From Methanoregula sp. PtaB.Bin085 (lineage in GTDB: Archaea; Halobacteriota; Methanomicrobia; Methanomicrobiales; Methanospirillaceae), in contig NZ_MVQB01000016.1 in assembly GCF_002067035.1 (NCBI RefSeq), forward strand, positions 62,001-126,000: a DNA stretch of 64,000 bases, read 5' to 3'. This document shows, in pieces, positions 1 to 64,000 of the stretch; position 1 is the first letter of the stretch, and every line of letters starts with the position of its first letter. Position numbers and translations under genes: made by a program. Under the pieces are notes generated by a model. It was not told where the DNA came from. It made no database searches and worked only from the letters and a program-made list of their open reading frames with translations.

Positions 1-777
1 TTCCGGGTAAAGGCGGGTACTGTAAAGGTATGGGTAACCGGGACTGGCGAACTTGTCGTCCGGGGGGAAGATGTACAGGTCTGAAAGCGAGATCTTCCCT
101 TCTTCCTGCATCTGTTCGAGGATCCCCGTGCGGACGATTCCTGCATCGGCCTTCCGGCTGATAACATCATCGACGACAACCGTGTGAGACTCGGAGAAGG
201 TCAGGGACGCAAAATCGCGGTCCGGGTGAATCCCGTGTTCCAGGATCTCCCGGTATGCTGAATACCACCCTCCGAACGAATTGTTTCCTGCTGCGACAAC
301 ACGTTTTCCTTTCAGGTCAAGGTAACTCCTGATATCCCCGCGATCGCTTCGTGCGATAATGACGCCGCCGAATTCCTTGATAAACTGTCCGTCATGGTAG
401 GTGTTGAGCGTCAGCATCCGGCTCGTGCCATAGGTATCTTCAAGAGCTGCATCGATGCCGGGGTTACTCAGGACGAAATCCACGTCGCCCTCCGCGACAG
501 CCGGAGTGATATTCTCAAAGGTGAGGGGGACGAGCTCGAAATGATACCGGGGGAGTGCCGTATTCAGGTAATCGATCGTGGGCTGCCACAGGACCCTGCA
601 GGTTTCGATCCCCTGGTTGGCCAGTACCCCGATCCTTACATCCGTTGTAGCATTTTCCGCCGTGACCGGAACCATGCACCATGCCGTCAGCACCAGCAGC
701 AGGAGAAGCGGACACCAGTATTTCCTCTGCAGGGTTATCGGGAGATGCCGTACGGTCAGATGTTTCATGATATCCAT
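1..777 (-). CDS. PhnD-like periplasmic phosphate/phosphonate-type binding protein, partial (3' end cut by window)
   Basis: The reading frame is open from an ATG at 777 to the window edge, giving 259 visible residues. Residues about 20-40 are a hydrophobic signal segment rich in Leu followed by VPVTAEN, so the protein is exported. The mature part begins with a VRIGVLANQG strand and continues with DFVLSNPGID, FGGVIIARSD and LKGKRVVAAGNNSFGG, the pattern of type-2 periplasmic binding domains of the PhnD (PF12974) family. In archaea and bacteria such domains often occur alone or as the sensor part of histidine kinases. The missing C-terminus would decide between these, so ligand and role stay open. 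Confidence 0.75.
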   Translation of the reverse strand, partial: MDIMKHLTVRHLPITLQRKYWCPLLLLLVLTAWCMVPVTAENATTDVRIGVLANQGIETCRVLWQPTIDYLNTALPRYHFELVPLTFENITPAVAEGDVDFVLSNPGIDAALEDTYGTSRMLTLNTYHDGQFIKEFGGVIIARSDRGDIRSYLDLKGKRVVAAGNNSFGGWYSAYREILEHGIHPDRDFASLTFSESHTVVVDDVISRKADAGIVRTGILEQMQEEGKISLSDLYIFPPDDKFASPGYPYLYSTRLYPE

Positions 778-805
778 GCCTTGGTGCAGTGGCTTCATAT
801 ACGTT

Positions 806-1462
806 TCAGCCAGGGAAAGAAACGGCTGTCTTCCGGATATACTCCAGCGCCGCAACCGCATCCTTCCGTTTCTGGTCAACGGCATGCTCCTTCACCCAGC
901 CAAGGAACCGTTCGCGGGAGTCGGGAGGTATGGCATCACCCGCAGCCGCTACAATTTTCGCATACGTCCGCTGCGGGTAGAAGACCGATTGCGCTGCAGC
1001 AAGCAGGGCCGCGTGGTCCTGCGGGGTGAGAATTCCCTGCCGTTCCGCTTCCTTCAGCGTGAACCGGATATTCACGAGCGGCTCGGACAGTGCGAAGCCG
1101 GTCTCCGGGTCGAAGACCAGGGCCACCTCGTCGTCCGATACCAGTTCGCCGCTTTTGTACATCCGGTACACCTCCCCGATCCCGGTCATGCCGAGCGTGT
1201 CCATCTCGGCTGCCCGGAGAGCACCCATGCTGGATGACCCGACCACCGTAACGCCTTTTTTTATCGCAGCAAGGATCTCGCGGTGCGCCACCGCGGATTC
1301 CTGGTGGAAGACCCCGTCGATCAGGCCGATGACCGCGGCTCCGTCCTGCACGGCCTTCACCAGATCCCCCCGCTTTGCGGGCGGGCGGTATTCCGCAGGG
1401 ACTATCCTCTCTGCCGCTTCCCGCTCAAGACTCGGTCCGAGAAAGACGATGATCCGCTGCAT
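806..1462 (-). CDS. tfuA: TfuA-like protein (partner of YcaO in McrA thioamidation)
   Basis: This 218-residue protein starts MQRIIVFLGPSL and contains the TfuA core, with a GLIDGVFHQE segment and GSSSMGALRAAEMD near residues 75-90. In methanogens TfuA works with YcaO to convert a glycine of methyl-coenzyme M reductase subunit A to thioglycine; it is thought to deliver or activate sulfur. The gene lies directly downstream of ycaO, and their reading frames overlap by 38 bases, so translation is probably coupled. No transmembrane segment is visible and the protein should be cytoplasmic. Length and motif content match the family; the identification is firm, the exact chemical role less so. Confidence 0.92.
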   Translation of the reverse strand: MQRIIVFLGPSLEREAAERIVPAEYRPPAKRGDLVKAVQDGAAVIGLIDGVFHQESAVAHREILAAIKKGVTVVGSSSMGALRAAEMDTLGMTGIGEVYRMYKSGELVSDDEVALVFDPETGFALSEPLVNIRFTLKEAERQGILTPQDHAALLAAAQSVFYPQRTYAKIVAAAGDAIPPDSRERFLGWVKEHAVDQKRKDAVAALEYIRKTAVSFPG

Positions 1463-2636
1463 TGTCCGCCCGCTCTCCCCTGCGTTCCCGGTCCATGGCC
1501 CAGACCTCGAGGCCCGGCACGATGACCCGCACGACCGGCATCCCGATCTCCTCCCGGGTCAGGTCCACGATGATGACCCGGTCGAGACCCTGTTTGTCCA
1601 GCGCCGCGATGATATTCTCAATATCCTTTTTGAAATCGTCAGTGTCGGAAGACGTGAGGTTTTTGTAATCCTCAGTGCCGTTGTCCCGGAACCAGTAGCC
1701 GTTGATCCGTTTTGCCCGGTCGTACCCGATCTTCTTGCGCATCTCCGCAAGAACGGTGTCTTCCCGGGCGCCATGGATCTGGGTGAGCCGGCTCTGCGCC
1801 ACCTCGGTCAGCGCCCGCATCACCGCGATCCGGGCGCTGGTGTGCGTGCCGATGCCGATGGTGAGGAGGAGAGGATCTTTCAGGAGTACGTCGTCAGCAA
1901 CCGCGGCGATCGTGGGAATGCCGATGTCGCTCGTGATGTCCCGGACCGTCACCTCGACCTGCGCCTTTGCAAACTTCTCCAGCATGCCGGCGATTGCAGG
2001 ATCGTCCATGCCGGTGATCGCAGGCCCCGTGTCACGGGAAGATTCCACCAGCGACCATGCGTCCCGCTCGATGACCTCCGCGAGGGCATGGAAGACCGCT
2101 TCCTCGAACGTGTTCCCCGAGGCGAGGCCGTTGGTGTTTGTCCGGAACGGCCCGCGGTGGTGGGGCGGGAGCGGGTGGAAGACAGCGTGGGCCGGGACAA
2201 AGACCTGTTCGTTGTTCACGATATCGAAACCCTCGTACCACGCGATCGGCCGGTCAGGATCAAAACCCTCCGGCACGATCAGGTCGCGGGGATCGATCGT
2301 CCGCCCCCTGGCAAACATCTCCTGGTAATTTGCCATGGGCAGTCGCCGGTCGTGCATCTCTGAGGAGTAGCGCTCGATGCCCTCCATGATCGCCGAGATC
2401 CTGGACTCCTCGACCGTTGCCCCCTTGCCATTGTACACAGTAATTGCCCCGTCCATTGCGGTCGGGCGTATGCAGGAGAAGACCGGGATGCCGATGCGGT
2501 CGAGGTTCGTGATGTCGGCAACGCGGGTGATACCTGCCGCCGGAACCAGGGGCTCGATCCGGGCAAGCGTTGCGTCAAGCGGAGAAGCCCGCTGCGTCTC
2601 GTTGTTGTAGGTCTTTTTGCAGGATGTGAGCTGCAT
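1425..2636 (-). CDS. ycaO: YcaO-type ATP-dependent cyclodehydratase/thioamidase for McrA thioglycine
   Basis: YcaO enzymes activate a peptide amide with ATP. In methanogens the enzyme, together with TfuA, installs thioglycine in McrA near the active site. The 403-residue protein shows the YcaO ATP-binding elements: EESRISAIMEGIERYS (about 76-91), the AEVIERDAWS motif near 190, and the C-terminal PVVRVIVPGLEVW segment. I chose the ATG at 2636 (MQLTSCKKTY) because a GGTGA ribosome-binding sequence lies 4 bases upstream; a longer frame to 2675 adds 13 residues that do not look conserved. The C-terminus overlaps tfuA. The gene pair is a methanogen marker. Confidence 0.93.
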   Translation of the reverse strand: MQLTSCKKTYNNETQRASPLDATLARIEPLVPAAGITRVADITNLDRIGIPVFSCIRPTAMDGAITVYNGKGATVEESRISAIMEGIERYSSEMHDRRLPMANYQEMFARGRTIDPRDLIVPEGFDPDRPIAWYEGFDIVNNEQVFVPAHAVFHPLPPHHRGPFRTNTNGLASGNTFEEAVFHALAEVIERDAWSLVESSRDTGPAITGMDDPAIAGMLEKFAKAQVEVTVRDITSDIGIPTIAAVADDVLLKDPLLLTIGIGTHTSARIAVMRALTEVAQSRLTQIHGAREDTVLAEMRKKIGYDRAKRINGYWFRDNGTEDYKNLTSSDTDDFKKDIENIIAALDKQGLDRVIIVDLTREEIGMPVVRVIVPGLEVWAMDRERRGERADNAADHRLSRTES

Positions 2637-2853
2637 GGAGTCACCGCATACCGTCCCGGCATCGTGCCGGTCCATTACTGATCATGTGAATCCTGCCGGT
2701 GTTTATACATGCCCATTTCCTGCCCGGCAGGGCGATCCCCGCAAGGGTACTGTCCTGTCCCGGCCGGCTTTTCTTCATGACGTCCGGATGTCCCGGAGGC
2801 AAATAAATCCATTAATACCGCTTGTCGCGAATATCAGAACAGAGGAATCATCT

Positions 2854-3259
2854 GTGAAACATCCTGGAACCATTGCCGGAGCGTGTGCGCTCCTGCTCAT
2901 CGCCGCGCTCATCTGTGCTGGCTGCACCTCGCCTTCGGGGGGGGAACGTCAACCCCTCACCGGTTCCCACTCCTGCAGCCACAGTTGTCCCGGCAGGAAC
3001 TCCCGTCCGGGGCAGCTGTGGGTTCACAACATGCCACGGGCTCGATCTTGCCTGCGGATCCGATGCACCGGAGATCTGCACCATGGAATACCGGATTGGC
3101 GACAAATGCCGGCAGTATGCGTCATGCGACACGAGCGGGGGCCAATGCACGCTCGTCACCGGCCCGGAATTTGCTGCCTGCAGATCCTGCGCTGAGCAGT
3201 GCCGGATTGCGGCCGGGCCCGACGGCCTCGCTGCATTCTCCTGCGAGGAGAAGTGCTGA
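2854..3259 (+). pseudogene. Cys-rich lipoprotein gene split by a frameshift in a run of eight Gs
   Basis: A GTG at 2854 preceded by AGAGG opens a frame with a lipoprotein signal: a hydrophobic stretch, then ICAGCTS. The frame then meets eight consecutive Gs (2937-2944). Past them the coherent protein continues one base further on: a Pro/Thr-rich linker (PSPVPTPAATVV), then a Cys-rich domain with CGFTTCHG, CGSDAPEIC, CRQYASC and CRSCAEQC, ending EEKC at 3259. Joining the halves needs one G fewer. So this is either a sequencing or assembly error, a phase-variable gene, or a mutated gene. I do not recognise the Cys-rich domain. It would sit on the outer face of the cell membrane. Confidence 0.6.
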
Positions 3260-3345
3260 ACTGTCCCGGTCCGTACCCATCCCCCTTTTTATCCGGGCCA
3301 GCCGGAAATCCTTTATATCCGCCACGACAACCATGTGAAAATACC

Positions 3346-3708
3346 ATGACAAACGAGATCATCATTGTCAGTACACCCTATGTGCCCGGCTATAAGATCA
3401 CAAAGACCATCGGTGTCACCTGGGGACTGATTGTCAGGAGCCGGGGTCTCGGGCGGAACATTACGGCCGGCCTCCGGTCCATCGTGGGCGGAGAGATCCA
3501 CGAATACACAGAACTGCTCAACCAGTCACGGGAAGAGGCACTCGACCGGTTGAAGGAGCACGCGAAGGCACTCGGGGCAAATGCGGTTGTCAGCATGCAG
3601 TTCGATTCGTCCGAGATGGGTGAGACCATGACCGAACTGCTCGCGTATGGGACTGCGGTCACGGTGGAGAAGGAGACCGCGCCGGCAAGCCCGGTGCGAC
3701 TCGGGTAG
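3346..3708 (+). CDS. YbjQ/UPF0145 family protein
   Basis: This is a 120-residue protein with the YbjQ family pattern: VSTPYVPGYKITKTIGV at the N-terminus, the VRSRGLGRNITAGLRSIVGGE region, and ALGANAVVSMQFDSSEM in the second half. The family forms small homopentamers of unknown function and is often annotated as heavy-metal binding. A TATA-like TTTATATCC (3312-3320) lies about 26-34 bases before the ATG, so the mRNA is probably leaderless or nearly so. Single-gene unit on the plus strand. Confidence 0.85.
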   Translation: MTNEIIIVSTPYVPGYKITKTIGVTWGLIVRSRGLGRNITAGLRSIVGGEIHEYTELLNQSREEALDRLKEHAKALGANAVVSMQFDSSEMGETMTELLAYGTAVTVEKETAPASPVRLG

Positions 3709-4110
3709 ATGGCGCCCTAACGACCTTCCTCAGTTCGTTCATGCACCGGAATGGAGCTGTCTTTCCTTTTTAAAGAGTGCTCCGCGGAGAAACGGGCATG
3801 AACCTGCTCCATCCACACAAGACCGATGAAGACCGGCCGGTTATCCTGAATTAATATGAGTCCTCCCCGCCTCAGGGCCGCTGCGCGGCACGGCGGGGCA
3901 AGAGCAGGGGAGGGAGGTGTTGATAATCATGACATTACGGAATGAGTCAGGTTTCCGGAAAGAGGTAATTGAAATCGCCCGCGGGGGCGCCCCGTCAGGG
4001 GCGGGCGACGTCTATCATAATGGGGGTATAGGGACATCAGCCCCCATCATTTGACATTTCCGGAATATCCCGCTAAAGATATTTTCCAGGCAGAGATTTC
4101 TCCCACCCGG
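3709..4110. other. Intergenic stretch with a GC-rich hairpin and no gene seen
   Basis: No convincing coding frame is present. Around 3977-4008 lies a strongly self-complementary GC-rich block (GCCCG...CGCCCC-GTCA-GGGGCGGGC) that could fold as a stem of about ten pairs, followed by an AT-richer tail before the convergent FEN-1 gene. It may act as a 3' structure for the flanking genes. No tRNA or rRNA signature was recognised. Confidence 0.4.
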
Positions 4111-5112
4111 TCAGAACCAGCTCTCGAGCGTCTTCTGCCCTGCCTTGACCGTGAACCCCTCGAGCGCCCTGTCCACGCGTTCCGGGGAAAAGTCATACCC
4201 GTCGCAGAGCATCCGCCGGATCCCTTCGGCATCCATGTGTCCCGCGGCAAGGGAGTAGTTATCGGTGACAGGCGGGTGGAGGAACATCTCCATGACCGGA
4301 GCTGGGTCGAAGTCCGGCTGCTTCTCCCTCAGTTTCTGTGCAAATTCCCCTTTCTGAACAATCTTCAGGCCGGTCTTCGCACCAACGCCTTCGATGCCCG
4401 GGTTGAAATCGGTCCCGACAAGGATACCGATCTCGATCAGCTGTTCGCGGGTGAGGTGGAGACCGGCAAGGGTATCGGCGAGCACGATCCGTTCCGGGTT
4501 CACGGTAATCTGACGGCCCCGGATCTTCCGTTTCCCGGAGACGGTCAGGTTCCGCACCAGCTGCGGGGCGCCGAAGAGCAGGGTGTCGTAGTCCTGCGAG
4601 ACAACGTACCGGGCATCTCCCTTTGCCACCATGTGCGATGCCTGCGCCTCGCCCTCGCCGGGGGCCTGGACAATAGGGATCCCCATCAGCCGGAGCAGTT
4701 CCTTTGAGGTATCGATAATCGTGGAGTCGACCCGGGTTGAGGAACGGGCCTGCCTGTACGCCTCCTCCTCGTCGCCACGTTCGAGCGCCTCTTTCCACTT
4801 CTCCCCGGCTTCGGTCCGCAGTTTCCGGCGTTCGTCTATGGTTGCCTGCTTGAGCGCTGTCGGTTTCCCGTCAAAGACGAAGACCGGCTTTATCCCCTTC
4901 TCCATGAAACTGGAGACCCGGAAGAGGATCCCCGAAAGGTGTGACGTGACCCTTCCCTTCCGGTCCATCAGCGGTGTCCCGTCCGGCTGCCGGATGATGG
5001 TCAGGAACTGGTAGAGCGCGTTGTTGGCATCAATGGCCGCAACGCCCGGCAGCGCCTCCCAGGTTATTGGTGTCTTGTATTCTGCGATGATATCCCGTAA
5101 TGCAACGCCCAT
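4111..5112 (-). CDS. fen: Flap endonuclease 1 (FEN-1)
   Basis: FEN-1 removes 5' flaps during Okazaki-fragment maturation and repair. The 333-residue protein has the XPG-N domain ([20 protein letters not shown]), the XPG-I metal-binding loop ([25 protein letters not shown]) and the helix-hairpin-helix [20 protein letters not shown]. It ends QKTLESWF, a PIP-box for PCNA binding. The start is the ATG at 5112 (MGVALRDI), the conserved archaeal N-terminus that must be free for catalysis; the extra 17 codons upstream are not part of the protein. Acidic active-site residues are present. Confidence 0.96.
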
Positions 5113-5134
5113 GTGCGGTTCCCCCGCATAGGTA

Positions 5135-5449
5135 TTATCGGTACGCCCGCCTTGAAAATTCACCGATCAGTTCGTCGAGATGGGAGAGCGCCATGTCGTA
5201 TTTGTCCTGCATCCGGTTCGAGATCTCCTCGAGGTTGGTGCGGAGCATCCGTTCGCGGATCACCACGCTCCTCTCGAGGTGGCGCATCTTGATATTGAGG
5301 GAAAGGAGGAGGCCGCCAAGGGCAATGACCATCAGGCCGGCGGCAACCGCGATGATGGTGTCCTGCCAGAACCGGGTGACAAGCACGAGCGTCGAGCCAA
5401 TCATTACGACGGTGAGGAGGATATCGACCAGGTATTCGCGAATATCCAT
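5135..5449 (-). CDS. Small membrane protein with two TM helices and a C-terminal coiled coil
   Basis: The 104-residue protein has two hydrophobic helices (roughly residues 8-26 and 33-51), followed by a charged helical region ([24 protein letters not shown]) typical of a short coiled coil. I recognise no family. The chosen ATG at 5449 fits a TATA-like CTTAATTA about 30 bases upstream (5478-5485), suggesting a leaderless message; an ATG at 5470 would add seven residues. It reads divergently from the presenilin homologue and lies 22 bases upstream of FEN-1 on the same strand. Confidence 0.65.
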
Positions 5450-5484
5450 GTTTTTAGATAATGAGAGCACACTAATTAAGCTAA

Positions 5485-6414
5485 TTGGTCAGGAGTCGAT
5501 GCCATCTGGAGACGAAAAACCTCATCCCGTTCCTTGCAATGCCGGTCCTGCTCCTTGCCGTGGAAGCCGGTGCCCTGCTGCTCTCGCTTCCCGTGCAGGC
5601 AGCCGGTGTCGTGGCATTCGAAGACCCCGAATCAATGGCGAATCCGGTCATCTTCATCGGCATCATGCTCGCCTTCACAGCGCTCATGCTGGTCCTGATC
5701 CGGTACGACCTCAAAAAAGTGATCGCGGCAGTCATCGGCATCTCGATCTTCCTGACGTTCGTCTATATCTACATGGCCATCGTGTATGCGCTGGCCGGTG
5801 CAACGGATGCTGCCACCATCATCGTCCTGGTCCTTGCCATCCTTTCCTCCATCCTCCTGTACAGGTTCCCGGAATGGTACGTCATTGACGGACTGGGTAT
5901 TCTCATAGGTGCCGGCGTTGCCGCGATCTTCGGTGCATCGCTCGAGGTTCTGCCGGTCATTATCCTGCTCATCATCCTTGCAGTGTACGACGCGATCTCG
6001 GTGTACAAGACAAAGCACATGATCACGCTTGCGGAGGGTGTCGTGGACATGAAAACCCCGATCCTCTTCGTCATCCCGAAGAAGCGGGGCTATTCGTTCA
6101 TCAAAGAGGGGATCGGGAAGATTAGTGGCGAGGAGGGTGCTGCCGGCGAGCGTGCGGCCTTCATCATCGGCATGGGCGACATGATCATGCCGTCGATCCT
6201 CGTGGTCTCTGCCAACGTCTTCATGCAGGGCACGCGGCTGGGGGGAATGATCAACCTGCCGGCGCTCGGTGCGATCATCGGTTCGCTCGCCGGGCTCGTT
6301 GTCCTGCTGTACTTTGTCATGTCCGGCAAGCCGCAGGCCGGCCTGCCGCCGCTGAACGGGGGGACGATCCTCGGGTTCCTGGCCGGGTGGGCGGCGATGA
6401 CGGCGATGGGATAA
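5485..6414 (+). CDS. Archaeal presenilin/signal peptide peptidase homologue (GxGD intramembrane aspartyl protease)
   Basis: This polytopic membrane protein of about 309 residues carries both catalytic motifs of the presenilin/SPP clan: a Tyr-Asp in VYDAISVY (Asp about 169) and GMGD (Asp about 232), each in a hydrophobic helix. A Pro-Ala-Leu element (NLPALG) follows near the C-terminus. It matches the archaeal PSH family (PF06550), whose members cleave single-pass membrane peptides within the bilayer. The start is uncertain: the frame opens with a TTG at 5485, while the first ATG at 5539 would remove part of helix 1. The natural substrate in methanogens is unknown. Confidence 0.88.
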   Translation: MVRSRCHLETKNLIPFLAMPVLLLAVEAGALLLSLPVQAAGVVAFEDPESMANPVIFIGIMLAFTALMLVLIRYDLKKVIAAVIGISIFLTFVYIYMAIVYALAGATDAATIIVLVLAILSSILLYRFPEWYVIDGLGILIGAGVAAIFGASLEVLPVIILLIILAVYDAISVYKTKHMITLAEGVVDMKTPILFVIPKKRGYSFIKEGIGKISGEEGAAGERAAFIIGMGDMIMPSILVVSANVFMQGTRLGGMINLPALGAIIGSLAGLVVLLYFVMSGKPQAGLPPLNGGTILGFLAGWAAMTAMG

Positions 6415-6722
6415 TAGCCATTCGTAAAAAAAATGCGGAGTGTTCATTGCTTATTGTAGGGAGTCAGTTTCGGGAATTTTTTCCGGAGGAATGAGCTCTG
6501 CAATTCTGGTGTTCACTCTTCCCTCCGCCATTAAAAGGACGGTTCCATGATCGTATTCCGGCGATTCTTCCCGACCACCCGGATCTTCTCATCCTCATGA
6601 CCTTATCGTCAGTCGGATTTCGATGAATACTTGTGCAGGAGCGGGCATGGCAGTGCCACGGCGTTGCTGTTCAGGCCGGTAATGTTATATGATTACCTTT
6701 TTATAATGGATATCCTGCGATT
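6415..6722. other. Intergenic, convergent genes, nothing recognised
   Basis: About 300 bases between two convergent genes. There are short A-runs just after the presenilin-homologue stop and AT-rich text near 6680-6712. No open frame with a ribosome-binding site and no RNA signature was found. Confidence 0.3.
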
Positions 6723-7085
6723 TCATGGATATGGAACCCTTTTCGGGGAGTCCCAGATACTAATTACCGTTCTGTTGCCGGGATCCACGTAAACGTGGAG
6801 AGAACGCGATCGGGAATCGATTATGACATCGGGGGTCTTGAGAAAAATCTCTTCCCCGCCTCCTGCTATAGTCGTTGTCGCATTCATATTTACGTCCGCG
6901 ATAGTCCATGGTTCGGTCAGGTAGGATTGAACCGTCGTGTTATTCAGCGCAATGCCAATAATGAGGGCTGTTGTATTTTCCGGGGGTATCGAATCCTGTA
7001 TCCCTTCCGGAATGATGCATCCTGTCAGAATAACAAGAAAACCAATGCTGAAAAAAATGATAAGGAAATACAATTTGCTGCTCAT
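6723..7085 (-). CDS. Small lipoprotein of unknown function
   Basis: The 120-residue protein starts MSSKLYFLII and has a clear lipoprotein signal ending ILTGC at about residue 20, followed by an Asn/Thr-rich extracellular part with several N-glycosylation-type NTT/NAT sites. No known domain was recognised. The start at 7085 is chosen because the hydrophobic core follows at once; a longer frame upstream adds a hydrophilic piece. Base composition is noticeably AT-richer than in neighbouring genes, as for the next gene upstream, hinting that both arrived together. Confidence 0.65.
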   Translation of the reverse strand: MSSKLYFLIIFFSIGFLVILTGCIIPEGIQDSIPPENTTALIIGIALNNTTVQSYLTEPWTIADVNMNATTTIAGGGEEIFLKTPDVIIDSRSRSLHVYVDPGNRTVISIWDSPKRVPYP

Positions 7086-7086
7086 G

Positions 7087-7895
7087 TTATGCCCATGTGG
7101 AAAATTTCCATGCATCTCCACACATCGTATGGCTTTCATATGGTGGATTGTCCGGCCTGAAGAATGTTAATGTTGTCAGGGAATCACTCCAGTACTGAAT
7201 TCCTGAATTATAAAACAGATATTCATTTTTAAATATTGAATTAGTTGCATCCTGGGAAAATGGATTAGTACCATCAGCGAAGATTTCATTTGCACAATTA
7301 TATTTTGTCTGGCGGTAATAAAGGTGTCCATCTCTGACCCACGTACCATCAATCATTATATGGTAGACATACCCGGCGGAATCAAGGGTATTCGTCACAT
7401 AAATCCGGTACGACGTGGATTTTGAAGAAGTTGTAGTCCCATTGAATCTGTATTCACCTTCATCATTGTCATAGGTAAAGTATTGTCTGCTCAGATTATT
7501 GATGGATCTAATAACTCCCGCTTCTGTCCAATCATCCTGTCCATTTGGTTTAACCTTGCCAAACAGGACCGGCCGGGAGAGCCCTCCTGGTATACCCCCC
7601 TGCCGGTAAAAGACTCCCACAATGATCGGAGCGGGATAACGGGAGCGTCCGCTGGATCCGGTTCGCATACTCCAATTTCGCTGGTTTCCGTTACCGGAAT
7701 ATCTTCCGGCGTCACATCCACACCGGGACCCCCGCCGTCCGCTCTCCGTTTCATCCACGTTCTCTGTGCAGCGTGCGCTACACACACGAGAATCACCTGC
7801 ATGAGCAGTAACCTCGCGAAGCACTGCGCCTCACGCGGCGGGTGTGTAATCCGCCGGATCTTTGTCATCACGAGGTGTCCGGATTCGCGTTGCAT
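7087..7895 (-). pseudogene. Secreted protein gene broken by a -1 frameshift
   Basis: Two overlapping minus-strand frames make one protein. The first runs from an ATG at 7895, has a hydrophobic signal-like helix (CFARLLLMQVILVCVAHA) and continues to DPADAPVIP. The second carries on with PAPIIVGVFYRQGG and an Asn/Tyr-rich domain to 7087. The switch falls around 7630-7650 and needs one additional base to restore the frame. TATA-like AT-rich DNA (about 7915-7940) precedes the ATG. The second half has TYDNDEGEYRF, YHIMIDGTWVRDG and HLYYRQTKYNC, resembling a beta-rich extracellular domain, but I cannot name it. It is either a decayed gene or a sequencing slip. Confidence 0.5.
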
Positions 7896-8106
7896 TGTGA
7901 TTGGCTTATGTTGATATATTGAGGATAAATATTTGATGGTTGAATGTGAATTTTTTGTATACAGTCCCCGCACCCGGGAGCACGATGGCTGACGCATCGC
8001 AGGGCCGGAGATCATGATACGCCATTGCGAAGCGCGGAACTGAAAAGAATCACGTGCAACACTCATCGCAACCTTGAATGCTTCCCCTTTCTCATAGTAC
8101 ACTATT

Positions 8107-8154
8107 GGCGATGAAGTCCGCCATCAATTGCCCCTTCGGCTGATGACTTCTACC
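8107..8154 (+). promoter_or_regulatory. Fluoride riboswitch (crcB-type), copy 1
   Basis: The element matches the fluoride aptamer: GGCG, AUG, P1 strand AAGUC, CGCC pairing back to GGCG (pseudoknot), a joining segment with CAAUU, a P3 hairpin GCC-CCUUC-GGC, then conserved UGAU, P1 partner GACUU and CUACC. It ends 13 bases before the start codon of the downstream operon, with AGGTAG between, so control of translation start is likely. The internal ATG opens a 10-codon mini-ORF ending at the UGA of UGAUGA. Confidence 0.9.
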
Positions 8155-8167
8155 AGAATTCAGGTAG

Positions 8168-9055
8168 ATGATGCCGATGATCCCCTCACGGGAAACCACA
8201 ATCCGGTATATTCTGGAGCGGCGGTGCGAATCCGGCGGGTACTGCTTTTACCGGCTCGATGAGCCGAACGCCGGTGACACGTATTACGCGCTTGCAGCCC
8301 TCGCGATTCTTGATGCACGGCCTCATGAAGATGAAGCGACCCGACGGTATCTTCACGCATTCCAGCGCGGGGACAGTTCGTTCCCGAATGTCAATGTCGG
8401 TCATGCCGTGATCCGGAGCCTGGCCCTCCTTGGGGAACGACCGGCCATGGATCCGCGGGACTGGATCCTCAGCGCCATGGTACCCCCGGGGGATACGTCC
8501 CGGCCGGTCGAATCCTCGTCGCTCTTCGAGCCGTTGTACCATCTTACGGGGTTGTGCCGGCACCTGGGGATCGAAGTGCCCCCCGGCAAAAAGGACGAGT
8601 TGCTCAGGGCAATCCTCCGGTACCGCCATCCCGACGGCGGCTTCGGGGAGCCGTTTTCGACCATGATCGAGACCGCCCATGCGCTTTCTGTCCTTCAGGT
8701 TCTCGATCCGTCATCGCCCCAAAAAGAATCAGGAACCTTCCTTACACAATGCGAGGACCCGGAGTACGGTTTCCTGTCCGTACCAGGTGCCCGGCCCGCG
8801 TTCCTCGAACACATCCATGCCGGAATTCTTGCCTGTTCCCTGACCGGGTACCCCTCGCCAGCGTTCGGGCGCTGCAGGGAATTCATCGTGAAGTGCATCC
8901 GTGAGAATGGCGGGTATTGCCGGTCAGTCTTCGGGGGATCGGCAACGCTGGAGAATACCTGGCTTGCCGTGACGGCGATGAAGATGATGGATGATCTGGA
9001 CCGGGGCGTGGCAGTGAATCTCGCCCGGAAACCTGCGGAACGGTGCTGCGACTGA
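8168..9055 (+). CDS. Prenyltransferase/terpene-cyclase-like alpha-alpha-barrel repeat protein, first gene of a fluoride-riboswitch operon
   Basis: The 295-residue protein consists of repeats of the PFTB/squalene-cyclase type, each with a Gly-Gly turn followed by an aromatic-rich helix: SGGYCFYRLDEPNAGDTYYALAAL, DGGFGE..TMIETAHALSVLQ and GGYCRSVFGG..LENTWLAVTAM. This fold is shared by protein prenyltransferase beta subunits and terpene cyclases, and also by noncatalytic relatives. The DxDD motif of squalene-hopene cyclase is not seen, so a catalytic role is unproven. The ATG at 8168 follows AGGTAG. The gene is followed after 8 bases by a zinc-ribbon protein and then a winged-helix protein, and a fluoride riboswitch precedes all three, which implies induction by fluoride. 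Confidence 0.75.
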   Translation: MMPMIPSRETTIRYILERRCESGGYCFYRLDEPNAGDTYYALAALAILDARPHEDEATRRYLHAFQRGDSSFPNVNVGHAVIRSLALLGERPAMDPRDWILSAMVPPGDTSRPVESSSLFEPLYHLTGLCRHLGIEVPPGKKDELLRAILRYRHPDGGFGEPFSTMIETAHALSVLQVLDPSSPQKESGTFLTQCEDPEYGFLSVPGARPAFLEHIHAGILACSLTGYPSPAFGRCREFIVKCIRENGGYCRSVFGGSATLENTWLAVTAMKMMDDLDRGVAVNLARKPAERCCD

Positions 9056-9063
9056 GGTGCCGG

Positions 9064-9459
9064 ATGAGCACAACGTTCTTCTGCCCGTTCTGCGGCATAT
9101 CCGGCCAGGAGGCCGGCGAAGTCTGTACCAGGTGCGGGAAGTCGCTTGATTCCTGGAAAGAACATCCTTTCGAGGAACGATTGCTCCTCACCCTCCGGCA
9201 TCCGATCACGGAACAGCGGATGCTGGCGATCCGGATCCTCGGCCAGCGGAGATACGAACGGGCCGTCCCCTTCTTTGCCGAAATGATCGCGGCGGGGCAG
9301 GATGTGTATACCCTGCGTGAAATTGTTTCGGCACTTGCACGGATCAACTCTCCGGAGAGCCGGGCGCTTGCAGACCGGCTCGGGAAGCATCCTTCTCCGG
9401 TTGTCCGGGAAGCCTGTGACCGCGCCGGAGTGGGGTCCGGAGAAGGAGGAGCACGATGA
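9064..9459 (+). CDS. Zinc-ribbon plus HEAT-like repeat protein
   Basis: The 131-residue protein opens with a two-pair zinc ribbon (FFCPFCG at about 6-12 and CTRCGKS at about 22-28). Helical repeats of HEAT type follow (QRMLAIRILGQRRYERAVPFFAEMI and TLREIVSALARINSPES). Such repeats usually mediate protein contacts. The start at 9064 has GAGGTG 4 bases upstream, overlapping the stop region of the previous gene. Its 3' end overlaps the next gene by four bases (ATGA), so the three genes form one translationally coupled operon under the riboswitch. Function unknown. Confidence 0.75.
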   Translation: MSTTFFCPFCGISGQEAGEVCTRCGKSLDSWKEHPFEERLLLTLRHPITEQRMLAIRILGQRRYERAVPFFAEMIAAGQDVYTLREIVSALARINSPESRALADRLGKHPSPVVREACDRAGVGSGEGGAR

Positions 9460-10076
9460 AATCGCCGGTCAAACCGAAACTCATGCGGATCCTTCTCGAT
9501 GGCGGGCCGCACCGGGAGATCGATCTTGCGACCGGGGTTGGTTTCACCAGGATCGTGACAATCCGGAAACATATCGACTCTTTTGAGCGGGCCCGTTTTA
9601 TTCTGCGGAAACGCGACGGGGAATCCGGCTGGATATGCCAGCTGAACCTCTCCCGCGATGCCGTGCTGAAGATCTACGGCTACCCGGAGTTCGTGCTTCT
9701 CCGCCCGGAGATCCGTGAACAATCCTGGTTCTCCCCGATGTTTACCGGGAATTATTCGTTCCTTCCGGATCCGCTTCCTGAAATGCTCCGCAGGATGATT
9801 GTGCAGTCCCACACGTTCTTTGAGACCATTTCCCGGTATGATACGCCGGAAAAACTCCGGGAAACCTTCGGGCCAGCCCTCCTCCTGAACCGTCTCGCCG
9901 GGGTGGAGGACCCGCTCTTCAATGACCGGTATCTCCTGTACCAGATCTTTGTTCACGCGGTCATCCGCGATATCGGGCACGGGGGCCTGGGCAGCGGGTT
10001 TGCACAGCTCCTCGACGAGAGCCAGGAATCGCTGAAAGCACAGTTCGAAAAGGCCGGCAGCCCGGATGGCAGTTGA
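9456..10076 (+). CDS. Putative winged-helix protein, third gene of the riboswitch operon
   Basis: The 206-residue protein begins with a helix-turn-helix-like segment (LMRILLDGGPHREIDLATGVGFTRIVTIRKHIDSF, residues about 8-45) followed by FERARFILRKR, which looks like a winged helix with its wing. The remainder is helical with no recognised domain. Overlap with the preceding gene (ATGA) indicates coupling. It may regulate the operon or be a nucleic-acid-binding partner of the zinc-ribbon/HEAT protein; neither can be shown from sequence. Confidence 0.65.
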   Translation: MKSPVKPKLMRILLDGGPHREIDLATGVGFTRIVTIRKHIDSFERARFILRKRDGESGWICQLNLSRDAVLKIYGYPEFVLLRPEIREQSWFSPMFTGNYSFLPDPLPEMLRRMIVQSHTFFETISRYDTPEKLRETFGPALLLNRLAGVEDPLFNDRYLLYQIFVHAVIRDIGHGGLGSGFAQLLDESQESLKAQFEKAGSPDGS

Positions 10077-10152
10077 CGGCGGACCTCATCGCCCGTATAC
10101 AAGAACTACGGGTGAAGGATGATTTATTGGTATTGTAAAAAAGGGGCCTTTT

Positions 10153-11802
10153 TCAGCCGTTCCGCAGCACCGCACCCTTATCCGCCTGGCTGACCAGCGC
10201 TGCATACCGGGCAAGGACACCGGTCACTGTTTTTTTCCGCAGTTTGGTCTCCTCCCGGCGTTTTTTGAGGATCGTTGGCGGAACAAGCAGATCCACGCTG
10301 TCGGCATACAGGTCGATCTGGATCATGTCGCCTTCCTTCACGAACCCGATCGGGCCTCCTGCTGCTGCTTCCGGTGCCACGTGACCGATGCACGGCCCCC
10401 GCGTGCCGCCCGAGAACCGCCCGTCCGTGATCAGGGCGACCCGGGTATACCCCTGCCCCATCAGTGCAGACGTTGGGGAGAGCATCTCCGGCATCCCGGG
10501 AGCACCCTTCGGCCCTTCGTACCGGATGACAATGACGTCGCCTTCGCGGATCTCCCGCTTCAGGATGGCACGCATGGCCTCCTGCTCGCCGTTGAAGACC
10601 CGGGCGGGACCCTTGTGTTTCCACATGGTATCGTCCACGGCACCGCACTTGATCACCGCCCCGTCCGGTGCAAGGGAACCCCGGAGTATTTTGAGGCCGC
10701 CGGCTTCGTGTACCGGCGCGTCAAGCCGGGTAATGACCCGCTCGTCCTTCACCGGGTGCTCGCGGGCTATGGCTTTCACCTTCTTCCCGGAAACCGTGAT
10801 GGTATTGTCCAGCGATTTCACGAGCCTGTTCATAACCGCCGGGACGCCGCCGGCATGGAAGAGAGCCTCCATGGAGTGCGGGCCGGCAGGCTGCATGTGG
10901 CAGAGGTGCGGTGTTGAACGGGCGATATCGCGGAACGTATCAAGCGTGACCGGGACCTCTGCCTCCTGCGCAACTGCCATGAGATGGAGCACCGTGTTGG
11001 TGGAGCCGCCGAGCGCCATGTCCACCCTGATGGCATTGGCAAAACTCTGCGGTGTGAGGATCTGCCGGGGCAGGATCTGTTCCTGAACGAGCGGCACGAT
11101 CCGTTCCCCTGTTGCGCGGGCAAGCCGGAGTTTTTCCGCGTGGACGGCCGGCGTTGCTGCGCAGCCGGGAAGGGACATGCCCAGCGCCTCGGTCATGCAC
11201 GCCATGGTGTTCGCCGTATACAGTCCCTGGCACGACCCGCAGCCGGGCATGGCTGCACATTCGAGCGTGCACAGCTCCTTCTCTGTCATCTTCCCGCCGG
11301 CATGCCGGCCAACACCCTCAAACACATCGATGAGCGAGAGTTCTTTGCCGTCAAGGTGGCCGGAGAGCATCGGCCCGCCGGTGATGACGATGCTGGGAAT
11401 ATTGAGCCGGGCTGCCGCCATGAGCATCCCGGGGATGATCTTGTCGCAGGTGCCGACACAGACCAGCCCGTCGAAGCAGTGGGCGTTGGCCATCAGCTCG
11501 ATGGAGTCCGCGATATTCTCGCGGGACGGGAGGGCGTTGCGCATCCCCTCGTGCCCCATCGCGATCCCGTCGCATATCCCGATGACCCCGAACTCGAACG
11601 GGACGCCGCCCGCTGCCGTGATGCCTTCCCGCACTTTCTGTGCGAGCGTGCGCAGGTGGACGTGGCCCGGCACGATATCGCTCCACGCATTGGCAATCCC
11701 GATGAACGGCAGGTCCATCTCGCGGTCGGTGACACCGAGCGACCGCAGCAGCGAACGGTTGGGCGCCCGCTGGTTCCCTTTTTTTACTTCATCGCTTCGC
11801 AT
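10153..11802 (-). CDS. ilvD: Dihydroxy-acid dehydratase
   Basis: IlvD dehydrates 2,3-dihydroxy acids in valine, leucine and isoleucine synthesis using an iron-sulfur cluster and Mg2+. The 549-residue protein has the family's cluster cysteines in VCVGTCDKI and [16 protein letters not shown], the conserved [13 protein letters not shown] near the N-terminus, and the [15 protein letters not shown] region near the C-terminus. The start is the ATG at 11802 (MRSDEVKKG); upstream in-frame ATGs lie in the leader. It is divergent from glnA, with both promoters in a 270-base spacer. Confidence 0.95.
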
Positions 11803-11918
11803 ATCACAACGATGTTGAACCGGCATGGTCATAATATGAATGATTGGCATGAATGGCAATAACACAAGAATTAAATATCATTTGTTGGAAATATACTTCT
11901 CGCAAAACCTACATGCAC

Positions 11919-11967
11919 GGCGATGAAGTCCGCCGCATTCCCGCCGCTCAGGCTGATGACTTCTACC
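11919..11967 (+). promoter_or_regulatory. Fluoride riboswitch (crcB-type), copy 2, glnA leader
   Basis: It shows GGCG-AUG-AAGUC-CGCC with pseudoknot complementarity, a P3 hairpin GCC-GCUCA-GGC, UGAU, then GACUU-CUACC. The joining segment (GCAUUCCC) lacks the AAC seen in most other copies. A TATA-like AAATATAC (11889-11896) lies 23-30 bases upstream, so the aptamer begins almost at the transcript's 5' end. The glnA start is 109 bases downstream. The aptamer's own ATG (11923) is in frame with glnA without an intervening stop, which can mislead gene callers. Confidence 0.88.
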
Positions 11968-12075
11968 ACACTGCGGAATATCCGGGTCCGGCAAACCGGG
12001 GGAAGATCGTCTGCTGACACATCCCGTGTCTCCTTCCATTGTTCCGGCCCTTTCATCCGCTTCCAGAGGTGTCCC

Positions 12076-13404
12076 ATGCCAACTGCCGATGTTACCAAGA
12101 TGCTCGAACGGATCAGGAAAGATGATGTGAAATTTGTCCGGCTCCAGTTCACCGATGTACTGGGCATGCCCAAGAATGCAGCAATCCCGGTCGCCCAGGC
12201 CGAGAAGTCATTGACCGAGGGGACATGGTTCGACGGGTCTTCCATTGAGGGATTCACCCGGATCGAGGAATCCGACATGCTCCTCAAGGCCGACCCGGCT
12301 TCGTACGCCGTCCTTCCCTGGCGCCCGGAAGAAGGAAAGGTTGCCCGCTTCATGTGCGATGTCTATACCTACGGCAACAAGCCGTTCGAGGGCGATCCCC
12401 GGTATGTCCTGAAACGGATGATGGCCGAGGCCGCAAAGTCCGGGTACACGTATTACACGGGTCCCGAGCTCGAGTTTTTCCTGTTCAATCTTGTCAATGG
12501 AAAACCATCAACGGAGTTCTCGGACACCGGAGCGTATTTCGATCTCGCACCGAACGATGCGTCCGAGAACGTCCGGCGCGAGATCGTTCTTTCCCTGACA
12601 AAGATGGGTTTCGAGATCGAGATGTCCCACCACGAGGTTGCAGCAAGCCAGCACGAGATCAACTTCAAGTACACGGATGCCGTCACGACGGCCGACCGTG
12701 TGATCACGCAGAAGTTCGCAACCAAGGCAATCGCTCTCAAGTACGGCCTCCATGCATCCTTCATGGCAAAGCCGATCGCCGGGATCAACGGCAGCGGCAT
12801 GCATACCCACGCCTCCCTTTCAAAGAACGGGAAGAACGCGTTCTTCGATGCAAACGGCGAGAAGGGCCTTTCGGATACGGCTCTCTATTACATCGGCGGC
12901 ATCCTCAAACACGCTAAAGCTATCACGCGCGTCGCGAACCCGACCATCAACTCCTACAAACGCCTCGTCCCCGGCTATGAGGCCCCGTGCTATATCTCGT
13001 GGAGCGCCACCAACCGCTCGGCCCTGATCCGCGTTCCCGCGGCACGAGGAAACGGGACCCGTGCGGAATTCCGCAGCCCGGACCCGATGTGCAACCCGTA
13101 CCTCACATTTGCCTGCATGCTTGCCGCAGGTCTCGACGGGATCAGGAACAAGATTATGCCCCCGGACAGCACCGACCGCAATATTTACCACCTCAGCGAT
13201 AAAGAGCGCAAGAAGCTGAAGATCGAGATGCTCCCCGGCAGCCTCGCCGAGTCCCACCATGAGCTTCTCAGGGACAAGGTCATCTGCGATGCCCTCGGGC
13301 CGCACATCGTCGACACCCTGACAAACATTGCTGTTGCCGAAACCGATGCATTCCGGCTCGCGGTCCACCCGTGGGAGATCGACCGGTACCTGGCAACCTA
13401 CTGA
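12076..13404 (+). CDS. glnA: Glutamine synthetase type I
   Basis: GlnA makes glutamine from glutamate and ammonia with ATP and is the main ammonia-assimilating enzyme. The 442-residue protein has the N-terminal FTDVLGMPKN and WFDGSSIEGF regions and the metal-binding GPELEFFLF. NGSGMHTHASL follows, as do the ATP/glutamate residues of NRSALIRVPA and the EFRSPDP signature. The start at 12076 (MPTADVTKML) has AGAGGTG just upstream; the frame can be read back to 11923 only by translating the riboswitch. It is a Mg/Mn-dependent phosphoryl-transfer enzyme and so a plausible fluoride target, which may explain the aptamer in its leader. No adenylylation-type Tyr motif was noticed. Confidence 0.96.
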   Translation: MPTADVTKMLERIRKDDVKFVRLQFTDVLGMPKNAAIPVAQAEKSLTEGTWFDGSSIEGFTRIEESDMLLKADPASYAVLPWRPEEGKVARFMCDVYTYGNKPFEGDPRYVLKRMMAEAAKSGYTYYTGPELEFFLFNLVNGKPSTEFSDTGAYFDLAPNDASENVRREIVLSLTKMGFEIEMSHHEVAASQHEINFKYTDAVTTADRVITQKFATKAIALKYGLHASFMAKPIAGINGSGMHTHASLSKNGKNAFFDANGEKGLSDTALYYIGGILKHAKAITRVANPTINSYKRLVPGYEAPCYISWSATNRSALIRVPAARGNGTRAEFRSPDPMCNPYLTFACMLAAGLDGIRNKIMPPDSTDRNIYHLSDKERKKLKIEMLPGSLAESHHELLRDKVICDALGPHIVDTLTNIAVAETDAFRLAVHPWEIDRYLATY

Positions 13405-13596
13405 TCTCTTTTTGCGGTATGACTGGGAAGCGATGAAGGTATCTGCTGACATTCCGTTTTCAAATCATCGGTTCCCATGACCGTATTGCCGGAATCCCGG
13501 CGACGGTCAGCGCACCGGTATGATGGTTTGGTCATGGATAGAAAGCGAAATACATATCTCATGATGCCGGAAATTACTGTTCATCAGAAATAATCC

Positions 13597-13644
13597 GGCG
13601 ATGAAGTCCGCCTTAACTGCCGTTTACGGCTGATGACTTCTGCC
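13597..13644 (+). promoter_or_regulatory. Fluoride riboswitch (crcB-type), copy 3, cofE leader
   Basis: GGCG-AUG-AAGUC-CGCC is followed by the joining segment UUAACU, a P3 hairpin GCCG-UUUA-CGGC, UGAU, and GACUU-CUGCC. This is the copy closest to the canonical crystal-structure aptamer. A TATA-like AAATACATATC lies at about 13549-13559. The cofE start is about 170 bases further down. An internal 10-codon mini-ORF ends at the UGA of UGAUGA. Confidence 0.92.
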
Positions 13645-13816
13645 ACGAACCGTATCATCATCCTCGCGGAATGGAGCGGAAGAACGTTTGTGTCGGGGAT
13701 CCCGGACCGGTTTCCCGCTCTCTTCCAGCCTGTCGGGGATACGCTCGTGGCATGCAATCCTTTGCGCCGAACCCGGATGAAGGATGGAACAGCATTGAAC
13801 AGGCAGCACGATCGTT

Positions 13817-14578
13817 ATGAAGCTCACCATAGAACCGATTGAAGATCTCCCGCTGATCCATGCGGGAGATGACCTCCCTGCACTGATTGCCGGACGCGTT
13901 GCTCTTGACGATGGAGATATCGTGACCATCGCGTCATCGGTGTACTCGAAGGCGAAGGGGCATACCCGGCGGCTTGCCGACATAACACCCACGCCCCGGG
14001 CGGTACGGATCAGCAAGATGACCGGGGAAGACCCCCGGTTCCTCCAGTCCATCCTCGATGCCTCGGTTGATGTTCTGATCGAATTCCCGTTCATCCTTTC
14101 GGAAGTTGCAGGCGGCCATATCGGTGTCCGGGCCGGCGTGGACCAGAGCAACATCGAGGATGAGATGGTGATCCTCCTGCCCCCGGATCCAATGGCTGCG
14201 GCAGCGGAGGTCCGCGACGCTCTGAAGAAGATCACCGGCAGGGATGTTGGCGTCATCATCACCGACACCTGCGGGCGCGCGTTCCGCCGGGGCCAGACCG
14301 GCAATGCCATTGGCTGGAGCGGAATTTTTGCCATCCGGGACTTCCGGGGCGACACGGACCTCTTCGGCCACGTCCTGAAGATCACCGAGGAAGCCGTTGT
14401 CGATGAGATTGCCGGCATTGCCAACTTCGTCATGGGTGAGAGTAACAACGGCGTTCCGGCCGTGGTGGTGAAAGGGTGCGAGAAATGGACCGGGCACGAC
14501 GACCTGTTCTTCAGCAGGAAGGAGGATTTCATCCGGCGGGCGCTGGCAGTCCCGGCACGGCCGAAGAAGAACACATAA
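13817..14578 (+). CDS. cofE: Coenzyme F420-0:L-glutamate ligase / F420-1 gamma-glutamyl ligase
   Basis: CofE adds glutamates to F420-0 in a GTP- and divalent-metal-dependent reaction, the last steps of coenzyme F420 synthesis. The 253-residue length is typical of archaeal CofE. It has the N-terminal GDDLPALIAG and DDGDIVTIASSVYSKAKG region, SNIEDEMVILLPPDP, and DTCGRAFRRGQTGNAIGWSG, all characteristic. The start at 13817 (MKLTIEPIEDL) fits family alignments, although the ribosome-binding site is weak. A fluoride riboswitch lies in the leader. F420 is the central hydride carrier of methanogenesis, so fluoride control of this step would be notable. Confidence 0.94.
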   Translation: MKLTIEPIEDLPLIHAGDDLPALIAGRVALDDGDIVTIASSVYSKAKGHTRRLADITPTPRAVRISKMTGEDPRFLQSILDASVDVLIEFPFILSEVAGGHIGVRAGVDQSNIEDEMVILLPPDPMAAAAEVRDALKKITGRDVGVIITDTCGRAFRRGQTGNAIGWSGIFAIRDFRGDTDLFGHVLKITEEAVVDEIAGIANFVMGESNNGVPAVVVKGCEKWTGHDDLFFSRKEDFIRRALAVPARPKKNT

Positions 14579-14610
14579 GGAACCCGTGAGCAGGAGTATG
14601 GGCGGATTTC

Positions 14611-14856
14611 ATGCCCGGCCACCAAAATAATGTGTTGATCGGAGGATTAGCCGGCGTTCTTGTACTTATTGCTGCCATTCTTGCAGTGAATGCTGTCATC
14701 CCGCCCCCGGATCATTCTGCCGGTCCTGTGCCGGGGGTATCAGGGCAGGATACCCGGGGCAATGTGATCCTGGGTCTGGCGATTCTCGGTATCCTAAGTA
14801 CGTTCGGCCTGATCGCGTATTATTACACGAACATCAGTTTCGGCGCGGGAAAATAG
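14611..14856 (+). CDS. Small membrane protein with two TM helices
   Basis: The 81-residue protein has two hydrophobic helices (about 8-28 and 50-70) joined by a Pro/Ser/Gly-rich loop. It lies 32 bases after cofE on the same strand and could share its fluoride-controlled transcript. I recognise no family. GGGCGG precedes the ATG at 14611. Confidence 0.55.
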   Translation: MPGHQNNVLIGGLAGVLVLIAAILAVNAVIPPPDHSAGPVPGVSGQDTRGNVILGLAILGILSTFGLIAYYYTNISFGAGK

Positions 14857-14967
14857 GACAGAACCCGGGAACAACCCACGGAAAAAAACCGGGATTTTTG
14901 CTGGTTTTAGACAAAAGACCTGCCTCCACCGCAAGGAGTTTACATTCATCCATCACAGCAGTATGAA

Positions 14968-15017
14968 GGCGATGAAGTCCGCCTCCAACTGCACTGTCCG
15001 CGACTAATGACTTCTGT
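14968..15017 (+). promoter_or_regulatory. Fluoride riboswitch (crcB-type), copy 4a
   Basis: GGCG-AUG-AAGUC-CGCC with joining UCCAACU, a weaker P3 (probably GUC-CGC-GAC), then UAAUG, and GACUU-CUG. The UAAUG variant in place of UGAUG is allowed in the known consensus. TATA-like TTTACATT (14938-14945) lies about 25-30 bases upstream, placing the transcript start at the aptamer. A short ORF with a strong ribosome-binding site (GGAGGT) follows, then a second aptamer 147 bases downstream. Confidence 0.85.
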
Positions 15018-15046
15018 TCTCAAACTGCGGATGGAGGTTGAACGAC

Positions 15047-15169
15047 ATGAATCCTTTACCTGTTACTCTGGCGTGTGCCGGTGCGGTGACGGGTTTATGC
15101 GCGACCCTGCGTAAAAAGAACCTTCAAGTCAGATCCCGGCAAAGGAATACTACCAATCCGAACTGGTGA
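15047..15169 (+). CDS. Possible 40-residue membrane peptide between two fluoride riboswitches
   Basis: An ATG at 15047 follows GGAGGT with 7 bases of spacing, the best ribosome-binding site in this leader. The 40-codon frame has a hydrophobic stretch (LPVTLACAGAVTGLCATL) followed by a basic tail. Its stop codon TGA lies inside the GGTGATG of the second riboswitch, so translating ribosomes would run into that aptamer. It could be a real small protein or a leader peptide that tunes the downstream riboswitch. No homologue is known to me. Confidence 0.4.
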   Translation: MNPLPVTLACAGAVTGLCATLRKKNLQVRSRQRNTTNPNW

Positions 15170-15216
15170 TGGGGTTCCACCATGAACCGCTTTTTTCAAA
15201 AGCTGATGACTCCTGC
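15165..15216 (+). promoter_or_regulatory. Fluoride riboswitch (crcB-type), divergent copy 4b, antiporter leader
   Basis: This copy differs in sequence but keeps every helix. The pseudoknot is GGUG/CACC instead of GGCG/CGCC. P1 is GGGGUU pairing GACUCC instead of GAAGUC/GACUUC. P3 is a perfect GCUUUU-UUC-AAAAGC. Conserved UGAU follows P3 and the joining segment is AUGAACC. Because substitutions occur on both sides of the helices, pairing is supported by covariation within this window. It ends 17 bases before the GTG start of the antiporter gene. Confidence 0.88.
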
Positions 15217-15233
15217 AACATGCCGGTGATAGT

Positions 15234-16409
15234 GTGGAATCCGTCAGTGCAATTCCGCTCCTTATGGGGCTTTTGATCTTCTTTGCCAGCCTGATCTCGC
15301 TCCGGCTCGGGCTGTCTGTCGCTATTGTCGAAGTACTCCTGGGGGCGCTCATGGGCAACCTCGGTTTCGTCCACACGGAACCATGGATGCTCTACCTCGC
15401 CACCTTTGGCGGAATCATCCTCACGTTCCTTGCCGGAACCGAGATCGATACCGGCCTGATGCGGGAGAAATACCGTGAGAGTTTCCTTATGGGATTCTTC
15501 TCGTTCCTCTGCCCGTTCCTCCTGGTCTTCTGGTACACGTATTTCATCGACGGCTGGACCCTGCAGGCCGCTCTCATCGCCGGCACCGCCCTCTCGACAA
15601 CATCGCTTGCCGTGGTTTATTCCGTCCTTGTCGAGAGCAATCTCTCGCGCCACGAATTCGGGAAGATCATCATGGCCTCGACCTTTGTCACGGATATGCT
15701 GACTGCGATCGCCCTGAGCGTGCTCTTCCTGAAGCCAACGGTCTATACCCTGCTCTTCGTCGTCATCTCTGTCGCGGTTATTGTCATAACCATTCGCTAT
15801 TCCCACCTGCTCTTTGAGCACCCGATGATCCGGAACAAGGTCATCGAGCCGGAAGTGAAGTTCGTCTTCCTCCTGCTGCTCATCTTTATGTTCTTTGCGG
15901 GTCTTGGCGACGGGCAGGCTGTCCTTCCGGCATTCGTGCTCGGTCTTTTCATGGGTAAGACCTTCACGGCCGGACAGGGGTATGTCGAGATGGCCGGGAT
16001 GAAGGCGATGAAGATGAAGCTCCGTACCGTTGCCTACGTCATCATCACCCCGGTCTTCTTCATTGTCAGTGGGCTGAACGTCTCGGTTCCGCTCATCACG
16101 AGCGCCGCAGGCCTTTTTGCCATGCTCCTCATCCTGAAGCTGATCGGAAAGTTTGCCGGGGTCTATGAGCTCTCGAAACGGTACTGCCACAAGGCTGAGA
16201 TGTACACAACACTCCTCATGTCTACCGGCCTGACCTTCGGGACCATCGCCAGTGTCTTCGGGCTCCAGCAGGGATATATTACGCAGACCCAGTACTCGGT
16301 TCTGGTCGGTGTCGTGATAGCGACTGCCGTCATCCCGACCATCATTGCCGAGAAGTGGTTCCGGCCGGTCCATGCCGAGGATATGGGCGGGATGGAACCG
16401 ATCCGTTAG
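15234..16409 (+). CDS. CPA-type cation:proton antiporter (KefB/NapA-like) under fluoride-riboswitch control
   Basis: The 391-residue integral membrane protein has about twelve hydrophobic helices and the CPA2 pattern: LLGALMGNLGFVHTEP, GIILTFLAGTEIDTGLM, the ALIAGTALSTTSLAVVYSVL unwound-helix region and the FADGDGQ-like AGLGDGQAVLPAFVLGLFMG. It starts with GTG at 15234 with GGTGAT upstream; no in-frame ATG fits before the first helix. TrkA-type RCK domains are absent. Riboswitch-linked CPA relatives have been listed among fluoride-associated genes, so it may export fluoride or restore ion balance; its substrate cannot be read from sequence. Confidence 0.85.
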   Translation: MESVSAIPLLMGLLIFFASLISLRLGLSVAIVEVLLGALMGNLGFVHTEPWMLYLATFGGIILTFLAGTEIDTGLMREKYRESFLMGFFSFLCPFLLVFWYTYFIDGWTLQAALIAGTALSTTSLAVVYSVLVESNLSRHEFGKIIMASTFVTDMLTAIALSVLFLKPTVYTLLFVVISVAVIVITIRYSHLLFEHPMIRNKVIEPEVKFVFLLLLIFMFFAGLGDGQAVLPAFVLGLFMGKTFTAGQGYVEMAGMKAMKMKLRTVAYVIITPVFFIVSGLNVSVPLITSAAGLFAMLLILKLIGKFAGVYELSKRYCHKAEMYTTLLMSTGLTFGTIASVFGLQQGYITQTQYSVLVGVVIATAVIPTIIAEKWFRPVHAEDMGGMEPIR

Positions 16410-16716
16410 AAGGAGTGGGGACAGTGCAACATGTTTTCCGGACAATGGTTCTCCAACAACCGGAGAACGTAATGGTATCGGCCATCGGGATACCTGAAGG
16501 ACGGATTGCAGACCTGCCGGAAGCGGCCGGGCCGGAGATCCGGGCCGGCGGGGATAGTGACCGGGCAACGGATATGGCACCGGCGGACACAGGGACGTAC
16601 GGGATGGCTGTTGTCCGGGATGTCCCGCGCCAGGTAAAATCCGGGCGGTAAGCAGGAATACCGTGCATCCTGCAGTATGTTATTGTCCCGGAACAGACAA
16701 TCACCATTAAGAATGC
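16410..16716 (+). other. Gap holding a possible 75-residue ORF (16424-16651)
   Basis: A GTG at 16424 has AGGAG 9 bases upstream and opens a hydrophilic 75-codon frame to 16651, fourteen bases after the antiporter stop. The product (MVLQQPENVMVSAIG... ending VPRQVKSGR) matches nothing I know, and long frames also exist on the other strand, so coding status is doubtful. The remaining DNA contains a TATA-like AGTATGTTATTG (about 16672-16684) that could serve the MFS transcript. Confidence 0.25.
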
Positions 16717-16764
16717 GGCGATGAAGTCCGCCGTCATCCGCCCTCCGGGGATGATGACTTCTGG
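16717..16764 (+). promoter_or_regulatory. Fluoride riboswitch (crcB-type), copy 5, MFS transporter leader
   Basis: GGCG-AUG-AAGUC-CGCC with pseudoknot complementarity, a P3 arm around CCC-UCC-GGG, then UGAUGACUUCUGG. The last base before UGAU is A rather than C and the joining segment lacks AAC, so P3 is less canonical. The aptamer ends just 4 bases before the AGGAG ribosome-binding site of the transporter, which strongly suggests translational control. Confidence 0.85.
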
Positions 16765-16778
16765 TGCAGGAGTTAGTC

Positions 16779-17969
16779 ATGGAAAAAGAAGGGTGGCTCA
16801 ACCGGACCGTCCTTGGCGCCGGCATTACGAGTTTCTTCTCTGACCTCGGCCATGAAGCGGTGACGGTCCTGCTCCCGTCATTCCTGATCGCGCTCGGGGC
16901 ACCGGTGTACGCGCTCGGTATCATCGAGGGGATCAGCGACGGGGCATCGAGTTTCGTGAAATTGCTCTCCGGCTATCTCTCGGACAAGCTGGGGAAGCGG
17001 CGGGAATTCGCCCTTGCAGGGTATGTCGCAACCGGCATCTTCCCGGCAATCGTGGCAGTCGCAGCAGCCTGGCCGGTTGTCCTCCTCGGGAGAGTCGTCG
17101 GCTGGATGGGCCGGGGAACCCGTGGCCCTCCCCGGGATGCAATCCTCGCAAAGTCGGTGGAGGAGAAGGATCTCGGGAAGGCATTCGGGTTCCACCGGGC
17201 GGGGGACACGCTCGGCGCGATTGCCGGGCCGGCCGTGGCATTCCTGCTGGTCGCGTACATGGGGACACGCGAGATCTTCTGGCTGACCCTGATCCCGGGA
17301 TTTCTCGCCATACTGACGTTCTGGTTCTTCGTGCAGGAAAAAGATCCGGCACCTTCCGGAGACACGCGTACGCTGGTCACGTCGCTGAAGGAACTGCCGG
17401 CCGGCTTCAGGAAATACCTTTCCGCGATCCTTGTCTTCGGGATTGCGGATTTCTCCCACACCCTGCTGATCGCATTTGCCGTGGTCATGCTCACCCCTTC
17501 GCTCGGGTTTGGGCAGGCCACGGCAGCAGGGGCGATCCTGTACATGATCCGGAACATTGTCTATGCCGCTGCGTGTTACCCGTTCGGGGCCCTGGGGGAC
17601 AGGTTCGGCAGGAAGAAACTGCTCGTGGCCGGGTATGTGATCGCCGTCCTGACCTTCGCCGGGTTCGTGCTTGCCCCCCCGGATCCCATTGTCTATGGAA
17701 TCCTCTTCGCGTTGTGCGGGATATTCATCGCTGCCGAGGATACGCTGGAGAGCGCTGTTGCCGGGGAGATGATTGAGGAGAAGCAGCGGGGTCTCGGATT
17801 CGGGGCGCTCGCGACCATGAATGGTATCGGGGATCTCTGCTCGAGCATTCTCATCGGGTTCATCTGGGCGTTCGTTGGCTATAGTGCCGGGTTCACGTTC
17901 GCGGCGATTGTAGCTGCGGCAGGCACGATCATGATGGCATTCTGGGCGAACGGGCACGGGCATGCATGA
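16779..17969 (+). CDS. MFS transporter under fluoride-riboswitch control
   Basis: The 396-residue protein has twelve predicted helices and the MFS loop motif GYLSDKLGKRREFALAGY between helices 2 and 3, repeated as GALGDRFGRKKLLVAGY in the second half. Helix 1 contains FFSDLGHEAVTVLLPSFL, typical of a subfamily often annotated as multidrug or metal efflux. The ATG at 16779 has AGGAG at an ideal distance; a GTG 15 bases earlier lies inside the aptamer's tail. Substrate unknown; fluoride or a fluoride-metal complex is an attractive but untested guess. Confidence 0.85.
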   Translation: MEKEGWLNRTVLGAGITSFFSDLGHEAVTVLLPSFLIALGAPVYALGIIEGISDGASSFVKLLSGYLSDKLGKRREFALAGYVATGIFPAIVAVAAAWPVVLLGRVVGWMGRGTRGPPRDAILAKSVEEKDLGKAFGFHRAGDTLGAIAGPAVAFLLVAYMGTREIFWLTLIPGFLAILTFWFFVQEKDPAPSGDTRTLVTSLKELPAGFRKYLSAILVFGIADFSHTLLIAFAVVMLTPSLGFGQATAAGAILYMIRNIVYAAACYPFGALGDRFGRKKLLVAGYVIAVLTFAGFVLAPPDPIVYGILFALCGIFIAAEDTLESAVAGEMIEEKQRGLGFGALATMNGIGDLCSSILIGFIWAFVGYSAGFTFAAIVAAAGTIMMAFWANGHGHA

Positions 17970-18286
17970 GAAAACGATGGGAAATGCATTGTTTCTCCGC
18001 GCTGAGAGAAAACCCAAAGGGGAGCGCACATTCCGGATGATCGGGGGCGAACCGCTGCAGACAGGTTTTGCCAGGGATCTCTACAACCAGATATTCCTCG
18101 GGATACCAACAGGTTCAGCACCGGCACAAGAACAGACAACCGGAGTATCCCGGTAAAAAATTCCCGGGCGGTCCGGTTTGCCAACCCCTTTTTTCACGGT
18201 CCGGGCATGAACGGTACCCTGAACTCAGAGAACCACCGGACGGGAGAACGTCACCGGTCTTCCCCTGCAACGAAAAAAGGGAGCCT
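17970..18286. other. Intergenic between convergent MFS and thermosome genes
   Basis: Immediately after the MFS stop lies an imperfect hairpin (GAGAAAACGATG ... CATTGTTTCTC, about 17967-17998) that may protect or end the transcript. A 64-codon frame beginning at 17962 overlaps the MFS end but has no ribosome-binding site and is not convincing. Nothing else was recognised. Confidence 0.35.
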
Positions 18287-19948
18287 TCAGTACCCGCCCA
18301 TACCGGGTGGCATCCCGCCCATGCCCCCCATCCCGCCCGGCGGCATTCCGCCGGCACCGGGCGCCGGTTCAGGGGCCTTTGCCGATGCAACGATGTCGTC
18401 GATACGAAGGATCATCACGGCCGCTTCTGCCGCGCTGGAGATGGCCTGGGTCTTCACCCGCAGCGGTTCCACGACTCCGGCCCTGAGCATATCGGCAGGT
18501 TTCCCGGTATCGGCATTGATGCCGAAGGTCTTCTTCCCGGCCTCGTGGGCCGCCCGCATGTCGACAAGGAGGTCGATGGGATCGTGACCGGCGTTCTCGG
18601 CCAGGGTCCGGGGAATGATCTCCATCGCGGCTGCAAATGCCTCGATGGCGAGCTGGGCACGGCCACCGACCGTTGCCGCATACTCGCGAAGCCGGAGCGA
18701 GAGCTCGGTCTCGGGGGCCCCGCCTCCGGGAACGATCTTCTTACCTTCAATCACAACGGAAACCACCATGAGGGCATCGTGGACGGCCCGTTCGAGCTCA
18801 TCGACAACATGTTCGGTTCCGCCGCGGATGACGATGGAGACCGCTTTCGGGTTTTTGCACTTTGATACATAGATCATCTCGTCGCCGGAGATCTTGCGCT
18901 CCTCCACGAGGCCGGCAGTACCGAGATCCTGTGCGGTTATTGCGTCGATGCTGTTGACGATGGTGGCACCCGTTGCCCGGGCAAGGTTCTCGCAGTCGCT
19001 CTTCTTGACCCGGCGGACGGCGAGGATACCAGCCTTTGCAAGGAAGTGCTGGGCAACGTCGTCAATTCCTTTCTGGCAGAAGATGACGCTGGCGCCGCTC
19101 GCAACCACCTTGTCCACCATTGCCCGGACCATGTGCTCCTCTTCGTCGAGGAACGCCTGCGCCTGCCCGGGGGTCGAGATCCGGATGGTTGCGGAAACCT
19201 CGGTCTTCTTAAATTCCAGCGCGGCATTGAGGACGAGGATCCGGGCATTCTTCACCGTCTTCGGCATAGCCGGGTGGGCCCGTTCCTTGTCGATGACCAT
19301 GCCCTCGATGAGCTCGGTGTCGTCAACCGAGGCGCCGGCCTTCTTCTCCACGTTGATGTGGGCAAGATCGGCCTTCCCGTCCGGATCGGTGACCGATACA
19401 ACGGCTTTCACGACCACATCGCAGAGCCAGTCTTTCTGGACCTCCGCGTTCTTGCCGGTCAGGGCAGTACCGGCGATATTTTTCAGCATCGCCGTGTCGG
19501 TGGGTTTTACCGCGATGGCGATCCCTCCGAGTATCTCAAGCGATTTCTCCGCCGCCATCCGGTACCCCTCTGCTATGACCGTCGGGTGCACCTTCTGCGC
19601 GATCAGTCCTTCGGCATTCTTCAGGAGTTCCCCGGCGATGACCACCGCGGATGTCGTACCGTCGCCGACTTCGTTGTCCTGGGTCTTTGCGATCTCGACC
19701 ATCATCTTTGCCGCAGGGTGCTCGATATCCATCTCCTTGAGGATGGTGACACCATCGTTGGTTATCGTGATGTCGCCCATGCTGTCGATAAGCATCTTGT
19801 CCATGCCTTTCGGGCCGAGCGTTGACCGTACGGCCGATGCAACGGCTTTTGCGGCCGCGAAATTGTTGTTCCGGGCTTCCTCTTCCCGGCTCCGGGTTGC
19901 TCCTTCCTTGAGGATCAGTATGGGTTGTCCCCCGAGTTGTTGTGCCAT
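18287..19948 (-). CDS. thsA: Thermosome subunit (group II chaperonin)
   Basis: The thermosome is the archaeal ATP-driven protein-folding chamber. This 553-residue subunit has the ATP-site motifs [10 protein letters not shown] (about 44-53), NDGVT (64-68) and GDGTT (95-99), GGGAPE near residue 400, and the Gly-Met-rich tail ending [10 protein letters not shown]. The start ATG at 19948 has GAGGT six bases upstream. Its leader carries a fluoride riboswitch, which is unexpected for a chaperonin: heat shock is the usual cue. Assignment to a particular subunit letter is not possible from one gene. Confidence 0.96.
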
Positions 19949-19994
19949 GATTTACCTCATCTGATAATAATTGGTAATCCCTGTATCTGCAAAA

Positions 19995-20043
19995 CAGAAG
20001 TCATCAGTCGGGATTCCGGCGGTTGACGGCGGACTTCATCGCC
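19995..20043 (-). promoter_or_regulatory. Fluoride riboswitch (crcB-type), copy 6, thermosome leader
   Basis: On the minus strand the sequence reads GGCG-AUG-AAGUC-CGCC, joining GUCAACC, a P3 hairpin GCCGG-AAUC-CCGAC with one C-A mismatch, UGAU, then GACUU-CUG. A TATA-like CTTTTATTTG (about 20078-20087) sits upstream. The aptamer ends 46 bases before the start codon of the thermosome gene. It is the only copy on the minus strand and, like the others, it follows the orientation of its gene. Confidence 0.9.
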
Positions 20044-20139
20044 ACGTGACTGAATATCGTTGACTGTCGTTCAAATAAAAGGTTTCTTTCACAGGATGTC
20101 AGAGGATTTCCGGCCGGGAATACCCTCCTCAACCCTGTA

Positions 20140-21291
20140 TCATGGCCCGGTGATGCCATGTGCGGTCTTCTCTTCAATCCACTCCAGCATCACGCCCAGC
20201 GCAAGCCCGATGTTCCCGATCTGGCAGTGGTTCTGTGCCTGCGTCTCCCGCGTGAAGATCCTCGCAGTCACCGACCGGGCGTTCTTCAGGGCGTTCACCT
20301 GCAGCTCATGTATCTTCAGCGGGATGAAATGATCTTCAGCTCCCGTGAGGATCAGGACATCCTGCTTCACGAGCTCCGGGTGCTGGTTCGCGCCGTTGAA
20401 TTGGAGGAGGACTTCCGATGCGCCTGTTGGCGAAGGGTTTTTCGTGATGTACATCAGGTTGCTGATCCCCCACCGCTCCTGGTAATTTGCGTTCATCTTG
20501 AGCCGGGCGAGCCGGTCCATCAGGCGGGGGAACCGGAGCAGGATCCCTGCCAGCCACCGGACCGGCCGGGGAGGGATGAGCATATAGTCGAACGCGATGC
20601 TGGACGCGATCACCCGCCTGATTCGCGGCTCGAACGCGGCTGCACGGAAACACAACCAGCCGCCCATCGAGATCCCGAGCAGGGTGACGTTCTCCAGCCG
20701 GAAATGATCGAGAACCGCTTTCACCGGCTTCTCCCACTCGTGCGTCAGCGGAAGACCGGATCGTTTCAACGCAGCGCCCTGCCCCGGTCCCTCAAACAGG
20801 ATCACGTCATACCCGTGCGAAGCAAAGAACGTGGCGCAGGAATACCATTCCTCGATGAATGAGTCGAACCCGCCGTGGATGACGATCGATCCCTTCGCCG
20901 CACCCTGCATCGCGGGAACGCGGAGGGTGGGAAGGAATGTTCCCGCGTACGGGACCCGGTGCCGTTCGAACGGCTCGCCGGCGAATGCCCGGGTGTAGAA
21001 CAGGCCGGAGAACCGGTCATAGAGGCGCTCCTTGTCCGGGTCTGACGGCAGCACAAAGAACTCGGCAGCACGATAATACAACGCGGCATTGATCCACCGA
21101 TCTTCGGCTTCAGCTTCTTCCGCAAGGCCGGTCATGACACTTTTCCAGTCATCGAATGTCCGGACCTGTCGGCCGGCCTCCTGCATGTCTTCCAGCCGGG
21201 CATACCCCAGCGAATACCAGCGATTGAGCTGGTAATTGATGATCGTCACGGGACTGAACGCGAGGTACCCTGTCGGGAAAACGAACTGCAT
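20140..21291 (-). CDS. Alpha/beta hydrolase (FrsA/pseudooxynicotine-hydrolase-like)
   Basis: This 383-residue protein has a long N-terminal helical region and then an alpha/beta-hydrolase core. It has an oxyanion segment (VIHGGFDSFIEEW), the nucleophile elbow GISMGG, a likely acid in LTGAEDHFIP and a catalytic His in QNHCQIGN. The arrangement resembles the FrsA/esterase group rather than lipases. I take the ATG at 21291 (MQFVFPTGYLAF). The substrate is unknown. It is divergent from the Bat-type regulator at 21396. Confidence 0.82.
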   Translation of the reverse strand: MQFVFPTGYLAFSPVTIINYQLNRWYSLGYARLEDMQEAGRQVRTFDDWKSVMTGLAEEAEAEDRWINAALYYRAAEFFVLPSDPDKERLYDRFSGLFYTRAFAGEPFERHRVPYAGTFLPTLRVPAMQGAAKGSIVIHGGFDSFIEEWYSCATFFASHGYDVILFEGPGQGAALKRSGLPLTHEWEKPVKAVLDHFRLENVTLLGISMGGWLCFRAAAFEPRIRRVIASSIAFDYMLIPPRPVRWLAGILLRFPRLMDRLARLKMNANYQERWGISNLMYITKNPSPTGASEVLLQFNGANQHPELVKQDVLILTGAEDHFIPLKIHELQVNALKNARSVTARIFTRETQAQNHCQIGNIGLALGVMLEWIEEKTAHGITGP

Positions 21292-21395
21292 TACGGTTGT
21301 TCCTCCCGGGTGCATTGCACGGCCGGGATTACCAGCCTTGTTCCGTACATGTCCGAAACCTCATCATCTCCGGCATCGCACCTTCCGGCAGGAAG

Positions 21396-22049
21396 ATGAG
21401 AAAACTAACAGTCTCGGTGACCCTGAACGCGGTATTCGCGGGCTTCATCAGGGCAACGGCCGGATTTTACGAGAAGATCGAGGTTCTCGAAATCCTGCGG
21501 GAGGATACCGCGAAAGGGTACACGCTCGGCATTGCCAGGATCCTGCTCACGGAAGAACAATCCCCTGATAAGGTCCGGTTCCCTCCGCATTTCCGGATTC
21601 TTGATACGTTCGAGTCCCACGGCCGCGAACATGTCTGCCTGGTGAAAGTCAGCATGCCGCCGCAGTTCCGGTCGATGCTGCACTGGACCGATGTCGACGT
21701 GGTCTGGGAACGCCCGCTCCATTTCACGCAGAAGTCGATCACGTTCAGCTGCACCGGCCCGGAACCGGCGCTCGAAAAGGTCATGCAGTTCGCCCGGTTC
21801 ATCGGCACGGTCACGTCGGTCGCGTACGAGGCAGCTGATTACCGGGGGTACCGGATCCTCCCGCAGCTCACAGAGAAGGAACGGCTTGTCCTTATGGCAG
21901 CAATTGGTGACGGGTATTACGAATACCCGCGGCGGATCAGCGCAACGGAACTCGCGGAGAAGCTCGGCTACAGCAAGTCCACGCTGATCGAGTACCTTCG
22001 CAGGGCCGAGAACAAGGTCATCACAACGGCCTGCACGGGCGATCTCTGA
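21396..22049 (+). CDS. Bat-type HTH-10 transcriptional regulator
   Basis: The 217-residue protein ends with the HTH_10 (Bat) DNA-binding domain: LTEKERLVLMAAIGDGYYEYPRRISATELAEKLGYSKSTLIEYLRRAE, with the typical GYYE(Y/I)PR element. The N-terminal half is an uncharacterised sensor-like region. GGAAG precedes the ATG. Bat-like regulators often act on neighbouring genes; the divergent hydrolase is a candidate target. Confidence 0.85.
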   Translation: MRKLTVSVTLNAVFAGFIRATAGFYEKIEVLEILREDTAKGYTLGIARILLTEEQSPDKVRFPPHFRILDTFESHGREHVCLVKVSMPPQFRSMLHWTDVDVVWERPLHFTQKSITFSCTGPEPALEKVMQFARFIGTVTSVAYEAADYRGYRILPQLTEKERLVLMAAIGDGYYEYPRRISATELAEKLGYSKSTLIEYLRRAENKVITTACTGDL

Positions 22050-22096
22050 ACCGGCGGCCCGGAAAGGGTTTATAGGCGTCTTTCCCATCAGATTTC

Positions 22097-22306
22097 ATGA
22101 AAAAGGGGAGAAAAACCGGGAAGGAAGATACCGGCAGCGGGAAGGCCGGTGATGACGATCCGGGATCCTTTAAAATCACCGGTGACATGATCGGGGCAAA
22201 CCCGGACGGGATCGATGCTATCCGTCTTCTCCAGATAATTGCCGCGGGGATTGCAGCGGTTGTCCTTGGATGGGCGGTTCTCGACAGAATCCTGAATGTG
22301 ATCTGA
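22097..22306 (+). CDS. Small single-TM protein
   Basis: The 69-residue protein has a charged, Gly-rich N-terminus and one hydrophobic helix (about 44-64, LLQIIAAGIAAVVLGWAVL). A TATA-like TTTATAG (about 22068-22074) lies 25-30 bases before the ATG, consistent with a leaderless message. Related short proteins are common in methanogens but unnamed. Confidence 0.6.
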   Translation: MKKGRKTGKEDTGSGKAGDDDPGSFKITGDMIGANPDGIDAIRLLQIIAAGIAAVVLGWAVLDRILNVI

Positions 22307-22308
22307 CA

Positions 22309-23073
22309 TTATCGCAGGTATCCGGAAGGATCCGCTTTTTTCCATGTTTCCAGGTCCCCGGCATGGTATACCCTGACGGTCACCTTCCCCCCATGCCGGA
22401 GCCGCTGCACCTGCTGCCGGTGCATGACCGGATCGTGCCGGAGATCATGGATCAGGAAATACTCGTGGATGGTTTCGAGGAACGCGATCTGCTGGGAGAG
22501 GTAGGCGTTCTCGTATTCCATCACCTGCCGGGCAAGGACCAGGCTTTCGTCCCCGGAGAGTTCCGCATCGTAATGCCCGTGCCGGTACTTCCGTGCAAAT
22601 CCCCGCCACCGTACCGATCCTGAAGTATCGGCTGACCGGCGCGACATGTGGGGGTAAATCCGGCAGCCGGAGAACCGCTTGTCATAGATCCGGCACCGGC
22701 CATTGTCGAGGAACCAGCAGGAGCCGGTTGTATCGTCCCGCATGCGGAGGGCATAGCCGGAGACGTACAGCGTCCCGTCCTGGTCGCAGAATTCCGGATC
22801 GGGGGCCGGGACGTATGCGGCAGGGTCGATCGCTTGTACTGCCTCCACATCGCGGTCAAGGAGGAAGATATGGCTGCTGACCGCTTTTGTGCAGCATGCA
22901 CCGCACCCGGCACACCGGAACCGCGATGCCCGGATGCCGGCAGCCAGGTGTTCCGGGGAACAGGAATAGAGCCGGTTCCGCTCCTGCATGAGGGCAATGA
23001 TCCGGTACGGGACAGGAACGGATACAGGAGGAAGAAGTCCCGTATTCATTCCTGGTATGTCAGATGATGTCAT
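22309..23073 (-). CDS. YkgJ-type CxxCxxCC cluster protein
   Basis: The 254-residue protein contains FRCAGCGACCTKAV, the cysteine cluster of the YkgJ/Zn- or Fe-chelating family (PF03692), with further Cys in GSCWFLDNGRC and SGCRIYPHM that complete the usual metal-binding set. The gene begins 13 bases after the stop of the KamA-like gene, so the two are probably one operon. The start could also be the ATG at 22989. Function is unknown; the family is suspected to bind an Fe-S cluster or zinc. Confidence 0.75.
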   Translation of the reverse strand: MTSSDIPGMNTGLLPPVSVPVPYRIIALMQERNRLYSCSPEHLAAGIRASRFRCAGCGACCTKAVSSHIFLLDRDVEAVQAIDPAAYVPAPDPEFCDQDGTLYVSGYALRMRDDTTGSCWFLDNGRCRIYDKRFSGCRIYPHMSRRSADTSGSVRWRGFARKYRHGHYDAELSGDESLVLARQVMEYENAYLSQQIAFLETIHEYFLIHDLRHDPVMHRQQVQRLRHGGKVTVRVYHAGDLETWKKADPSGYLR

Positions 23074-23086
23074 GCACCCGCCCTGC

Positions 23087-24211
23087 TCAGAACAGCCACA
23101 CCTTCTTCGGCTCGAAGTCCGTCAGCGCATGGGAATAATCGTCAAACCACCGGGCGATCGGGTTCGACCGGAAGACCATGAACTTCCCGATGTCCGCTCT
23201 CTCCGCCGCCTGGTGGTACCGCATGAAGACATGTTCCGCGGTCCTGCCAACAATCTCGATCTTGCCGGTAGCATGGGACATGACGAAACGGGCACGTTTC
23301 GCAAGCCCGGAGCAGGCCTGCCACGATTTCTGGAGGATCTCGTAGGACTCCTCGAGCGGCACCTGGAACAGGGAGTTACCGGTCGTGGGCCGGCACTGGA
23401 ATACATAGTAGGGAGAGATGCCGGCAAAGGAGAGCGAGCGGAACAGCGTTGTCAGGGTCTCGGGGCTGTCGTTGATACCGCTGAGGATCGGGGTCTGGTT
23501 GACGACAACGACACCGGCCTTCTGCAGCGCTTCGGCAGCCCGGATCGATATGTCAGTCAGTTCGCGGGGATGGTTGAAATGCGCCATCAGGTAGATGCGT
23601 TTCTCCGGCGTGCTGTACCGCGAAAGAACGTACGTGAGGTCCGGGTCGTTGAGGATCCGGTACGGGTTGTAGGCAAGCATCTTGCTGCCAATCCGGATGA
23701 TGCCCACGTGCGGGATCTCCCTGAGTTCGCGGAGGATCTTCTCGAGCCGCCGGGTTTCCAGCGTGAGCGGATCGCCACCGGTCAGGAGGACGTTGGTAAT
23801 TTCCGGGTGATTTCGGATGTATTCGATATTTGCGGAAACGTCTTTCACTGTCTCGCGTTCGCAGGTCATGAAGAGGCGTTTCCGGAAACAGAAGCGGCAA
23901 ATACCGCCGCAGACATCGGTGAGCAGGAGAAGGCCGGTCTGGTCATATTTATGCTGCAGGCCGGGTTGTTTTGTGTACTCTTTCTCGCAGGAAGGATCGG
24001 CAGATCCTCCTTTCCGGAGTTCCTGAGCATCAGGAACCACGATCCTCCGAAGAGGGTCGTGCCCGTCTTTCCAGTCGATCAGGGAGAGGTAGTACTCGTT
24101 GGAGCGGAACGGGAACAGGTCCGTCACGGTCTCCAGTTTCTCTCTCTCCTTGGGGGCGAGCCCGACAAGGTTGTCGAGTTCGGATACAGATGTGATATAC
24201 TTTGGTATCAT
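23087..24211 (-). CDS. KamA-family radical SAM aminomutase-like protein
   Basis: The 374-residue protein has the radical-SAM cluster CGGICRFC (Cys about 101, 105, 108), the GGDPLTLETRRLE segment and the KamA core; a late SHATGKIEIVG could supply the PLP lysine. The sequence after the cluster (CFRKRLF) resembles the EpmB/KamA-like branch more than classic lysine 2,3-aminomutase, which usually has CRHCTRRR. Methanogens use lysine 2,3-aminomutase (AblA) with the acetyltransferase AblB to make the osmolyte N-acetyl-beta-lysine, but no ablB neighbour is seen. A role on another amino acid or on a protein is therefore possible. Confidence 0.8.
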   Translation of the reverse strand: MIPKYITSVSELDNLVGLAPKEREKLETVTDLFPFRSNEYYLSLIDWKDGHDPLRRIVVPDAQELRKGGSADPSCEKEYTKQPGLQHKYDQTGLLLLTDVCGGICRFCFRKRLFMTCERETVKDVSANIEYIRNHPEITNVLLTGGDPLTLETRRLEKILRELREIPHVGIIRIGSKMLAYNPYRILNDPDLTYVLSRYSTPEKRIYLMAHFNHPRELTDISIRAAEALQKAGVVVVNQTPILSGINDSPETLTTLFRSLSFAGISPYYVFQCRPTTGNSLFQVPLEESYEILQKSWQACSGLAKRARFVMSHATGKIEIVGRTAEHVFMRYHQAAERADIGKFMVFRSNPIARWFDDYSHALTDFEPKKVWLF

Positions 24212-24517
24212 CGCTTTACCTCGTTTGGGGGGGTAGTGCTCTGCCCGTCAGAGGGCCAGGGGTTGAGCGGCGCGTAAAATCATGGATGATAGTAACAGAA
24301 TTTCATTGAACCTGCTGCATCGCTCAGTGACCTTCCCTTGGGGCTCATGTTTTAAACCCTTTCTGTTTTTAACATCCGGAGGAGGGATACGGCAGGAAAA
24401 CCTGTTCAGGCCCCATGGATTTTTTTCGGACAGTAATCCGGCCTGGAGTGCATCGGAAGGGTATTCACATCCCGGAACCGATACTTATCCGGATCCAACC
24501 AGGATGCGTTCAAGGCC
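24212..24517. other. Intergenic stretch without a recognisable gene
   Basis: This region is the upstream side of the KamA-like gene and of the 24518 membrane protein. It contains a long G-run and T-rich blocks but no ORF with a convincing start. The long plus-strand frames that cross it look like shadows. Confidence 0.3.
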
Positions 24518-24904
24518 ATGCCCCCCTCCCGCCATCGTTCCGGTCAACCAGCCCCCCGGATACTTCCCGGCATTCTTGTCTCGGATGGAGGCATCCTTTT
24601 CGTCACTGCTCTCATCATGCTTACGGTCTACCTGCTCGATGCAGTCACACCGCTGGGCGAGCCGGTCTGGCTTCTCTATTTCATTCCCCTTGTCCTCTCC
24701 TTCTGGTCGGGAAGGTACTTCGCGATCCCCACGGTGTTTGCCGTCACGGTCCTGTTCCTTATCGCGGGCTTTTACCTGTCGCCGCAGGGGATCCCGGTCA
24801 ATATCGCAATCCTCAACCGGTTCACCTTCTTTTTGCTCTTCTTCGTTGCAGCGCTCCTCCTCTGGTGGGCACGCGGGCGCCAGATCAGGAAAGAAAACCT
24901 GTGA
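24518..24904 (+). CDS. Stand-alone membrane sensor-like domain (four TM helices)
   Basis: The 128-residue protein consists almost entirely of four hydrophobic helices: ILFVTALIMLTVYLL, WLLYFIPLVLSFWSG, IPTVFAVTVLFLIAGFYL and FTFFLLFFVAALLLWWA. It is very like the N-terminal membrane module found in many methanogen histidine kinases, but the gene ends right after it (RGRQIRKENL, stop), with no kinase. It is either a truncated kinase or a free sensor module. The next gene is convergent. Confidence 0.6.
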   Translation: MPPSRHRSGQPAPRILPGILVSDGGILFVTALIMLTVYLLDAVTPLGEPVWLLYFIPLVLSFWSGRYFAIPTVFAVTVLFLIAGFYLSPQGIPVNIAILNRFTFFLLFFVAALLLWWARGRQIRKENL

Positions 24905-24946
24905 ATGCTGTACATTCACTCGAGGATTTGGGGATTCTTCAGGTTC

Positions 24947-25465
24947 TCATTCCCGATCGGGAAGAGACGCCAGCCGGGAATATGCAGGATTGTTTCTCAT
25001 ATCCTCCCAGAGCCACGCCATCCGGTCAAGGAACCAGAGTTTGCCTGCATAGACGAGCGCCATGCCAAAAAGGGTCGGCCAGGGATCGAACACGAGAATG
25101 CCCCAGAACACAAAAAGCATCCCGATGCCGGATACCGCCGACAGGACCTTCGGGACCTTCCGGTGATGCGCCGGCACGGGAACACTGTCGCGGTTCAGCC
25201 AGACCCTTTCCCCGAACACAGCCTTCGATGCCCAGTGGTCGAACGATGTCGGTTCCGGGAAGATCCGGGGGTTGTACCATATCCAGAGAATCGCGATGGC
25301 AAGCGGGATCAGGGCGTACCATCCCAGCCAGAGCCTGCTCCAGATCGCGAGAACGAGCAGCGGGAGGGCAGTGTTGCGCAGGGCAACGCTCCACGGGTTC
25401 GCGTGGCGGCGCCAGGTCATATCGTCCAGCGCGAAGGCTTTTGCTATGTTCCGCTCCAGGGTCAT
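24947..25465 (-). CDS. DUF6653-type membrane protein
   Basis: The 172-residue protein starts with a soluble stretch (AFALDDMTWRRHANPWSVALR), has hydrophobic pairs at about 30-62 and 108-140, and contains the WYNPRIFPEP and WASKAVFGERVWLNR elements I associate with the DUF6653 family of unknown function. It sits 52 bases upstream of, and on the same strand as, the NSS transporter's 3' end. Confidence 0.7.
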   Translation of the reverse strand: MTLERNIAKAFALDDMTWRRHANPWSVALRNTALPLLVLAIWSRLWLGWYALIPLAIAILWIWYNPRIFPEPTSFDHWASKAVFGERVWLNRDSVPVPAHHRKVPKVLSAVSGIGMLFVFWGILVFDPWPTLFGMALVYAGKLWFLDRMAWLWEDMRNNPAYSRLASLPDRE

Positions 25466-25517
25466 TTTATTCCGGTGAGGTCTGATAGTTTAATATCCTC
25501 ATTGCGGAGGTGCAGAT

Positions 25518-26933
25518 TTACCTTCGGATTCTTTCAATAATGAGGACCACAACGAGAATCCCCATGAGGAACGTTGCCAGCCCTCCGCTCTGGAGCCATG
25601 CATCCAGGAAATGCCTGCCGGCGATATATGTTGCATCGGGAATCTCAAAACCGGCGATGAGGTGGATGCCGATGGTTGCAAGGAGGACGGAGGGGATGAC
25701 GTACCTGCAGAGAAGAAAAACCGCCCGGGTCAGGGAGGAATCCCGGCCGACCCCTGCCTCGAATATCCCGCGGGGCACAAACCACGTGAACGCTATTGCG
25801 ACGATGGCTCCGGCAAGGTGGAGGCCGAGCGTCCCGATGGTCTCGTCCATGATATCCAGCACGGGAATCCCGTGCAGGCTCAGGTTCATGGCACTGTAAC
25901 TGAGCGCAGGAGCGAGGCTGACGATGAGGAGGATGGCGGTCAGGATACCTGCAGTTTTTCTCCTGCCCCATTTGGCGGCTTCCTGCACCGAGGAGACAGC
26001 GACTTCCAGCATCGATACTGCAGAGGTGAACGCAGCGAAGAAGAGCACGATAAAGAATGCAACCGCGAAAAGGTGTCCTGCCGGCAGCAGGGAGAATGCC
26101 AGGGGCAGGGTCGTGAACGCCAGTTCCGTTCCGGCGGTCGGGGAGAGGCTGAAGGTGAAGACAACAGGAAAGATGACCAGCCCGGCAAGCAGCGCAACGG
26201 CAACGTCTGCGATGCAGATGACGATACTGGCCCGTGGAATATCCTGGTCTTTTGCCATGTACGCACCATAGGTAAGCAGAATCCCCTCCCCGACCGAGAG
26301 GGAAAAGAACGCCTGCCCGAACGCTGCAACCCATAGTCCGGCATGCGTGAGGACCGAGAAATCCGGTGTAAAGAGGAAACGGATCGCTTCGCCAAACCCG
26401 CTCAGCGTTGTGCAGAACAGGGTCATGATCGTAAGGAGGATGACGATGACCGGGACCATCAGGACCGAGACCCGTTCGATCCCCTCCCGGACACCAAGGG
26501 CAACAACCATCCCGGTCAGCACGATGGCAAGGGCCCCGTACCCAACCGGCAGGTACGACCCGGTAAATTCAGAAAAGGTGGTTGCGCTGCCCGTTGCGGA
26601 AAAGACGGAATATGCAAGGGTCCAGCCGGTGATGACGATGTAATAACTCAGAATCAGGAACAGGATGGCGACAAGCAGCCACCCGGCAATGCGGAACTCC
26701 GGGCGGAGCGCCCGGAACGCGCTGACCACCGTGCCGCGGTAGTGGCGCCCCATGGTGATCTCAAGGATCATGAGCGGGAGCGCAAACACAAAGACCGCGA
26801 TAAGATACGGGATGAGGTAAGCACCCCCGCCGTTCTGGCCGAGCAGGGCCGGGAACCGCCAGATGTTCCCGATCCCGACCGCGGCTCCGACCGCTGCAAG
26901 GATGAACGCAACATGCGATGACCAGCGCTCCAT
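25518..26933 (-). CDS. Neurotransmitter:sodium symporter (NSS/SNF) family transporter
   Basis: The 471-residue protein opens with the NSS signature FILAAVGAAVGIGNIWRFP, whose unwound helix 1 binds Na+ and substrate, followed by NGGGAYLIPYL. About twelve helices are visible, as in LeuT-type amino-acid transporters. It probably imports an amino acid or osmolyte with Na+. It is the first member of a long minus-strand run of ion-coupled transporters. Confidence 0.9.
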   Translation of the reverse strand: MERWSSHVAFILAAVGAAVGIGNIWRFPALLGQNGGGAYLIPYLIAVFVFALPLMILEITMGRHYRGTVVSAFRALRPEFRIAGWLLVAILFLILSYYIVITGWTLAYSVFSATGSATTFSEFTGSYLPVGYGALAIVLTGMVVALGVREGIERVSVLMVPVIVILLTIMTLFCTTLSGFGEAIRFLFTPDFSVLTHAGLWVAAFGQAFFSLSVGEGILLTYGAYMAKDQDIPRASIVICIADVAVALLAGLVIFPVVFTFSLSPTAGTELAFTTLPLAFSLLPAGHLFAVAFFIVLFFAAFTSAVSMLEVAVSSVQEAAKWGRRKTAGILTAILLIVSLAPALSYSAMNLSLHGIPVLDIMDETIGTLGLHLAGAIVAIAFTWFVPRGIFEAGVGRDSSLTRAVFLLCRYVIPSVLLATIGIHLIAGFEIPDATYIAGRHFLDAWLQSGGLATFLMGILVVVLIIERIRR

Positions 26934-27083
26934 GGAAAAGTGCCTCGTGTATCCTGTACTCCTTTAGAGGATACCTGCTCCATCATCCCATAAAAACATA
27001 CAGGCATGAATCTTTCCGGGCCGGTATGCCCGGCGGGTTCCGCGGCGAGACTGCAGAAGGGCGGGTGACAGCACGCCTCCTGT

Positions 27084-28607
27084 TCACCGTTTCCCCCACG
27101 TGAACCACCATTCGGGGATATCAAGGGCGGGCTCTTTGCTTTTTCCCCCGGGACCGAGGAAGATGGTCCGCACCTGATCTGCATTCCCGGGCGGGGTCAG
27201 GATGAGCAGCGAGTCCCCCTCGACCAGTACGGTCGAACCGCGGGGACTGAACTGGTCGTCTCCCCGGGCAACGAGGATGATGAGGGTGCCGGCCGGAAGA
27301 CCGGTATGGACAACCTGCTTACCGGCGGCCGGTGAAGCGGGCGGGATGACCAGCTCGATGAGTTCGCTGTTGCCGTTCCAATCCGGGTCCGGTTCCATCC
27401 CGAACCGCGATTTTTTCGGGAGCGGTGCAGAAAGACCGAGTACGCGGGCAACGAACGGGATCGATGTCCCGTGAAGGATGGCTGACGCGATCACCATGAA
27501 AAAGACCATGTTGAAGATGGTCTGCGACTCCGGGACCCCCGAAAGGAGCGGGAAGGTTGCCAGCACGATCGGGGCGGCACCGCGCAATCCCACCCACGAG
27601 ATCATGAGTTTTTCGTTCCGTTCCATCCTCCACGGCATGAGCGCGAGGTACACCGCAACGGGCCGGGCAATGAAGATGAGGACGAATGCCAGGATTATCC
27701 CGGGGAGGATGACCGGCATCAGCCCGGAAGGGAAGACGAAAAGGCCGAGCGTGAGGAAGAGCGCGATCTGCATCAGCCAGGCAATACCTTCGTGGAACCG
27801 TATCAGACTCGTCCTGTGGACGATCGCGGCATTGCCGATGACCAGGCCGGCGATATACGCGGCAAGGAACCCGTTGCCTCCGACGATAACGGTCGTGCTG
27901 TAGATGAAAATGGCACAGGCAAGGGTCAGCACCGCGTAGAGCCCTTCGTACTCGAGCCGGACCGCATTGATGAGCCAGGCTGCAGCCCTGCCCATGCCGT
28001 ACCCGAAAAGCCCCCCGACGGCCATCTGCTGGATAAAGAGGGGCACGAGGGAGAAGAACGAGGTGCCGGGGACCATGATCAGGGAGACAGCCCCGATCGT
28101 GAGGAAGATGGCCATGGGATCGTTGCTGCCGGACTCAAATTCAAGGAGCGGCCGGAGCCTGCCTTTCAGGCTTGCCCGGCGCGACCGCAGGATTGAGAAG
28201 ACCGCGGCGGCATCGGTCGAGGAGACGATTGCGCCGAGCAGGAACCCTTCGAGTGGCGTGAACCCGAGCAGCAGGTCCGCGGCAATGCTGACGATCAGGG
28301 CCGTGAGGGCAACCCCCGCAGTGGAGAGCGCGAGCCCCTTTTTAAAGACCGGTTTCACTTCGGTCCACCGGGTGTCCAGCCCGCCCGAGAAGAGGATGAG
28401 GGCGAGGCCGACAACACCGATGGACTGGGCAGCCTGCGCATTGTCAAAGAAAATTCCCCCCGGTCCCTCGGAACCGGCAAGCATCCCCACGATGATGAAT
28501 ATCAGGAGTGCCGGCAGGCCGAGCCTGCCGGAGACCTTGTTTGCAATGATGCTGACGAGGATAAGAACGGCCGCACCGGCCAGGATGTACTCAACAACCG
28601 GGATCAT
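27084..28607 (-). CDS. NhaP2-type K+(Na+)/H+ antiporter with C-terminal RCK (TrkA-C) domain
   Basis: The 507-residue protein has a CPA1 membrane part, with LPALLIFIIVGMLAGSEGPGG, GAIVSSTDAAAVFSIL, ESGSNDPMA and SWVGLRGAAPIVLATFPLL. After residue about 400 comes a soluble domain (ELVIPPASPAAGKQV, GTLIILVARGDDQFSPRGSTVLVEGDSLLIL) of TrkA-C type that senses nucleotides or ions. It should exchange K+ or Na+ for protons to control cytoplasmic ion and pH balance. Confidence 0.9.
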   Translation of the reverse strand: MIPVVEYILAGAAVLILVSIIANKVSGRLGLPALLIFIIVGMLAGSEGPGGIFFDNAQAAQSIGVVGLALILFSGGLDTRWTEVKPVFKKGLALSTAGVALTALIVSIAADLLLGFTPLEGFLLGAIVSSTDAAAVFSILRSRRASLKGRLRPLLEFESGSNDPMAIFLTIGAVSLIMVPGTSFFSLVPLFIQQMAVGGLFGYGMGRAAAWLINAVRLEYEGLYAVLTLACAIFIYSTTVIVGGNGFLAAYIAGLVIGNAAIVHRTSLIRFHEGIAWLMQIALFLTLGLFVFPSGLMPVILPGIILAFVLIFIARPVAVYLALMPWRMERNEKLMISWVGLRGAAPIVLATFPLLSGVPESQTIFNMVFFMVIASAILHGTSIPFVARVLGLSAPLPKKSRFGMEPDPDWNGNSELIELVIPPASPAAGKQVVHTGLPAGTLIILVARGDDQFSPRGSTVLVEGDSLLILTPPGNADQVRTIFLGPGGKSKEPALDIPEWWFTWGKR

Positions 28608-28821
28608 GAGAACGGTACCTCGTGCGTGTAATCCGGCAGGGGATCTTCATGGCTGGCTGTCTTTCCCGGAACCCGTGGCTGCTGAAGGATGAGTGCGTGA
28701 AGGATATTCCTGCGTACCGGATTCCTCCAGGGTTTGCAGGACCTGTGAGCATTCCCATACCTTGTGAGGGCCCTGTCATGGCATGGGCGGCCGAAAGGTG
28801 ATGATGCGGGCGCATTTCTGC

Positions 28822-29655
28822 CTATTCCGTGACCGGCACCAGCCGGCCCTTCAGGCGTTCCTCGAGGCCTTCCTTCATCAGCGCAATGACGTTGCCGGTA
28901 ACGCCTTTTGCCTGCCGGACAATCAACCTGTCATTCCTGAAGAACTCCCGGTCCGTGCTGCTGTTGTATTCCGACCCGTGGGTCCGGAACCCGATGCCGA
29001 ACGGCGCGAGAATATACCCCATCTGCTGGAAGTTCAGCCAGATGTCCATTGCGGTTTTGATGGCCCCGTCCTCGTGGCCGTTGATGAGGATGCCGGCAAC
29101 CTTGCCCCCGGTCAGCCCGGGTTTGTTGAGGTGATAGAGGTTCTCCATGCAGGTAGTCCGGTCAAGGAAGGATTTGAGCCGCACCGACATCCCGTTCCAG
29201 TTGATCGGGGAAGCAACGATGACCGCCTTTGACGCGGCAAGCATCCGGTGGAATGCCGGCATATCGTCCTTTGCATTCCGGCAGGGATACGTGCAGGACT
29301 GCGCCCGCACCGCGTAACAGCACCAGCAGGGATCAATTCTGAACTCGCTCAGGTTATACCGGCGGTATGTCACGCCCAGCCCGCGGAGCTCCTCCTCCGC
29401 GAGATCGGCCATGTAACCGGTATTGCCGGCCCGGTGGGTGCTGCCGTTGATCAGCAGGACATCGAAGGGTTCGCCATCATAGGTGAGATGTTCCCCTGCA
29501 GTATCCGGGATGAATTCGGACGACGGGCTGTGGCAGACCGGGCAGCCTTTTGGCGGCTTCTCACCGGTAAAGATAAAACCGCAGACTGCGCATCGCCACG
29601 GTATCTTCTGGCCGGTGCCGGCGGGCAAATCAGGTGTCAGCTGGCTCTCGGGCAT
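28822..29655 (-). CDS. FMN reductase-like flavoprotein with N-terminal rubredoxin-like domain
   Basis: The 277-residue protein starts with a rubredoxin-like metal site (WRCAVCGFIFTGEKPPKGCPVCHS, split pairs about residues 19-22 and 35-38). An NADPH-dependent FMN reductase/flavodoxin domain follows: LLINGSTHRAGNTGYMA for FMN phosphate and ASPINWNGMSVRLKSFLDR. A Cys cluster (DPCWCCYAVRAQSCTYPC) lies between, as in iron-sulfur flavoproteins. The fusion suggests electron transfer from the rubredoxin part to FMN, perhaps in oxygen or redox stress. The start at 29655 follows a purine-rich stretch (AGGAGACAGGAAACC). Confidence 0.82.
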   Translation of the reverse strand: MPESQLTPDLPAGTGQKIPWRCAVCGFIFTGEKPPKGCPVCHSPSSEFIPDTAGEHLTYDGEPFDVLLINGSTHRAGNTGYMADLAEEELRGLGVTYRRYNLSEFRIDPCWCCYAVRAQSCTYPCRNAKDDMPAFHRMLAASKAVIVASPINWNGMSVRLKSFLDRTTCMENLYHLNKPGLTGGKVAGILINGHEDGAIKTAMDIWLNFQQMGYILAPFGIGFRTHGSEYNSSTDREFFRNDRLIVRQAKGVTGNVIALMKEGLEERLKGRLVPVTE

Positions 29656-30307
29656 GGTTTCCTGTCTCCTGGATATTCCGGATAACAATAACATCCTGCC
29701 CTGAATCGAAAAACCTTGTTCCTGTGACATGTCCAAGTCCCCGGGTGTTGCCGGTCCGGATGGGGGGTCAGTGGGGATAAAATCAGATTCCGGCCGGAAC
29801 TGCCCGCCCCTCCGTTCCATAACTGTATCAGGCAGGATTCATGACGAGACATTGCGGGCTCCCGGCCACGAACCGGCCATGGCGGTTGATGGCCCCATCA
29901 CCAGCCGGGCCGGATTTATCCCCACTGACCCCCCCATATTTTACGCAGGGATATCCGGAATTTTCATAAGTGAACGTCGTAAAATCCCTCTCATGGACGG
30001 ACATGGATAAAGGGGGGTCATTGGGGATAAAAACATCCGGCCAGCCCGCCGGCTTTTTCTTTCGTTGCCGTCCGGAACCTGTGGGACGGAGGGGTCATGG
30101 GTACGTGACGGCCGGGCGGATTACGCTCTGTTATGGCAGAAAGTCTTCATGCCAAAAAACGGGGAGATCACCGGACCTTTGCTGCATTCCCCAAAAAGAA
30201 CGGGGGTCTCCTGTGCCGGACCAATACCGGAAACCGGGCGGTTGTTTTCCCGCAAGTACCGCAGAGAGTGGCCCGGGAAAAACTGAAATTTCCAAAAAAG
30301 GGGATCC
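29656..30307. other. 650-base gene-free stretch with repeats
   Basis: No credible coding frame is present. The stretch holds three copies of a GGGGTCA(G/T)TGGGGATAAA repeat (listed separately), a 7-base TTTTACG/CGTAAAA inverted pair (29941-29947 and 29980-29986), and a CCGG-rich segment. A small C-rich/A-rich region precedes the mscS-like 3' end. Confidence 0.5.
29761..30032. repeat. Three copies of a 20-base GGGGTCA(G/T)TGGGGATAAA repeat, two forming an inverted pair
   Basis: Copy A is at 29761-29782 (plus), copy B at 29914-29936 (minus) and copy C at 30011-30032 (plus). A and B are perfect complements over about 20 bases and could form a long stem closing a 130-base loop that itself contains CCGG-rich inverted bits. 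C differs by a single G-to-T. Each copy ends in an A-rich GATAAA and is followed by CCGG within 12 bases. No transposase lies nearby. Confidence 0.7.
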
Positions 30308-31129
30308 TTATGCCTTTTTCCCCTCAGGAACACCGCCCTGCATCCATACCACCCGCTGCGGGAACGGGATCTGGAATCCTTCCTGCTCGAGCGCCTGCTT
30401 GATCGCCCAGAGCATCTCGGTCCGGACCGACCACCATTCCCGGGACGGCGCCCAGATCCTGACCATGATGATCACCCCGCTGTCGGCAAGCTCGTCCACG
30501 TATACGGAAGGGGGAGGGTTATACAGGACAAACGGGTGCGCAGCAAGGAGCCTGCTGATGATCCCGATGGCTTTTCCGGCATCGTCCGCGTAACGGATGG
30601 CGATTCGGTACTCGAACCGCCGGGCCTCGTTGGCAACGTAGTTGGTGATCGCGGAGTTGAAGACGGTCTCGTTCGGGATACGGATGTAGATCCCTTCAAA
30701 GGTCTTGAGGGTCGTGGAGAGAATCCTTATGTCTTCGATGGTCCCGGCAGTCTCGCCGATCTTCACGGTATCCCCGATCCTGACCGGCCGCTCCACCAGA
30801 AGGAATATCCCCGACCCGATATTGGTGACAAGACGCTGGCTTGCAAAGCCGATGATGATACCGGCCGTTCCGCCGATGAGGAGGAGCTCGCTGAACTCGA
30901 CATGGAAACTCGGGAGGCTGAGGAATATGCCTGCAAGGATGATCACCGCCTGCGTGATCCTGACGATCTTGGCGAGTTCGTCCTTCCGGACCCGGTCGGA
31001 GAGGCTCTTTTTGATATACACGCCGGCAAGGTTCGCGATGATGAAGGACACGGCCACGATCAGCGCAAAGACGATCAGGTCAGAGACCGTCACGCTGCCG
31101 TAGACCGTTGCGGACAGGAACTCCAGCAT
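30308..31129 (-). CDS. MscS-type mechanosensitive channel
   Basis: The 273-residue protein has three N-terminal helices, the Gly/Ala-rich pore helix (IGGTAGIIIGFASQRLVTNIGSGIFLLVERP), and the MscS beta domain (RIGDTVKIGETAGTIEDIRILSTTLKT...YIRIPNETVFNS). It releases solutes on hypo-osmotic shock. Its start lies one base after the stop of the DUF432 gene, so the two are coupled, as DUF432 and MscS genes often are in methanogens. Confidence 0.93.
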   Translation of the reverse strand: MLEFLSATVYGSVTVSDLIVFALIVAVSFIIANLAGVYIKKSLSDRVRKDELAKIVRITQAVIILAGIFLSLPSFHVEFSELLLIGGTAGIIIGFASQRLVTNIGSGIFLLVERPVRIGDTVKIGETAGTIEDIRILSTTLKTFEGIYIRIPNETVFNSAITNYVANEARRFEYRIAIRYADDAGKAIGIISRLLAAHPFVLYNPPPSVYVDELADSGVIIMVRIWAPSREWWSVRTEMLWAIKQALEQEGFQIPFPQRVVWMQGGVPEGKKA

Positions 31130-31130
31130 C

Positions 31131-31844
31131 TCACGCCACCCCGTGTTCCATCAGAAAACTCTTCTTCTCGACATCCACGAGCAGAAGCTTCCGGGCCCTG
31201 ATGGCAGGGATTGCAGGCGTCATCCCCGGCCGTGGCGGCTGTTCAAGGATCCGGGTCTCGGCAATCATCTTCGAAAAGAGGACCATCTCGCCGGTCATGG
31301 CCACCATCCGGTCGAAATAGATCGGCATGAAATAACATTCAAAGACCGCCCGGGATACTTCGACCCATCCCCGGCTCTTGTTCCGGATCGTGAGTTCCAG
31401 GACCCCTTCGCAGGCGGGATCCGGATTTGGCGGCGTGTCAGAAACCCGGCTCCGGTGGAAGCGGGTGATGACGCCGTTCTCGGGAGAGCCGTACAGGGAA
31501 TACTTGGGCAGGCACCGGGAGAAAACGTCCAGAAGCTGGTATTCATCCTCCTTTGCCACAAAGACCCCGATCTCGAGCGGAAACGTGAGGTATACCTTCA
31601 TGCCGGACTCCGGTTCGATAACCAGCGGATCAAAGACGATCTCGAGGAACCGGGTCACCTCCTTGGGGAGGTTGACCGGCTCCACCGGGTGAATGAACAT
31701 GACGGGATCGGCGGATGCGATGATCTTTTCGACACGGGCCTTCCCGCATTCCCGCAGGTAGCGGTACGACTCACCCTCCCGCCCGATGCTGATGGAAAAT
31801 TCTTTTCCGGTGTGCCTGCACGGGTACGTAAACCTGCCGAACAT
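31131..31844 (-). CDS. DUF432 family protein
   Basis: The 237-residue soluble protein (MFGRFTYPCRHTG...) carries FIHPVEPVNLPKEVTRFLEI and VYLTFPLEIGVFV, features of the archaeal DUF432 family. The ATG at 31844 is chosen because the upstream frame is unconserved and hydrophilic. Its partner MscS gene follows immediately, suggesting a regulatory or accessory role for the channel; function is not established. Confidence 0.82.
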   Translation of the reverse strand: MFGRFTYPCRHTGKEFSISIGREGESYRYLRECGKARVEKIIASADPVMFIHPVEPVNLPKEVTRFLEIVFDPLVIEPESGMKVYLTFPLEIGVFVAKEDEYQLLDVFSRCLPKYSLYGSPENGVITRFHRSRVSDTPPNPDPACEGVLELTIRNKSRGWVEVSRAVFECYFMPIYFDRMVAMTGEMVLFSKMIAETRILEQPPRPGMTPAIPAIRARKLLLVDVEKKSFLMEHGVA

Positions 31845-31947
31845 CACACTGCCCTCCTGCCGTAACCGGACATATGTATGTCTGGTCCTCCGGAACCAAA
31901 GGATGTTATCATGGGTAAAACCGGTATCATTGCCGCATGCCGCCCGT

Positions 31948-34461
31948 TCACTCTGCCGGGTGGCTCTCCCGGTACTCGAGCCATTTGATCGCCTCGACGA
32001 TTGCAAATGCCGCCAGGACGGGCAGGGCAACGTATCCCCAGTGTGCGAAAGAGAGGGGGACAACGCCAAAGATCCCCGGAATTACATAGAGCGCACTGAG
32101 CTGGAGGATGATACCGGCACCGATACCAAAGAAAATGTACGGGTTGATCGTGAGGCTTTTCCTGATATCAAGCAGGAACGGCTCGTGCTCCTGCTGTGCC
32201 TGCAGGCCGTTGCACCACTGGAAGCAGACAAAGGCAGTGAACATGATCGTGACGGCCACCTCGTACGGGTACGTCCCGAGGAGGTGCCAGAACAGGACGG
32301 CTCCGATAACGCCCATCGAAATGCCGAAGGTGAGGATCCGGCGCATCTGCCGGCCGTCGAAGAACTGCTGTGCGGGATCCTTCGGGAGCCGTTTCATCAC
32401 GTTTCCCTCCTCACGGATGAACGGGAAGGTCTTGTCCTGCACCCCGTCCGTGACAAGATTGATCCAGAGGATCTGGATCGGGAGGAGCGGCAGCGGGAGC
32501 CCGAAAAAGACCGTGGAACTGATCAGCACGATCTCGGATATCGATGTGGAGACAAGATAATAGATGACTTTCCGGATATTGTCCACGATGACCCGGGCGT
32601 TCCGGATCGCGTCCACGATGACCGAGAGGTTGTTGTCCACGATCACCATCTTTGCCGCGCTCTTGGCCGCCTCGGACCCGGAGCCCATGGCAATGCCGAG
32701 ATCGGCAGCCCGGAGCGCCGGAACATCGTTCACACCGTCACCGGTGACGGTCACGATCTCACCGTGCTCCTGCAGGGTCTTCACGACCCGGTACTTGTGC
32801 TCGGGAAGGATCCGGGCAAGCACGGTCGCATGTTTCAGGGCAGTTGCGAGCTCGTCATCGTTCATGCCCTCGATCTCCGGGCCGGTCAGGAGCCGGTCGC
32901 CGTTGTTCCAGATATTGACGGACCGGGCAACCTCCCGTGCGGTGAGCGGGTGGTCGCCCGTGATCATGATGACCCGGATACCCGCCCGCTGCGCAACCCG
33001 TACCGCTTCCGCAGCGCTCTCCTTGGGAGGGTCGATGAATCCCACGATCCCGACAATGGAGAACCGCCACGCGGCCGGGTCCTCCGAGAGCCACTTCCCG
33101 GCGCCGAACGCAAGCACCCGGAGCCCCCGGCCGGCCATGGCCTCGATCTGCAGCTCGACCTCCCCGAGCGCAGAGGCATTGTCCGCATGCTTCTTCAGCT
33201 CCTCGTACGCACCCTTGACAGAGAAGCGCTCTTCCCCGTTCACCACGTTCGCCGTTGCCATGAGCCGGCGTTTCGTATCGAAGGGGTACACCCATCGGCG
33301 GGGATTGTGTGCCCGGATCTGCTCATATCCGTCGACCCATGCCGCCAGGGCAGCATCGACAGGGTCCCCGCCGCCGTCCCGGGAATCGTTGCAGAGGGCT
33401 GCGGCAGTCATGAGCGCCTCGCGATCCAGGGCGTAATAATCGTGGACCGCAAGCTTCCCTTCCGTGATCGTTCCCGTCTTGTCGGACGCGATCACCGTTG
33501 CGCTCCCCAGGGTTTCCACGGCCGGCAGGTACCGCACAAGGGTTTTCCTCTTCGAGAGCGCCAGAGCGCCGACCACCATGATGATGGTGACGACAATGGG
33601 CAGGCCTTCCGGCACCGCGGAGACCATCTGGGCAACGAGAAGGTACGCGATCTCCGGAAGCGGCCGGCCCTGCAGGAAGGCGATGGCCCCGACAACCGTG
33701 AAGATCCCGAGAAGGAGGAGGATATACCGGCGCGAGAAATGGGCGATCGCTTTCGTGAACGGGCTGTCAGGCGATCGTTCCTGCGCACGTGCGGCAATTC
33801 CCGCAAAATAGGTCTTTTTTCCGGTTGCCACCACGTATCCCTTTCCGGAACCCCGGACAATGGCAGTTCCCGAGAGGAGGGTGTTTTTCAGGTCATAGGG
33901 TGGTGCATCCTTTGGCACCTGTGCTGCATGATCTTTGAGCACCGGCAGCGATTCCCCGGTCAGTGATGATTCATCGACCGTGAGCGCAGCGCTGTCAGCG
34001 AGCCGGATATCTGCGGTGACAAGGTCGCCTTCCGACAGCGTCACATGGTCCCCGGGCACCAGGTCCTCGGACGGGATGATGCATTCTGCACCGGACCGGA
34101 TAACGCAGACTCTGCTCTCGGTCAGTTTTTTCAGGGCCTCCAGCGACGCTTCTGCCTTCACCTCCTGCCAGAACCCGATGATGCTGTTGACCGCAATGAT
34201 GAAGATGATGATGAAAAAGTCCTTGATATCGGACACGAAAAGCGAGATGACTGCGGCAATGATCAGAATATAGACAAGGATACTGTTGAACTGGCGCAGG
34301 AAGATGACGAGCCGGCCCGTTTTCTCCTCCTTCAGGGTGTTTTTCCCGAATTTTTCAAGACGGGCCTTTGCTTCTGCGTCTGTCAGCCCTTCAGGACCGG
34401 TTACGAGAATGCGGGAGACGTCCTTCGCAGAATGTGCGTGGGGGGCGTTTGGCAGATCCAT
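31948..34461 (-). CDS. P-type (P2) cation-transporting ATPase
   Basis: This 837-residue ion pump has the N-terminal cation-ATPase domain (EARLEKFGKNTL-like), TGES in the actuator domain, SAVPEGLP in helix 4, the phosphorylation site DKTGTIT, and the hinge TGDGVNDVPALRAADLGIAMG. In helix 6, NLVTDG is followed by VQDKTFPF rather than the LPATALGF common in Ca2+ pumps, so the ion is uncertain. The start at 34461 is 30 bases after TATAAAG (34491-34497), giving a near-leaderless message. It probably contributes to Ca2+, Na+ or H+ balance. Confidence 0.9.
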   Translation of the reverse strand: MDLPNAPHAHSAKDVSRILVTGPEGLTDAEAKARLEKFGKNTLKEEKTGRLVIFLRQFNSILVYILIIAAVISLFVSDIKDFFIIIFIIAVNSIIGFWQEVKAEASLEALKKLTESRVCVIRSGAECIIPSEDLVPGDHVTLSEGDLVTADIRLADSAALTVDESSLTGESLPVLKDHAAQVPKDAPPYDLKNTLLSGTAIVRGSGKGYVVATGKKTYFAGIAARAQERSPDSPFTKAIAHFSRRYILLLLGIFTVVGAIAFLQGRPLPEIAYLLVAQMVSAVPEGLPIVVTIIMVVGALALSKRKTLVRYLPAVETLGSATVIASDKTGTITEGKLAVHDYYALDREALMTAAALCNDSRDGGGDPVDAALAAWVDGYEQIRAHNPRRWVYPFDTKRRLMATANVVNGEERFSVKGAYEELKKHADNASALGEVELQIEAMAGRGLRVLAFGAGKWLSEDPAAWRFSIVGIVGFIDPPKESAAEAVRVAQRAGIRVIMITGDHPLTAREVARSVNIWNNGDRLLTGPEIEGMNDDELATALKHATVLARILPEHKYRVVKTLQEHGEIVTVTGDGVNDVPALRAADLGIAMGSGSEAAKSAAKMVIVDNNLSVIVDAIRNARVIVDNIRKVIYYLVSTSISEIVLISSTVFFGLPLPLLPIQILWINLVTDGVQDKTFPFIREEGNVMKRLPKDPAQQFFDGRQMRRILTFGISMGVIGAVLFWHLLGTYPYEVAVTIMFTAFVCFQWCNGLQAQQEHEPFLLDIRKSLTINPYIFFGIGAGIILQLSALYVIPGIFGVVPLSFAHWGYVALPVLAAFAIVEAIKWLEYRESHPAE

Positions 34462-34490
34462 ACGTAAGCATGATACCGTCACCTGCAGGG

Positions 34491-34497
34491 TATAAAG
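34491..34497 (-). promoter_or_regulatory. TATA box for the P-type ATPase gene
   Basis: On the minus strand CTTTATA reads at 34497-34491, about 30 bases before the ATG at 34461. Transcription would start at about 34468, leaving a leader of a few bases at most. Confidence 0.5.
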
Positions 34498-34572
34498 TAT
34501 TGCCGGTGGTTACAAGTCATTGCGAAGATCCCGTATCGGCAGGGTCTTCCGTGCCCCGCCCCCCAATGGGTT

Positions 34573-36168
34573 TCAGCTGCGATCCAGCAGCCGCGTGGAT
34601 TTCCGGATCTCCCGTATGGTTCCTGCCATTCCCTCAATCTGGAAGAGGATGCGGGAGAACTCGCTTCCCGACGGCGTCCTGCCCGCAGCAAACCGCCGGA
34701 GATACTCGCGGTACTGGCTCGTGATGGTCCTCCGCAGCCGGTCGTCCTGTTTTCTCATCGATTCGTTGATGTCATCGCTGATAAGCGGGAATGCACCCTC
34801 AAGGGTTTTTAAGTTCATGCTGCAGGGAATGAGCGTGTCCTCGAGTGCGGCCCGTGACGCCGCTGAAAGGGCGATGCCTTTCTCCTGGACCGCGTGGAGG
34901 ATCTCGACAAGTTCGCCGGTCTGGTCGGCGAGCACCTGCCCGAGTTTGGAGATGCGGACCAGTCCTGCAATCCGTTCCGTTTCCGCCGGGGAGAGGTCAC
35001 GGCCTGACAGCCCGAGAGCAGCCTCGCTGATCTGGCCGTCGAGATAGGTCGCATAATCCCGGAGCTGGCGTACCTGCGGGGAATACTTCTTCGGGTCTGC
35101 AACCATGCCCTCCATCTCGGCAAGCAGCCTGCCCGGGATCGTCAGCATGTTCCAGATCTCCCGTTCCAGCATCGCGATCGCTTCCGGTGTTGCTGCGGGA
35201 AGGGGATGCCTGATGTGGGCCGGCATGAACACGACATCGTCCTCCCGGCCCGGGACCACCCGCATCACAAGACGGGTGAACGGCCCGAGCAGGACGAGGA
35301 AGATGATACAGCACACGAGGTTGAAGAGGAGGTGGGCGTTTGCAACCTGCCTTCCGGCATCGCCGCCAAGGCCAAGGATCAGCGCGGTGAAGGGTGCAAG
35401 GAACGGCAGGAAGATCAGGACGCCAAGGAAGTTGAAGAGGAAATGGGCTACGGCAGCACGTTTCGCCGAGGTGTTCATCCGGGTGGCAACCAGGAGCGAG
35501 GTGGTTGGTGTGCCAAGGTTTGCGCCCAGCAGAACAGGGATGGCAGCCCCGGGAGTGATGAGCCCGTTCTGGGACATGACAACGACAAGGCCGGTCGTGA
35601 CCGAACTCGACTGGAAGATGTTGGTGATGAGGAACCCGAATGCGATCTGCAGGAAGACGGTGTCCATCATGCCCATCAGTTCCAGCAGCTGCGGGTCCGT
35701 GCGGTAGGGAGCCATCACACCGGAGATCAGCGAGAGCGAGAAGAAGACAAGGCCGAAATAGAAGACCGGCCTGCCGAAGATGCGGTACTTCCCGGGGATG
35801 ATGCCGATCAGGAAGCCGGCAAGGATGAAGAGCGGCGCAAAGGCGGTCAGGTTGAAGGCCACGAGCTGCGAGGTCATCGTGGTGCCAAGGTTCGCGCCGA
35901 AGATGATGCCGAGCGATGCCGTGAAGGAGATGATGCCGGCATTCACGAGCCCGACCGTGATGACGGTTGTCGCAGTGCTGGACTGGACAATGGCGGTGAC
36001 AACCGCACCGGCAGCGGTTCCCCGGACGGGCGTTTTTGTCAGGCGCTGTATGATGCCGCGCAGGTATTCCCCCGCTGCAACCTGCACCTCGCGGGAGAAC
36101 TGCTCGATACCGTACAGGAAGAGGATGATGCCGGGGATGATGGCAAAGAACAGGGCCCACGAGTCCAT
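34573..36168 (-). CDS. Na/Pi-cotransporter family protein with PhoU-like tail
   Basis: The 531-residue protein has two copies of the Na_Pi_cotrans repeat (QSSTATTVITVGLVNAGIIS with GANLGTTMTSQLVAF; FQSSSVTTGLVVVMSQNGLI with GANLGTPTTSLL), each with the QSS motif. Eight or so helices are followed by a helical PhoU-like region from about residue 330. It probably takes up phosphate with Na+. It lies 50 bases from the UspA gene on the same strand. Confidence 0.9.
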   Translation of the reverse strand: MDSWALFFAIIPGIILFLYGIEQFSREVQVAAGEYLRGIIQRLTKTPVRGTAAGAVVTAIVQSSTATTVITVGLVNAGIISFTASLGIIFGANLGTTMTSQLVAFNLTAFAPLFILAGFLIGIIPGKYRIFGRPVFYFGLVFFSLSLISGVMAPYRTDPQLLELMGMMDTVFLQIAFGFLITNIFQSSSVTTGLVVVMSQNGLITPGAAIPVLLGANLGTPTTSLLVATRMNTSAKRAAVAHFLFNFLGVLIFLPFLAPFTALILGLGGDAGRQVANAHLLFNLVCCIIFLVLLGPFTRLVMRVVPGREDDVVFMPAHIRHPLPAATPEAIAMLEREIWNMLTIPGRLLAEMEGMVADPKKYSPQVRQLRDYATYLDGQISEAALGLSGRDLSPAETERIAGLVRISKLGQVLADQTGELVEILHAVQEKGIALSAASRAALEDTLIPCSMNLKTLEGAFPLISDDINESMRKQDDRLRRTITSQYREYLRRFAAGRTPSGSEFSRILFQIEGMAGTIREIRKSTRLLDRS

Positions 36169-36218
36169 GGTTTCACCAGACGTTCAGGGAATTTTTCACG
36201 GTATCTGGCAATCCCGGG

Positions 36219-37094
36219 CTATCCGGCCCTGTCGCCGGCGGTGATCAGGACCGGCCGGGAGGCACGCCGGACAACTGCATTCGTGGTGCTGCCCAGAAAG
36301 AGCGTCCGGAGTTCCCGGGCCCAGCCCTCGCCCTGCGGGCTCATCAGGATCATGGTGACATCTTCCCGATCGGCCGTTGCCACGATATCATCGGGAGGAT
36401 ACCCGACATGGACCAGGGACGTAACGGAAAGCCCGGCAAGCGCGGGATCCTTTTCCATGGCCGCAAGTTTTTCCCGGGCATCGCCAACCGCAGCCTGGAT
36501 CTCGTCTTCGGACTCCCCCTTATCCACCACGTGGAGAAGTATGACCTTTTCAGGAACCGGATTTTTCGGAATATGGGAGAATGCATTGCGTGAAAGGTCC
36601 GAGAAGTCAACCGGAACAAGGATGCGGGAGAAGAGGCCCAAACGCGTTCCGGTGGCGGCAGTGCCCGGAGGAAACCGCATGAGCAGGACCGGTATCCGTG
36701 CACTGCGGACAACACCGGCTGATACGCTGCCGAGGAGGATCTCCCGGATTGTGTTCCTCCCCCGTGCCCCCATCATGATGAGCGAGACATGACAGGCTTC
36801 GGCCTTGTTCAGGATCGCCAGCGGGACCGTGCCCTGCGTGACGGGATCCACGATCACCTCGACAACGACATGTGCCTCTCTCCCGTCCCGTTCAAGGACC
36901 TGCCGGTTCTCGTCCAGGAGTATCTTCGCGTTCTCGATCTTCGGTCCGTGCTCCCATCCCCTCAGGGAAGGGCGGGTGGCATCGACCACGTGATACAGGA
37001 CGACCTTTTTTGTGCCGGGAATATCTTTCACGTACGCGAGGACTTTCTGCGAATCCGGGGAAAAATCCGTTGGAAGCAATACGGTCTCAAACAT
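36219..37094 (-). CDS. Tandem universal stress protein (two UspA domains)
   Basis: The 291-residue protein has two Usp folds. The first begins MFETVLLPTDFSPDS and has the ATP-type motif MGARGRNTIREILLGSVSAGVVRSA; the second begins FSRILVPVDFSDLS and has SPQGEGWARELRTLFLGSTTNAVVRRA. The start at 37094 opens on the first beta strand. It lies just upstream of the Na/Pi transporter on the same strand and may regulate it. Usp proteins often bind ATP and respond to stress. Confidence 0.92.
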   Translation of the reverse strand: MFETVLLPTDFSPDSQKVLAYVKDIPGTKKVVLYHVVDATRPSLRGWEHGPKIENAKILLDENRQVLERDGREAHVVVEVIVDPVTQGTVPLAILNKAEACHVSLIMMGARGRNTIREILLGSVSAGVVRSARIPVLLMRFPPGTAATGTRLGLFSRILVPVDFSDLSRNAFSHIPKNPVPEKVILLHVVDKGESEDEIQAAVGDAREKLAAMEKDPALAGLSVTSLVHVGYPPDDIVATADREDVTMILMSPQGEGWARELRTLFLGSTTNAVVRRASRPVLITAGDRAG

Positions 37095-37218
37095 ACTCCA
37101 TGCTCCTGAAAGATAGATGGAAGTCCGGTTATTTAAGGCAATGTTCACGGGCAGGAGGATGCCCTGCCATACCCTTCGCATACCGCCGCAGGATCCCTCC
37201 AATCGCGGGCCGGGATCT

Positions 37219-38637
37219 TCAGGATCGGCCGATGAACAGCGGGATGCAGATCATGAGGACCACGATACTTATCAGGTTCATCCAGAAGCCTGCCCGGACC
37301 ATATGCGGCATGGTCACGTATCCCGATCCGTACACGATCGCGTTGGGCGGTGTCCCGACGGGCAGCATGAAGGCGAGCGAGGACGCGAGAGCTGCCGCCG
37401 CCATCAGGGAAAGAGGGTTGGATCCTGTGGCTGTGGCAAGGACTGCGGCAACCGGCATGAAGATCGTGGCAGTGGCTGTATTGGAGGTGACCTCGGTCAG
37501 GAACAGGATCATGACGATGACAAAGAACAGCAGGACCAGCGGGTCGACACCAACAAGCAGGTTCAGCCGGCCGGCCATCCACGATTCAAGGCCGGAGTCC
37601 ACGAACCCCTTTGCAAGGGCAAACCCGCAGCCGAAGAGGAGGACGATGCTCCACGGGAGGCGGACAGCATCTTCCCAGACAAGGATCCGCCCGCCGCTGC
37701 CGGACGGCAGGAGAAACAGCAGGACGGCACCGAGCACGGCGATGCCGGCGTCCGTCACCATCGGGAAGTACGATCCCCAGAATGCCCGGGTTATCCAGAG
37801 CGCAACGGTCAGGAAAAAAACGCCCAGCACCCGGCGTTCTTCCGTGGAGACCGGCCCGATCTCCCGGATCTGGTTGTTGATACCGGTCGTTTCACCGCCC
37901 CTGATTTGGGGAAAGGCGGCAAACACGAGATAGATCCAGGTAAGGAGAAGCAGGATCCCGGCGATCGGCGTGGCAAAGGCTGACCATTCAAGGAACGAGA
38001 TCCCGGAACCCGTGAGCGTGCTGTACATCCCGGCCATGATCATGTTCGGCGGGGACCCGACAAGGGTTGCAATCCCCCCGATGGAGGCCCCGTAGGCAAC
38101 CGCGAGCATCAGTGCGGTCCGGAACTCCCCGTCACCTTCACCGGGGGAAAACCGTGTCGTAACGGCAGCAGCCACGGGCAGCATCATGAGAGCAGTCGCC
38201 GAGTTGCTGATCCACGCGGACATGAACGCGGTGGCTGCGAGGAACCCCCCGATAATTTGGCGCGGGCTGGTGCCGATCAGGCTGATGATTTGCAGGGCGA
38301 TCCGGGTGTGGACCTTCCACTTCTCCAACGCTATCGCAATCAGGAACCCGCCGATGAACAGAAAGACGATTGGATTCCCGTATTCTGCGGTGACCGTGCC
38401 GGTTTCCATGACTCCGGAGAGCGGGAAGATGACGATCGGGAGGAGGGACGCTGCAGCGATCGGCACTGCTTCGGTGACCCACCAGACAATGATCCAGAGC
38501 GTGCCACCTGCAACGATCCGTGCCTCCCACGAAAGGATGCCGGATCCGGAGAACAGGATGAGGAGGAAGATGAGCGGCCCGCATATAAGGCCGGCAACCC
38601 GCCGGGACCGTTCTGACAGCAGCGGGGATTCCGTCAC
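37219..38637 (-). CDS. DASS/SLC13-type sodium:anion symporter
   Basis: The 472-residue membrane protein carries ISNSATALMMLPVA and TSNTATATIFMPVAAVLA, the two SNT-type motifs that bind Na+ and carboxylate in the divalent-anion:Na+ symporter family, together with WWVTEAVPIAAASLLPIVIFP and LPVGTPPNAIVYGSGYV. Substrates in the family are dicarboxylates, citrate or sulfate. Which one applies cannot be told. Confidence 0.9.
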   Translation of the reverse strand: MTESPLLSERSRRVAGLICGPLIFLLILFSGSGILSWEARIVAGGTLWIIVWWVTEAVPIAAASLLPIVIFPLSGVMETGTVTAEYGNPIVFLFIGGFLIAIALEKWKVHTRIALQIISLIGTSPRQIIGGFLAATAFMSAWISNSATALMMLPVAAAVTTRFSPGEGDGEFRTALMLAVAYGASIGGIATLVGSPPNMIMAGMYSTLTGSGISFLEWSAFATPIAGILLLLTWIYLVFAAFPQIRGGETTGINNQIREIGPVSTEERRVLGVFFLTVALWITRAFWGSYFPMVTDAGIAVLGAVLLFLLPSGSGGRILVWEDAVRLPWSIVLLFGCGFALAKGFVDSGLESWMAGRLNLLVGVDPLVLLFFVIVMILFLTEVTSNTATATIFMPVAAVLATATGSNPLSLMAAAALASSLAFMLPVGTPPNAIVYGSGYVTMPHMVRAGFWMNLISIVVLMICIPLFIGRS

Positions 38638-38921
38638 GATATCAGATCCGGAATGCGGGTACGGTCATTCTTCAATCCGTTTTTCAATATAATACCCTGC
38701 ACAAGGATCAGACCTCCCCTTTATCCAGAGTACGGTGCGGTTCTGTGCAGGCCATGGGACATGGCTCTTTTCCTTCATCACTGTCGGGTCTCACTCAGGT
38801 ATCTGTCGTGCATCTCCTGCCAATAAAACCATTGATCCGGATAGGTCAATCCGGGGATTTTCGGTGCAGGCGTTCCCGGCATCCGGCAGGTGAAACTGAA
38901 AGGAGCAAAAAAGGAACGGGA

Positions 38922-40136
38922 TTATTTCCCCCCGTCGACACATTTCCCGCTGGCATCGTATGTGCAGTACTCGCCCCGGAAAAACCAGTTCCGGTACACG
39001 ATCGGGGTGATGATGGTTGTGAGCAGGCTCATGAGCACGAGCACAACATAGACGCTCTGGTCAATCACCTTTGCTTCAAGCCCGATGAGGGCAACGATCA
39101 TCGCAACTTCGCCGCGGGGCGCCATGCCGAAACCGACGATAAGCCCGTCCTTCCGGCACAGCCCCATCAGGGTGGCCGGCAGGCCGCAGCCGATGACCTT
39201 GGTGAGGATTGCAACAATGGTCAGGACCACGAGGAACAGGGCAATCTCCGGTGTGACGGTATGGATATCGGCGAGGATGCCAAGCGATACGAAGAAGATC
39301 GAGGCAAAGATGATCTGGAGGTACTCCGCCCCCTCCCTGAAGCTCCGGCTGTGGGACACTTCAACCCGCTCGAACGAGACGCCGGCAATGAACGCCCCGA
39401 CAATCGCGGACAGCCCGACAGCTTCTGCGCACATCGCGTAGAGGAACGCCACCATCATCGCGAAGATGAAGATGAACTCCGGGAACTTTTTGCAGAACCC
39501 GGTCTCATCCAGCCTCCCGATGTATTTACTGACAACAAAGATGCCGAATGCCCCTCCGATGACAATAAACGCTACGGCTTTCGCAGCCACAAATGCAATC
39601 CCCGCAGCGGAGAGGGTGCCGCTCACCACATCGGTGCTGATCGCAAGAGCGAGCAGGCTGAGAACATCGTCGATGACTGCCGCGCCGATGATTGCCTTTG
39701 CCGCCCCGGTCTGGAGTTTTCCCATCTCCTTCAGCACGTTCGCCGTAATTGCGATGCTGGTTGCCGTAAGGGCAGTACCGATGAAGATTGCGCTTGCGGT
39801 ACTGAACCCGAAGACCAGCGAGATCCAGTACCCCCCAATCCACGGTATAATAACGCCGACACCGGCAATCACGCCGTTCCGGAGCGAGAGGATCTCTTTG
39901 ACATTGAACTCGAGGCCGATGACAAAGAGGAGGATGACTGCCCCGAGGTGGGCGAGGCCCCGGACGAAATCGGTATACGTGATCCAGCCCAGTGCGCTCG
40001 GGCCGACAATGAGGCCGACAAGGATCAGGCCGATGACAGCGGACTGGTTGATGCGCGATGCGATCAGGTATCCTCCGAGCGCCACGAAAAGGAGCAGGCT
40101 CATCTGGAACTCGGGAAGGGCGAAAATGCTTTCCAT
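38922..40136 (-). CDS. CPA2-type Na+(K+)/H+ antiporter (KefB-like)
   Basis: The 404-residue protein has about twelve helices and the CPA2 landmarks LILVGLIVGPSALGW, AVILLFVIGLEFN, GTALTATSIAITANVL, KAIIGAAVIDDVLSLLAL and FGMAPRGEVAMIVA. The start at 40136 (MESIFALPEF) follows a purine-rich sequence. A second, distantly related CPA2 gene sits at 15.2 kb under a fluoride riboswitch; this one has no aptamer in its leader as far as I can see. Confidence 0.92.
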   Translation of the reverse strand: MESIFALPEFQMSLLLFVALGGYLIASRINQSAVIGLILVGLIVGPSALGWITYTDFVRGLAHLGAVILLFVIGLEFNVKEILSLRNGVIAGVGVIIPWIGGYWISLVFGFSTASAIFIGTALTATSIAITANVLKEMGKLQTGAAKAIIGAAVIDDVLSLLALAISTDVVSGTLSAAGIAFVAAKAVAFIVIGGAFGIFVVSKYIGRLDETGFCKKFPEFIFIFAMMVAFLYAMCAEAVGLSAIVGAFIAGVSFERVEVSHSRSFREGAEYLQIIFASIFFVSLGILADIHTVTPEIALFLVVLTIVAILTKVIGCGLPATLMGLCRKDGLIVGFGMAPRGEVAMIVALIGLEAKVIDQSVYVVLVLMSLLTTIITPIVYRNWFFRGEYCTYDASGKCVDGGK

Positions 40137-40292
40137 CGGCAATACCTTGGAAGGAAGAGTAAAAACCTTTTCCGGTTTTCCCAGAAAATTCTGAACCCTG
40201 ATCATGAAACGGATAGTGACAGCGATACCTGGCAATGTAAGGGGGAAGGTAACTCACTCCCCATGTATTGGCTTGAGATAAACAGGGATAGA

Positions 40293-40832
40293 TCAACTCT
40301 TCTTCGGAGTCAGACACCTGTTTAACAAATCATTCGTAAGAAGAATATGCCGGTCACTGCAGGCAAGCAGGTGCTTTGACTGACCGGAGGAAAAATGAGC
40401 GTACTCAACATGTTTCCCAAGATCCTTCACGGCATTAACCGCCTCGGAAAAATCACCGTCGCTGCTAATCAGGATTGCTACATCGTATGAATTGTTATAG
40501 GCATATTTCAGCATGTCAACAGCGAGGAAAATGTCAACACCCTTCTCAACAACCGAACCATCCCGGTGTTCCAGGCGTCCCAGTTTTTTTGTGAGGTATG
40601 GTGTTGCATCAAGACTGGCGAAGAACCGTTGCTGGTGTTTGTACATCTCCTCATCGTCTTCCTTGTTAACGGGTGCATTATAGTAGTATGTCCTGACCAG
40701 CATCCTGTCCGGACCGCAGAGTGACGTGCTCAGTTTGTAAAAATCGATATGGGTGTTACCAAAATTTTCTTTCAGACCATGGTAAAAATTACTCCCGTCA
40801 ATGAAAACGCACACTTTCTGTGACAAGTTCAA
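40293..40832 (-). CDS. NYN/PIN-like domain protein (LabA/DUF88 family)
   Basis: The 179-residue protein has the NYN nuclease landmarks: VCVFIDGSNFYHGLK with a catalytic-type Asp, KGVDIFLAVDMLKYAYNNSYD, and ILISSDGDFSEAVNAVKDLGK with two Asp. Such proteins are probable RNases. Codon use is clearly AT-richer than the neighbours and the flanks are AT-rich (40833-40990), pointing to recent transfer. No obvious antitoxin partner is adjacent. Confidence 0.87.
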   Translation of the reverse strand: MNLSQKVCVFIDGSNFYHGLKENFGNTHIDFYKLSTSLCGPDRMLVRTYYYNAPVNKEDDEEMYKHQQRFFASLDATPYLTKKLGRLEHRDGSVVEKGVDIFLAVDMLKYAYNNSYDVAILISSDGDFSEAVNAVKDLGKHVEYAHFSSGQSKHLLACSDRHILLTNDLLNRCLTPKKS

Positions 40833-41024
40833 TACTTCCTGGTATTTACTCTATGGATGAATTATATGAGAATAGTAAAGTTCAGGGGGTTATAAAATAA
40901 CCCCCCGGGGTTAATAGACCCACATTGCAGGGCAAGGTGGGGAAATAATACAATAACTAATTGTATACAACAGTATATAAGTTTTTTACTTGGGATAAAA
41001 CGGATGCCGGTTGTGTTTTTTAAC

Positions 41025-42089
41025 CTATTCCGTCTTCGTCCTCGGCTTCCTCGGCCTCCGGATCCTCTTCCGCTTAACCCTTCCCGTCACCGGATCGATC
41101 TCCGGCGCATCCTCCGCGTGAACGATGGGCGCCCGGATTTCCTTCAGCCGGTCCTCCTCGGTTCGTTTCGGCTGCTGGCTGAGAATGGATTCAAGCACCA
41201 CATCGATCCCATCGCCCGACTGCGTGGACATGGCCGTGTACCCGTCCGCGGTTGTAAGGTCGGACTTGTTCGCGACAACGATGACGGGAGATCTCACCAT
41301 GCCTTTCACGTCCTCGAGAAGCCGAAGCTGCATCTCCATCGGGTACCCGCAGTGTTCAGAAGGATCGAGGATGAAGAGCACGACGCTCGCGATGTTCATC
41401 ATGGCCGACAGCGCCTGCTTCTCGATGGCGTTCCGCTCCTCCGCGGGCCGGTCGAGAATCCCGGGCGTGTCCACGAACTGGATCGTTCCCCGTCCGATAT
41501 TCCGGTGCCCCACGATGATGCCCTTGGTTGTGAATGGGTAGGAAGCCACCTCCGGTTCCGCGGATGAGACACGGCGGATGAACGAGGATTTCCCGACATT
41601 GGGATACCCGGCGATGACGACCGTGAAGGCGTCCTCCACGTGCGGAAGCTGGCGCAGGGTGTTCCGGACCTCGTTGAGGAAATGCAGGTCCTTGTCGATC
41701 TGGTGGACCATCGAGGCGAGGCGGGCTACTGCACGCTTGCGGATGACCTGCGTATCCTCGGCCCTCCGCGACTGGAGCACGAGCTGGTTCCCCACCATCT
41801 TGGTGTGCTTCGCCGCCCAGCCGACGGCACCGAGCGACTGTTTTATCCGGTCGATCCCGAAGAGGATGTCGGCCATCTCCCGGTAGAACGGAGGAAGTTT
41901 CTCGAACTCGGGAAATCCCCGGATGATGTACACCATGCGGTCGTGGATCGCGGCACCCACGGCGCGGACGAATTCGGTGTTGGCCCGCTCCTTATTCTCC
42001 TTCTCCTGCATCTTCTTTGCCGCACGGCGGAAGCTCCGGTCAAGGATCTCGTCGGCTGTCGGCACCGTCGGCATTGTTTCGAATTCCAC
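41025..42089 (-). CDS. NOG1-type ribosome-assembly GTPase
   Basis: The 354-residue protein has an N-terminal helical NOG1 region (PTVPTADEILDRSFRRAAKK), the G1 P-loop GYPNVGKSS (about 175), switch PFTTKGIIVGH, G3 DTPG, and G4 NKSD, and a basic C-terminal tail. NOG1 functions in large-subunit maturation. I choose the GTG at 42089 (VEFETMPTVPTADE), which matches related proteins and lies below the TATATAT box at 42101-42108; ATG 42074 is the alternative. The promoter is shared with the divergent CBS regulator. Confidence 0.9.
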   Translation of the reverse strand: MEFETMPTVPTADEILDRSFRRAAKKMQEKENKERANTEFVRAVGAAIHDRMVYIIRGFPEFEKLPPFYREMADILFGIDRIKQSLGAVGWAAKHTKMVGNQLVLQSRRAEDTQVIRKRAVARLASMVHQIDKDLHFLNEVRNTLRQLPHVEDAFTVVIAGYPNVGKSSFIRRVSSAEPEVASYPFTTKGIIVGHRNIGRGTIQFVDTPGILDRPAEERNAIEKQALSAMMNIASVVLFILDPSEHCGYPMEMQLRLLEDVKGMVRSPVIVVANKSDLTTADGYTAMSTQSGDGIDVVLESILSQQPKRTEEDRLKEIRAPIVHAEDAPEIDPVTGRVKRKRIRRPRKPRTKTE

Positions 42090-42100
42090 AAATCGCCTAC

Positions 42101-42109
42101 CTATATATT
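42101..42109. promoter_or_regulatory. Divergent TATA-like promoter for NOG1 and the HTH-CBS regulator
   Basis: A single symmetric CTATATATT lies between the two divergent starts (42089 on minus, 42136 on plus), about 12 and 27 bases away. It could serve either direction; the spacing fits best for the plus-strand gene as a leaderless or short-leader message. Confidence 0.5.
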
Positions 42110-42135
42110 GATGGACTGTCATACGGATTATCGTT

Positions 42136-43014
42136 ATGGACCTCTCCCTCATCCAGCGCGATATCCTCATCACCCTCATCACTCTCTATCACCAGCATTC
42201 GCACTCGATCAAGGGAGAGGATATCGCAGAAAGGATCCAGCGGAACCCGGGAACCGTCCGCAACCAGATGCAGGCTTTGAAAGCGATCGGCCTTGTCGAC
42301 GGTGTCCCGGGCCCGAAGGGCGGGTACATCCCCACCGCCCTTGCCTACAATGAGCTTAACCTGAACATATCGGGTGCCGATTACGATGTCCCCATCAGCA
42401 GGGACGGACAGGTCATCCAGGGGGCAAGCGCCCAGGAGATCGATTTTACCACGCTCTGCCACCCGGATATCTGCCATGCTGTCATCAAGCTCCGGGGCAG
42501 CGCCAAACTTTTCGAGATCGGAGACCAGATCACTATCGGCCCGACACCGGTCAACAAGCTCCTGATCCGGGGCGAGGTCTTCGGCAAGGACGAGGCAAAG
42601 CAGTCCCTCCTCATTGCGACATCGGAGATGATCTCCCTCCCCAAGCAGCCCATCCGGAATTACATGTCAACGCCCCTCAAGACCCTCCGGAGCCTCGATA
42701 CCCTCCATGATGCACTGGTCTTCTTCAACCACGAACGCATTCATGGTGCCCCTGTCATCGAGGATGGTGTTCTCTCGGGGATCGTCACCATGAGCGATAT
42801 CGCGAGTGCCATCGAGAATCATCTCCCCCTGACCACGCCGGTCTCGGAAGTGATGACTCCCGAAGTCGAAGAGATCTCCTCTGATGTGAAACTTTTTGAA
42901 GTCATACGAAGGTTCAAGGAACGGGAGATCGGCCGGCTGATCGTTGTCGAGGACAAAAAACCGGTTGGTATCCTCACCCAGTCGGACGTCATCCGGGTGT
43001 TTCCTTCGCTGTAG
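42136..43014 (+). CDS. HTH regulator with paired CBS domains
   Basis: The 292-residue protein begins with a winged helix (IQRDILITLITLYHQH...IKGEDIAERIQRNPGTVRNQMQALKAIGLV), then a small ligand-binding-like region (about 75-165), and ends with two CBS modules (MSTPLKTLRSLDTLHDALVFFNHERIHGAPVIEDG and VMTPEVEEISSDVKLFEVIRRFKEREIGRLIVVEDKK). CBS pairs usually bind adenine nucleotides, so this may report energy status to transcription. Such fusions are common in methanogens. Confidence 0.87.
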   Translation: MDLSLIQRDILITLITLYHQHSHSIKGEDIAERIQRNPGTVRNQMQALKAIGLVDGVPGPKGGYIPTALAYNELNLNISGADYDVPISRDGQVIQGASAQEIDFTTLCHPDICHAVIKLRGSAKLFEIGDQITIGPTPVNKLLIRGEVFGKDEAKQSLLIATSEMISLPKQPIRNYMSTPLKTLRSLDTLHDALVFFNHERIHGAPVIEDGVLSGIVTMSDIASAIENHLPLTTPVSEVMTPEVEEISSDVKLFEVIRRFKEREIGRLIVVEDKKPVGILTQSDVIRVFPSL

Positions 43015-43421
43015 GACCGCGGAGGAATGACCGGTAATATTCGATCGAAATCCTATCAGTAAATTTCTGACGCTCTTGGGGGCGTCGCCAGGCGGCTCCG
43101 CCCCCGCCGCTGGGGCATCCCCTCATTGCGATAACGCCGTATTACCTGTACATAAAATCAGAGTGGTTGAATAACAGGTAATGAGCGGGCAATCCTAAGC
43201 GCCCCCGCCCCCGACGGGGGCAGGGCTGGCGCAAGGGGGGCGATCATATATTTGTCGTAAAAGAGCATTAACCGGGTTAATAATCACAGAATTTCGAAGT
43301 ATTTGCGAAGGCTTCGCGGGTGAGAACCTTCCAGAGCCCCTCTCAGCCACTGCCAGCCTTCGGCAGCAAACGCAATATCTTTACATAATTTGAGTGAAAT
43401 GGTATGGGAGGAATCAGGATC
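43015..43421. other. Intergenic block with strong GC hairpins and a 9-base perfect inverted repeat
   Basis: Contains ATTACCTGT at about 43140 and ACAGGTAAT at about 43175 (perfect 9-base inverted pair). There is also a hairpin in GCCCC-CGACG-GGGGC around 43210, another GC-rich run (43078-43135) and an AT-rich piece before the histone. No ORF is convincing. The 3' flank carries the histone promoter. Confidence 0.45.
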
Positions 43422-43631
43422 ATGACCGAATTATCGCAGGCTGCCGTTGAGCGGATCATCAAAAAGGCTGGTGCGGACCGGGTCAGCGCTGACGCCACGG
43501 AGACCCTTGCCCAGCTGATGGAGGAGTACGGGATGTTCCTCGCCAAGGAGGCAAAGAAGATGTCCGATCATGCCGGCAGGAAGACCCTTCGCGGCGCAGA
43601 CATCCGCATGGCCGCTGAAATGTTCAAATAA
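43422..43631 (+). CDS. Archaeal histone
   Basis: The 69-residue protein is a classical single histone fold: helix 1 (LSQAAVERIIKKAG), the RVSADA loop, the long helix 2 (TETLAQLMEEYGMFLAKEAKKMSDHAGRKT) and helix 3 (LRGADIRMAAEMF). It should form dimers and wrap DNA. ATG 43422 has AGGATC upstream. Confidence 0.96.
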   Translation: MTELSQAAVERIIKKAGADRVSADATETLAQLMEEYGMFLAKEAKKMSDHAGRKTLRGADIRMAAEMFK

Positions 43632-43686
43632 CGTCCCGGCACATTTCAATTGAGAAAATACTCTTTTTCTTACGGTTTTAGAACAG

Positions 43687-43700
43687 TTTATATATTTATA
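43687..43700 (+). promoter_or_regulatory. TATA box for the PRC-barrel gene
   Basis: TTTATATATTTATA ends 16 bases before the ATG at 43717. The usual 25-base TATA-to-start distance places the transcript start at or next to the ATG, so the gene is probably leaderless. Confidence 0.65.
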
Positions 43701-43716
43701 CGTCGCTCTTTTTTTT

Positions 43717-43971
43717 ATGACTCGTGTATTTGCCCGCAGCCTTTCAAGAAAAAAGATCATGAGCAATGACGGGAAGCTCATCGGGACATTAAAGAACATC
43801 CGGGTTGATTTCGACTCCGGCCAGGTTCAGGAAATGATCATCCACCCGGACCAGTCCTTCTCCACGGAGGGCTACACCCTCGAGGACGACAAGCTCCTTC
43901 TTATCCCCTTCGAGGCAGTCAAGGACATCAAGGACTATATCGTCGTTGACCGCTACCTTGCCCGGAAATAA
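43717..43971 (+). CDS. PRC-barrel domain protein
   Basis: The 84-residue protein is a single PRC-barrel: VFARSLSRKKIMSNDGKLIGTLKNIRVDFDSGQVQEMIIHP, then YTLEDDKLLLIPFEAVKDIKDYIVVD. Archaeal members have been tied to RNA processing and to cell-division factors (CdpB). The 3' end overlaps that of the convergent phosphoglycolate phosphatase by 19 bases. Confidence 0.9.
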   Translation: MTRVFARSLSRKKIMSNDGKLIGTLKNIRVDFDSGQVQEMIIHPDQSFSTEGYTLEDDKLLLIPFEAVKDIKDYIVVDRYLARK

Positions 43972-44651
43972 GAAGAATATTTTTCAACCGCTTCAACAAA
44001 CCCGTCCCCATACGCTTTTTTTGCAACATACTGCGCTGCAGCTTTCGTATCCGGGTGTGCATTTGCCACGGTGATGCCGATGCCGGCAGTCTTCAGCATC
44101 TGGATGTCGTTCACCGAGTCGCCGATGGCAAGGAAGTCGGTTGGGGCAAGGCCCATCCTTCCCGCGAGGTCCACGAGTGCGGTCCCCTTGTTGATCCCCG
44201 GTACCTGCAGGTGGATTGCATACCCGGTATCGATGACCTGCACGGGATGATCCCGGAGCACCGATCGCACCTCGTCTGCGGACACTGTCCGTGCGAAAGC
44301 AAGGTCCGAGAAGCGGTACGTGGGACTGTAGAGATCGAGGGCAATTCCCTGCTCTGAAAAATGGTCCTGCACCGTCTTCAGCGCAGTCCTGACAACGACC
44401 TGGTTCCCCCGGATAACCGGCTGGCCGGTGTAACCGATCCGGAATACTCCCCCGTTCTCGGCAATGTACGTCCCTTTCGTACCGATCATTTTGCAGAGGG
44501 CATCCATAAAACAGGGGGTATTCCCGCTCGCCAGCACGACTTCGGTACCGCTGTCGATCAGGGATCGGATCAGTTCGATGGATCCGGTACATATCCTCCG
44601 GTCGGGTGTCGTTATTGTCCCGTCGATATCCGTGAGGAGCGCCTTCAGCAC
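43953..44651 (-). CDS. Phosphoglycolate phosphatase, archaeal HAD (Cof) type
   Basis: The 232-residue protein has HAD motif I ([11 protein letters not shown]), motif II (LASGNTP), the archaeal cap, a Lys in [11 protein letters not shown] and motif IV ([10 protein letters not shown]). Archaeal relatives dephosphorylate 2-phosphoglycolate. The start overlaps the radA stop by 7 bases, indicating translational coupling to radA. Confidence 0.88.
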
Positions 44652-45622
44652 GATTTGAGACCAGCCTCTTCGACCATGAATGGTGCTTCTCCCTCGGGCA
44701 GGTTGGGGCTGTCCACGAGACGTGCGATGCGCTTGCCTCCCTTGCTCTTCCGGAGATAGAGTCGGAAGGTTGCCGTGTGGCCGACGATGTTGCCTCCGAT
44801 GGGCTTCGTCGGATCACCGAAGAAGACGGCAGGGTTGGACATGACCTGGTTGGTAACAAGTCCGACAGCATTGTGCTCGTCGATGAGCTTGAAGAGCTCG
44901 TGCATGTGGCGGTTCAGTTTCTGCTGCCGGGCGGCAAGGGTTCCCCTGCCGGCATATTCTGCACGGAAGTGCGCGGTGAGGGAGTCGATGATGAAGAGCT
45001 TGACCGGCTTATCGCTTGTCCTGAGTTCGCCCGCAAGCTCGCGGGAGTTGTCGATGAGGAGCATCTGGTGGTCGGACGTATGCGCCCGGGCGATATGAAT
45101 ATTGTTCAAAAATTCCTGGACATCGGGCACGTCGTCAATACCAAGGCCGTTGACCATCTGCTCGATACGCTCGGGGCGGAACGTGTTCTCCGTGTCGATA
45201 TAAATAGCGCTGCCCTCCAGCCCGCCATGCTCCGTTGGAAGCTGGACATTCACTGCCATCTGGTGGACGATCTGGCTCTTACCGGAACCGAATTCACCAT
45301 ATAGCTCCGTGATGGCCTGCGTCTCCATACCCCCGCCGAGCAGGGTGTCGAGCTCGGGAACGCGGAACGAGAGTTTCCTGACATCCTTGCGCTGTTCGAA
45401 GATGTCCTTGCCGGTCTTGAATCCGCCGACATCTGCCGCTTCGCGGGCAGCCTTGATGATCTTCTTGGCTGTGGATTCGGAGATCTCAGAAACCTCGGAG
45501 AGTTCCGCGGGTGATGCTGTTGCGATGCTCTCGACAGAGAGGTAACCGGCTTCCCGGAGCTTGTCTGCAGTGCTCGGGCCGACGCCCGGTAAATCTTCAA
45601 TTTCGAGTGGTCCTTCAGCCAT
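44645..45622 (-). CDS. radA: RadA recombinase
   Basis: RadA forms filaments on single-stranded DNA for homologous recombination. The 325-residue protein has the N-terminal helix-hairpin-helix ([20 protein letters not shown]), Walker [10 protein letters not shown], Walker [13 protein letters not shown], and the DNA-binding L1/L2 region ([21 protein letters not shown]). Walker A ends in Ser-Gln instead of the commoner Thr-Gln. RPA, its functional partner, lies just upstream on the same strand. Confidence 0.97.
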
Positions 45623-45702
45623 TTCTTATACACTCCTATGGCACAACAACATGTTAAAGACTGGGATATAAACCCCCGTTCTGCGCAGGGTGAAAGTGAT
45701 GG

Positions 45703-46992
45703 TCAGGATTTCAGCTCTTCCCTGAACTTCCGGAGATCGGCAAGCACCGTAGCGGCATCGGGAACAACATGTTCCGTCTGCTCCGGGATGATCCTGCTGC
45801 CGGACAGGATGCCCCGGACCTTTATCTCGGTCCCGTGAACAAAGGTTCCTTCGATAAGGTACCGTTCGGACCCGTTATCGATGAAAACCGATCCCGGGCA
45901 GGCGATGATCGTACCGGAGAATTCAATCGGGCGGACCATCTCCCGGAGCACCCGGAATACACTCCCCCTTCCCACGCCCAGTTCGATCCCGCCGAACCGC
46001 CCGGCCTTTGCCGTGGCATGGTAGATCTCGACCTCGTCGCCAGCCACGACAGGAATCAGTGCCGTCTCCCCCCAGAGCACGACTCTCAGTTCTTCGTCCG
46101 TGTCATGGATCATAATGTTCCGCACCCAGGACTGAGATCCGTTCCGGGTGGTAAAGGATCGCGGCTGCTGGACCAGTTTTACCCTCCCTTTCACAGAGTA
46201 TATTCCCTGATCTGGAACAGAATGGAGGGGTGTGAACGGCACAACAACCGCTGCATCTGTTGGAGCAACGCTGCTCTTCTCATCGATGCTGAAATTCCGG
46301 CCTTCCGGGCGGTTGCCGGGTTTCATGTTCACGATATGGACGGTCGTGCCGGCCGGAAAACCGGCAAGCAGGGCAGGCGCCCACGACACGAGCCGGGCAG
46401 TGCCTTCCCTGTCTCCGATAACTGCCTCCGTCATTTCGCCCGTGCTGCCGTCACGTTTCGTGAACGTCCGGGGTGGATCCACCGCCAGCAGGACCACATC
46501 CCGTTCCACCGGTTCTGTCGAGAGCCCGCCGGCACCGGCCGGTACCGTGCAGGTAATCTCACACCCGGCTTTCCGGAGGGCGAGAGCATAGATCTCATGC
46601 GTACTCTTCCCCGGGTGGCGCCCGATTACCTCGAGCACGTCCCCGATAGCGGTATCCAGCGCAGCCCCGGCCTTCTCATCCCAGAGAACAACGCGGGTGG
46701 TGCCTGTCTCGTCCCCGAGAAGGAGCGTGGCGACCCATCCTTTCTCACCATCGGCCCGATCGAACTCCTTCGGTTCGGTCTTGTCAAGGACTTTCCCGAA
46801 AAACGAGAAAAGGCTGGATTTTGCCGACAGCCCACGGATCTTCACGTGTTCCCGTCCGAGTTCGCCGACCACCATCATGGCGGCTGTCGGTTCGTCCACG
46901 AGATCCCCGCAGTCGTCGATCTTCTTCTCCACGCGCCGTTCGAACTCCTCCTTTGAGATGAGATCGTCGACCAGCGCGTAGTGGAAGTGCAC
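45703..46992 (-). CDS. Replication protein A (multi-OB single-stranded-DNA-binding protein)
   Basis: The 429-residue protein has at least three OB folds (starting near residues 45-70, 170-190 and 270-290), each with the pattern KVLDKTEPKEF..GWVATLLLGDETGTTRVVLW, DPPRTFTKRDGSTGEMTEAVIGDREGTARLVSW and KVKLVQQPRSFTTRNG...RNIMIHDTDEELRVVLW. It coats single-stranded DNA in replication and recombination. It is one of the euryarchaeal RPA forms; a typical zinc finger was not seen. Confidence 0.9.
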   Translation of the reverse strand: MHFHYALVDDLISKEEFERRVEKKIDDCGDLVDEPTAAMMVVGELGREHVKIRGLSAKSSLFSFFGKVLDKTEPKEFDRADGEKGWVATLLLGDETGTTRVVLWDEKAGAALDTAIGDVLEVIGRHPGKSTHEIYALALRKAGCEITCTVPAGAGGLSTEPVERDVVLLAVDPPRTFTKRDGSTGEMTEAVIGDREGTARLVSWAPALLAGFPAGTTVHIVNMKPGNRPEGRNFSIDEKSSVAPTDAAVVVPFTPLHSVPDQGIYSVKGRVKLVQQPRSFTTRNGSQSWVRNIMIHDTDEELRVVLWGETALIPVVAGDEVEIYHATAKAGRFGGIELGVGRGSVFRVLREMVRPIEFSGTIIACPGSVFIDNGSERYLIEGTFVHGTEIKVRGILSGSRIIPEQTEHVVPDAATVLADLRKFREELKS

Positions 46993-47102
46993 GGGATATC
47001 CCTCCCTTCACGTCTTCCGGGGCAGACCTTCCATGGAAGCAACGCAGTCCGGCACGCCGGTATGCAGATTCCCGCTCTTGACGGCACGGTGGTGCGGAAG
47101 TC

Positions 47103-48251
47103 TCACAGGTTCATCCTCTGCATCCGGCCTATCGCTTCCTGTATCCGGGTGACATCGCGGGTAATCGCGAACCGCACATATCCTTCCCCGCTGGATCCGA
47201 AACCGACGCCCGGCGTTGCGACAATGGCCGCCTCCGTCAGGAGCCGCCCGGCAAAAGCCATGCAGTCCTTTACGGGGACCCAGACATAGAAGGTGGCTTT
47301 CGGCAGCGGGACATTGAATCCGAGGCCCTGCAGCCCTTTCACCAGCACGTCACGCCGCTCCTGGTAGATCCTGCAGGCGTCCTTCACGCAGTCCTGCGGT
47401 CCGCCAAGCGCGGTGATGGCCGCGTGCTGGACCGCGTCGAAGACCCCTGAATCGACGTTGGTCTTGACCCGCCCGAGCCCTGCAATGACATCCGCGTTGC
47501 CGACCGCCATCCCGATCCGCCAGCCGGTCATGTTGTACGTCTTGGAGAGCGAGTGCATCTCGATCCCGACCTCCATGGCGCCGGGGGTCTCGAGGAACGA
47601 GGGGGCGCGGTAGCCGTCATACGAGATCTCCGAGTACGCGTTGTCCGACACGACGATGATATCGTTCTCCCGGGCAAAGTCAACAACCTCCCTGTAGAAC
47701 CCGTCCGGAGCAACTGCCGCTGTCGGGTTGTTCGGGTAGTTGATGTACAGGATCTTCGCCTTCTTTGCGACCTTCTTCGGGATATCTGCGAGCACGGGGA
47801 TAAAGTTATTCTCCCTGAGAAGGGGCATTTCATGGACTTTTCCTTCGGCAAAGAGTGTGCCGGTGCGGTATACCGGGTAGCCGGGGCTCGGGGCGAGGAC
47901 ATAGTCGCCGGGGTTGACGAAGGCTTCCGCTATATGGGCGATGCCGTCCTTGGAGCCCATCAGGGCGAGGACCTCCTTTCCCGCATCGAGCGTGACGCCG
48001 AAGCGCTTTTTGTACCATCCGGCAACGGCGCTGCGATACGCCGGCATGCCGGCATAATCCGGGTAGTGGTGGTTCTTTGGGTCCCTGGCGGCAGTACAGA
48101 GTGCCTCCACAATATGGGCCGGCGTGGCGAGGTCGGGGTCGCCGACACCGAGGTCTATGAGGTCTGCACCTTTCTTCCGCTGTTCTGCTTTCATCTCGTC
48201 GATCCGTGCAAAAAGATACGGCGGGAGACTGCTCATTCTGCTCGCGTACAT
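47103..48251 (-). CDS. dapL: LL-diaminopimelate aminotransferase-type class I/II aminotransferase
   Basis: The 382-residue PLP enzyme has DLGVGDPDLATPAHIV, the ...ILYINYPNNPTAAVA segment, the Schiff-base lysine in SLSKTYNMTGWRIG, and the C-terminal ATPGVGFGSSGEGYVRFAI. These match the DapL branch that makes LL-diaminopimelate directly from tetrahydrodipicolinate in lysine synthesis in methanogens. Related aminotransferases share the motifs, so the precise reaction is probable but not certain. A GTG six bases earlier is an alternative start. Confidence 0.87.
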   Translation of the reverse strand: MYASRMSSLPPYLFARIDEMKAEQRKKGADLIDLGVGDPDLATPAHIVEALCTAARDPKNHHYPDYAGMPAYRSAVAGWYKKRFGVTLDAGKEVLALMGSKDGIAHIAEAFVNPGDYVLAPSPGYPVYRTGTLFAEGKVHEMPLLRENNFIPVLADIPKKVAKKAKILYINYPNNPTAAVAPDGFYREVVDFARENDIIVVSDNAYSEISYDGYRAPSFLETPGAMEVGIEMHSLSKTYNMTGWRIGMAVGNADVIAGLGRVKTNVDSGVFDAVQHAAITALGGPQDCVKDACRIYQERRDVLVKGLQGLGFNVPLPKATFYVWVPVKDCMAFAGRLLTEAAIVATPGVGFGSSGEGYVRFAITRDVTRIQEAIGRMQRMNL

Positions 48252-48346
48252 AGGCACATACTATTCGCGCCGGTATCTCTAGAAGTTTACCCACCGCGGG
48301 AACGGCGTGTATAATCTTATGACCCGGAAAGGGCAACACCAGTCAT

Positions 48347-48691
48347 ATGGAGATAGAAACCGATGCGGGAGGTGGGCAGGAGATCTGCGTGATCTTCTCC
48401 ACGGTACCTCCCGACCAGTCCGCGGCAATCGCAGAAAAACTTCTTGGCAGCAGCCTTGTCGCATGCGTGAACATCGTCCCGGTCCGGTCCCTGTACCGGT
48501 GGAAGGGGGAGAACTGTAATGACGAGGAGCACCTGCTTATCATCAAGACCCGCCGGAGCCTTGCTGAGGAAGCCATCAGAGCGATCCGCATGGTGCACCC
48601 GTACGAGATACCGGAGATCATCGTCCTGCCGGTAACAGCAGGGTATGCCCCGTATATCGGCTGGGTATACGGGGAGACGTGCGGCACATGA
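48347..48691 (+). CDS. cutA: CutA1 divalent-cation tolerance protein
   Basis: The 114-residue protein has the CutA trimer pattern: FSTVPPDQSAAIAEKLLGSSLVACVNIVPVRSLYRWKGE with the metal-related ACVN, DEEHLLIIKT, and a C-terminal HPYEIPEIIVLPV. It forms stable trimers linked to metal tolerance. Its stop overlaps the start of the decayed fdhD (ATGA), so the two once formed an operon. Confidence 0.94.
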   Translation: MEIETDAGGGQEICVIFSTVPPDQSAAIAEKLLGSSLVACVNIVPVRSLYRWKGENCNDEEHLLIIKTRRSLAEEAIRAIRMVHPYEIPEIIVLPVTAGYAPYIGWVYGETCGT

Positions 48692-49400
48692 TCTCCACGC
48701 ACCGCAGCACACGGGTCGATTGCGGGAATGCGCAGGAGAACGATGATGCAGTCGTTGTCGAAGACCGGTCCAATCTCCTGCTCAACGACAGGCCGCTAAC
48801 GGAGATGGTGGCCAGCCGCGACCTGCTGCGGGAACCGGGCGCGGCCATCCGGTGAGCGATGGGGTCCTTCGCTGTGCCGACACGGTGAGGGGAGAGGGAG
48901 ACCGTCTTCGCGTCTGGTGGGATACCGGCTGCGACCTGCGCCGGGCAAAGCGGGAAGTGGGATTATAAGGTGGCCTCAGTTTTGTTACAACGCCCGGCTG
49001 CGTTGTTTCGGATATCCGGCACTCTCCCGATGAGGTCATCGGGGTTACGAAGGAGATCGAGAGCGATCGCCGGATGAAGACCCTCGGGGTCCATTTCTCT
49101 GGGTTCTTCCAGGATGGCCGGTTGATCGCAAAGAGCAGCGATGTGAGGAGGCACAATGCCGTGGACAGTCTGGTGGGGGTATGCTGTGCTGAACGGAATC
49201 AACCTCTCCCGCAGTGTCATCAGCAGTACGGGCCGGCGGCCGGTATAGTCCGGAAGTCCGCCCCCGCGGGGACACCGGGGATCGTCTCGCGTGCCGCGTC
49301 AACCGGCAGGGTGATGGCGGCATCTGAATCCGCGGGGATTACGCTCATCGGTTCCTCGCGCGGGACCGGTTCACCATCTGTATCCGTCCTGAACGGATAC
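48688..49400 (+). pseudogene. fdhD: fdhD (formate dehydrogenase sulfurtransferase) pseudogene
   Basis: Pieces of FdhD remain in order. The first is VVVEDRSNLLLNDRPLTEMVASRDLL, ending at a TGA (48853). In a second frame come SDGVLRCADTV...GCDLRRAKREVG, an in-frame TAA at 48966, then GGLSFVTTPG and SDVRRHNAVDSLVG. A third frame gives AVLNGINLSRSVISSTGRRP (about 49186-49245), after which the previous frame resumes with AGIVRKSAPAGTPGIVSRA and GITLIGSSRG. At least three frameshifts plus one stop make it inactive. FdhD transfers sulfur to the molybdenum cofactor of formate dehydrogenase, so its loss may reflect redundancy or loss of formate use. Confidence 0.88.
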
Positions 49401-49501
49401 CCGGAATCCCCGCTGTCCGAAAAAAATATCCGCTACGCAAGGTTATTTCCCAAGAACCGGTTAATGAGAGTGTACATGCAGCAGGGCAGGACTGATGAAG
49501 G

Positions 49502-49975
49502 GTGAATAGCGAAACGGCAGCCCGACAAAGAACAGCACTCCTTGTTTTAGGATGCCCGCAGGTGCCTGTGCAGACCTCCATTGCACTGTACCTGCTGAAC
49601 CGGCTGAAAAAAGCTGGTATCACCCCGGTTGTTGCCGGCAACAAGGCAGCCAACACGCTGCTTGTGGTGGCCGACACGGAACGCCATTACCTGGGCGAGG
49701 TCATGGATCTTGATCGTGCGGTTGCCCTGATATCTGACGCGAAGAGGGACTTCGATCTCTGCTTTGTCTTCATCCACAACGATGCCGGTGTCAGCTATGC
49801 CGCGACCATGGGTGCCATCTCGAAGGCGAAGCTCTATACGCTTGTCTATGGCGAGCATTTTGAAGACCAGGTACATAAGATCGATTTCCCCTGCACGACC
49901 ATTGCGGCAAAAGCCGTCCACAACCCCCTTCCCCTGAAAAAAGCGATCGACGAGGTGAAGCCATGGGATGCGTAG
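49502..49975 (+). CDS. DUF1890 methanogen-conserved protein
   Basis: The 157-residue protein (GTG start at 49502) has the DUF1890 pattern ALLVLGCPQVPVQTSIALYLLNRLKKAG with a conserved Cys, and FIHNDAGVSYAATMGAIS. The fold is probably DsrE-like or Rossmann-like. It overlaps the following DUF1894 gene by 13 bases, and the pair is typical of methanogens. Function unknown. Confidence 0.88.
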   Translation: MNSETAARQRTALLVLGCPQVPVQTSIALYLLNRLKKAGITPVVAGNKAANTLLVVADTERHYLGEVMDLDRAVALISDAKRDFDLCFVFIHNDAGVSYAATMGAISKAKLYTLVYGEHFEDQVHKIDFPCTTIAAKAVHNPLPLKKAIDEVKPWDA

Positions 49976-50238
49976 AATCAATGAATTACGAGATCGTCCT
50001 GCGTGATGCAACATTCAAAGAGTCCCGCGATTATATCAAATCCCATTTCAGGGAATATATTGATGTCCCGCCCGGGTTCAAGGTCTTCGATGTCCACGTT
50101 ATCGGCCTGCCGCCAATCTCCATCGGCCTTGACGGGGATTTTATCATCTTCCCGTACACCAAACCCTGCCATGGGACATTCCTCCTGCGGGTTGAGGACC
50201 GGGAAGAAGCGGCACGACTCAGGGCCCGGAAAAAATAG
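49963..50238 (+). CDS. DUF1894 methanogen-conserved protein
   Basis: The 91-residue protein starts MGCVESMNYEIVLRDATFKE and contains YIDVPPGFKVFDVHVIGLPPISIGLDGDFIIFPYTKPCHGTF, the DUF1894 core. It overlaps DUF1890 upstream, implying a common role. The start at 49963 matches relatives that begin MGC(V/I)E. Confidence 0.88.
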   Translation: MGCVESMNYEIVLRDATFKESRDYIKSHFREYIDVPPGFKVFDVHVIGLPPISIGLDGDFIIFPYTKPCHGTFLLRVEDREEAARLRARKK

Positions 50239-50378
50239 GCTCTCCTGTCGGGAATGGGAATAACGGCAGCCGGTGACCGGGCAATGTGCAGCAGCAACTG
50301 GCCCTGCCGGTGCACCTGGTACAATATGCTATATATTTCCCTGCACCAAGAATAATCCAAGAAACCCGAATGGTGTGT

Positions 50379-50768
50379 ATGACCGGCAAGGGAAAAGTCC
50401 TTCTCATGGATGATGAACAGATCATCCTCGACGTGACGCTCGAAGTGCTCAGGTACCTTGAGTACGAGGTCATGTTTGCACGGGACGGTGCCGCTGCATT
50501 TGCCCTGTATAAACGGGAAAAGGAGTCGGGCGTTCCATTTGACCTGGTGATCCTCGACCTGTCGGTCCCGGACGGCCTTGGCGGGAAGGACACGATTGCC
50601 CTGCTCAAATCCTATGATCCCTCGGTGAAGGCCATCATCTCAACCGGGTATTCCGGTGACCCGGCAGTACAGAACTACCAGCAGTACGGGTTCTCGGGAA
50701 AGCTCTCGAAACCCTATAAGATCAGCGATCTCAAGGAGATCCTTGAACAACAGATTCAGAAAAATTGA
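50379..50768 (+). CDS. Stand-alone response regulator receiver (CheY-like)
   Basis: The 129-residue receiver domain has the acidic pocket (LLMDDEQ), the phospho-acceptor Asp in DLVILDLSVPDG, Thr/Ser in IISTGYSGD and Lys in GKLSKPYKI. A TATA-like CTATATATTT (50329-50338) lies 40-50 bases upstream. There is no output domain, so it signals through partner proteins. No kinase lies beside it. Confidence 0.92.
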   Translation: MTGKGKVLLMDDEQIILDVTLEVLRYLEYEVMFARDGAAAFALYKREKESGVPFDLVILDLSVPDGLGGKDTIALLKSYDPSVKAIISTGYSGDPAVQNYQQYGFSGKLSKPYKISDLKEILEQQIQKN

Positions 50769-50797
50769 CCGGGAATCCGGTACCGCAGCCGGCCTGC

Positions 50798-51673
50798 TCA
50801 GCTGTTTTTGCTCTCGATCTTCCGGATCGCGTCTTCTGCTGCCCTGCGGACATACTCGTCCTTGTCGTGGAGAAGTTTCCTGACCGGTTCGAGCGCCCGC
50901 TCATCGCCGATGTTCCCGAGGGCCTCAACGGCACCCCAGCGGACATACCAGTCGGAATTTTTCAGGGACTGGATGAGGGAATCCACCGGTGCGCCGCTCC
51001 CCAGCTTGCCAAGCGCCCAGATAGACGGGACCTGGACAAACGAGTCTGACTCCTTCAGTGCCTTGCCAAGACACATGGCCGCACGCTTGTCGCCGATCTT
51101 GCCGAGTGCATCCGCCGCGCTCCAGCGTACATACCAGTCCTGGTCGTTGACTGACTGGATCAGGGGTTCGACGGCCCGTTTGTCACGGATCTCCCCCAGC
51201 GCCCAGATCGCCCTGACCCTGACCCACCATTTCCGGCTTTTCAGGGAGGTGATAAGCGGTTCGACGGCAGGTTTCCCGATAAGCGAAAGGGCAAACGCAC
51301 TCCTCCACTGGACATCACTGTCCTCTTCCTGCAGTGCAGCGATGAGGGGCTTGATCGCCGGTTCCCCGATCTCGGCAAGGACCCGCGTTGCATGCCACCG
51401 GACATCGTAATCGTTCTCAGACATGGCACGGATAAGCTGGGGGATGGCAGCAGCACCAATCCGTCCGAGAGCAAGGCCGGCGAGCCACCGGACATCCTGA
51501 TCGGTCTCCTTGAGGGCACGGATCAGGGGTTTGACTGCGGGTTCCCCGATATCACCGAGGGCAAGCGCGGCTCTCCATCGGATACCGAGATTCGTATGGC
51601 GTATGGCCTTGATCAGGCCGTCCATATCCATGCCGCTGGTCGTATGTATGGAATATGCCCGTTTATCTGACAT
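50798..51673 (-). CDS. HEAT/PBS-lyase-type repeat protein
   Basis: The protein is made of about nine 31-residue repeats of the form W-x-x-A-L-A-L-G-x-I-G-x-x-x-A-(V/I)-x-P-L-I, starting at IRWRAALALGDIGEPAVKPLI. Such scaffolds bind other proteins, some being phycocyanobilin lyase relatives. The start is uncertain: ATG 51673 is chosen, while an AAAGGAGGGGG motif (about 51693-51705) and ATG 51769 allow a longer form. It is convergent with the response regulator. Confidence 0.85.
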   Translation of the reverse strand: MSDKRAYSIHTTSGMDMDGLIKAIRHTNLGIRWRAALALGDIGEPAVKPLIRALKETDQDVRWLAGLALGRIGAAAIPQLIRAMSENDYDVRWHATRVLAEIGEPAIKPLIAALQEEDSDVQWRSAFALSLIGKPAVEPLITSLKSRKWWVRVRAIWALGEIRDKRAVEPLIQSVNDQDWYVRWSAADALGKIGDKRAAMCLGKALKESDSFVQVPSIWALGKLGSGAPVDSLIQSLKNSDWYVRWGAVEALGNIGDERALEPVRKLLHDKDEYVRRAAEDAIRKIESKNS

Positions 51674-51994
51674 CAGGTCGTTCGTATACAGAGCTTCCCC
51701 CTCCTTTGCCGTAGCGTACAGTAAAATCCTTTGCTGTGCAGCCTGTTTTCCGTTCCTCGTTCCTGCCATACCGGGGCCCGGCTTCCACCGGTACTATCCG
51801 GCAGGGTGTAAAAAAGATAGAAGACGCCTCTCTATATCAATATAACCCGGTCCGGGATGGATTGGGTGGGTCGATTGGGAAGGGAAGGACGGACTGGAAA
51901 TCACACCGCCCCGGTATCCGGAAACAGACGAGTATTGATACGATGACAATCTATTTACACGACCCGGCAGCACCAGAAGATGCGGAGCAATGGC

Positions 51995-53647
51995 ATGAAC
52001 GAGGTCTCGGTTCTGATTGGCGGGAAAGCAGGCGACGGTATCAACAGTGCGGGAGCGCTGGTTGCCCAGCTGCTCAACCATTCCGGTTACCGGATCTACC
52101 TGTACTTCGATTACCCCTCGCTCATCCGCGGGGGACATAACTATGCAATCGTCCGGGGGAGCGAAACGGCAGTCGGCACCTGCCGGCAGGCCGCGGATTT
52201 CATCCTCGCGCTGGACCAGGATACCCTGGAACAACACCGGGATGCCATGAATGCCGGTACCGCGGTCATCTTCAACCGGGATACCGTGAAGGCAGCGGGC
52301 CAGGGTGTCCCGGTCCGTGAGATCCTGTCAGGGGAACATGCCCCGGAGATCATGGGGAATTCGGCGATCATCGGCGGATTTGCAAAGGCTGCAGGGATCC
52401 CGTGGGCAACAGCAGAAGCAGTTCTCTCTGCCCATATCCCGAAAAAGACCGGGCAGAACCTCGACGTTGCCCGAAGGGCGTACGATATGCTCTCAACCGT
52501 CCGACCGCTTGCTCCGGGGAATAATCCTCCCGTACCGCTCCTCACGGGAAACGAGGCTGTCGGCATCGGCCTTGTCCGGGGAGGGCTTGAAGCCTATGTC
52601 TCCTATCCTATGACACCATCGTCCAGCCTTCTCCACTTCCTTGCAGAAGAACAGGAGACTCTCGGCATCACTGTTGTGCACCCGGAGAACGAGATTGCCG
52701 TTATCCTGATGGCGCTGGGTTTTGCCAGTGCCGGAAAACGGGCAGCGGTCGGTACATCCGGCGGCGGGTTCTGCCTGATGACCGAGGGGCTCTCCCTTGC
52801 CGGCATGGCCGAGCTGCCGGTTGTCCTGCTTGTCTCGCAGCGGACAGGGCCGTCCACCGGCCTGCCGACGTATACCGGCCAGGCCGATCTGCTCTTTGTC
52901 CGGCATGCCGGGCAGGGGGAGTTCCCCCGTTTTATCGTTGCACCCGCAACTGCCGGAGAGGCACTGTACTGGTCAGCCGTTGCCATGGATATCGCGTGGG
53001 AATTCCAGGTGCCCGCCTTCATCCTCTCCGATAAAACCCTGTCGGAGGGTACCTACAGCACCGACATGTCCCGTGTCCCGGATATCCCGAAAAGCAGCAG
53101 TTCCGTATGGGACAGGAGCGGCACCTACCACCGGTATTCCGATAGTCCTTCCGGTATATCACCAATGGCGTTTTTCGGCACATCGGGGGCGGTTGTCAAG
53201 GTAAACAGCTATGCCCATGATGAGGCGGGAATCACGACCGAAGAGGCCGGCCCCGTGGAGCGTATGGCACAAAAACGGATGCGTAAGGAGGACGGACTCC
53301 GGCAGGCGATGGACCGGTACCCGCAGGTGGCAGTTTCCGGAACCCCCGCGGCCCCTGTAGCACTGCTCTGCTGGGGGTCGACCGACGGGGTGTGCAGGGA
53401 AGTTGCCGGCCATCTTGGCCTGCAGGTTGTCCGGCCGGTTGTACTCTCCCCGTTCCCGGAAATTCCCCTCAAAAGGGCACTGGAGGGTGTGCATACGGTT
53501 ATTGCCGTTGAAGAGAACGCAACCGCTCAGCTAGCAGCTCTCGCACTGCAGTACGGCATCACCTGCAACGAGAAAATACTCCGGTATGACGGGCGTCCCT
53601 TTACACCGGAGATACTTACGGAAAAGATCCGCGGGGTGCTCCCATGA
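51995..53647 (+). CDS. 2-oxoacid:ferredoxin oxidoreductase, alpha subunit (gamma-alpha fusion)
   Basis: The 550-residue protein has an N-terminal gamma domain (VSVLIGGKAGDGINSAGALVAQ) fused to an alpha domain with YPMTPSS, HPENEIAVILMALGFASAGKRAAVGTSGGGFCLM, and a C-terminal transketolase-C-like part. Two-subunit enzymes of this type oxidise 2-oxoglutarate, 2-oxoisovalerate or related acids, forming acyl-CoA and reduced ferredoxin. The ATG at 51995 (MNEVSVLIGG) has GGAG upstream. It overlaps the beta gene by four bases (ATGA). Confidence 0.9.
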   Translation: MNEVSVLIGGKAGDGINSAGALVAQLLNHSGYRIYLYFDYPSLIRGGHNYAIVRGSETAVGTCRQAADFILALDQDTLEQHRDAMNAGTAVIFNRDTVKAAGQGVPVREILSGEHAPEIMGNSAIIGGFAKAAGIPWATAEAVLSAHIPKKTGQNLDVARRAYDMLSTVRPLAPGNNPPVPLLTGNEAVGIGLVRGGLEAYVSYPMTPSSSLLHFLAEEQETLGITVVHPENEIAVILMALGFASAGKRAAVGTSGGGFCLMTEGLSLAGMAELPVVLLVSQRTGPSTGLPTYTGQADLLFVRHAGQGEFPRFIVAPATAGEALYWSAVAMDIAWEFQVPAFILSDKTLSEGTYSTDMSRVPDIPKSSSSVWDRSGTYHRYSDSPSGISPMAFFGTSGAVVKVNSYAHDEAGITTEEAGPVERMAQKRMRKEDGLRQAMDRYPQVAVSGTPAAPVALLCWGSTDGVCREVAGHLGLQVVRPVVLSPFPEIPLKRALEGVHTVIAVEENATAQLAALALQYGITCNEKILRYDGRPFTPEILTEKIRGVLP

Positions 53648-54495
53648 CGCCCCGCCAGCTTATCACGGATGCAAAAAACACGTGGTGCCCTGGCTGCGGC
53701 AACTTCACCATCCAGCACACGCTCAAGAACGTGCTGGCAGACCTGGAACGCGAAGGCACGTTGCTTGATAACGTTGTCCTGGTCTCCGGCATCGGCTGCC
53801 ATGCCAAGATCGCCGACTATCTCAACATCAACTCCTTCTACACCCTGCATGGCAGGACGATCCCGGTGGCGACAGGGATCCGGCTTGCAAATCCCGGACT
53901 TTCTGTCATCTGCTGCTGTGGCGACGGCGACTGCTATGCAGAAGGGCTCGATCACCTGCTCTTTGCCGCCAAGCGGAATATTGACCTGACCGTCATCGTC
54001 CACAACAACCGGGTTTACGGCCTGACAACGGGGCAGTACACGCCCACGTCCCCCCTCGGGTTCAAAGGCAAATCCACCCCCCGCGGGACCCTTGAAAATC
54101 CCCTGAACCCTGTTGAACTGATGCTTGCAGCCGGGGCAACGTACGTGGCACGGGGATATACAAAGAAGATGGACCAGCTGCGGACACTGTTCCGGGAAGG
54201 GATCAGCCACCGGGGATTCGCCTTCATCGACGTCCTGCAGATTTGTGCGACCTTCTTCCCTGCTGCCGATTACTACACCCCTCGGGTCTATGACCTGAAC
54301 GGGCACGATCCCTCACGGTTTGAGGATGCCTGCATGAAGGCGCGGGAATGGGACTACACGACCGATGCACCCATCGCACTCGGAACATTCTACCGGAGAC
54401 AATCGCCGGTGTTTGAGGCGCACACGAAAGGTCCCGGACCTGGCACTGCAGGACGGGACAAGGCTGTGCGGGAACTCCTGGAAAAGAGGGGCTGA
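53644..54495 (+). CDS. 2-oxoacid:ferredoxin oxidoreductase, beta subunit
   Basis: The 283-residue protein has the N-terminal NTWCPGCGNF cluster-related CxxC, the thiamine-diphosphate/Mg motif GDGDCYAEGLDHLL (GDG...N type) and HNNRVYGLTTGQYTPTSP. Together with the fused alpha subunit it forms the catalytic core. A separate ferredoxin delta subunit was not found beside it. Confidence 0.92.
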   Translation: MTPRQLITDAKNTWCPGCGNFTIQHTLKNVLADLEREGTLLDNVVLVSGIGCHAKIADYLNINSFYTLHGRTIPVATGIRLANPGLSVICCCGDGDCYAEGLDHLLFAAKRNIDLTVIVHNNRVYGLTTGQYTPTSPLGFKGKSTPRGTLENPLNPVELMLAAGATYVARGYTKKMDQLRTLFREGISHRGFAFIDVLQICATFFPAADYYTPRVYDLNGHDPSRFEDACMKAREWDYTTDAPIALGTFYRRQSPVFEAHTKGPGPGTAGRDKAVRELLEKRG

Positions 54496-54607
54496 GTCGT
54501 TCCGTCTCCCTTATCATCCCGGGAAGCGAATCGGGATCTGACAGAAACCTTCCCTTCCCGTATCTTGTCTTGCGGACACTTCCGGGACACACCGGGACCG
54601 TTTCGCG

Positions 54608-55429
54608 GTGAGCAATGTGACCCCCACCCATGCTACAGCATCAAATCCCTATTCTCCCGCAGTCCGGCTCCTGGCTATTCCGCTTCTGGTTTATCTCGCG
54701 TGGCTCCTGGAGACATTCCTTCTTGCCGGTATGCCCCGCCTGCTGGAGGAACCGGATCCCGTGGCTTTTGCTGTTTATACAGGTATCAGTTGTATCTTCA
54801 CCGGTATGATACTCCCCCTGCTCTGCATACGGAAGGCATTTCTTTCCGGTGCCGTCAATATGTTCCAGATCGGTTTTTCAAGTTCCCGCCGGACTCTCAT
54901 CCTCTGTTCCCTCATCGGCATCGCCGGATATGCACTTGTCCTCCTGTTCAGTCCCTTTGGCCCGGATCGCCTGGCCTTTGCAGGAGCCTGCCTCCTCCTC
55001 CTTCCGACCGCGGCCGCGTCCGTAATGGTTTGCTGGGCTCTTTTTGGCACCCATATCCAGGCATTTTTCCGGGAAGGCGGAGCCGTGCTCTCGATCCCGA
55101 CCGGGATTGTCACGACCAGCATCCTGTTTGCTGCAGCGATCGTTGCCGTGAATCCTGCGATCCGCATGGAAGGCTCGCTCTTCTGGCCGGTCTGCATTGG
55201 TATGGGCGCTGCTCTCTTTTTCTTTGCTGTCCGGGATGTCTGTGCAACGGTCATGGTTGTCACCGGTCTGCTGATACTGAGCGGGACGGTGATACCAGAT
55301 TCGTTCTCGTGGCAGGCAATCTCCCCCGCAGTATGGCTTTCATCGCTCCTTGCCGGGGCAGCCCTCGGTGCCATCCCGGTATACCTGCACCGGAATTACA
55401 CGACGATCGTAGTCCGGACTCAGGATTAA
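54608..55429 (+). CDS. Polytopic membrane protein of unknown family
   Basis: A GTG start at 54608 opens a 273-residue frame with about seven or eight hydrophobic helices (LLAIPLLVYLAWLL, YTGISCIFTGMILPLLC, LILCSLIGIAGYALVLL and others). No signature that I know was found. It lies on the same strand as, and 112 bases after, the oxidoreductase operon. Confidence 0.6.
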   Translation: MSNVTPTHATASNPYSPAVRLLAIPLLVYLAWLLETFLLAGMPRLLEEPDPVAFAVYTGISCIFTGMILPLLCIRKAFLSGAVNMFQIGFSSSRRTLILCSLIGIAGYALVLLFSPFGPDRLAFAGACLLLLPTAAASVMVCWALFGTHIQAFFREGGAVLSIPTGIVTTSILFAAAIVAVNPAIRMEGSLFWPVCIGMGAALFFFAVRDVCATVMVVTGLLILSGTVIPDSFSWQAISPAVWLSSLLAGAALGAIPVYLHRNYTTIVVRTQD

Positions 55430-55519
55430 CCTGCAGCAGGAGAAATCCCCCTCTCTGTTCCCCGCTGAAGGGGGTCATGGCGGCAAAAATCTTAACCCTC
55501 ATGGCGCGAAAATAGGACT

Positions 55520-56512
55520 ATGCGTGGAAATCCCCTGATTTTCGCTGGTTTTTCCGTTTTCATCATTATCAGTGCCATCATCTGCGGGTGCCTTGATGAT
55601 TCATCACCCGGTGAAACGCCGGCCGCAACCCCCTCCCTGCCGGTTCCCCGGTACACTGAGGGCGACATCATCGCAACACCAGCCTCGTCCGGCTCATCAT
55701 CGCTTTACATGATCCTCAGATACGATGCAGCCACGGACCAGTACACGCGTGCTATCATCGAGAAGAATGCTGATGGCTCATGGGGCCACCGGACCAGCGA
55801 CAGGATGGAAAAGAGCTCCCGGGCAGCTCTTGAGAAGACATATACCGTCAAAGCCGGCCATGTTGCCGTCTCGATCGTTCCGATCATAACACCGACCCTT
55901 GGCCAGGATTTGCCGGAAGATATCTCCGGCAATGCACCGGTTATTGCGAGGATTTCACCATCCTCGGCAGTCAGGGATTCCATCGTAACCCTCACCATCT
56001 CCGGTTCCAACTTCCGGAACGGCGCAATGGTAAAATTATACCGGGCCGGCCTCCATCCCGTCAATGGCACCGTGACATCGGTGACGGCATTCGATATCTC
56101 CTGTTTTTTCGATCTCCATGGAAAACCCGAGGGCAGTTATAATCTCATCGTAACGAATCCGGACGGGAAATCCGATTCGCTGCCGGCAGCGTTCACCATC
56201 GGAAACGTTGCACCCATCATTGCCGGTATGTATCCCGTGAACGGCACCATGAACCGGAAAGTCCCCCTGACCATCAGTGGCCAGAACTTTCGCAACGAAG
56301 TGAAGGTGAGTTTTGCAAACAACCAGACGGAACTGGTCTGTGACAACCCCCTCTCGATGGACTCTTCCAAGGTCGTCTGCACCCTCGATCTGTCAAAGAG
56401 CCGGGGGGCGTTTCCGGGCGAGTGGACGGTCACCGTCCTTAATATCAGGGACGGGATGAAGGGAACCTGGGTAAAAAAATTCACCGTTACCAACGCGACT
56501 GACAGTTCATGA
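55520..56512 (+). CDS. Lipoprotein with IPT/TIG domains
   Basis: The 330-residue protein has a lipoprotein signal ending IICGC (about residue 24), a Pro/Ser/Thr-rich linker, a small domain, then two IPT/TIG (immunoglobulin-like) domains: PVIARISPSSAVRDSIVTLTISGSNFRNGA...and PIIAGMYPVNGTMNRKVPLTISGQNFRNEV. Such proteins coat archaeal cell surfaces and may mediate adhesion. N-glycosylation sites are plentiful. Confidence 0.85.
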   Translation: MRGNPLIFAGFSVFIIISAIICGCLDDSSPGETPAATPSLPVPRYTEGDIIATPASSGSSSLYMILRYDAATDQYTRAIIEKNADGSWGHRTSDRMEKSSRAALEKTYTVKAGHVAVSIVPIITPTLGQDLPEDISGNAPVIARISPSSAVRDSIVTLTISGSNFRNGAMVKLYRAGLHPVNGTVTSVTAFDISCFFDLHGKPEGSYNLIVTNPDGKSDSLPAAFTIGNVAPIIAGMYPVNGTMNRKVPLTISGQNFRNEVKVSFANNQTELVCDNPLSMDSSKVVCTLDLSKSRGAFPGEWTVTVLNIRDGMKGTWVKKFTVTNATDSS

Positions 56513-56629
56513 GACGGAAGAGATAAGACAGCCGGAGTCCGCTCAAGGGATACCTCCCTGTATTCCGGGCAGGGTATCGGGCGTTATCACAAACTATTAA
56601 CGGCGGGAACCGGTACACAATACCTGATC

Positions 56630-57229
56630 ATGGACTGGTCGTTCCTGACACCGGAAATCTTTACCTACGTGATCCTGCCGGTCATGATATTCTGTGCACG
56701 TATCTGCGATGTCACGATGGGCACCATCCGCGTCATCTTCATCTCCAAGGGGATCCGCTACCTGGCTCCTGTCATCGGTTTTTTCGAGGTTATCATCTGG
56801 CTTCTGGCCATCGGGCAGGTCATGAACAACCTGACAAACGCGGTGTCGTATGTTGCCTACGGGGCCGGTTTTGCCGCGGGGACATTCATCGGGATGTATA
56901 TCGAGGAGAAGATCTCGATCGGCCTTTCCAGCGTCAGGATTATCACAAAAGAGGACCCCTCGGAGCTCATGCAGTACCTGCGATCCCATAAATACGGCGT
57001 GACAAGCATCGACGGGGAGGGGGCGACCGGCCGGGTAAAAATGATCTTCACCATCATCCAGCGTCAGGATCTCCCGCACGTTGTCAGGATTATCAAGGAG
57101 TACCATCCCAATGCCTTTTACTCGGTAGAAGAGGTCAAGTCCGTGGCCGAAGGCGTATTCCCCGACAGGCCGGCGCGCGGTGTCTTCTCATGGATCGATT
57201 CGCTCCGGTTTTACCGGAAAGGAAAATAA
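56630..57229 (+). CDS. UPF0316/DUF2179 (YebE-like) membrane protein
   Basis: The 199-residue protein has three or four N-terminal helices containing FCARICDVTMGTIRVIFISKG and the DUF2179 soluble C-terminal domain (VRIITKEDPSELMQYLRSHKYGVTSIDGEGATGRVKMIFTI). Relatives bind an unknown small ligand and their function is not known. Confidence 0.88.
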   Translation: MDWSFLTPEIFTYVILPVMIFCARICDVTMGTIRVIFISKGIRYLAPVIGFFEVIIWLLAIGQVMNNLTNAVSYVAYGAGFAAGTFIGMYIEEKISIGLSSVRIITKEDPSELMQYLRSHKYGVTSIDGEGATGRVKMIFTIIQRQDLPHVVRIIKEYHPNAFYSVEEVKSVAEGVFPDRPARGVFSWIDSLRFYRKGK

Positions 57230-57317
57230 CCTCAATTTATTTTCATTTTGGTAAATACAACCCGCAAGTTCAAGAAAATATATATTCTCCCGTATCGAAA
57301 ACGATATTCGTGAACAA

Positions 57318-57824
57318 ATGAACATTAAACGCCTTTCAAAAACGTTTATCACGTTCGTGGCCTCCCTTGCAGTCTGCCTGCTTGCAGGATACATTGGCTG
57401 GTACCCGGCCCTCCCGAGCATGCCGATCTGGTATGGCAGTCTCATAAAACCGATCTTTTCACCACCGGCATGGGTATTCCCGCAGGTCTGGATCATCTCC
57501 TTTGCCCTGATGGGCATCGTCCTCTTCCTGATCCTGCAGCATGGTATCGGTGACAGCGATGTCACGATGGCCCTGCTCCTCTTCGGCCTGCAATTGATCT
57601 TCGCAATTGCATGGGCATATACCTTTTTTGGCATCCATTCCGTCTTTTTTGCATTCATGTTCATGATCGCATACTGGGCTGCACTCGCATGCACGGTGAT
57701 TCAGGTATTCCGGTTCTCGACCTATGGCGGATTGCTGCTGATCCCGTACTTCCTCTGGGTCTGTTACCTTGCATGGATCAACTACGGTATCATGGCCCTC
57801 AACAACCTTGCCTTTAAAATCTGA
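57318..57824 (+). CDS. TspO/MBR family protein
   Basis: The 168-residue protein has five helices and the TspO landmarks WYPALPSMPIWYGSLIKPIFSPPAWVFPQVW and FRFSTYGGLLLIPYFLWVCYLAWINYGIMALN. TspO binds and may degrade porphyrins and responds to oxygen and light in bacteria; in an anaerobe it may handle tetrapyrrole intermediates of F430 or heme. TATA-like AATATATATT (about 57277-57286) lies upstream. Confidence 0.92.
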   Translation: MNIKRLSKTFITFVASLAVCLLAGYIGWYPALPSMPIWYGSLIKPIFSPPAWVFPQVWIISFALMGIVLFLILQHGIGDSDVTMALLLFGLQLIFAIAWAYTFFGIHSVFFAFMFMIAYWAALACTVIQVFRFSTYGGLLLIPYFLWVCYLAWINYGIMALNNLAFKI

Positions 57825-57890
57825 CCATTTTTTAAAAAGACCAATACCTTCTTTTTGTCGGAAAAGAGACGATGACTACTAGGAGCAGGT

Positions 57891-59156
57891 ATGCCGATCA
57901 AACAGATCCATATCGAGAATTTCAAAAGTTTTTCCTCTCTTGACGTGGAGTTGTCCCGGTTCAACGTTATTATCGGATCCAATGCTGCGGGAAAATCCAA
58001 TTTCATCAGTGCGTTCAGGTTCCTGCGGGATATAGCCCGGCATGGCATTATCAACGCGATCGCGATGCAGGGAGGTGCGGATTATATCAGGAACACCAAG
58101 ATCGGTACCGGCCGTGACCTTGTCGTCAGGGTCACGTATGAGCCGGATCGCCGTGAGGATGCCCTTGACCGGACCGGCATGGGTGGAACCATGCTCGAGA
58201 TACGCTCCTGTGAATCATCGTACGAGTTCTCCCTGCGTTTCGATGCAACCGGCGACGGATTCTCCATAACCGGCGACAGGCTTACCATCGGGTGCGAAAT
58301 CTCGTCCTGCGGCGTGGATCGAAACAATAAAGACACAAACCGGGTTATCGGCAGGGGATCAATCCAGGTTTCGAGCGAGAATGGCGTGGTCAGGTATGCT
58401 GTGAATATTCCTCCCGGTTGTCCGCTCACAGAGAACGACATCATCCCGATCTTTTTCCAGGGAAAAAAGCTCCCGGAACGAACCCTCCTGCTCGAAACAT
58501 TCTACGGGTACCCGCTCCCGCATTTCGAAAAATTTTTCGATCGTATCGCGATTTACGATATTGACCCGAAGCTCCCGAAGCGGGGCGTGGTCATCACCGG
58601 CAAACGCGAACTCGAGGAGAATGCCGGTAATCTTGCCCTTGTCGTAAAAACCATTCTCGAAAACCCGGAAAAGAAACGGAAATTCGCCAACCTGCTCCGT
58701 GATGTCCTGCCGTTTGTCGAGGATTTCTCTGTCCAGAAATTCATGGACATCTCCCTGATCCTTACCATGCGCGAGCGGTACGCAAAGAGCAGGGACCTCC
58801 CTGCGTCGTCATTGTCCGACGGGACAATCGCGATCTTTGCCATGATAATCGCGCTGTATTTCGAGGACCGGCCATTCATTATCATCGAGGAACCGGTCAG
58901 CCATATCCACCCGTTCCTCGTTGCACGGCTGATGAAGATGATGAAAGAGGCCTCGGAGAAGAAGCAGGTTATGATTACCACCCACAGTTCCGAGGTGGTC
59001 CGGCATACAGCCCTTGACGACATCCTCCTCATCACGCGGGACAGCGAGGGGTTCTCCGTGATTTCCCGCCCCGGTGACAAGGAGGAGGTGAGGACATTCC
59101 TTGCCAATGAGATCGGAATCGAAGAGTTGTACGTCCAGAACCTGCTGGGACTCTGA
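57891..59156 (+). CDS. AAA/SMC-like ATPase (OLD/RecF type), possible defence ATPase
   Basis: The 421-residue protein begins IKQIHIENFKSFSSLDVELSRFNVIIGSNAAGKSNF, with Walker A near 29-36. The ABC-type signature is SSLSDGTIAIFAMIIALYF and Walker B is PFIIIEEPVSHIHPF, with the D-loop and switch TTHSSEV. This arrangement is that of AAA_21/OLD-like ATPases seen in PARIS, Gabija and AbiEii-like defence modules. The downstream TOPRIM-like gene follows after only 3 bases. There is no SMC coiled coil of usual length. Confidence 0.86.
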   Translation: MPIKQIHIENFKSFSSLDVELSRFNVIIGSNAAGKSNFISAFRFLRDIARHGIINAIAMQGGADYIRNTKIGTGRDLVVRVTYEPDRREDALDRTGMGGTMLEIRSCESSYEFSLRFDATGDGFSITGDRLTIGCEISSCGVDRNNKDTNRVIGRGSIQVSSENGVVRYAVNIPPGCPLTENDIIPIFFQGKKLPERTLLLETFYGYPLPHFEKFFDRIAIYDIDPKLPKRGVVITGKRELEENAGNLALVVKTILENPEKKRKFANLLRDVLPFVEDFSVQKFMDISLILTMRERYAKSRDLPASSLSDGTIAIFAMIIALYFEDRPFIIIEEPVSHIHPFLVARLMKMMKEASEKKQVMITTHSSEVVRHTALDDILLITRDSEGFSVISRPGDKEEVRTFLANEIGIEELYVQNLLGL

Positions 59157-59159
59157 TCC

Positions 59160-59714
59160 ATGAAGAACCGGCTCTATATCCTAGTCGAGGGCGAGGACGA
59201 TGTCCGCTTCTTCGGCCGGGTCATGAAACCGCTGTTTACTTCACGTTACGACTCTGTCGAGCTGCTTCCGTATGCCAGTATCAAGCGCGTGAAAGTCAAC
59301 AATTTTTTAAAAAGCCTCTCGCAGATGAAGACCGATTACATCTTTGTTGCCGATATCGATACAGAGCGATCGGTGAGGGACAAGAAACAGATCCTGTACC
59401 ACTGGTATTCCAATATCAGCGGCAGCAATATCGTCATCGTCATCATGGAGATCGAGAGCTGGTATTATGCCGGCCTTCCCGATGATTCCCTGCAGAGGTT
59501 CGGCCTTCCGCTCATGCCCTCAACCGATGAGATGACGAAAGAGGATTTCAACGCACTTATCCCGCCGGCGTTCGATTCCCGGATCGATTTCATGTTCGAG
59601 ATCCTCAAGTCGTTTTCCCCTTCAGCGGCAGCCCGGCATAACCGTTCGTTCAAGTATTTTTTCGATCACTATCGTCTTGAGGACCCGGCAGTTTTTCCGG
59701 ATCCCCGTTCATGA
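59160..59714 (+). CDS. TOPRIM-like / DUF4276-type protein, partner of the ATPase
   Basis: The 184-residue protein opens with LYILVEGEDDVRFFGRVM (acidic VEGEDD) and continues with DYIFVADIDTE, giving an E...DxD set like TOPRIM or DUF4276 nucleases. It also has IVIVIMEIESWYYAGL, which is characteristic of DUF4276. Tight spacing to the ATPase gene suggests one complex. A nuclease role in defence or plasmid control is an inference from similar gene pairs. Confidence 0.7.
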   Translation: MKNRLYILVEGEDDVRFFGRVMKPLFTSRYDSVELLPYASIKRVKVNNFLKSLSQMKTDYIFVADIDTERSVRDKKQILYHWYSNISGSNIVIVIMEIESWYYAGLPDDSLQRFGLPLMPSTDEMTKEDFNALIPPAFDSRIDFMFEILKSFSPSAAARHNRSFKYFFDHYRLEDPAVFPDPRS

Positions 59715-59801
59715 TCGACGGATATAGTGTTCAATCGAAATCATTAATGCAATACCCTGCGCTACTGATGTACTATTCAGCATTTTCAGGAGTTTTACCC
59801 T

Positions 59802-59960
59802 ATGGGAAAATACGTTTGCATGATATGCGGGCATGAATATGATCCGGAGAAAGGTGAGCCAAAACAGAACATCCCGGCAGGGTTACAATTTACTGCATTG
59901 CCGGGTGACTGGACCTGCCCGGTCTGCGGTGCAGAAAAGCGGCTGTTTAAAGAGGCCTAG
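59802..59960 (+). CDS. Rubredoxin
   Basis: The 52-residue protein has the two rubredoxin Cys pairs, CMICGHEYDPEKGEP (Cys about 6 and 9) and CPVCGAEK (about 39 and 42), with the YDPxxG and conserved aromatic residues. It carries one electron on a mononuclear iron site. It directly precedes FprA and desulfoferrodoxin, so it is probably their electron donor. AGGAG stands 9 bases before the ATG. Confidence 0.95.
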   Translation: MGKYVCMICGHEYDPEKGEPKQNIPAGLQFTALPGDWTCPVCGAEKRLFKEA

Positions 59961-59972
59961 GCGGGATTGTGT

Positions 59973-61157
59973 ATGGTTTCCCGTGAAATTGTTCCCGGTG
60001 TGCTGTGGGTGGGAGCGCTGGATTTTGACCGGCGGATCTTCGATGAACTGATCCCCCTTCCCAGCGGCACCAGTTATAACGCGTACCTCATCCGCGGCAG
60101 CGAAAAGACTGCGCTCATCGACACGGTTGATCCCACAAAAGAGTACGACCTCATCTCGAACCTTGTGAAACTGGGGATCGAACGTATTGACTATATCATC
60201 ATCAACCATGCAGAGCAGGACCATGCCGGCTCCCTGCCCATGGTCCTCGAGTTCTTCCCGGATGCCAGGGTCGTGACAAACGAGAAATGTCGCGACCTGC
60301 TGATCGCACTCCTCCACCTCACGGAAGACCGGTTCATGATCATAAAGGACCGCGAAACCCTTCCTCTCGGTGACCGGACGCTCGAATTCATCCTTACTCC
60401 CTGGACTCACTGGCCGGAGACCCAGGTCACCTACCTGAGGGAAGACCGGATCCTCTTCCCCTGCGACCTGTTCGGGCACCACACAGCGACCACCGATCTC
60501 TTTGTAACGGAAAAGTCTGAGTTCTACGTTCCTGCGAAACGGTATTTTGCCGAGATCATGATGCCGTTCCGGAGCAGTATCAAAGGGCATCTTGAAAAGA
60601 TCCGTCCGCTGAAGATCGACCTGATCGCACCGAGCCACGGCCCGATCCATAAGAAACCCCAGCTGATACTGGACTCCTACGCGGAGTGGGTATCCGATGC
60701 AGTGAAGAACGAAGTCGTGATTCCCTATGTATCGATGCACGGGAGTACGCAGAAGATGGTGGACCACTTCACCGATGCCCTGATGGCCCGGGGGGTTACG
60801 GTCAAGCCCTTCAACCTGACCCGCACCGACATCGGGGAGCTCGCCATCGCTCTTGTCGATGCAGCTACCGTGGTTATAGCGACCCCGACCGTGCTCTTCG
60901 GCCCGCATCCCCAGGTAATTTACGCAACCTACCTTGCAAACCTCCTCAAACCCAAGACACGGTATGCATCGGTCATCGGCTCCTTCGGCTGGGGCGGGAA
61001 AGCGCCCGAGACGATTGTGAAGATGCTCGATCATCTCAAGGTCGAGGTCCTCGAGCCGGTGATGGTGAAGGGACTCCCGGATGAACAGACGCTTGCGGCC
61101 CTCGACCGGCTCGCAGATGAGATTGCACGGAAGCATAAGGAGAACAATATCGTCTGA
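59973..61157 (+). CDS. fprA: F420H2 oxidase / flavodiiron protein
   Basis: FprA reduces O2 to water with electrons from F420H2 in methanogens. The 394-residue protein has the diiron site ligands: HAEQDHAG (His-x-Glu-x-Asp-His), the His of PWTHWPET, the Asp in CDLFGHH, and PSHGPIH. A flavodoxin domain with SMHGSTQKM follows. The frame starts at ATG 59973; GTG 59970 is a close alternative. It sits 12 bases after rubredoxin and 18 bases before desulfoferrodoxin. Confidence 0.94.
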   Translation: MVSREIVPGVLWVGALDFDRRIFDELIPLPSGTSYNAYLIRGSEKTALIDTVDPTKEYDLISNLVKLGIERIDYIIINHAEQDHAGSLPMVLEFFPDARVVTNEKCRDLLIALLHLTEDRFMIIKDRETLPLGDRTLEFILTPWTHWPETQVTYLREDRILFPCDLFGHHTATTDLFVTEKSEFYVPAKRYFAEIMMPFRSSIKGHLEKIRPLKIDLIAPSHGPIHKKPQLILDSYAEWVSDAVKNEVVIPYVSMHGSTQKMVDHFTDALMARGVTVKPFNLTRTDIGELAIALVDAATVVIATPTVLFGPHPQVIYATYLANLLKPKTRYASVIGSFGWGGKAPETIVKMLDHLKVEVLEPVMVKGLPDEQTLAALDRLADEIARKHKENNIV

Positions 61158-61175
61158 TATCAGGAGGGACGGTGT

Positions 61176-61556
61176 ATGACAAAACTCCTGGAAGTGTACA
61201 AATGCGACGTGTGCGGGAACATGACAAAAGTCGTCCACGCCTCTGGCGGGACCATGGTCTGCTGCGGCAAACCGATGATATCCCAGCAGGAGAAGACGAC
61301 CGACCCGGGTAAGGAAAAGCATGTGCCTGTTATCGAAAGATCTGCCAATGGCATCATCGTAAAACTTGGATCTGTTCCCCACCCGATGGAGGAGAAACAT
61401 TCTATCGAGTGGATCGAGGTGCAGGACGCAAATGGTGAAACCACCCGATGGTTGTCCCCCGGTGGAAAACCCGAGGCCGGGTTCTGCCTTTCTGATACAA
61501 ACGTGAAGGCCAGGGCGTACTGCAATGTCCACGGGCTCTGGACCAACCGCCCGTAA
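61176..61556 (+). CDS. Desulfoferrodoxin (superoxide reductase)
   Basis: The 126-residue protein has an N-terminal desulforedoxin-type centre (YKCDVCGN...MVCCGKPM) and the superoxide-reductase centre with His/Cys ligands (EKHVPVI, PHPMEEKHSIEWIEV, YCNVHGLW). It reduces superoxide to peroxide. As the last gene of the rubredoxin-fprA set it completes an oxygen and superoxide detoxification operon. Confidence 0.95.
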   Translation: MTKLLEVYKCDVCGNMTKVVHASGGTMVCCGKPMISQQEKTTDPGKEKHVPVIERSANGIIVKLGSVPHPMEEKHSIEWIEVQDANGETTRWLSPGGKPEAGFCLSDTNVKARAYCNVHGLWTNRP

Positions 61557-61649
61557 TCTCACGCCCCTTTTTTTCTGCCGGCCTTCGCAGCTGACGGACC
61601 TCTCCATCAGAGCAAACACTAATAGTATGCCCATGGCAACCGGATAGTG

Positions 61650-63107
61650 ATGCGGCGGTTCAGGCATCTTTCCACAATCGTTGCCGATCTCGGGGATATT
61701 TTTGTCTTTGTCGCCCCGGTGACCTGCGTTCCGCTCATCATCGCTGTGCTCTATGCCGAATGGAATATGCTCATCCCCATGGCGGCCGTCCCGCTCATCT
61801 TTTTCATTCTCGGGATTATCCTCCGGAGTGTTCCCCGCAGCGAACGGGGGGTCCGTCTCTCGATGGCCCTGAGTTCGGTAGCGCTCTTCTGGTTCTTCTG
61901 CGCCATCATCAGCGGCATCCCGTTCATGATCGGTCTGGGCATGAATTTTACCGATGCACTCTTCGAGGGGATGGCCGGCTGGACCGGTACGGCGTTCTCA
62001 ATGATAGCATCTGTTGACACGGCACCAAAGACGCTTCTCTTCTGGCGGTCGTATATGCAGTGGATTGGCGGGATCGGGATCGTTGCATTTGCCATTACGA
62101 CGGCAAGCAGTACCGGGCTTTTCCCGTCCCGCATCTTCCGTTCAGAGGGCCGCGATGAACCACTGATGCCGAGCGTGCTTGCCACCGGGCGGTCACTGTG
62201 GAAGATCTACCTCTTTCTGACCTTCATGGCGATCGGTCTCATCCTGTTTGCCGGGCTCTCGCTCTGGGAATCGGTGAACCTTGCCCTCGCGGCGATCTCC
62301 AGCGGCGGGTTCTGTCTCCATGCGCAGGGGATTTCCTACTACAACAGCCCCCTGCTCGAATTGCTGCTCATTCCCGTTATGATCGCCGGGGCCCTGCCTT
62401 TCAGGGTTTATTACCTTGTCCTTGAAAACCGGCGCCTCAGCCTCTTTGGCGATGAGCAGGTCAAGCTCTTCCTTGTCTTCCTCGGGATCGGCATTGCTGT
62501 CCTTACCTATGACCTTATGTTCTTCGAGGACCTCGGGTTCTCCCGTGCAATTTTTCAGGCGCTGTTCATGACCGTTTCAGCAATAACAACGACCGGTTTC
62601 CAGACTGCCAACCCGCATACATGGGCCAGCGTGACGCTGCTCTTCCTGACCATGATAGCGTTTATCGGCGGCTGCTCAGGGAGTACAGCCGGGGGAATCA
62701 AACTGAACCGGATCGCGCTTGCCATACGTGCGCTCGTCTGGTGGTTCCGTCGCCTCTTTGTCAGCGGCAAGGTTCTGCTCCCGTTCCGGATCGAGGGCCG
62801 GACGATCCCCAGGGCAACGGCGGAACTGGAGGCAGCCAAGAACATGCTGGTCATCATCCTCTCTGTCATCACAATCTTCATCGCAACACTCGCCATACTC
62901 CAGTGCCATCTCACTTCGTTCTCACTGACCGAAGTGGTGTTCGAGGTGGTATCCGCATTCTCCACCAGTGGGATGTCGATCGGGTATGTATCGCCGGAGA
63001 TGCCGGTCATCTCGAAATGGATCTTTATCGGCGTGATGTGGATCGGGCGCCTGGAAGTGATACCGGTTGTGATGCTCTTCATTGCCCTTGTCCGCGAACC
63101 CGAATAG
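61650..63107 (+). CDS. TrkH/KtrB-type potassium uptake channel subunit
   Basis: The 485-residue protein has four repeated membrane-pore-membrane units. Their selectivity loops hold the conserved Gly: MAGWTGTAFSMI, ISSGGFCLH, ITTTGFQTANP and FSTSGMSIGY. It forms the K+ pathway; a TrkA/KtrA partner should exist, but none is adjacent. The frame can start at GTG 61647 or ATG 61650. Confidence 0.9.
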   Translation: MRRFRHLSTIVADLGDIFVFVAPVTCVPLIIAVLYAEWNMLIPMAAVPLIFFILGIILRSVPRSERGVRLSMALSSVALFWFFCAIISGIPFMIGLGMNFTDALFEGMAGWTGTAFSMIASVDTAPKTLLFWRSYMQWIGGIGIVAFAITTASSTGLFPSRIFRSEGRDEPLMPSVLATGRSLWKIYLFLTFMAIGLILFAGLSLWESVNLALAAISSGGFCLHAQGISYYNSPLLELLLIPVMIAGALPFRVYYLVLENRRLSLFGDEQVKLFLVFLGIGIAVLTYDLMFFEDLGFSRAIFQALFMTVSAITTTGFQTANPHTWASVTLLFLTMIAFIGGCSGSTAGGIKLNRIALAIRALVWWFRRLFVSGKVLLPFRIEGRTIPRATAELEAAKNMLVIILSVITIFIATLAILQCHLTSFSLTEVVFEVVSAFSTSGMSIGYVSPEMPVISKWIFIGVMWIGRLEVIPVVMLFIALVREPE

Positions 63108-63165
63108 TGGTACGGCACGGATTGATGTCCAACGCAACTTTACTTTTGTTAACATCAGGAAATCT

Positions 63166-63173
63166 CATATAAA
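63166..63173 (+). promoter_or_regulatory. cfbC: TATA box for cfbC
   Basis: CATATAAA lies about 25 bases upstream of the ATGs at 63189 and 63195, the standard archaeal distance for a leaderless transcript. Confidence 0.6.
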
Positions 63174-63194
63174 CAGCCGCCCCATAGTATGCTC

Positions 63195-64000
63195 ATGAAG
63201 CAGATCGCCCTGTATGGCAAGGGAGGCATCGGGAAATCCACGACCTCGGCCAACCTTTCCGCTGCCTTGTCCGGCATGGGGCTGGATATCCTGCAGATCG
63301 GGTGCGATCCCAAGCGGGACAGCACCCGAATGCTGATGCACGGGACATTCATACCGACTGTTATGGATCTTGTCCGTGAGAGGGGCGATGCAGCGCTCTC
63401 GCTTGACGATATTGTTTTCCGGGGATACAATGGCGTCCGGTGCGTTGAAGCAGGCGGGCCGGAGCCCGGTGTCGGATGTGCCGGCAGGGGCATCATCGCC
63501 ACCTTCCAGCTGCTCGAAAAATTCGGCGCCCTCAAAGGGGATGTCATCGTCTATGATGTGCTCGGAGACGTTGTCTGCGGGGGTTTTGCCATGCCCATGC
63601 GGGAAGGGTATGCACAGGAGATCTACCTGGTCACTTCGGGGGAACTCATGTCGCTGTACGCGGCAAACAATATCTGCAAAGCAATAAAGCGGCTGGCGTC
63701 GCGGGCAAAAAGCAAGTGCCGGCTCGCCGGCGTTATCTGTAACGCAAAGGGTCAGCCGAAAGAGGAGGAACTGGTTGCCGAATTCGCCCGCCGGGTCAAC
63801 AGTGATCTCGTGGAATTCATCCCCCGCGACCGTATCGTGCAGCTTGCCGAACTGAACCGGAAGACGGTAATCGAACATGAACCGGCATCCCCGCAGGCTG
63901 ACCGCTACCGCTCGCTCGCCGCCCGTATAATGGAGAATACCCGACTCACCATCCCGACACCCCTCGAGATCGATGTGCTTGAAACCCTCGCCTACGCATA
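63195..64000 (+). CDS. cfbC: NifH-like CfbC, reductase for coenzyme F430 synthesis, partial (3' end cut by window)
   Basis: The 268 visible residues include the P-loop [11 protein letters not shown], the [11 protein letters not shown] segment, and the two cluster Cys in [12 protein letters not shown] and [19 protein letters not shown]. CfbC passes electrons to the CfbD complex, which reduces Ni-sirohydrochlorin diamide on the way to coenzyme F430. It is NifH-like, but the motif spelling (KRDSTR, FAMPMRE) is that of CfbC rather than nitrogenase. ATG 63195 is about 26 bases after a TATA box (CATATAAA, 63166-63173), so the message is near leaderless. Confidence 0.9.

Follow-up and report, generated by a model that had tools for sequence, protein, structure and literature searches.

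Can an operon of three genes, none of them from a familiar fluoride-resistance family, encode an undescribed part of the fluoride response? A locus in the archaeon Methanoregula sp. PtaB.Bin085 (genome of 2.9 Mb, 98% complete) raises the question. We analyzed a window of 64,000 nucleotides around it, meaning the whole stretch from 62,001 to 126,000 of contig NZ_MVQB01000016.1 (G000:C16:62001-126000), to which all unprefixed coordinates below refer.

Results

Three tightly packed genes follow a complete fluoride aptamer. T1 (8168-9055, +) encodes an alpha-alpha toroid protein of up to 295 aa (PF00432, E 1.9e-12), with its true start probably at 8177 (MIPSRETTI), which fits the relatives better than 8168. 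T2 (9064-9459, +) encodes a 131-aa protein with an N-terminal zinc ribbon (CPFC...CTRC) and HEAT repeats (HEAT_2, E 2.3e-8), and T3 (9456-10076, +) a 206-aa protein whose structure model has a winged-helix N-terminus and a helical C-terminal domain. An 8-base gap separates the T1 stop from the T2 start and T2 and T3 share an ATGA overlap, so the coordinates bear out the tight coupling proposed in a sequence-only reading of this DNA. The aptamer that this reading placed in front of the trio is a full-length match to RF01734 at 8098-8159 (+), scoring 51.8 bits (gathering score 34 bits; E 1.9e-11 for a search of all 64,000 nucleotides) and covering all 64 model positions (1-64). The match has no flagged non-standard pair, and the GAUGAAGUC loop and GACUUC 3' strand are present. 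Roughly 8-22 nt separate it from the first start, depending on which aptamer end and which start are chosen, a range that accommodates the 13 bases first reported.

The trio lies in an island of fluoride aptamers. Searching the whole genome with RF01734 returned seven aptamers above threshold, all within about 12 kb of the window (8098-20052). Besides that of the trio, they comprise one upstream of glutamine synthetase (11910-11972, +, 41.4 bits; gene named from its ORF reading), one upstream of cofE, for F420-0:gamma-glutamyl ligase (13588-13649, +, 56.3 bits; CofE PF01996, E 1.2e-73), a tandem pair (14959-15023 and 15156-15222, +, 34.2 and 59.1 bits) leading into a CPA2-type antiporter gene (15234-16409), one for an MFS transporter gene (16708-16770, +, 35.5 bits; gene 16764-17969, MFS_1 E 2e-44), and one (19988-20052, -, 44.0 bits) for a minus-strand gene (18287-19948) that we take, from reading its ORF, to be a thermosome. 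Background density is low, aptamer-bearing genomes having mostly 1-8 per about 2-4 Mb. An eighth, partial aptamer, sub-threshold at 25 bits (10058-10093, -), overlaps the T3 end downstream of ilvD and looks like a remnant. The gene after cofE (14611-14856) encodes an 81-aa protein, probably a membrane protein, that is conserved in two relatives (L052, L065).

A candidate expression platform would link the aptamer to T1 translation. Downstream of GACUUC, UCUACC (8149-8154) can pair with GGUAGA (8163-8168) around an N8 loop to form a hairpin at 8149-8168 (+). The 5' arm shares bases with the aptamer's pseudoknot 3' strand, and the T1 Shine-Dalgarno region lies within the 3' arm. Taken alone the hairpin is modest (shuffle p 0.07), as it is in most of the window's clade (about 0.05-0.12). 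The stem is kept while loop length and sequence vary in eight related leaders (L074, L075, L076, L077, L078, L079, L054, L057), with a weaker form in L055, and in a bacterial leader (L106) the stem reaches 12 bp and spans a strong Shine-Dalgarno sequence. The start region of the window's MFS leader is folded into a long hairpin. No Shine-Dalgarno-sequestering hairpin was found in the L080-L084 group or in several other leaders, and the expression platform therefore varies. One bacterial T1 leader (L099:5871-5960) has a terminator-like hairpin and then seven T in place of the sequestering stem. Because each hairpin case is modest and several leaders hold nothing similar, a translational ON switch of T1 is likely rather than shown; it is inferred without binding or expression data.

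The arrangement recurs in other genomes. T1, T2 and T3 are contiguous behind an aptamer in six of them (L052, L053/L074, L054, L055, L056/L076, L077), so the absence of co-occurrence, which had been named in advance as the result that would refute the idea, did not materialize. Few genomes encode a T3 homologue (13 of 199 in the order, Methanoregula sp. PtaB.Bin085 included), and in nine other genomes of the order T3 stands behind a same-strand aptamer. Among these arrangements, Methanolinea-like genomes (L058, L060, L087) have T3 behind the aptamer with neither T1 nor T2 between. A scan of genome contigs with T3 as the only query gave no match. Two further genomes (G154, G177) encode a T3-like protein 1.1 kb from an aptamer; we rejected both as aptamer-linked and left them out of the count, since the proteins have no winged helix and opposite-strand crcB-type genes come before the nearest same-strand aptamer. 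In two relatives (L052:6809-7618, L077:2502-3263) a CofE-related paralogue overlaps the T3 end, forming a fourth operon gene.

T1 reaches far beyond the trio. A profile scan of 84,980 species genomes yielded 37 loci, from methanogens, Syntrophales, Syntrophus, other Deltaproteobacteria, further bacteria and one Hodarchaeota. In Rfam scans, 32 of the loci have an aptamer upstream of T1 and on its strand, directly (within 67 nt) in 20 and about 1.5-3.1 kb off in 12, where dynamin, enolase or antiporter genes mostly intervene. Three of the five loci without one end at contig ends (L094, L095, L103), and L108 and L110 are real exceptions. L110 holds the T1 homologue of the Hodarchaeota genome (L110:5965-6828, 35% identity), where no fluoride aptamer was detected.

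Two further samples agree. Across 393 genomes of the window's phylum, a sample that overlaps the 37 loci, an aptamer accompanies 27 of the 30 testable best-scoring T1 copies, counting a sub-threshold aptamer of 26.5 bits (G014); no aptamer was found near the copies in L133, L134 and L136. The phylum of a Syntrophales genome gave 11 strong copies, ten with an upstream aptamer (three of these already counted above) and the last starting 197 bases from a contig end. Homologues in that phylum with weaker scores (E 1e-10 to 1e-16) have an aptamer in the flanking 1.5 kb or so, on either side, at 4 of 19 loci. The sole aptamer detected in one Syntrophales genome (G509) precedes a dynamin-T1 pair. T1 is thus strongly supported as a fluoride-regulon member in archaea and bacteria. 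Together with the trio and T3 counts, this co-occurrence supports the suggestion that the operon contributes to the fluoride response in a way not yet described, in the absence of phenotype data.

T1 keeps company with known regulon genes and one newcomer. Pfam identifies the genes that recur at T1 loci as those for a dynamin-like GTPase (PF00350, E 5e-30; about 600 aa), enolase, CrcB, DUF190, paired MutS_V, NUDIX, MFS and CPA antiporters; CrcB, mutS, enolase and Na+/H+ antiporters are established members of fluoride-riboswitch regulons (PMC2864571, PMC11139923). In a tally of 51 T1 copies, a few of them incomplete or redundant, 28 have dynamin in their locus and 21 have enolase, and the gene directly after T1 is T2 in 9 and enolase in 10. 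The dynamin-like GTPase adjoins T1 under fluoride aptamers in both archaea and bacteria (L085, L087, L091, L092, L096, L097, L106, L107). We came across no publication that places it in the fluoride regulon, and it is absent from a 2024 review (PMC11139923). A search of the Methanoregula sp. PtaB.Bin085 genome, run without a positive control, did not find it, so a T1-dynamin partnership cannot be universal. At two other loci (L062:11336-12505, L063:1468-2509) crcB/DUF190-type genes on the plus strand end right next to a minus-strand aptamer, which itself comes after an enolase gene on the minus strand.

The literature we could search is silent on T1. The same 2024 review (PMC11139923) does not mention prenyl proteins, and no open-access publication joins 'fluoride riboswitch' with 'prenyltransferase', a mention in the supplement of Baker et al. 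2012 not being excluded. Nor did we find T1 described as a fluoride-regulon protein in the open-access literature, a scope that leaves out Baker et al. 2012.

Regulon membership alone could make T1 a target of fluoride rather than a protector. On that reading T1 is a housekeeping enzyme that fluoride inhibits and that the cell overproduces as fluoride rises, as is known for enolase under fluoride riboswitches (PMC11139923). The island gives it some footing, with aptamers on likely fluoride-sensitive metal or phosphoryl-transfer enzymes (glutamine synthetase, CofE) and on the thermosome. We nevertheless consider it unlikely: most sampled genomes do without T1, any match being found in only 70 of the 393 from the window's phylum and many of those being weak, and strong copies stand nearly always behind aptamers.

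T1 has the fold of a prenyltransferase subunit without its catalytic zinc site. Its model is an alpha-alpha toroid (pLDDT 90, pTM 0.89) whose best PDB matches are RabGGTase and GGTase-III beta subunits (E 2e-7 to 1e-6, TM up to 0.72, 6j7f_B). Profile alignment to RabGGTase beta pairs the zinc ligands D238 and C240 with E166 and A168. Among 29 homologues, the C240 column has Cys in one, and the D238 column has Glu in 23 and Asp in 6. The third ligand, His290, lies outside the T1 alignment coverage; we judge its position to fall at the invariant E212. The only matches to a PPTA-repeat alpha subunit in the genome are below the Pfam cut-off. As far as the missing zinc-ligand cysteine and the missing alpha subunit can decide, T1 is not a prenyltransferase. 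Its first description as prenyltransferase-like therefore stands for the fold and fails for the active site.

These tests also weigh on the idea that T1 actively prenylates proteins or cyclizes terpenes, with the dynamin-like GTPase or membrane lipids as examples of what it might modify during fluoride stress. The PF00432 match, the RabGGTase beta resemblance and the frequency of dynamin as a neighbour all speak for it. Yet the zinc-ligand cysteine and an alpha subunit at the Pfam cut-off are lacking as described, and both specific versions were rejected: the dynamins have no conserved C-terminal cysteine to prenylate, and the DxDD motif of squalene-hopene and terpene cyclases occurs in none of the 29 homologues. 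We regard such an activity as quite improbable.

What T1 does conserve points to a different site. R16, C18, C24, E30, P31, D35, T36, E212, G246, G247, R250, G255 and a few more residues are invariant in all 29 homologues. In the model, the acidic residues D35, E166, E212 and E260 stand at the starts of successive helices, which suggests a site at the mouth of the cavity; this is inferred from the fold, as the model coordinates were not inspected.

The partner proteins match their first descriptions. T2 was called a zinc-ribbon/HEAT protein, and the HEAT repeats are significant; the ribbon falls below the Pfam cut-off and its four cysteines are invariant in nine homologues. T3, called winged-helix-like, has no Pfam match, and local structure matches to a winged helix superpose at 2.2-3.2 A over about 65 residues, with global E-values that are not significant. 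It carries conserved SHTFF and RDI..GGLGEGF motifs. We could assign no family name to T3, for want of any Pfam, NCBIfam or significant PDB match.

The seven aptamers and a partial one in 12 kb might suggest that the aptamer has a local role in regulation and that the trio was merely carried along as aptamers multiplied in the island. But T1 and T3 are each found independently, with an aptamer directly in front, among unrelated neighbouring genes, T1 doing so in two domains, and this reading is close to refuted.

Known exporters are not in evidence. Searches of the 98% complete genome detected neither CrcB nor CLC, and the same searches gave matches in most control genomes; the missing 2% could conceal either. 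With neither detected, the riboswitch-controlled MFS (16764-17969) or CPA2 (15234-16409) transporter may be the exporter, or a substitute acting in pH homeostasis.

Discussion

We consider it reasonably probable that the trio is a fluoride-induced resistance operon under an ON switch, with T1 as core effector, T2 as adaptor and T3 as regulator. Fluoride and Mg2+ would stabilize the aptamer pseudoknot, which would keep the aptamer 3' strand off the Shine-Dalgarno region and turn T1 translation on; T2 and T3 would follow by translational coupling to T1. T1, a soluble toroid protein and not an exporter, would be the core effector. Its near-invariant R16, C18, C24, E30, D35, E166, E212, R250 and E260 probably line the cavity mouth and bind a ligand or metal. 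T1 would limit the harm that fluoride does inside the cell and would act on the fluoride-sensitive processes on which its partners enolase and the dynamin-like GTPase also act; T2 may be an adaptor, and T3 may regulate by binding DNA. The aptamer, the gene order, T1 regulon membership in two domains and the folds come directly from computation. The ON direction, the cavity site and the roles of T2 and T3 are inferences, unsupported as yet by phenotype or binding data.

A more specific proposal can be put forward only tentatively. T1 would be an undescribed, cross-domain fluoride-resistance effector with a conserved acidic/cysteine cavity, protecting a fluoride-sensitive process together with the dynamin-like GTPase, enolase or T2/T3, in cells that perhaps lack known exporters. 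The underlying finding is real and wider than first claimed: in archaea and in bacteria alike, T1 belongs to the fluoride regulon, with its biochemical role still open. A new exporter might also be sought in this genome, which has seven fluoride switches and in which neither CrcB nor CLC was detected.

Comparison with known systems

The locus is both typical and atypical of fluoride riboswitch (crcB RNA motif, RF01734) regulons. A full aptamer occupies the trio's 5' leader, and related loci hold CrcB, enolase, MutS and a Na+/H+ antiporter, as expected (PMC2864571, PMC11139923). Unlike those regulons, this one includes a toroid, zinc-ribbon-HEAT and winged-helix trio that neither source names, and packs seven aptamers into 12 kb with a candidate platform that would sequester the Shine-Dalgarno sequence.

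The proteins likewise resemble known families only in part. T1 shares the alpha-alpha toroid of protein prenyltransferase beta subunits (RabGGTase, FTase; PF00432), but has lost the zinc-ligand cysteine, has no alpha subunit at cut-off and bears a signature of its own, RRCxxGGYC..LDEPNxxDT. The T3 N-terminal winged helix superposes locally on SmtB (62 columns, 2.2 A), as in ArsR/MarR-type regulators, whereas its motif-bearing C-terminal helical domain sets it apart and no PDB match reaches E <= 0.001.

The fluoride defences known so far consist chiefly of export, homeostasis of pH and ions, and raised production of the enzymes that fluoride inhibits. The trio shares fluoride-riboswitch control with the resistance factors Fluc/CrcB and CLC-F; unlike them, T1-T3 are not predicted transporters. 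In methanogens and in bacteria, Syntrophales among them, the T1 family goes together with the fluoride riboswitch, and by sequence it belongs to none of the known defences, which points to a defence step not yet described.
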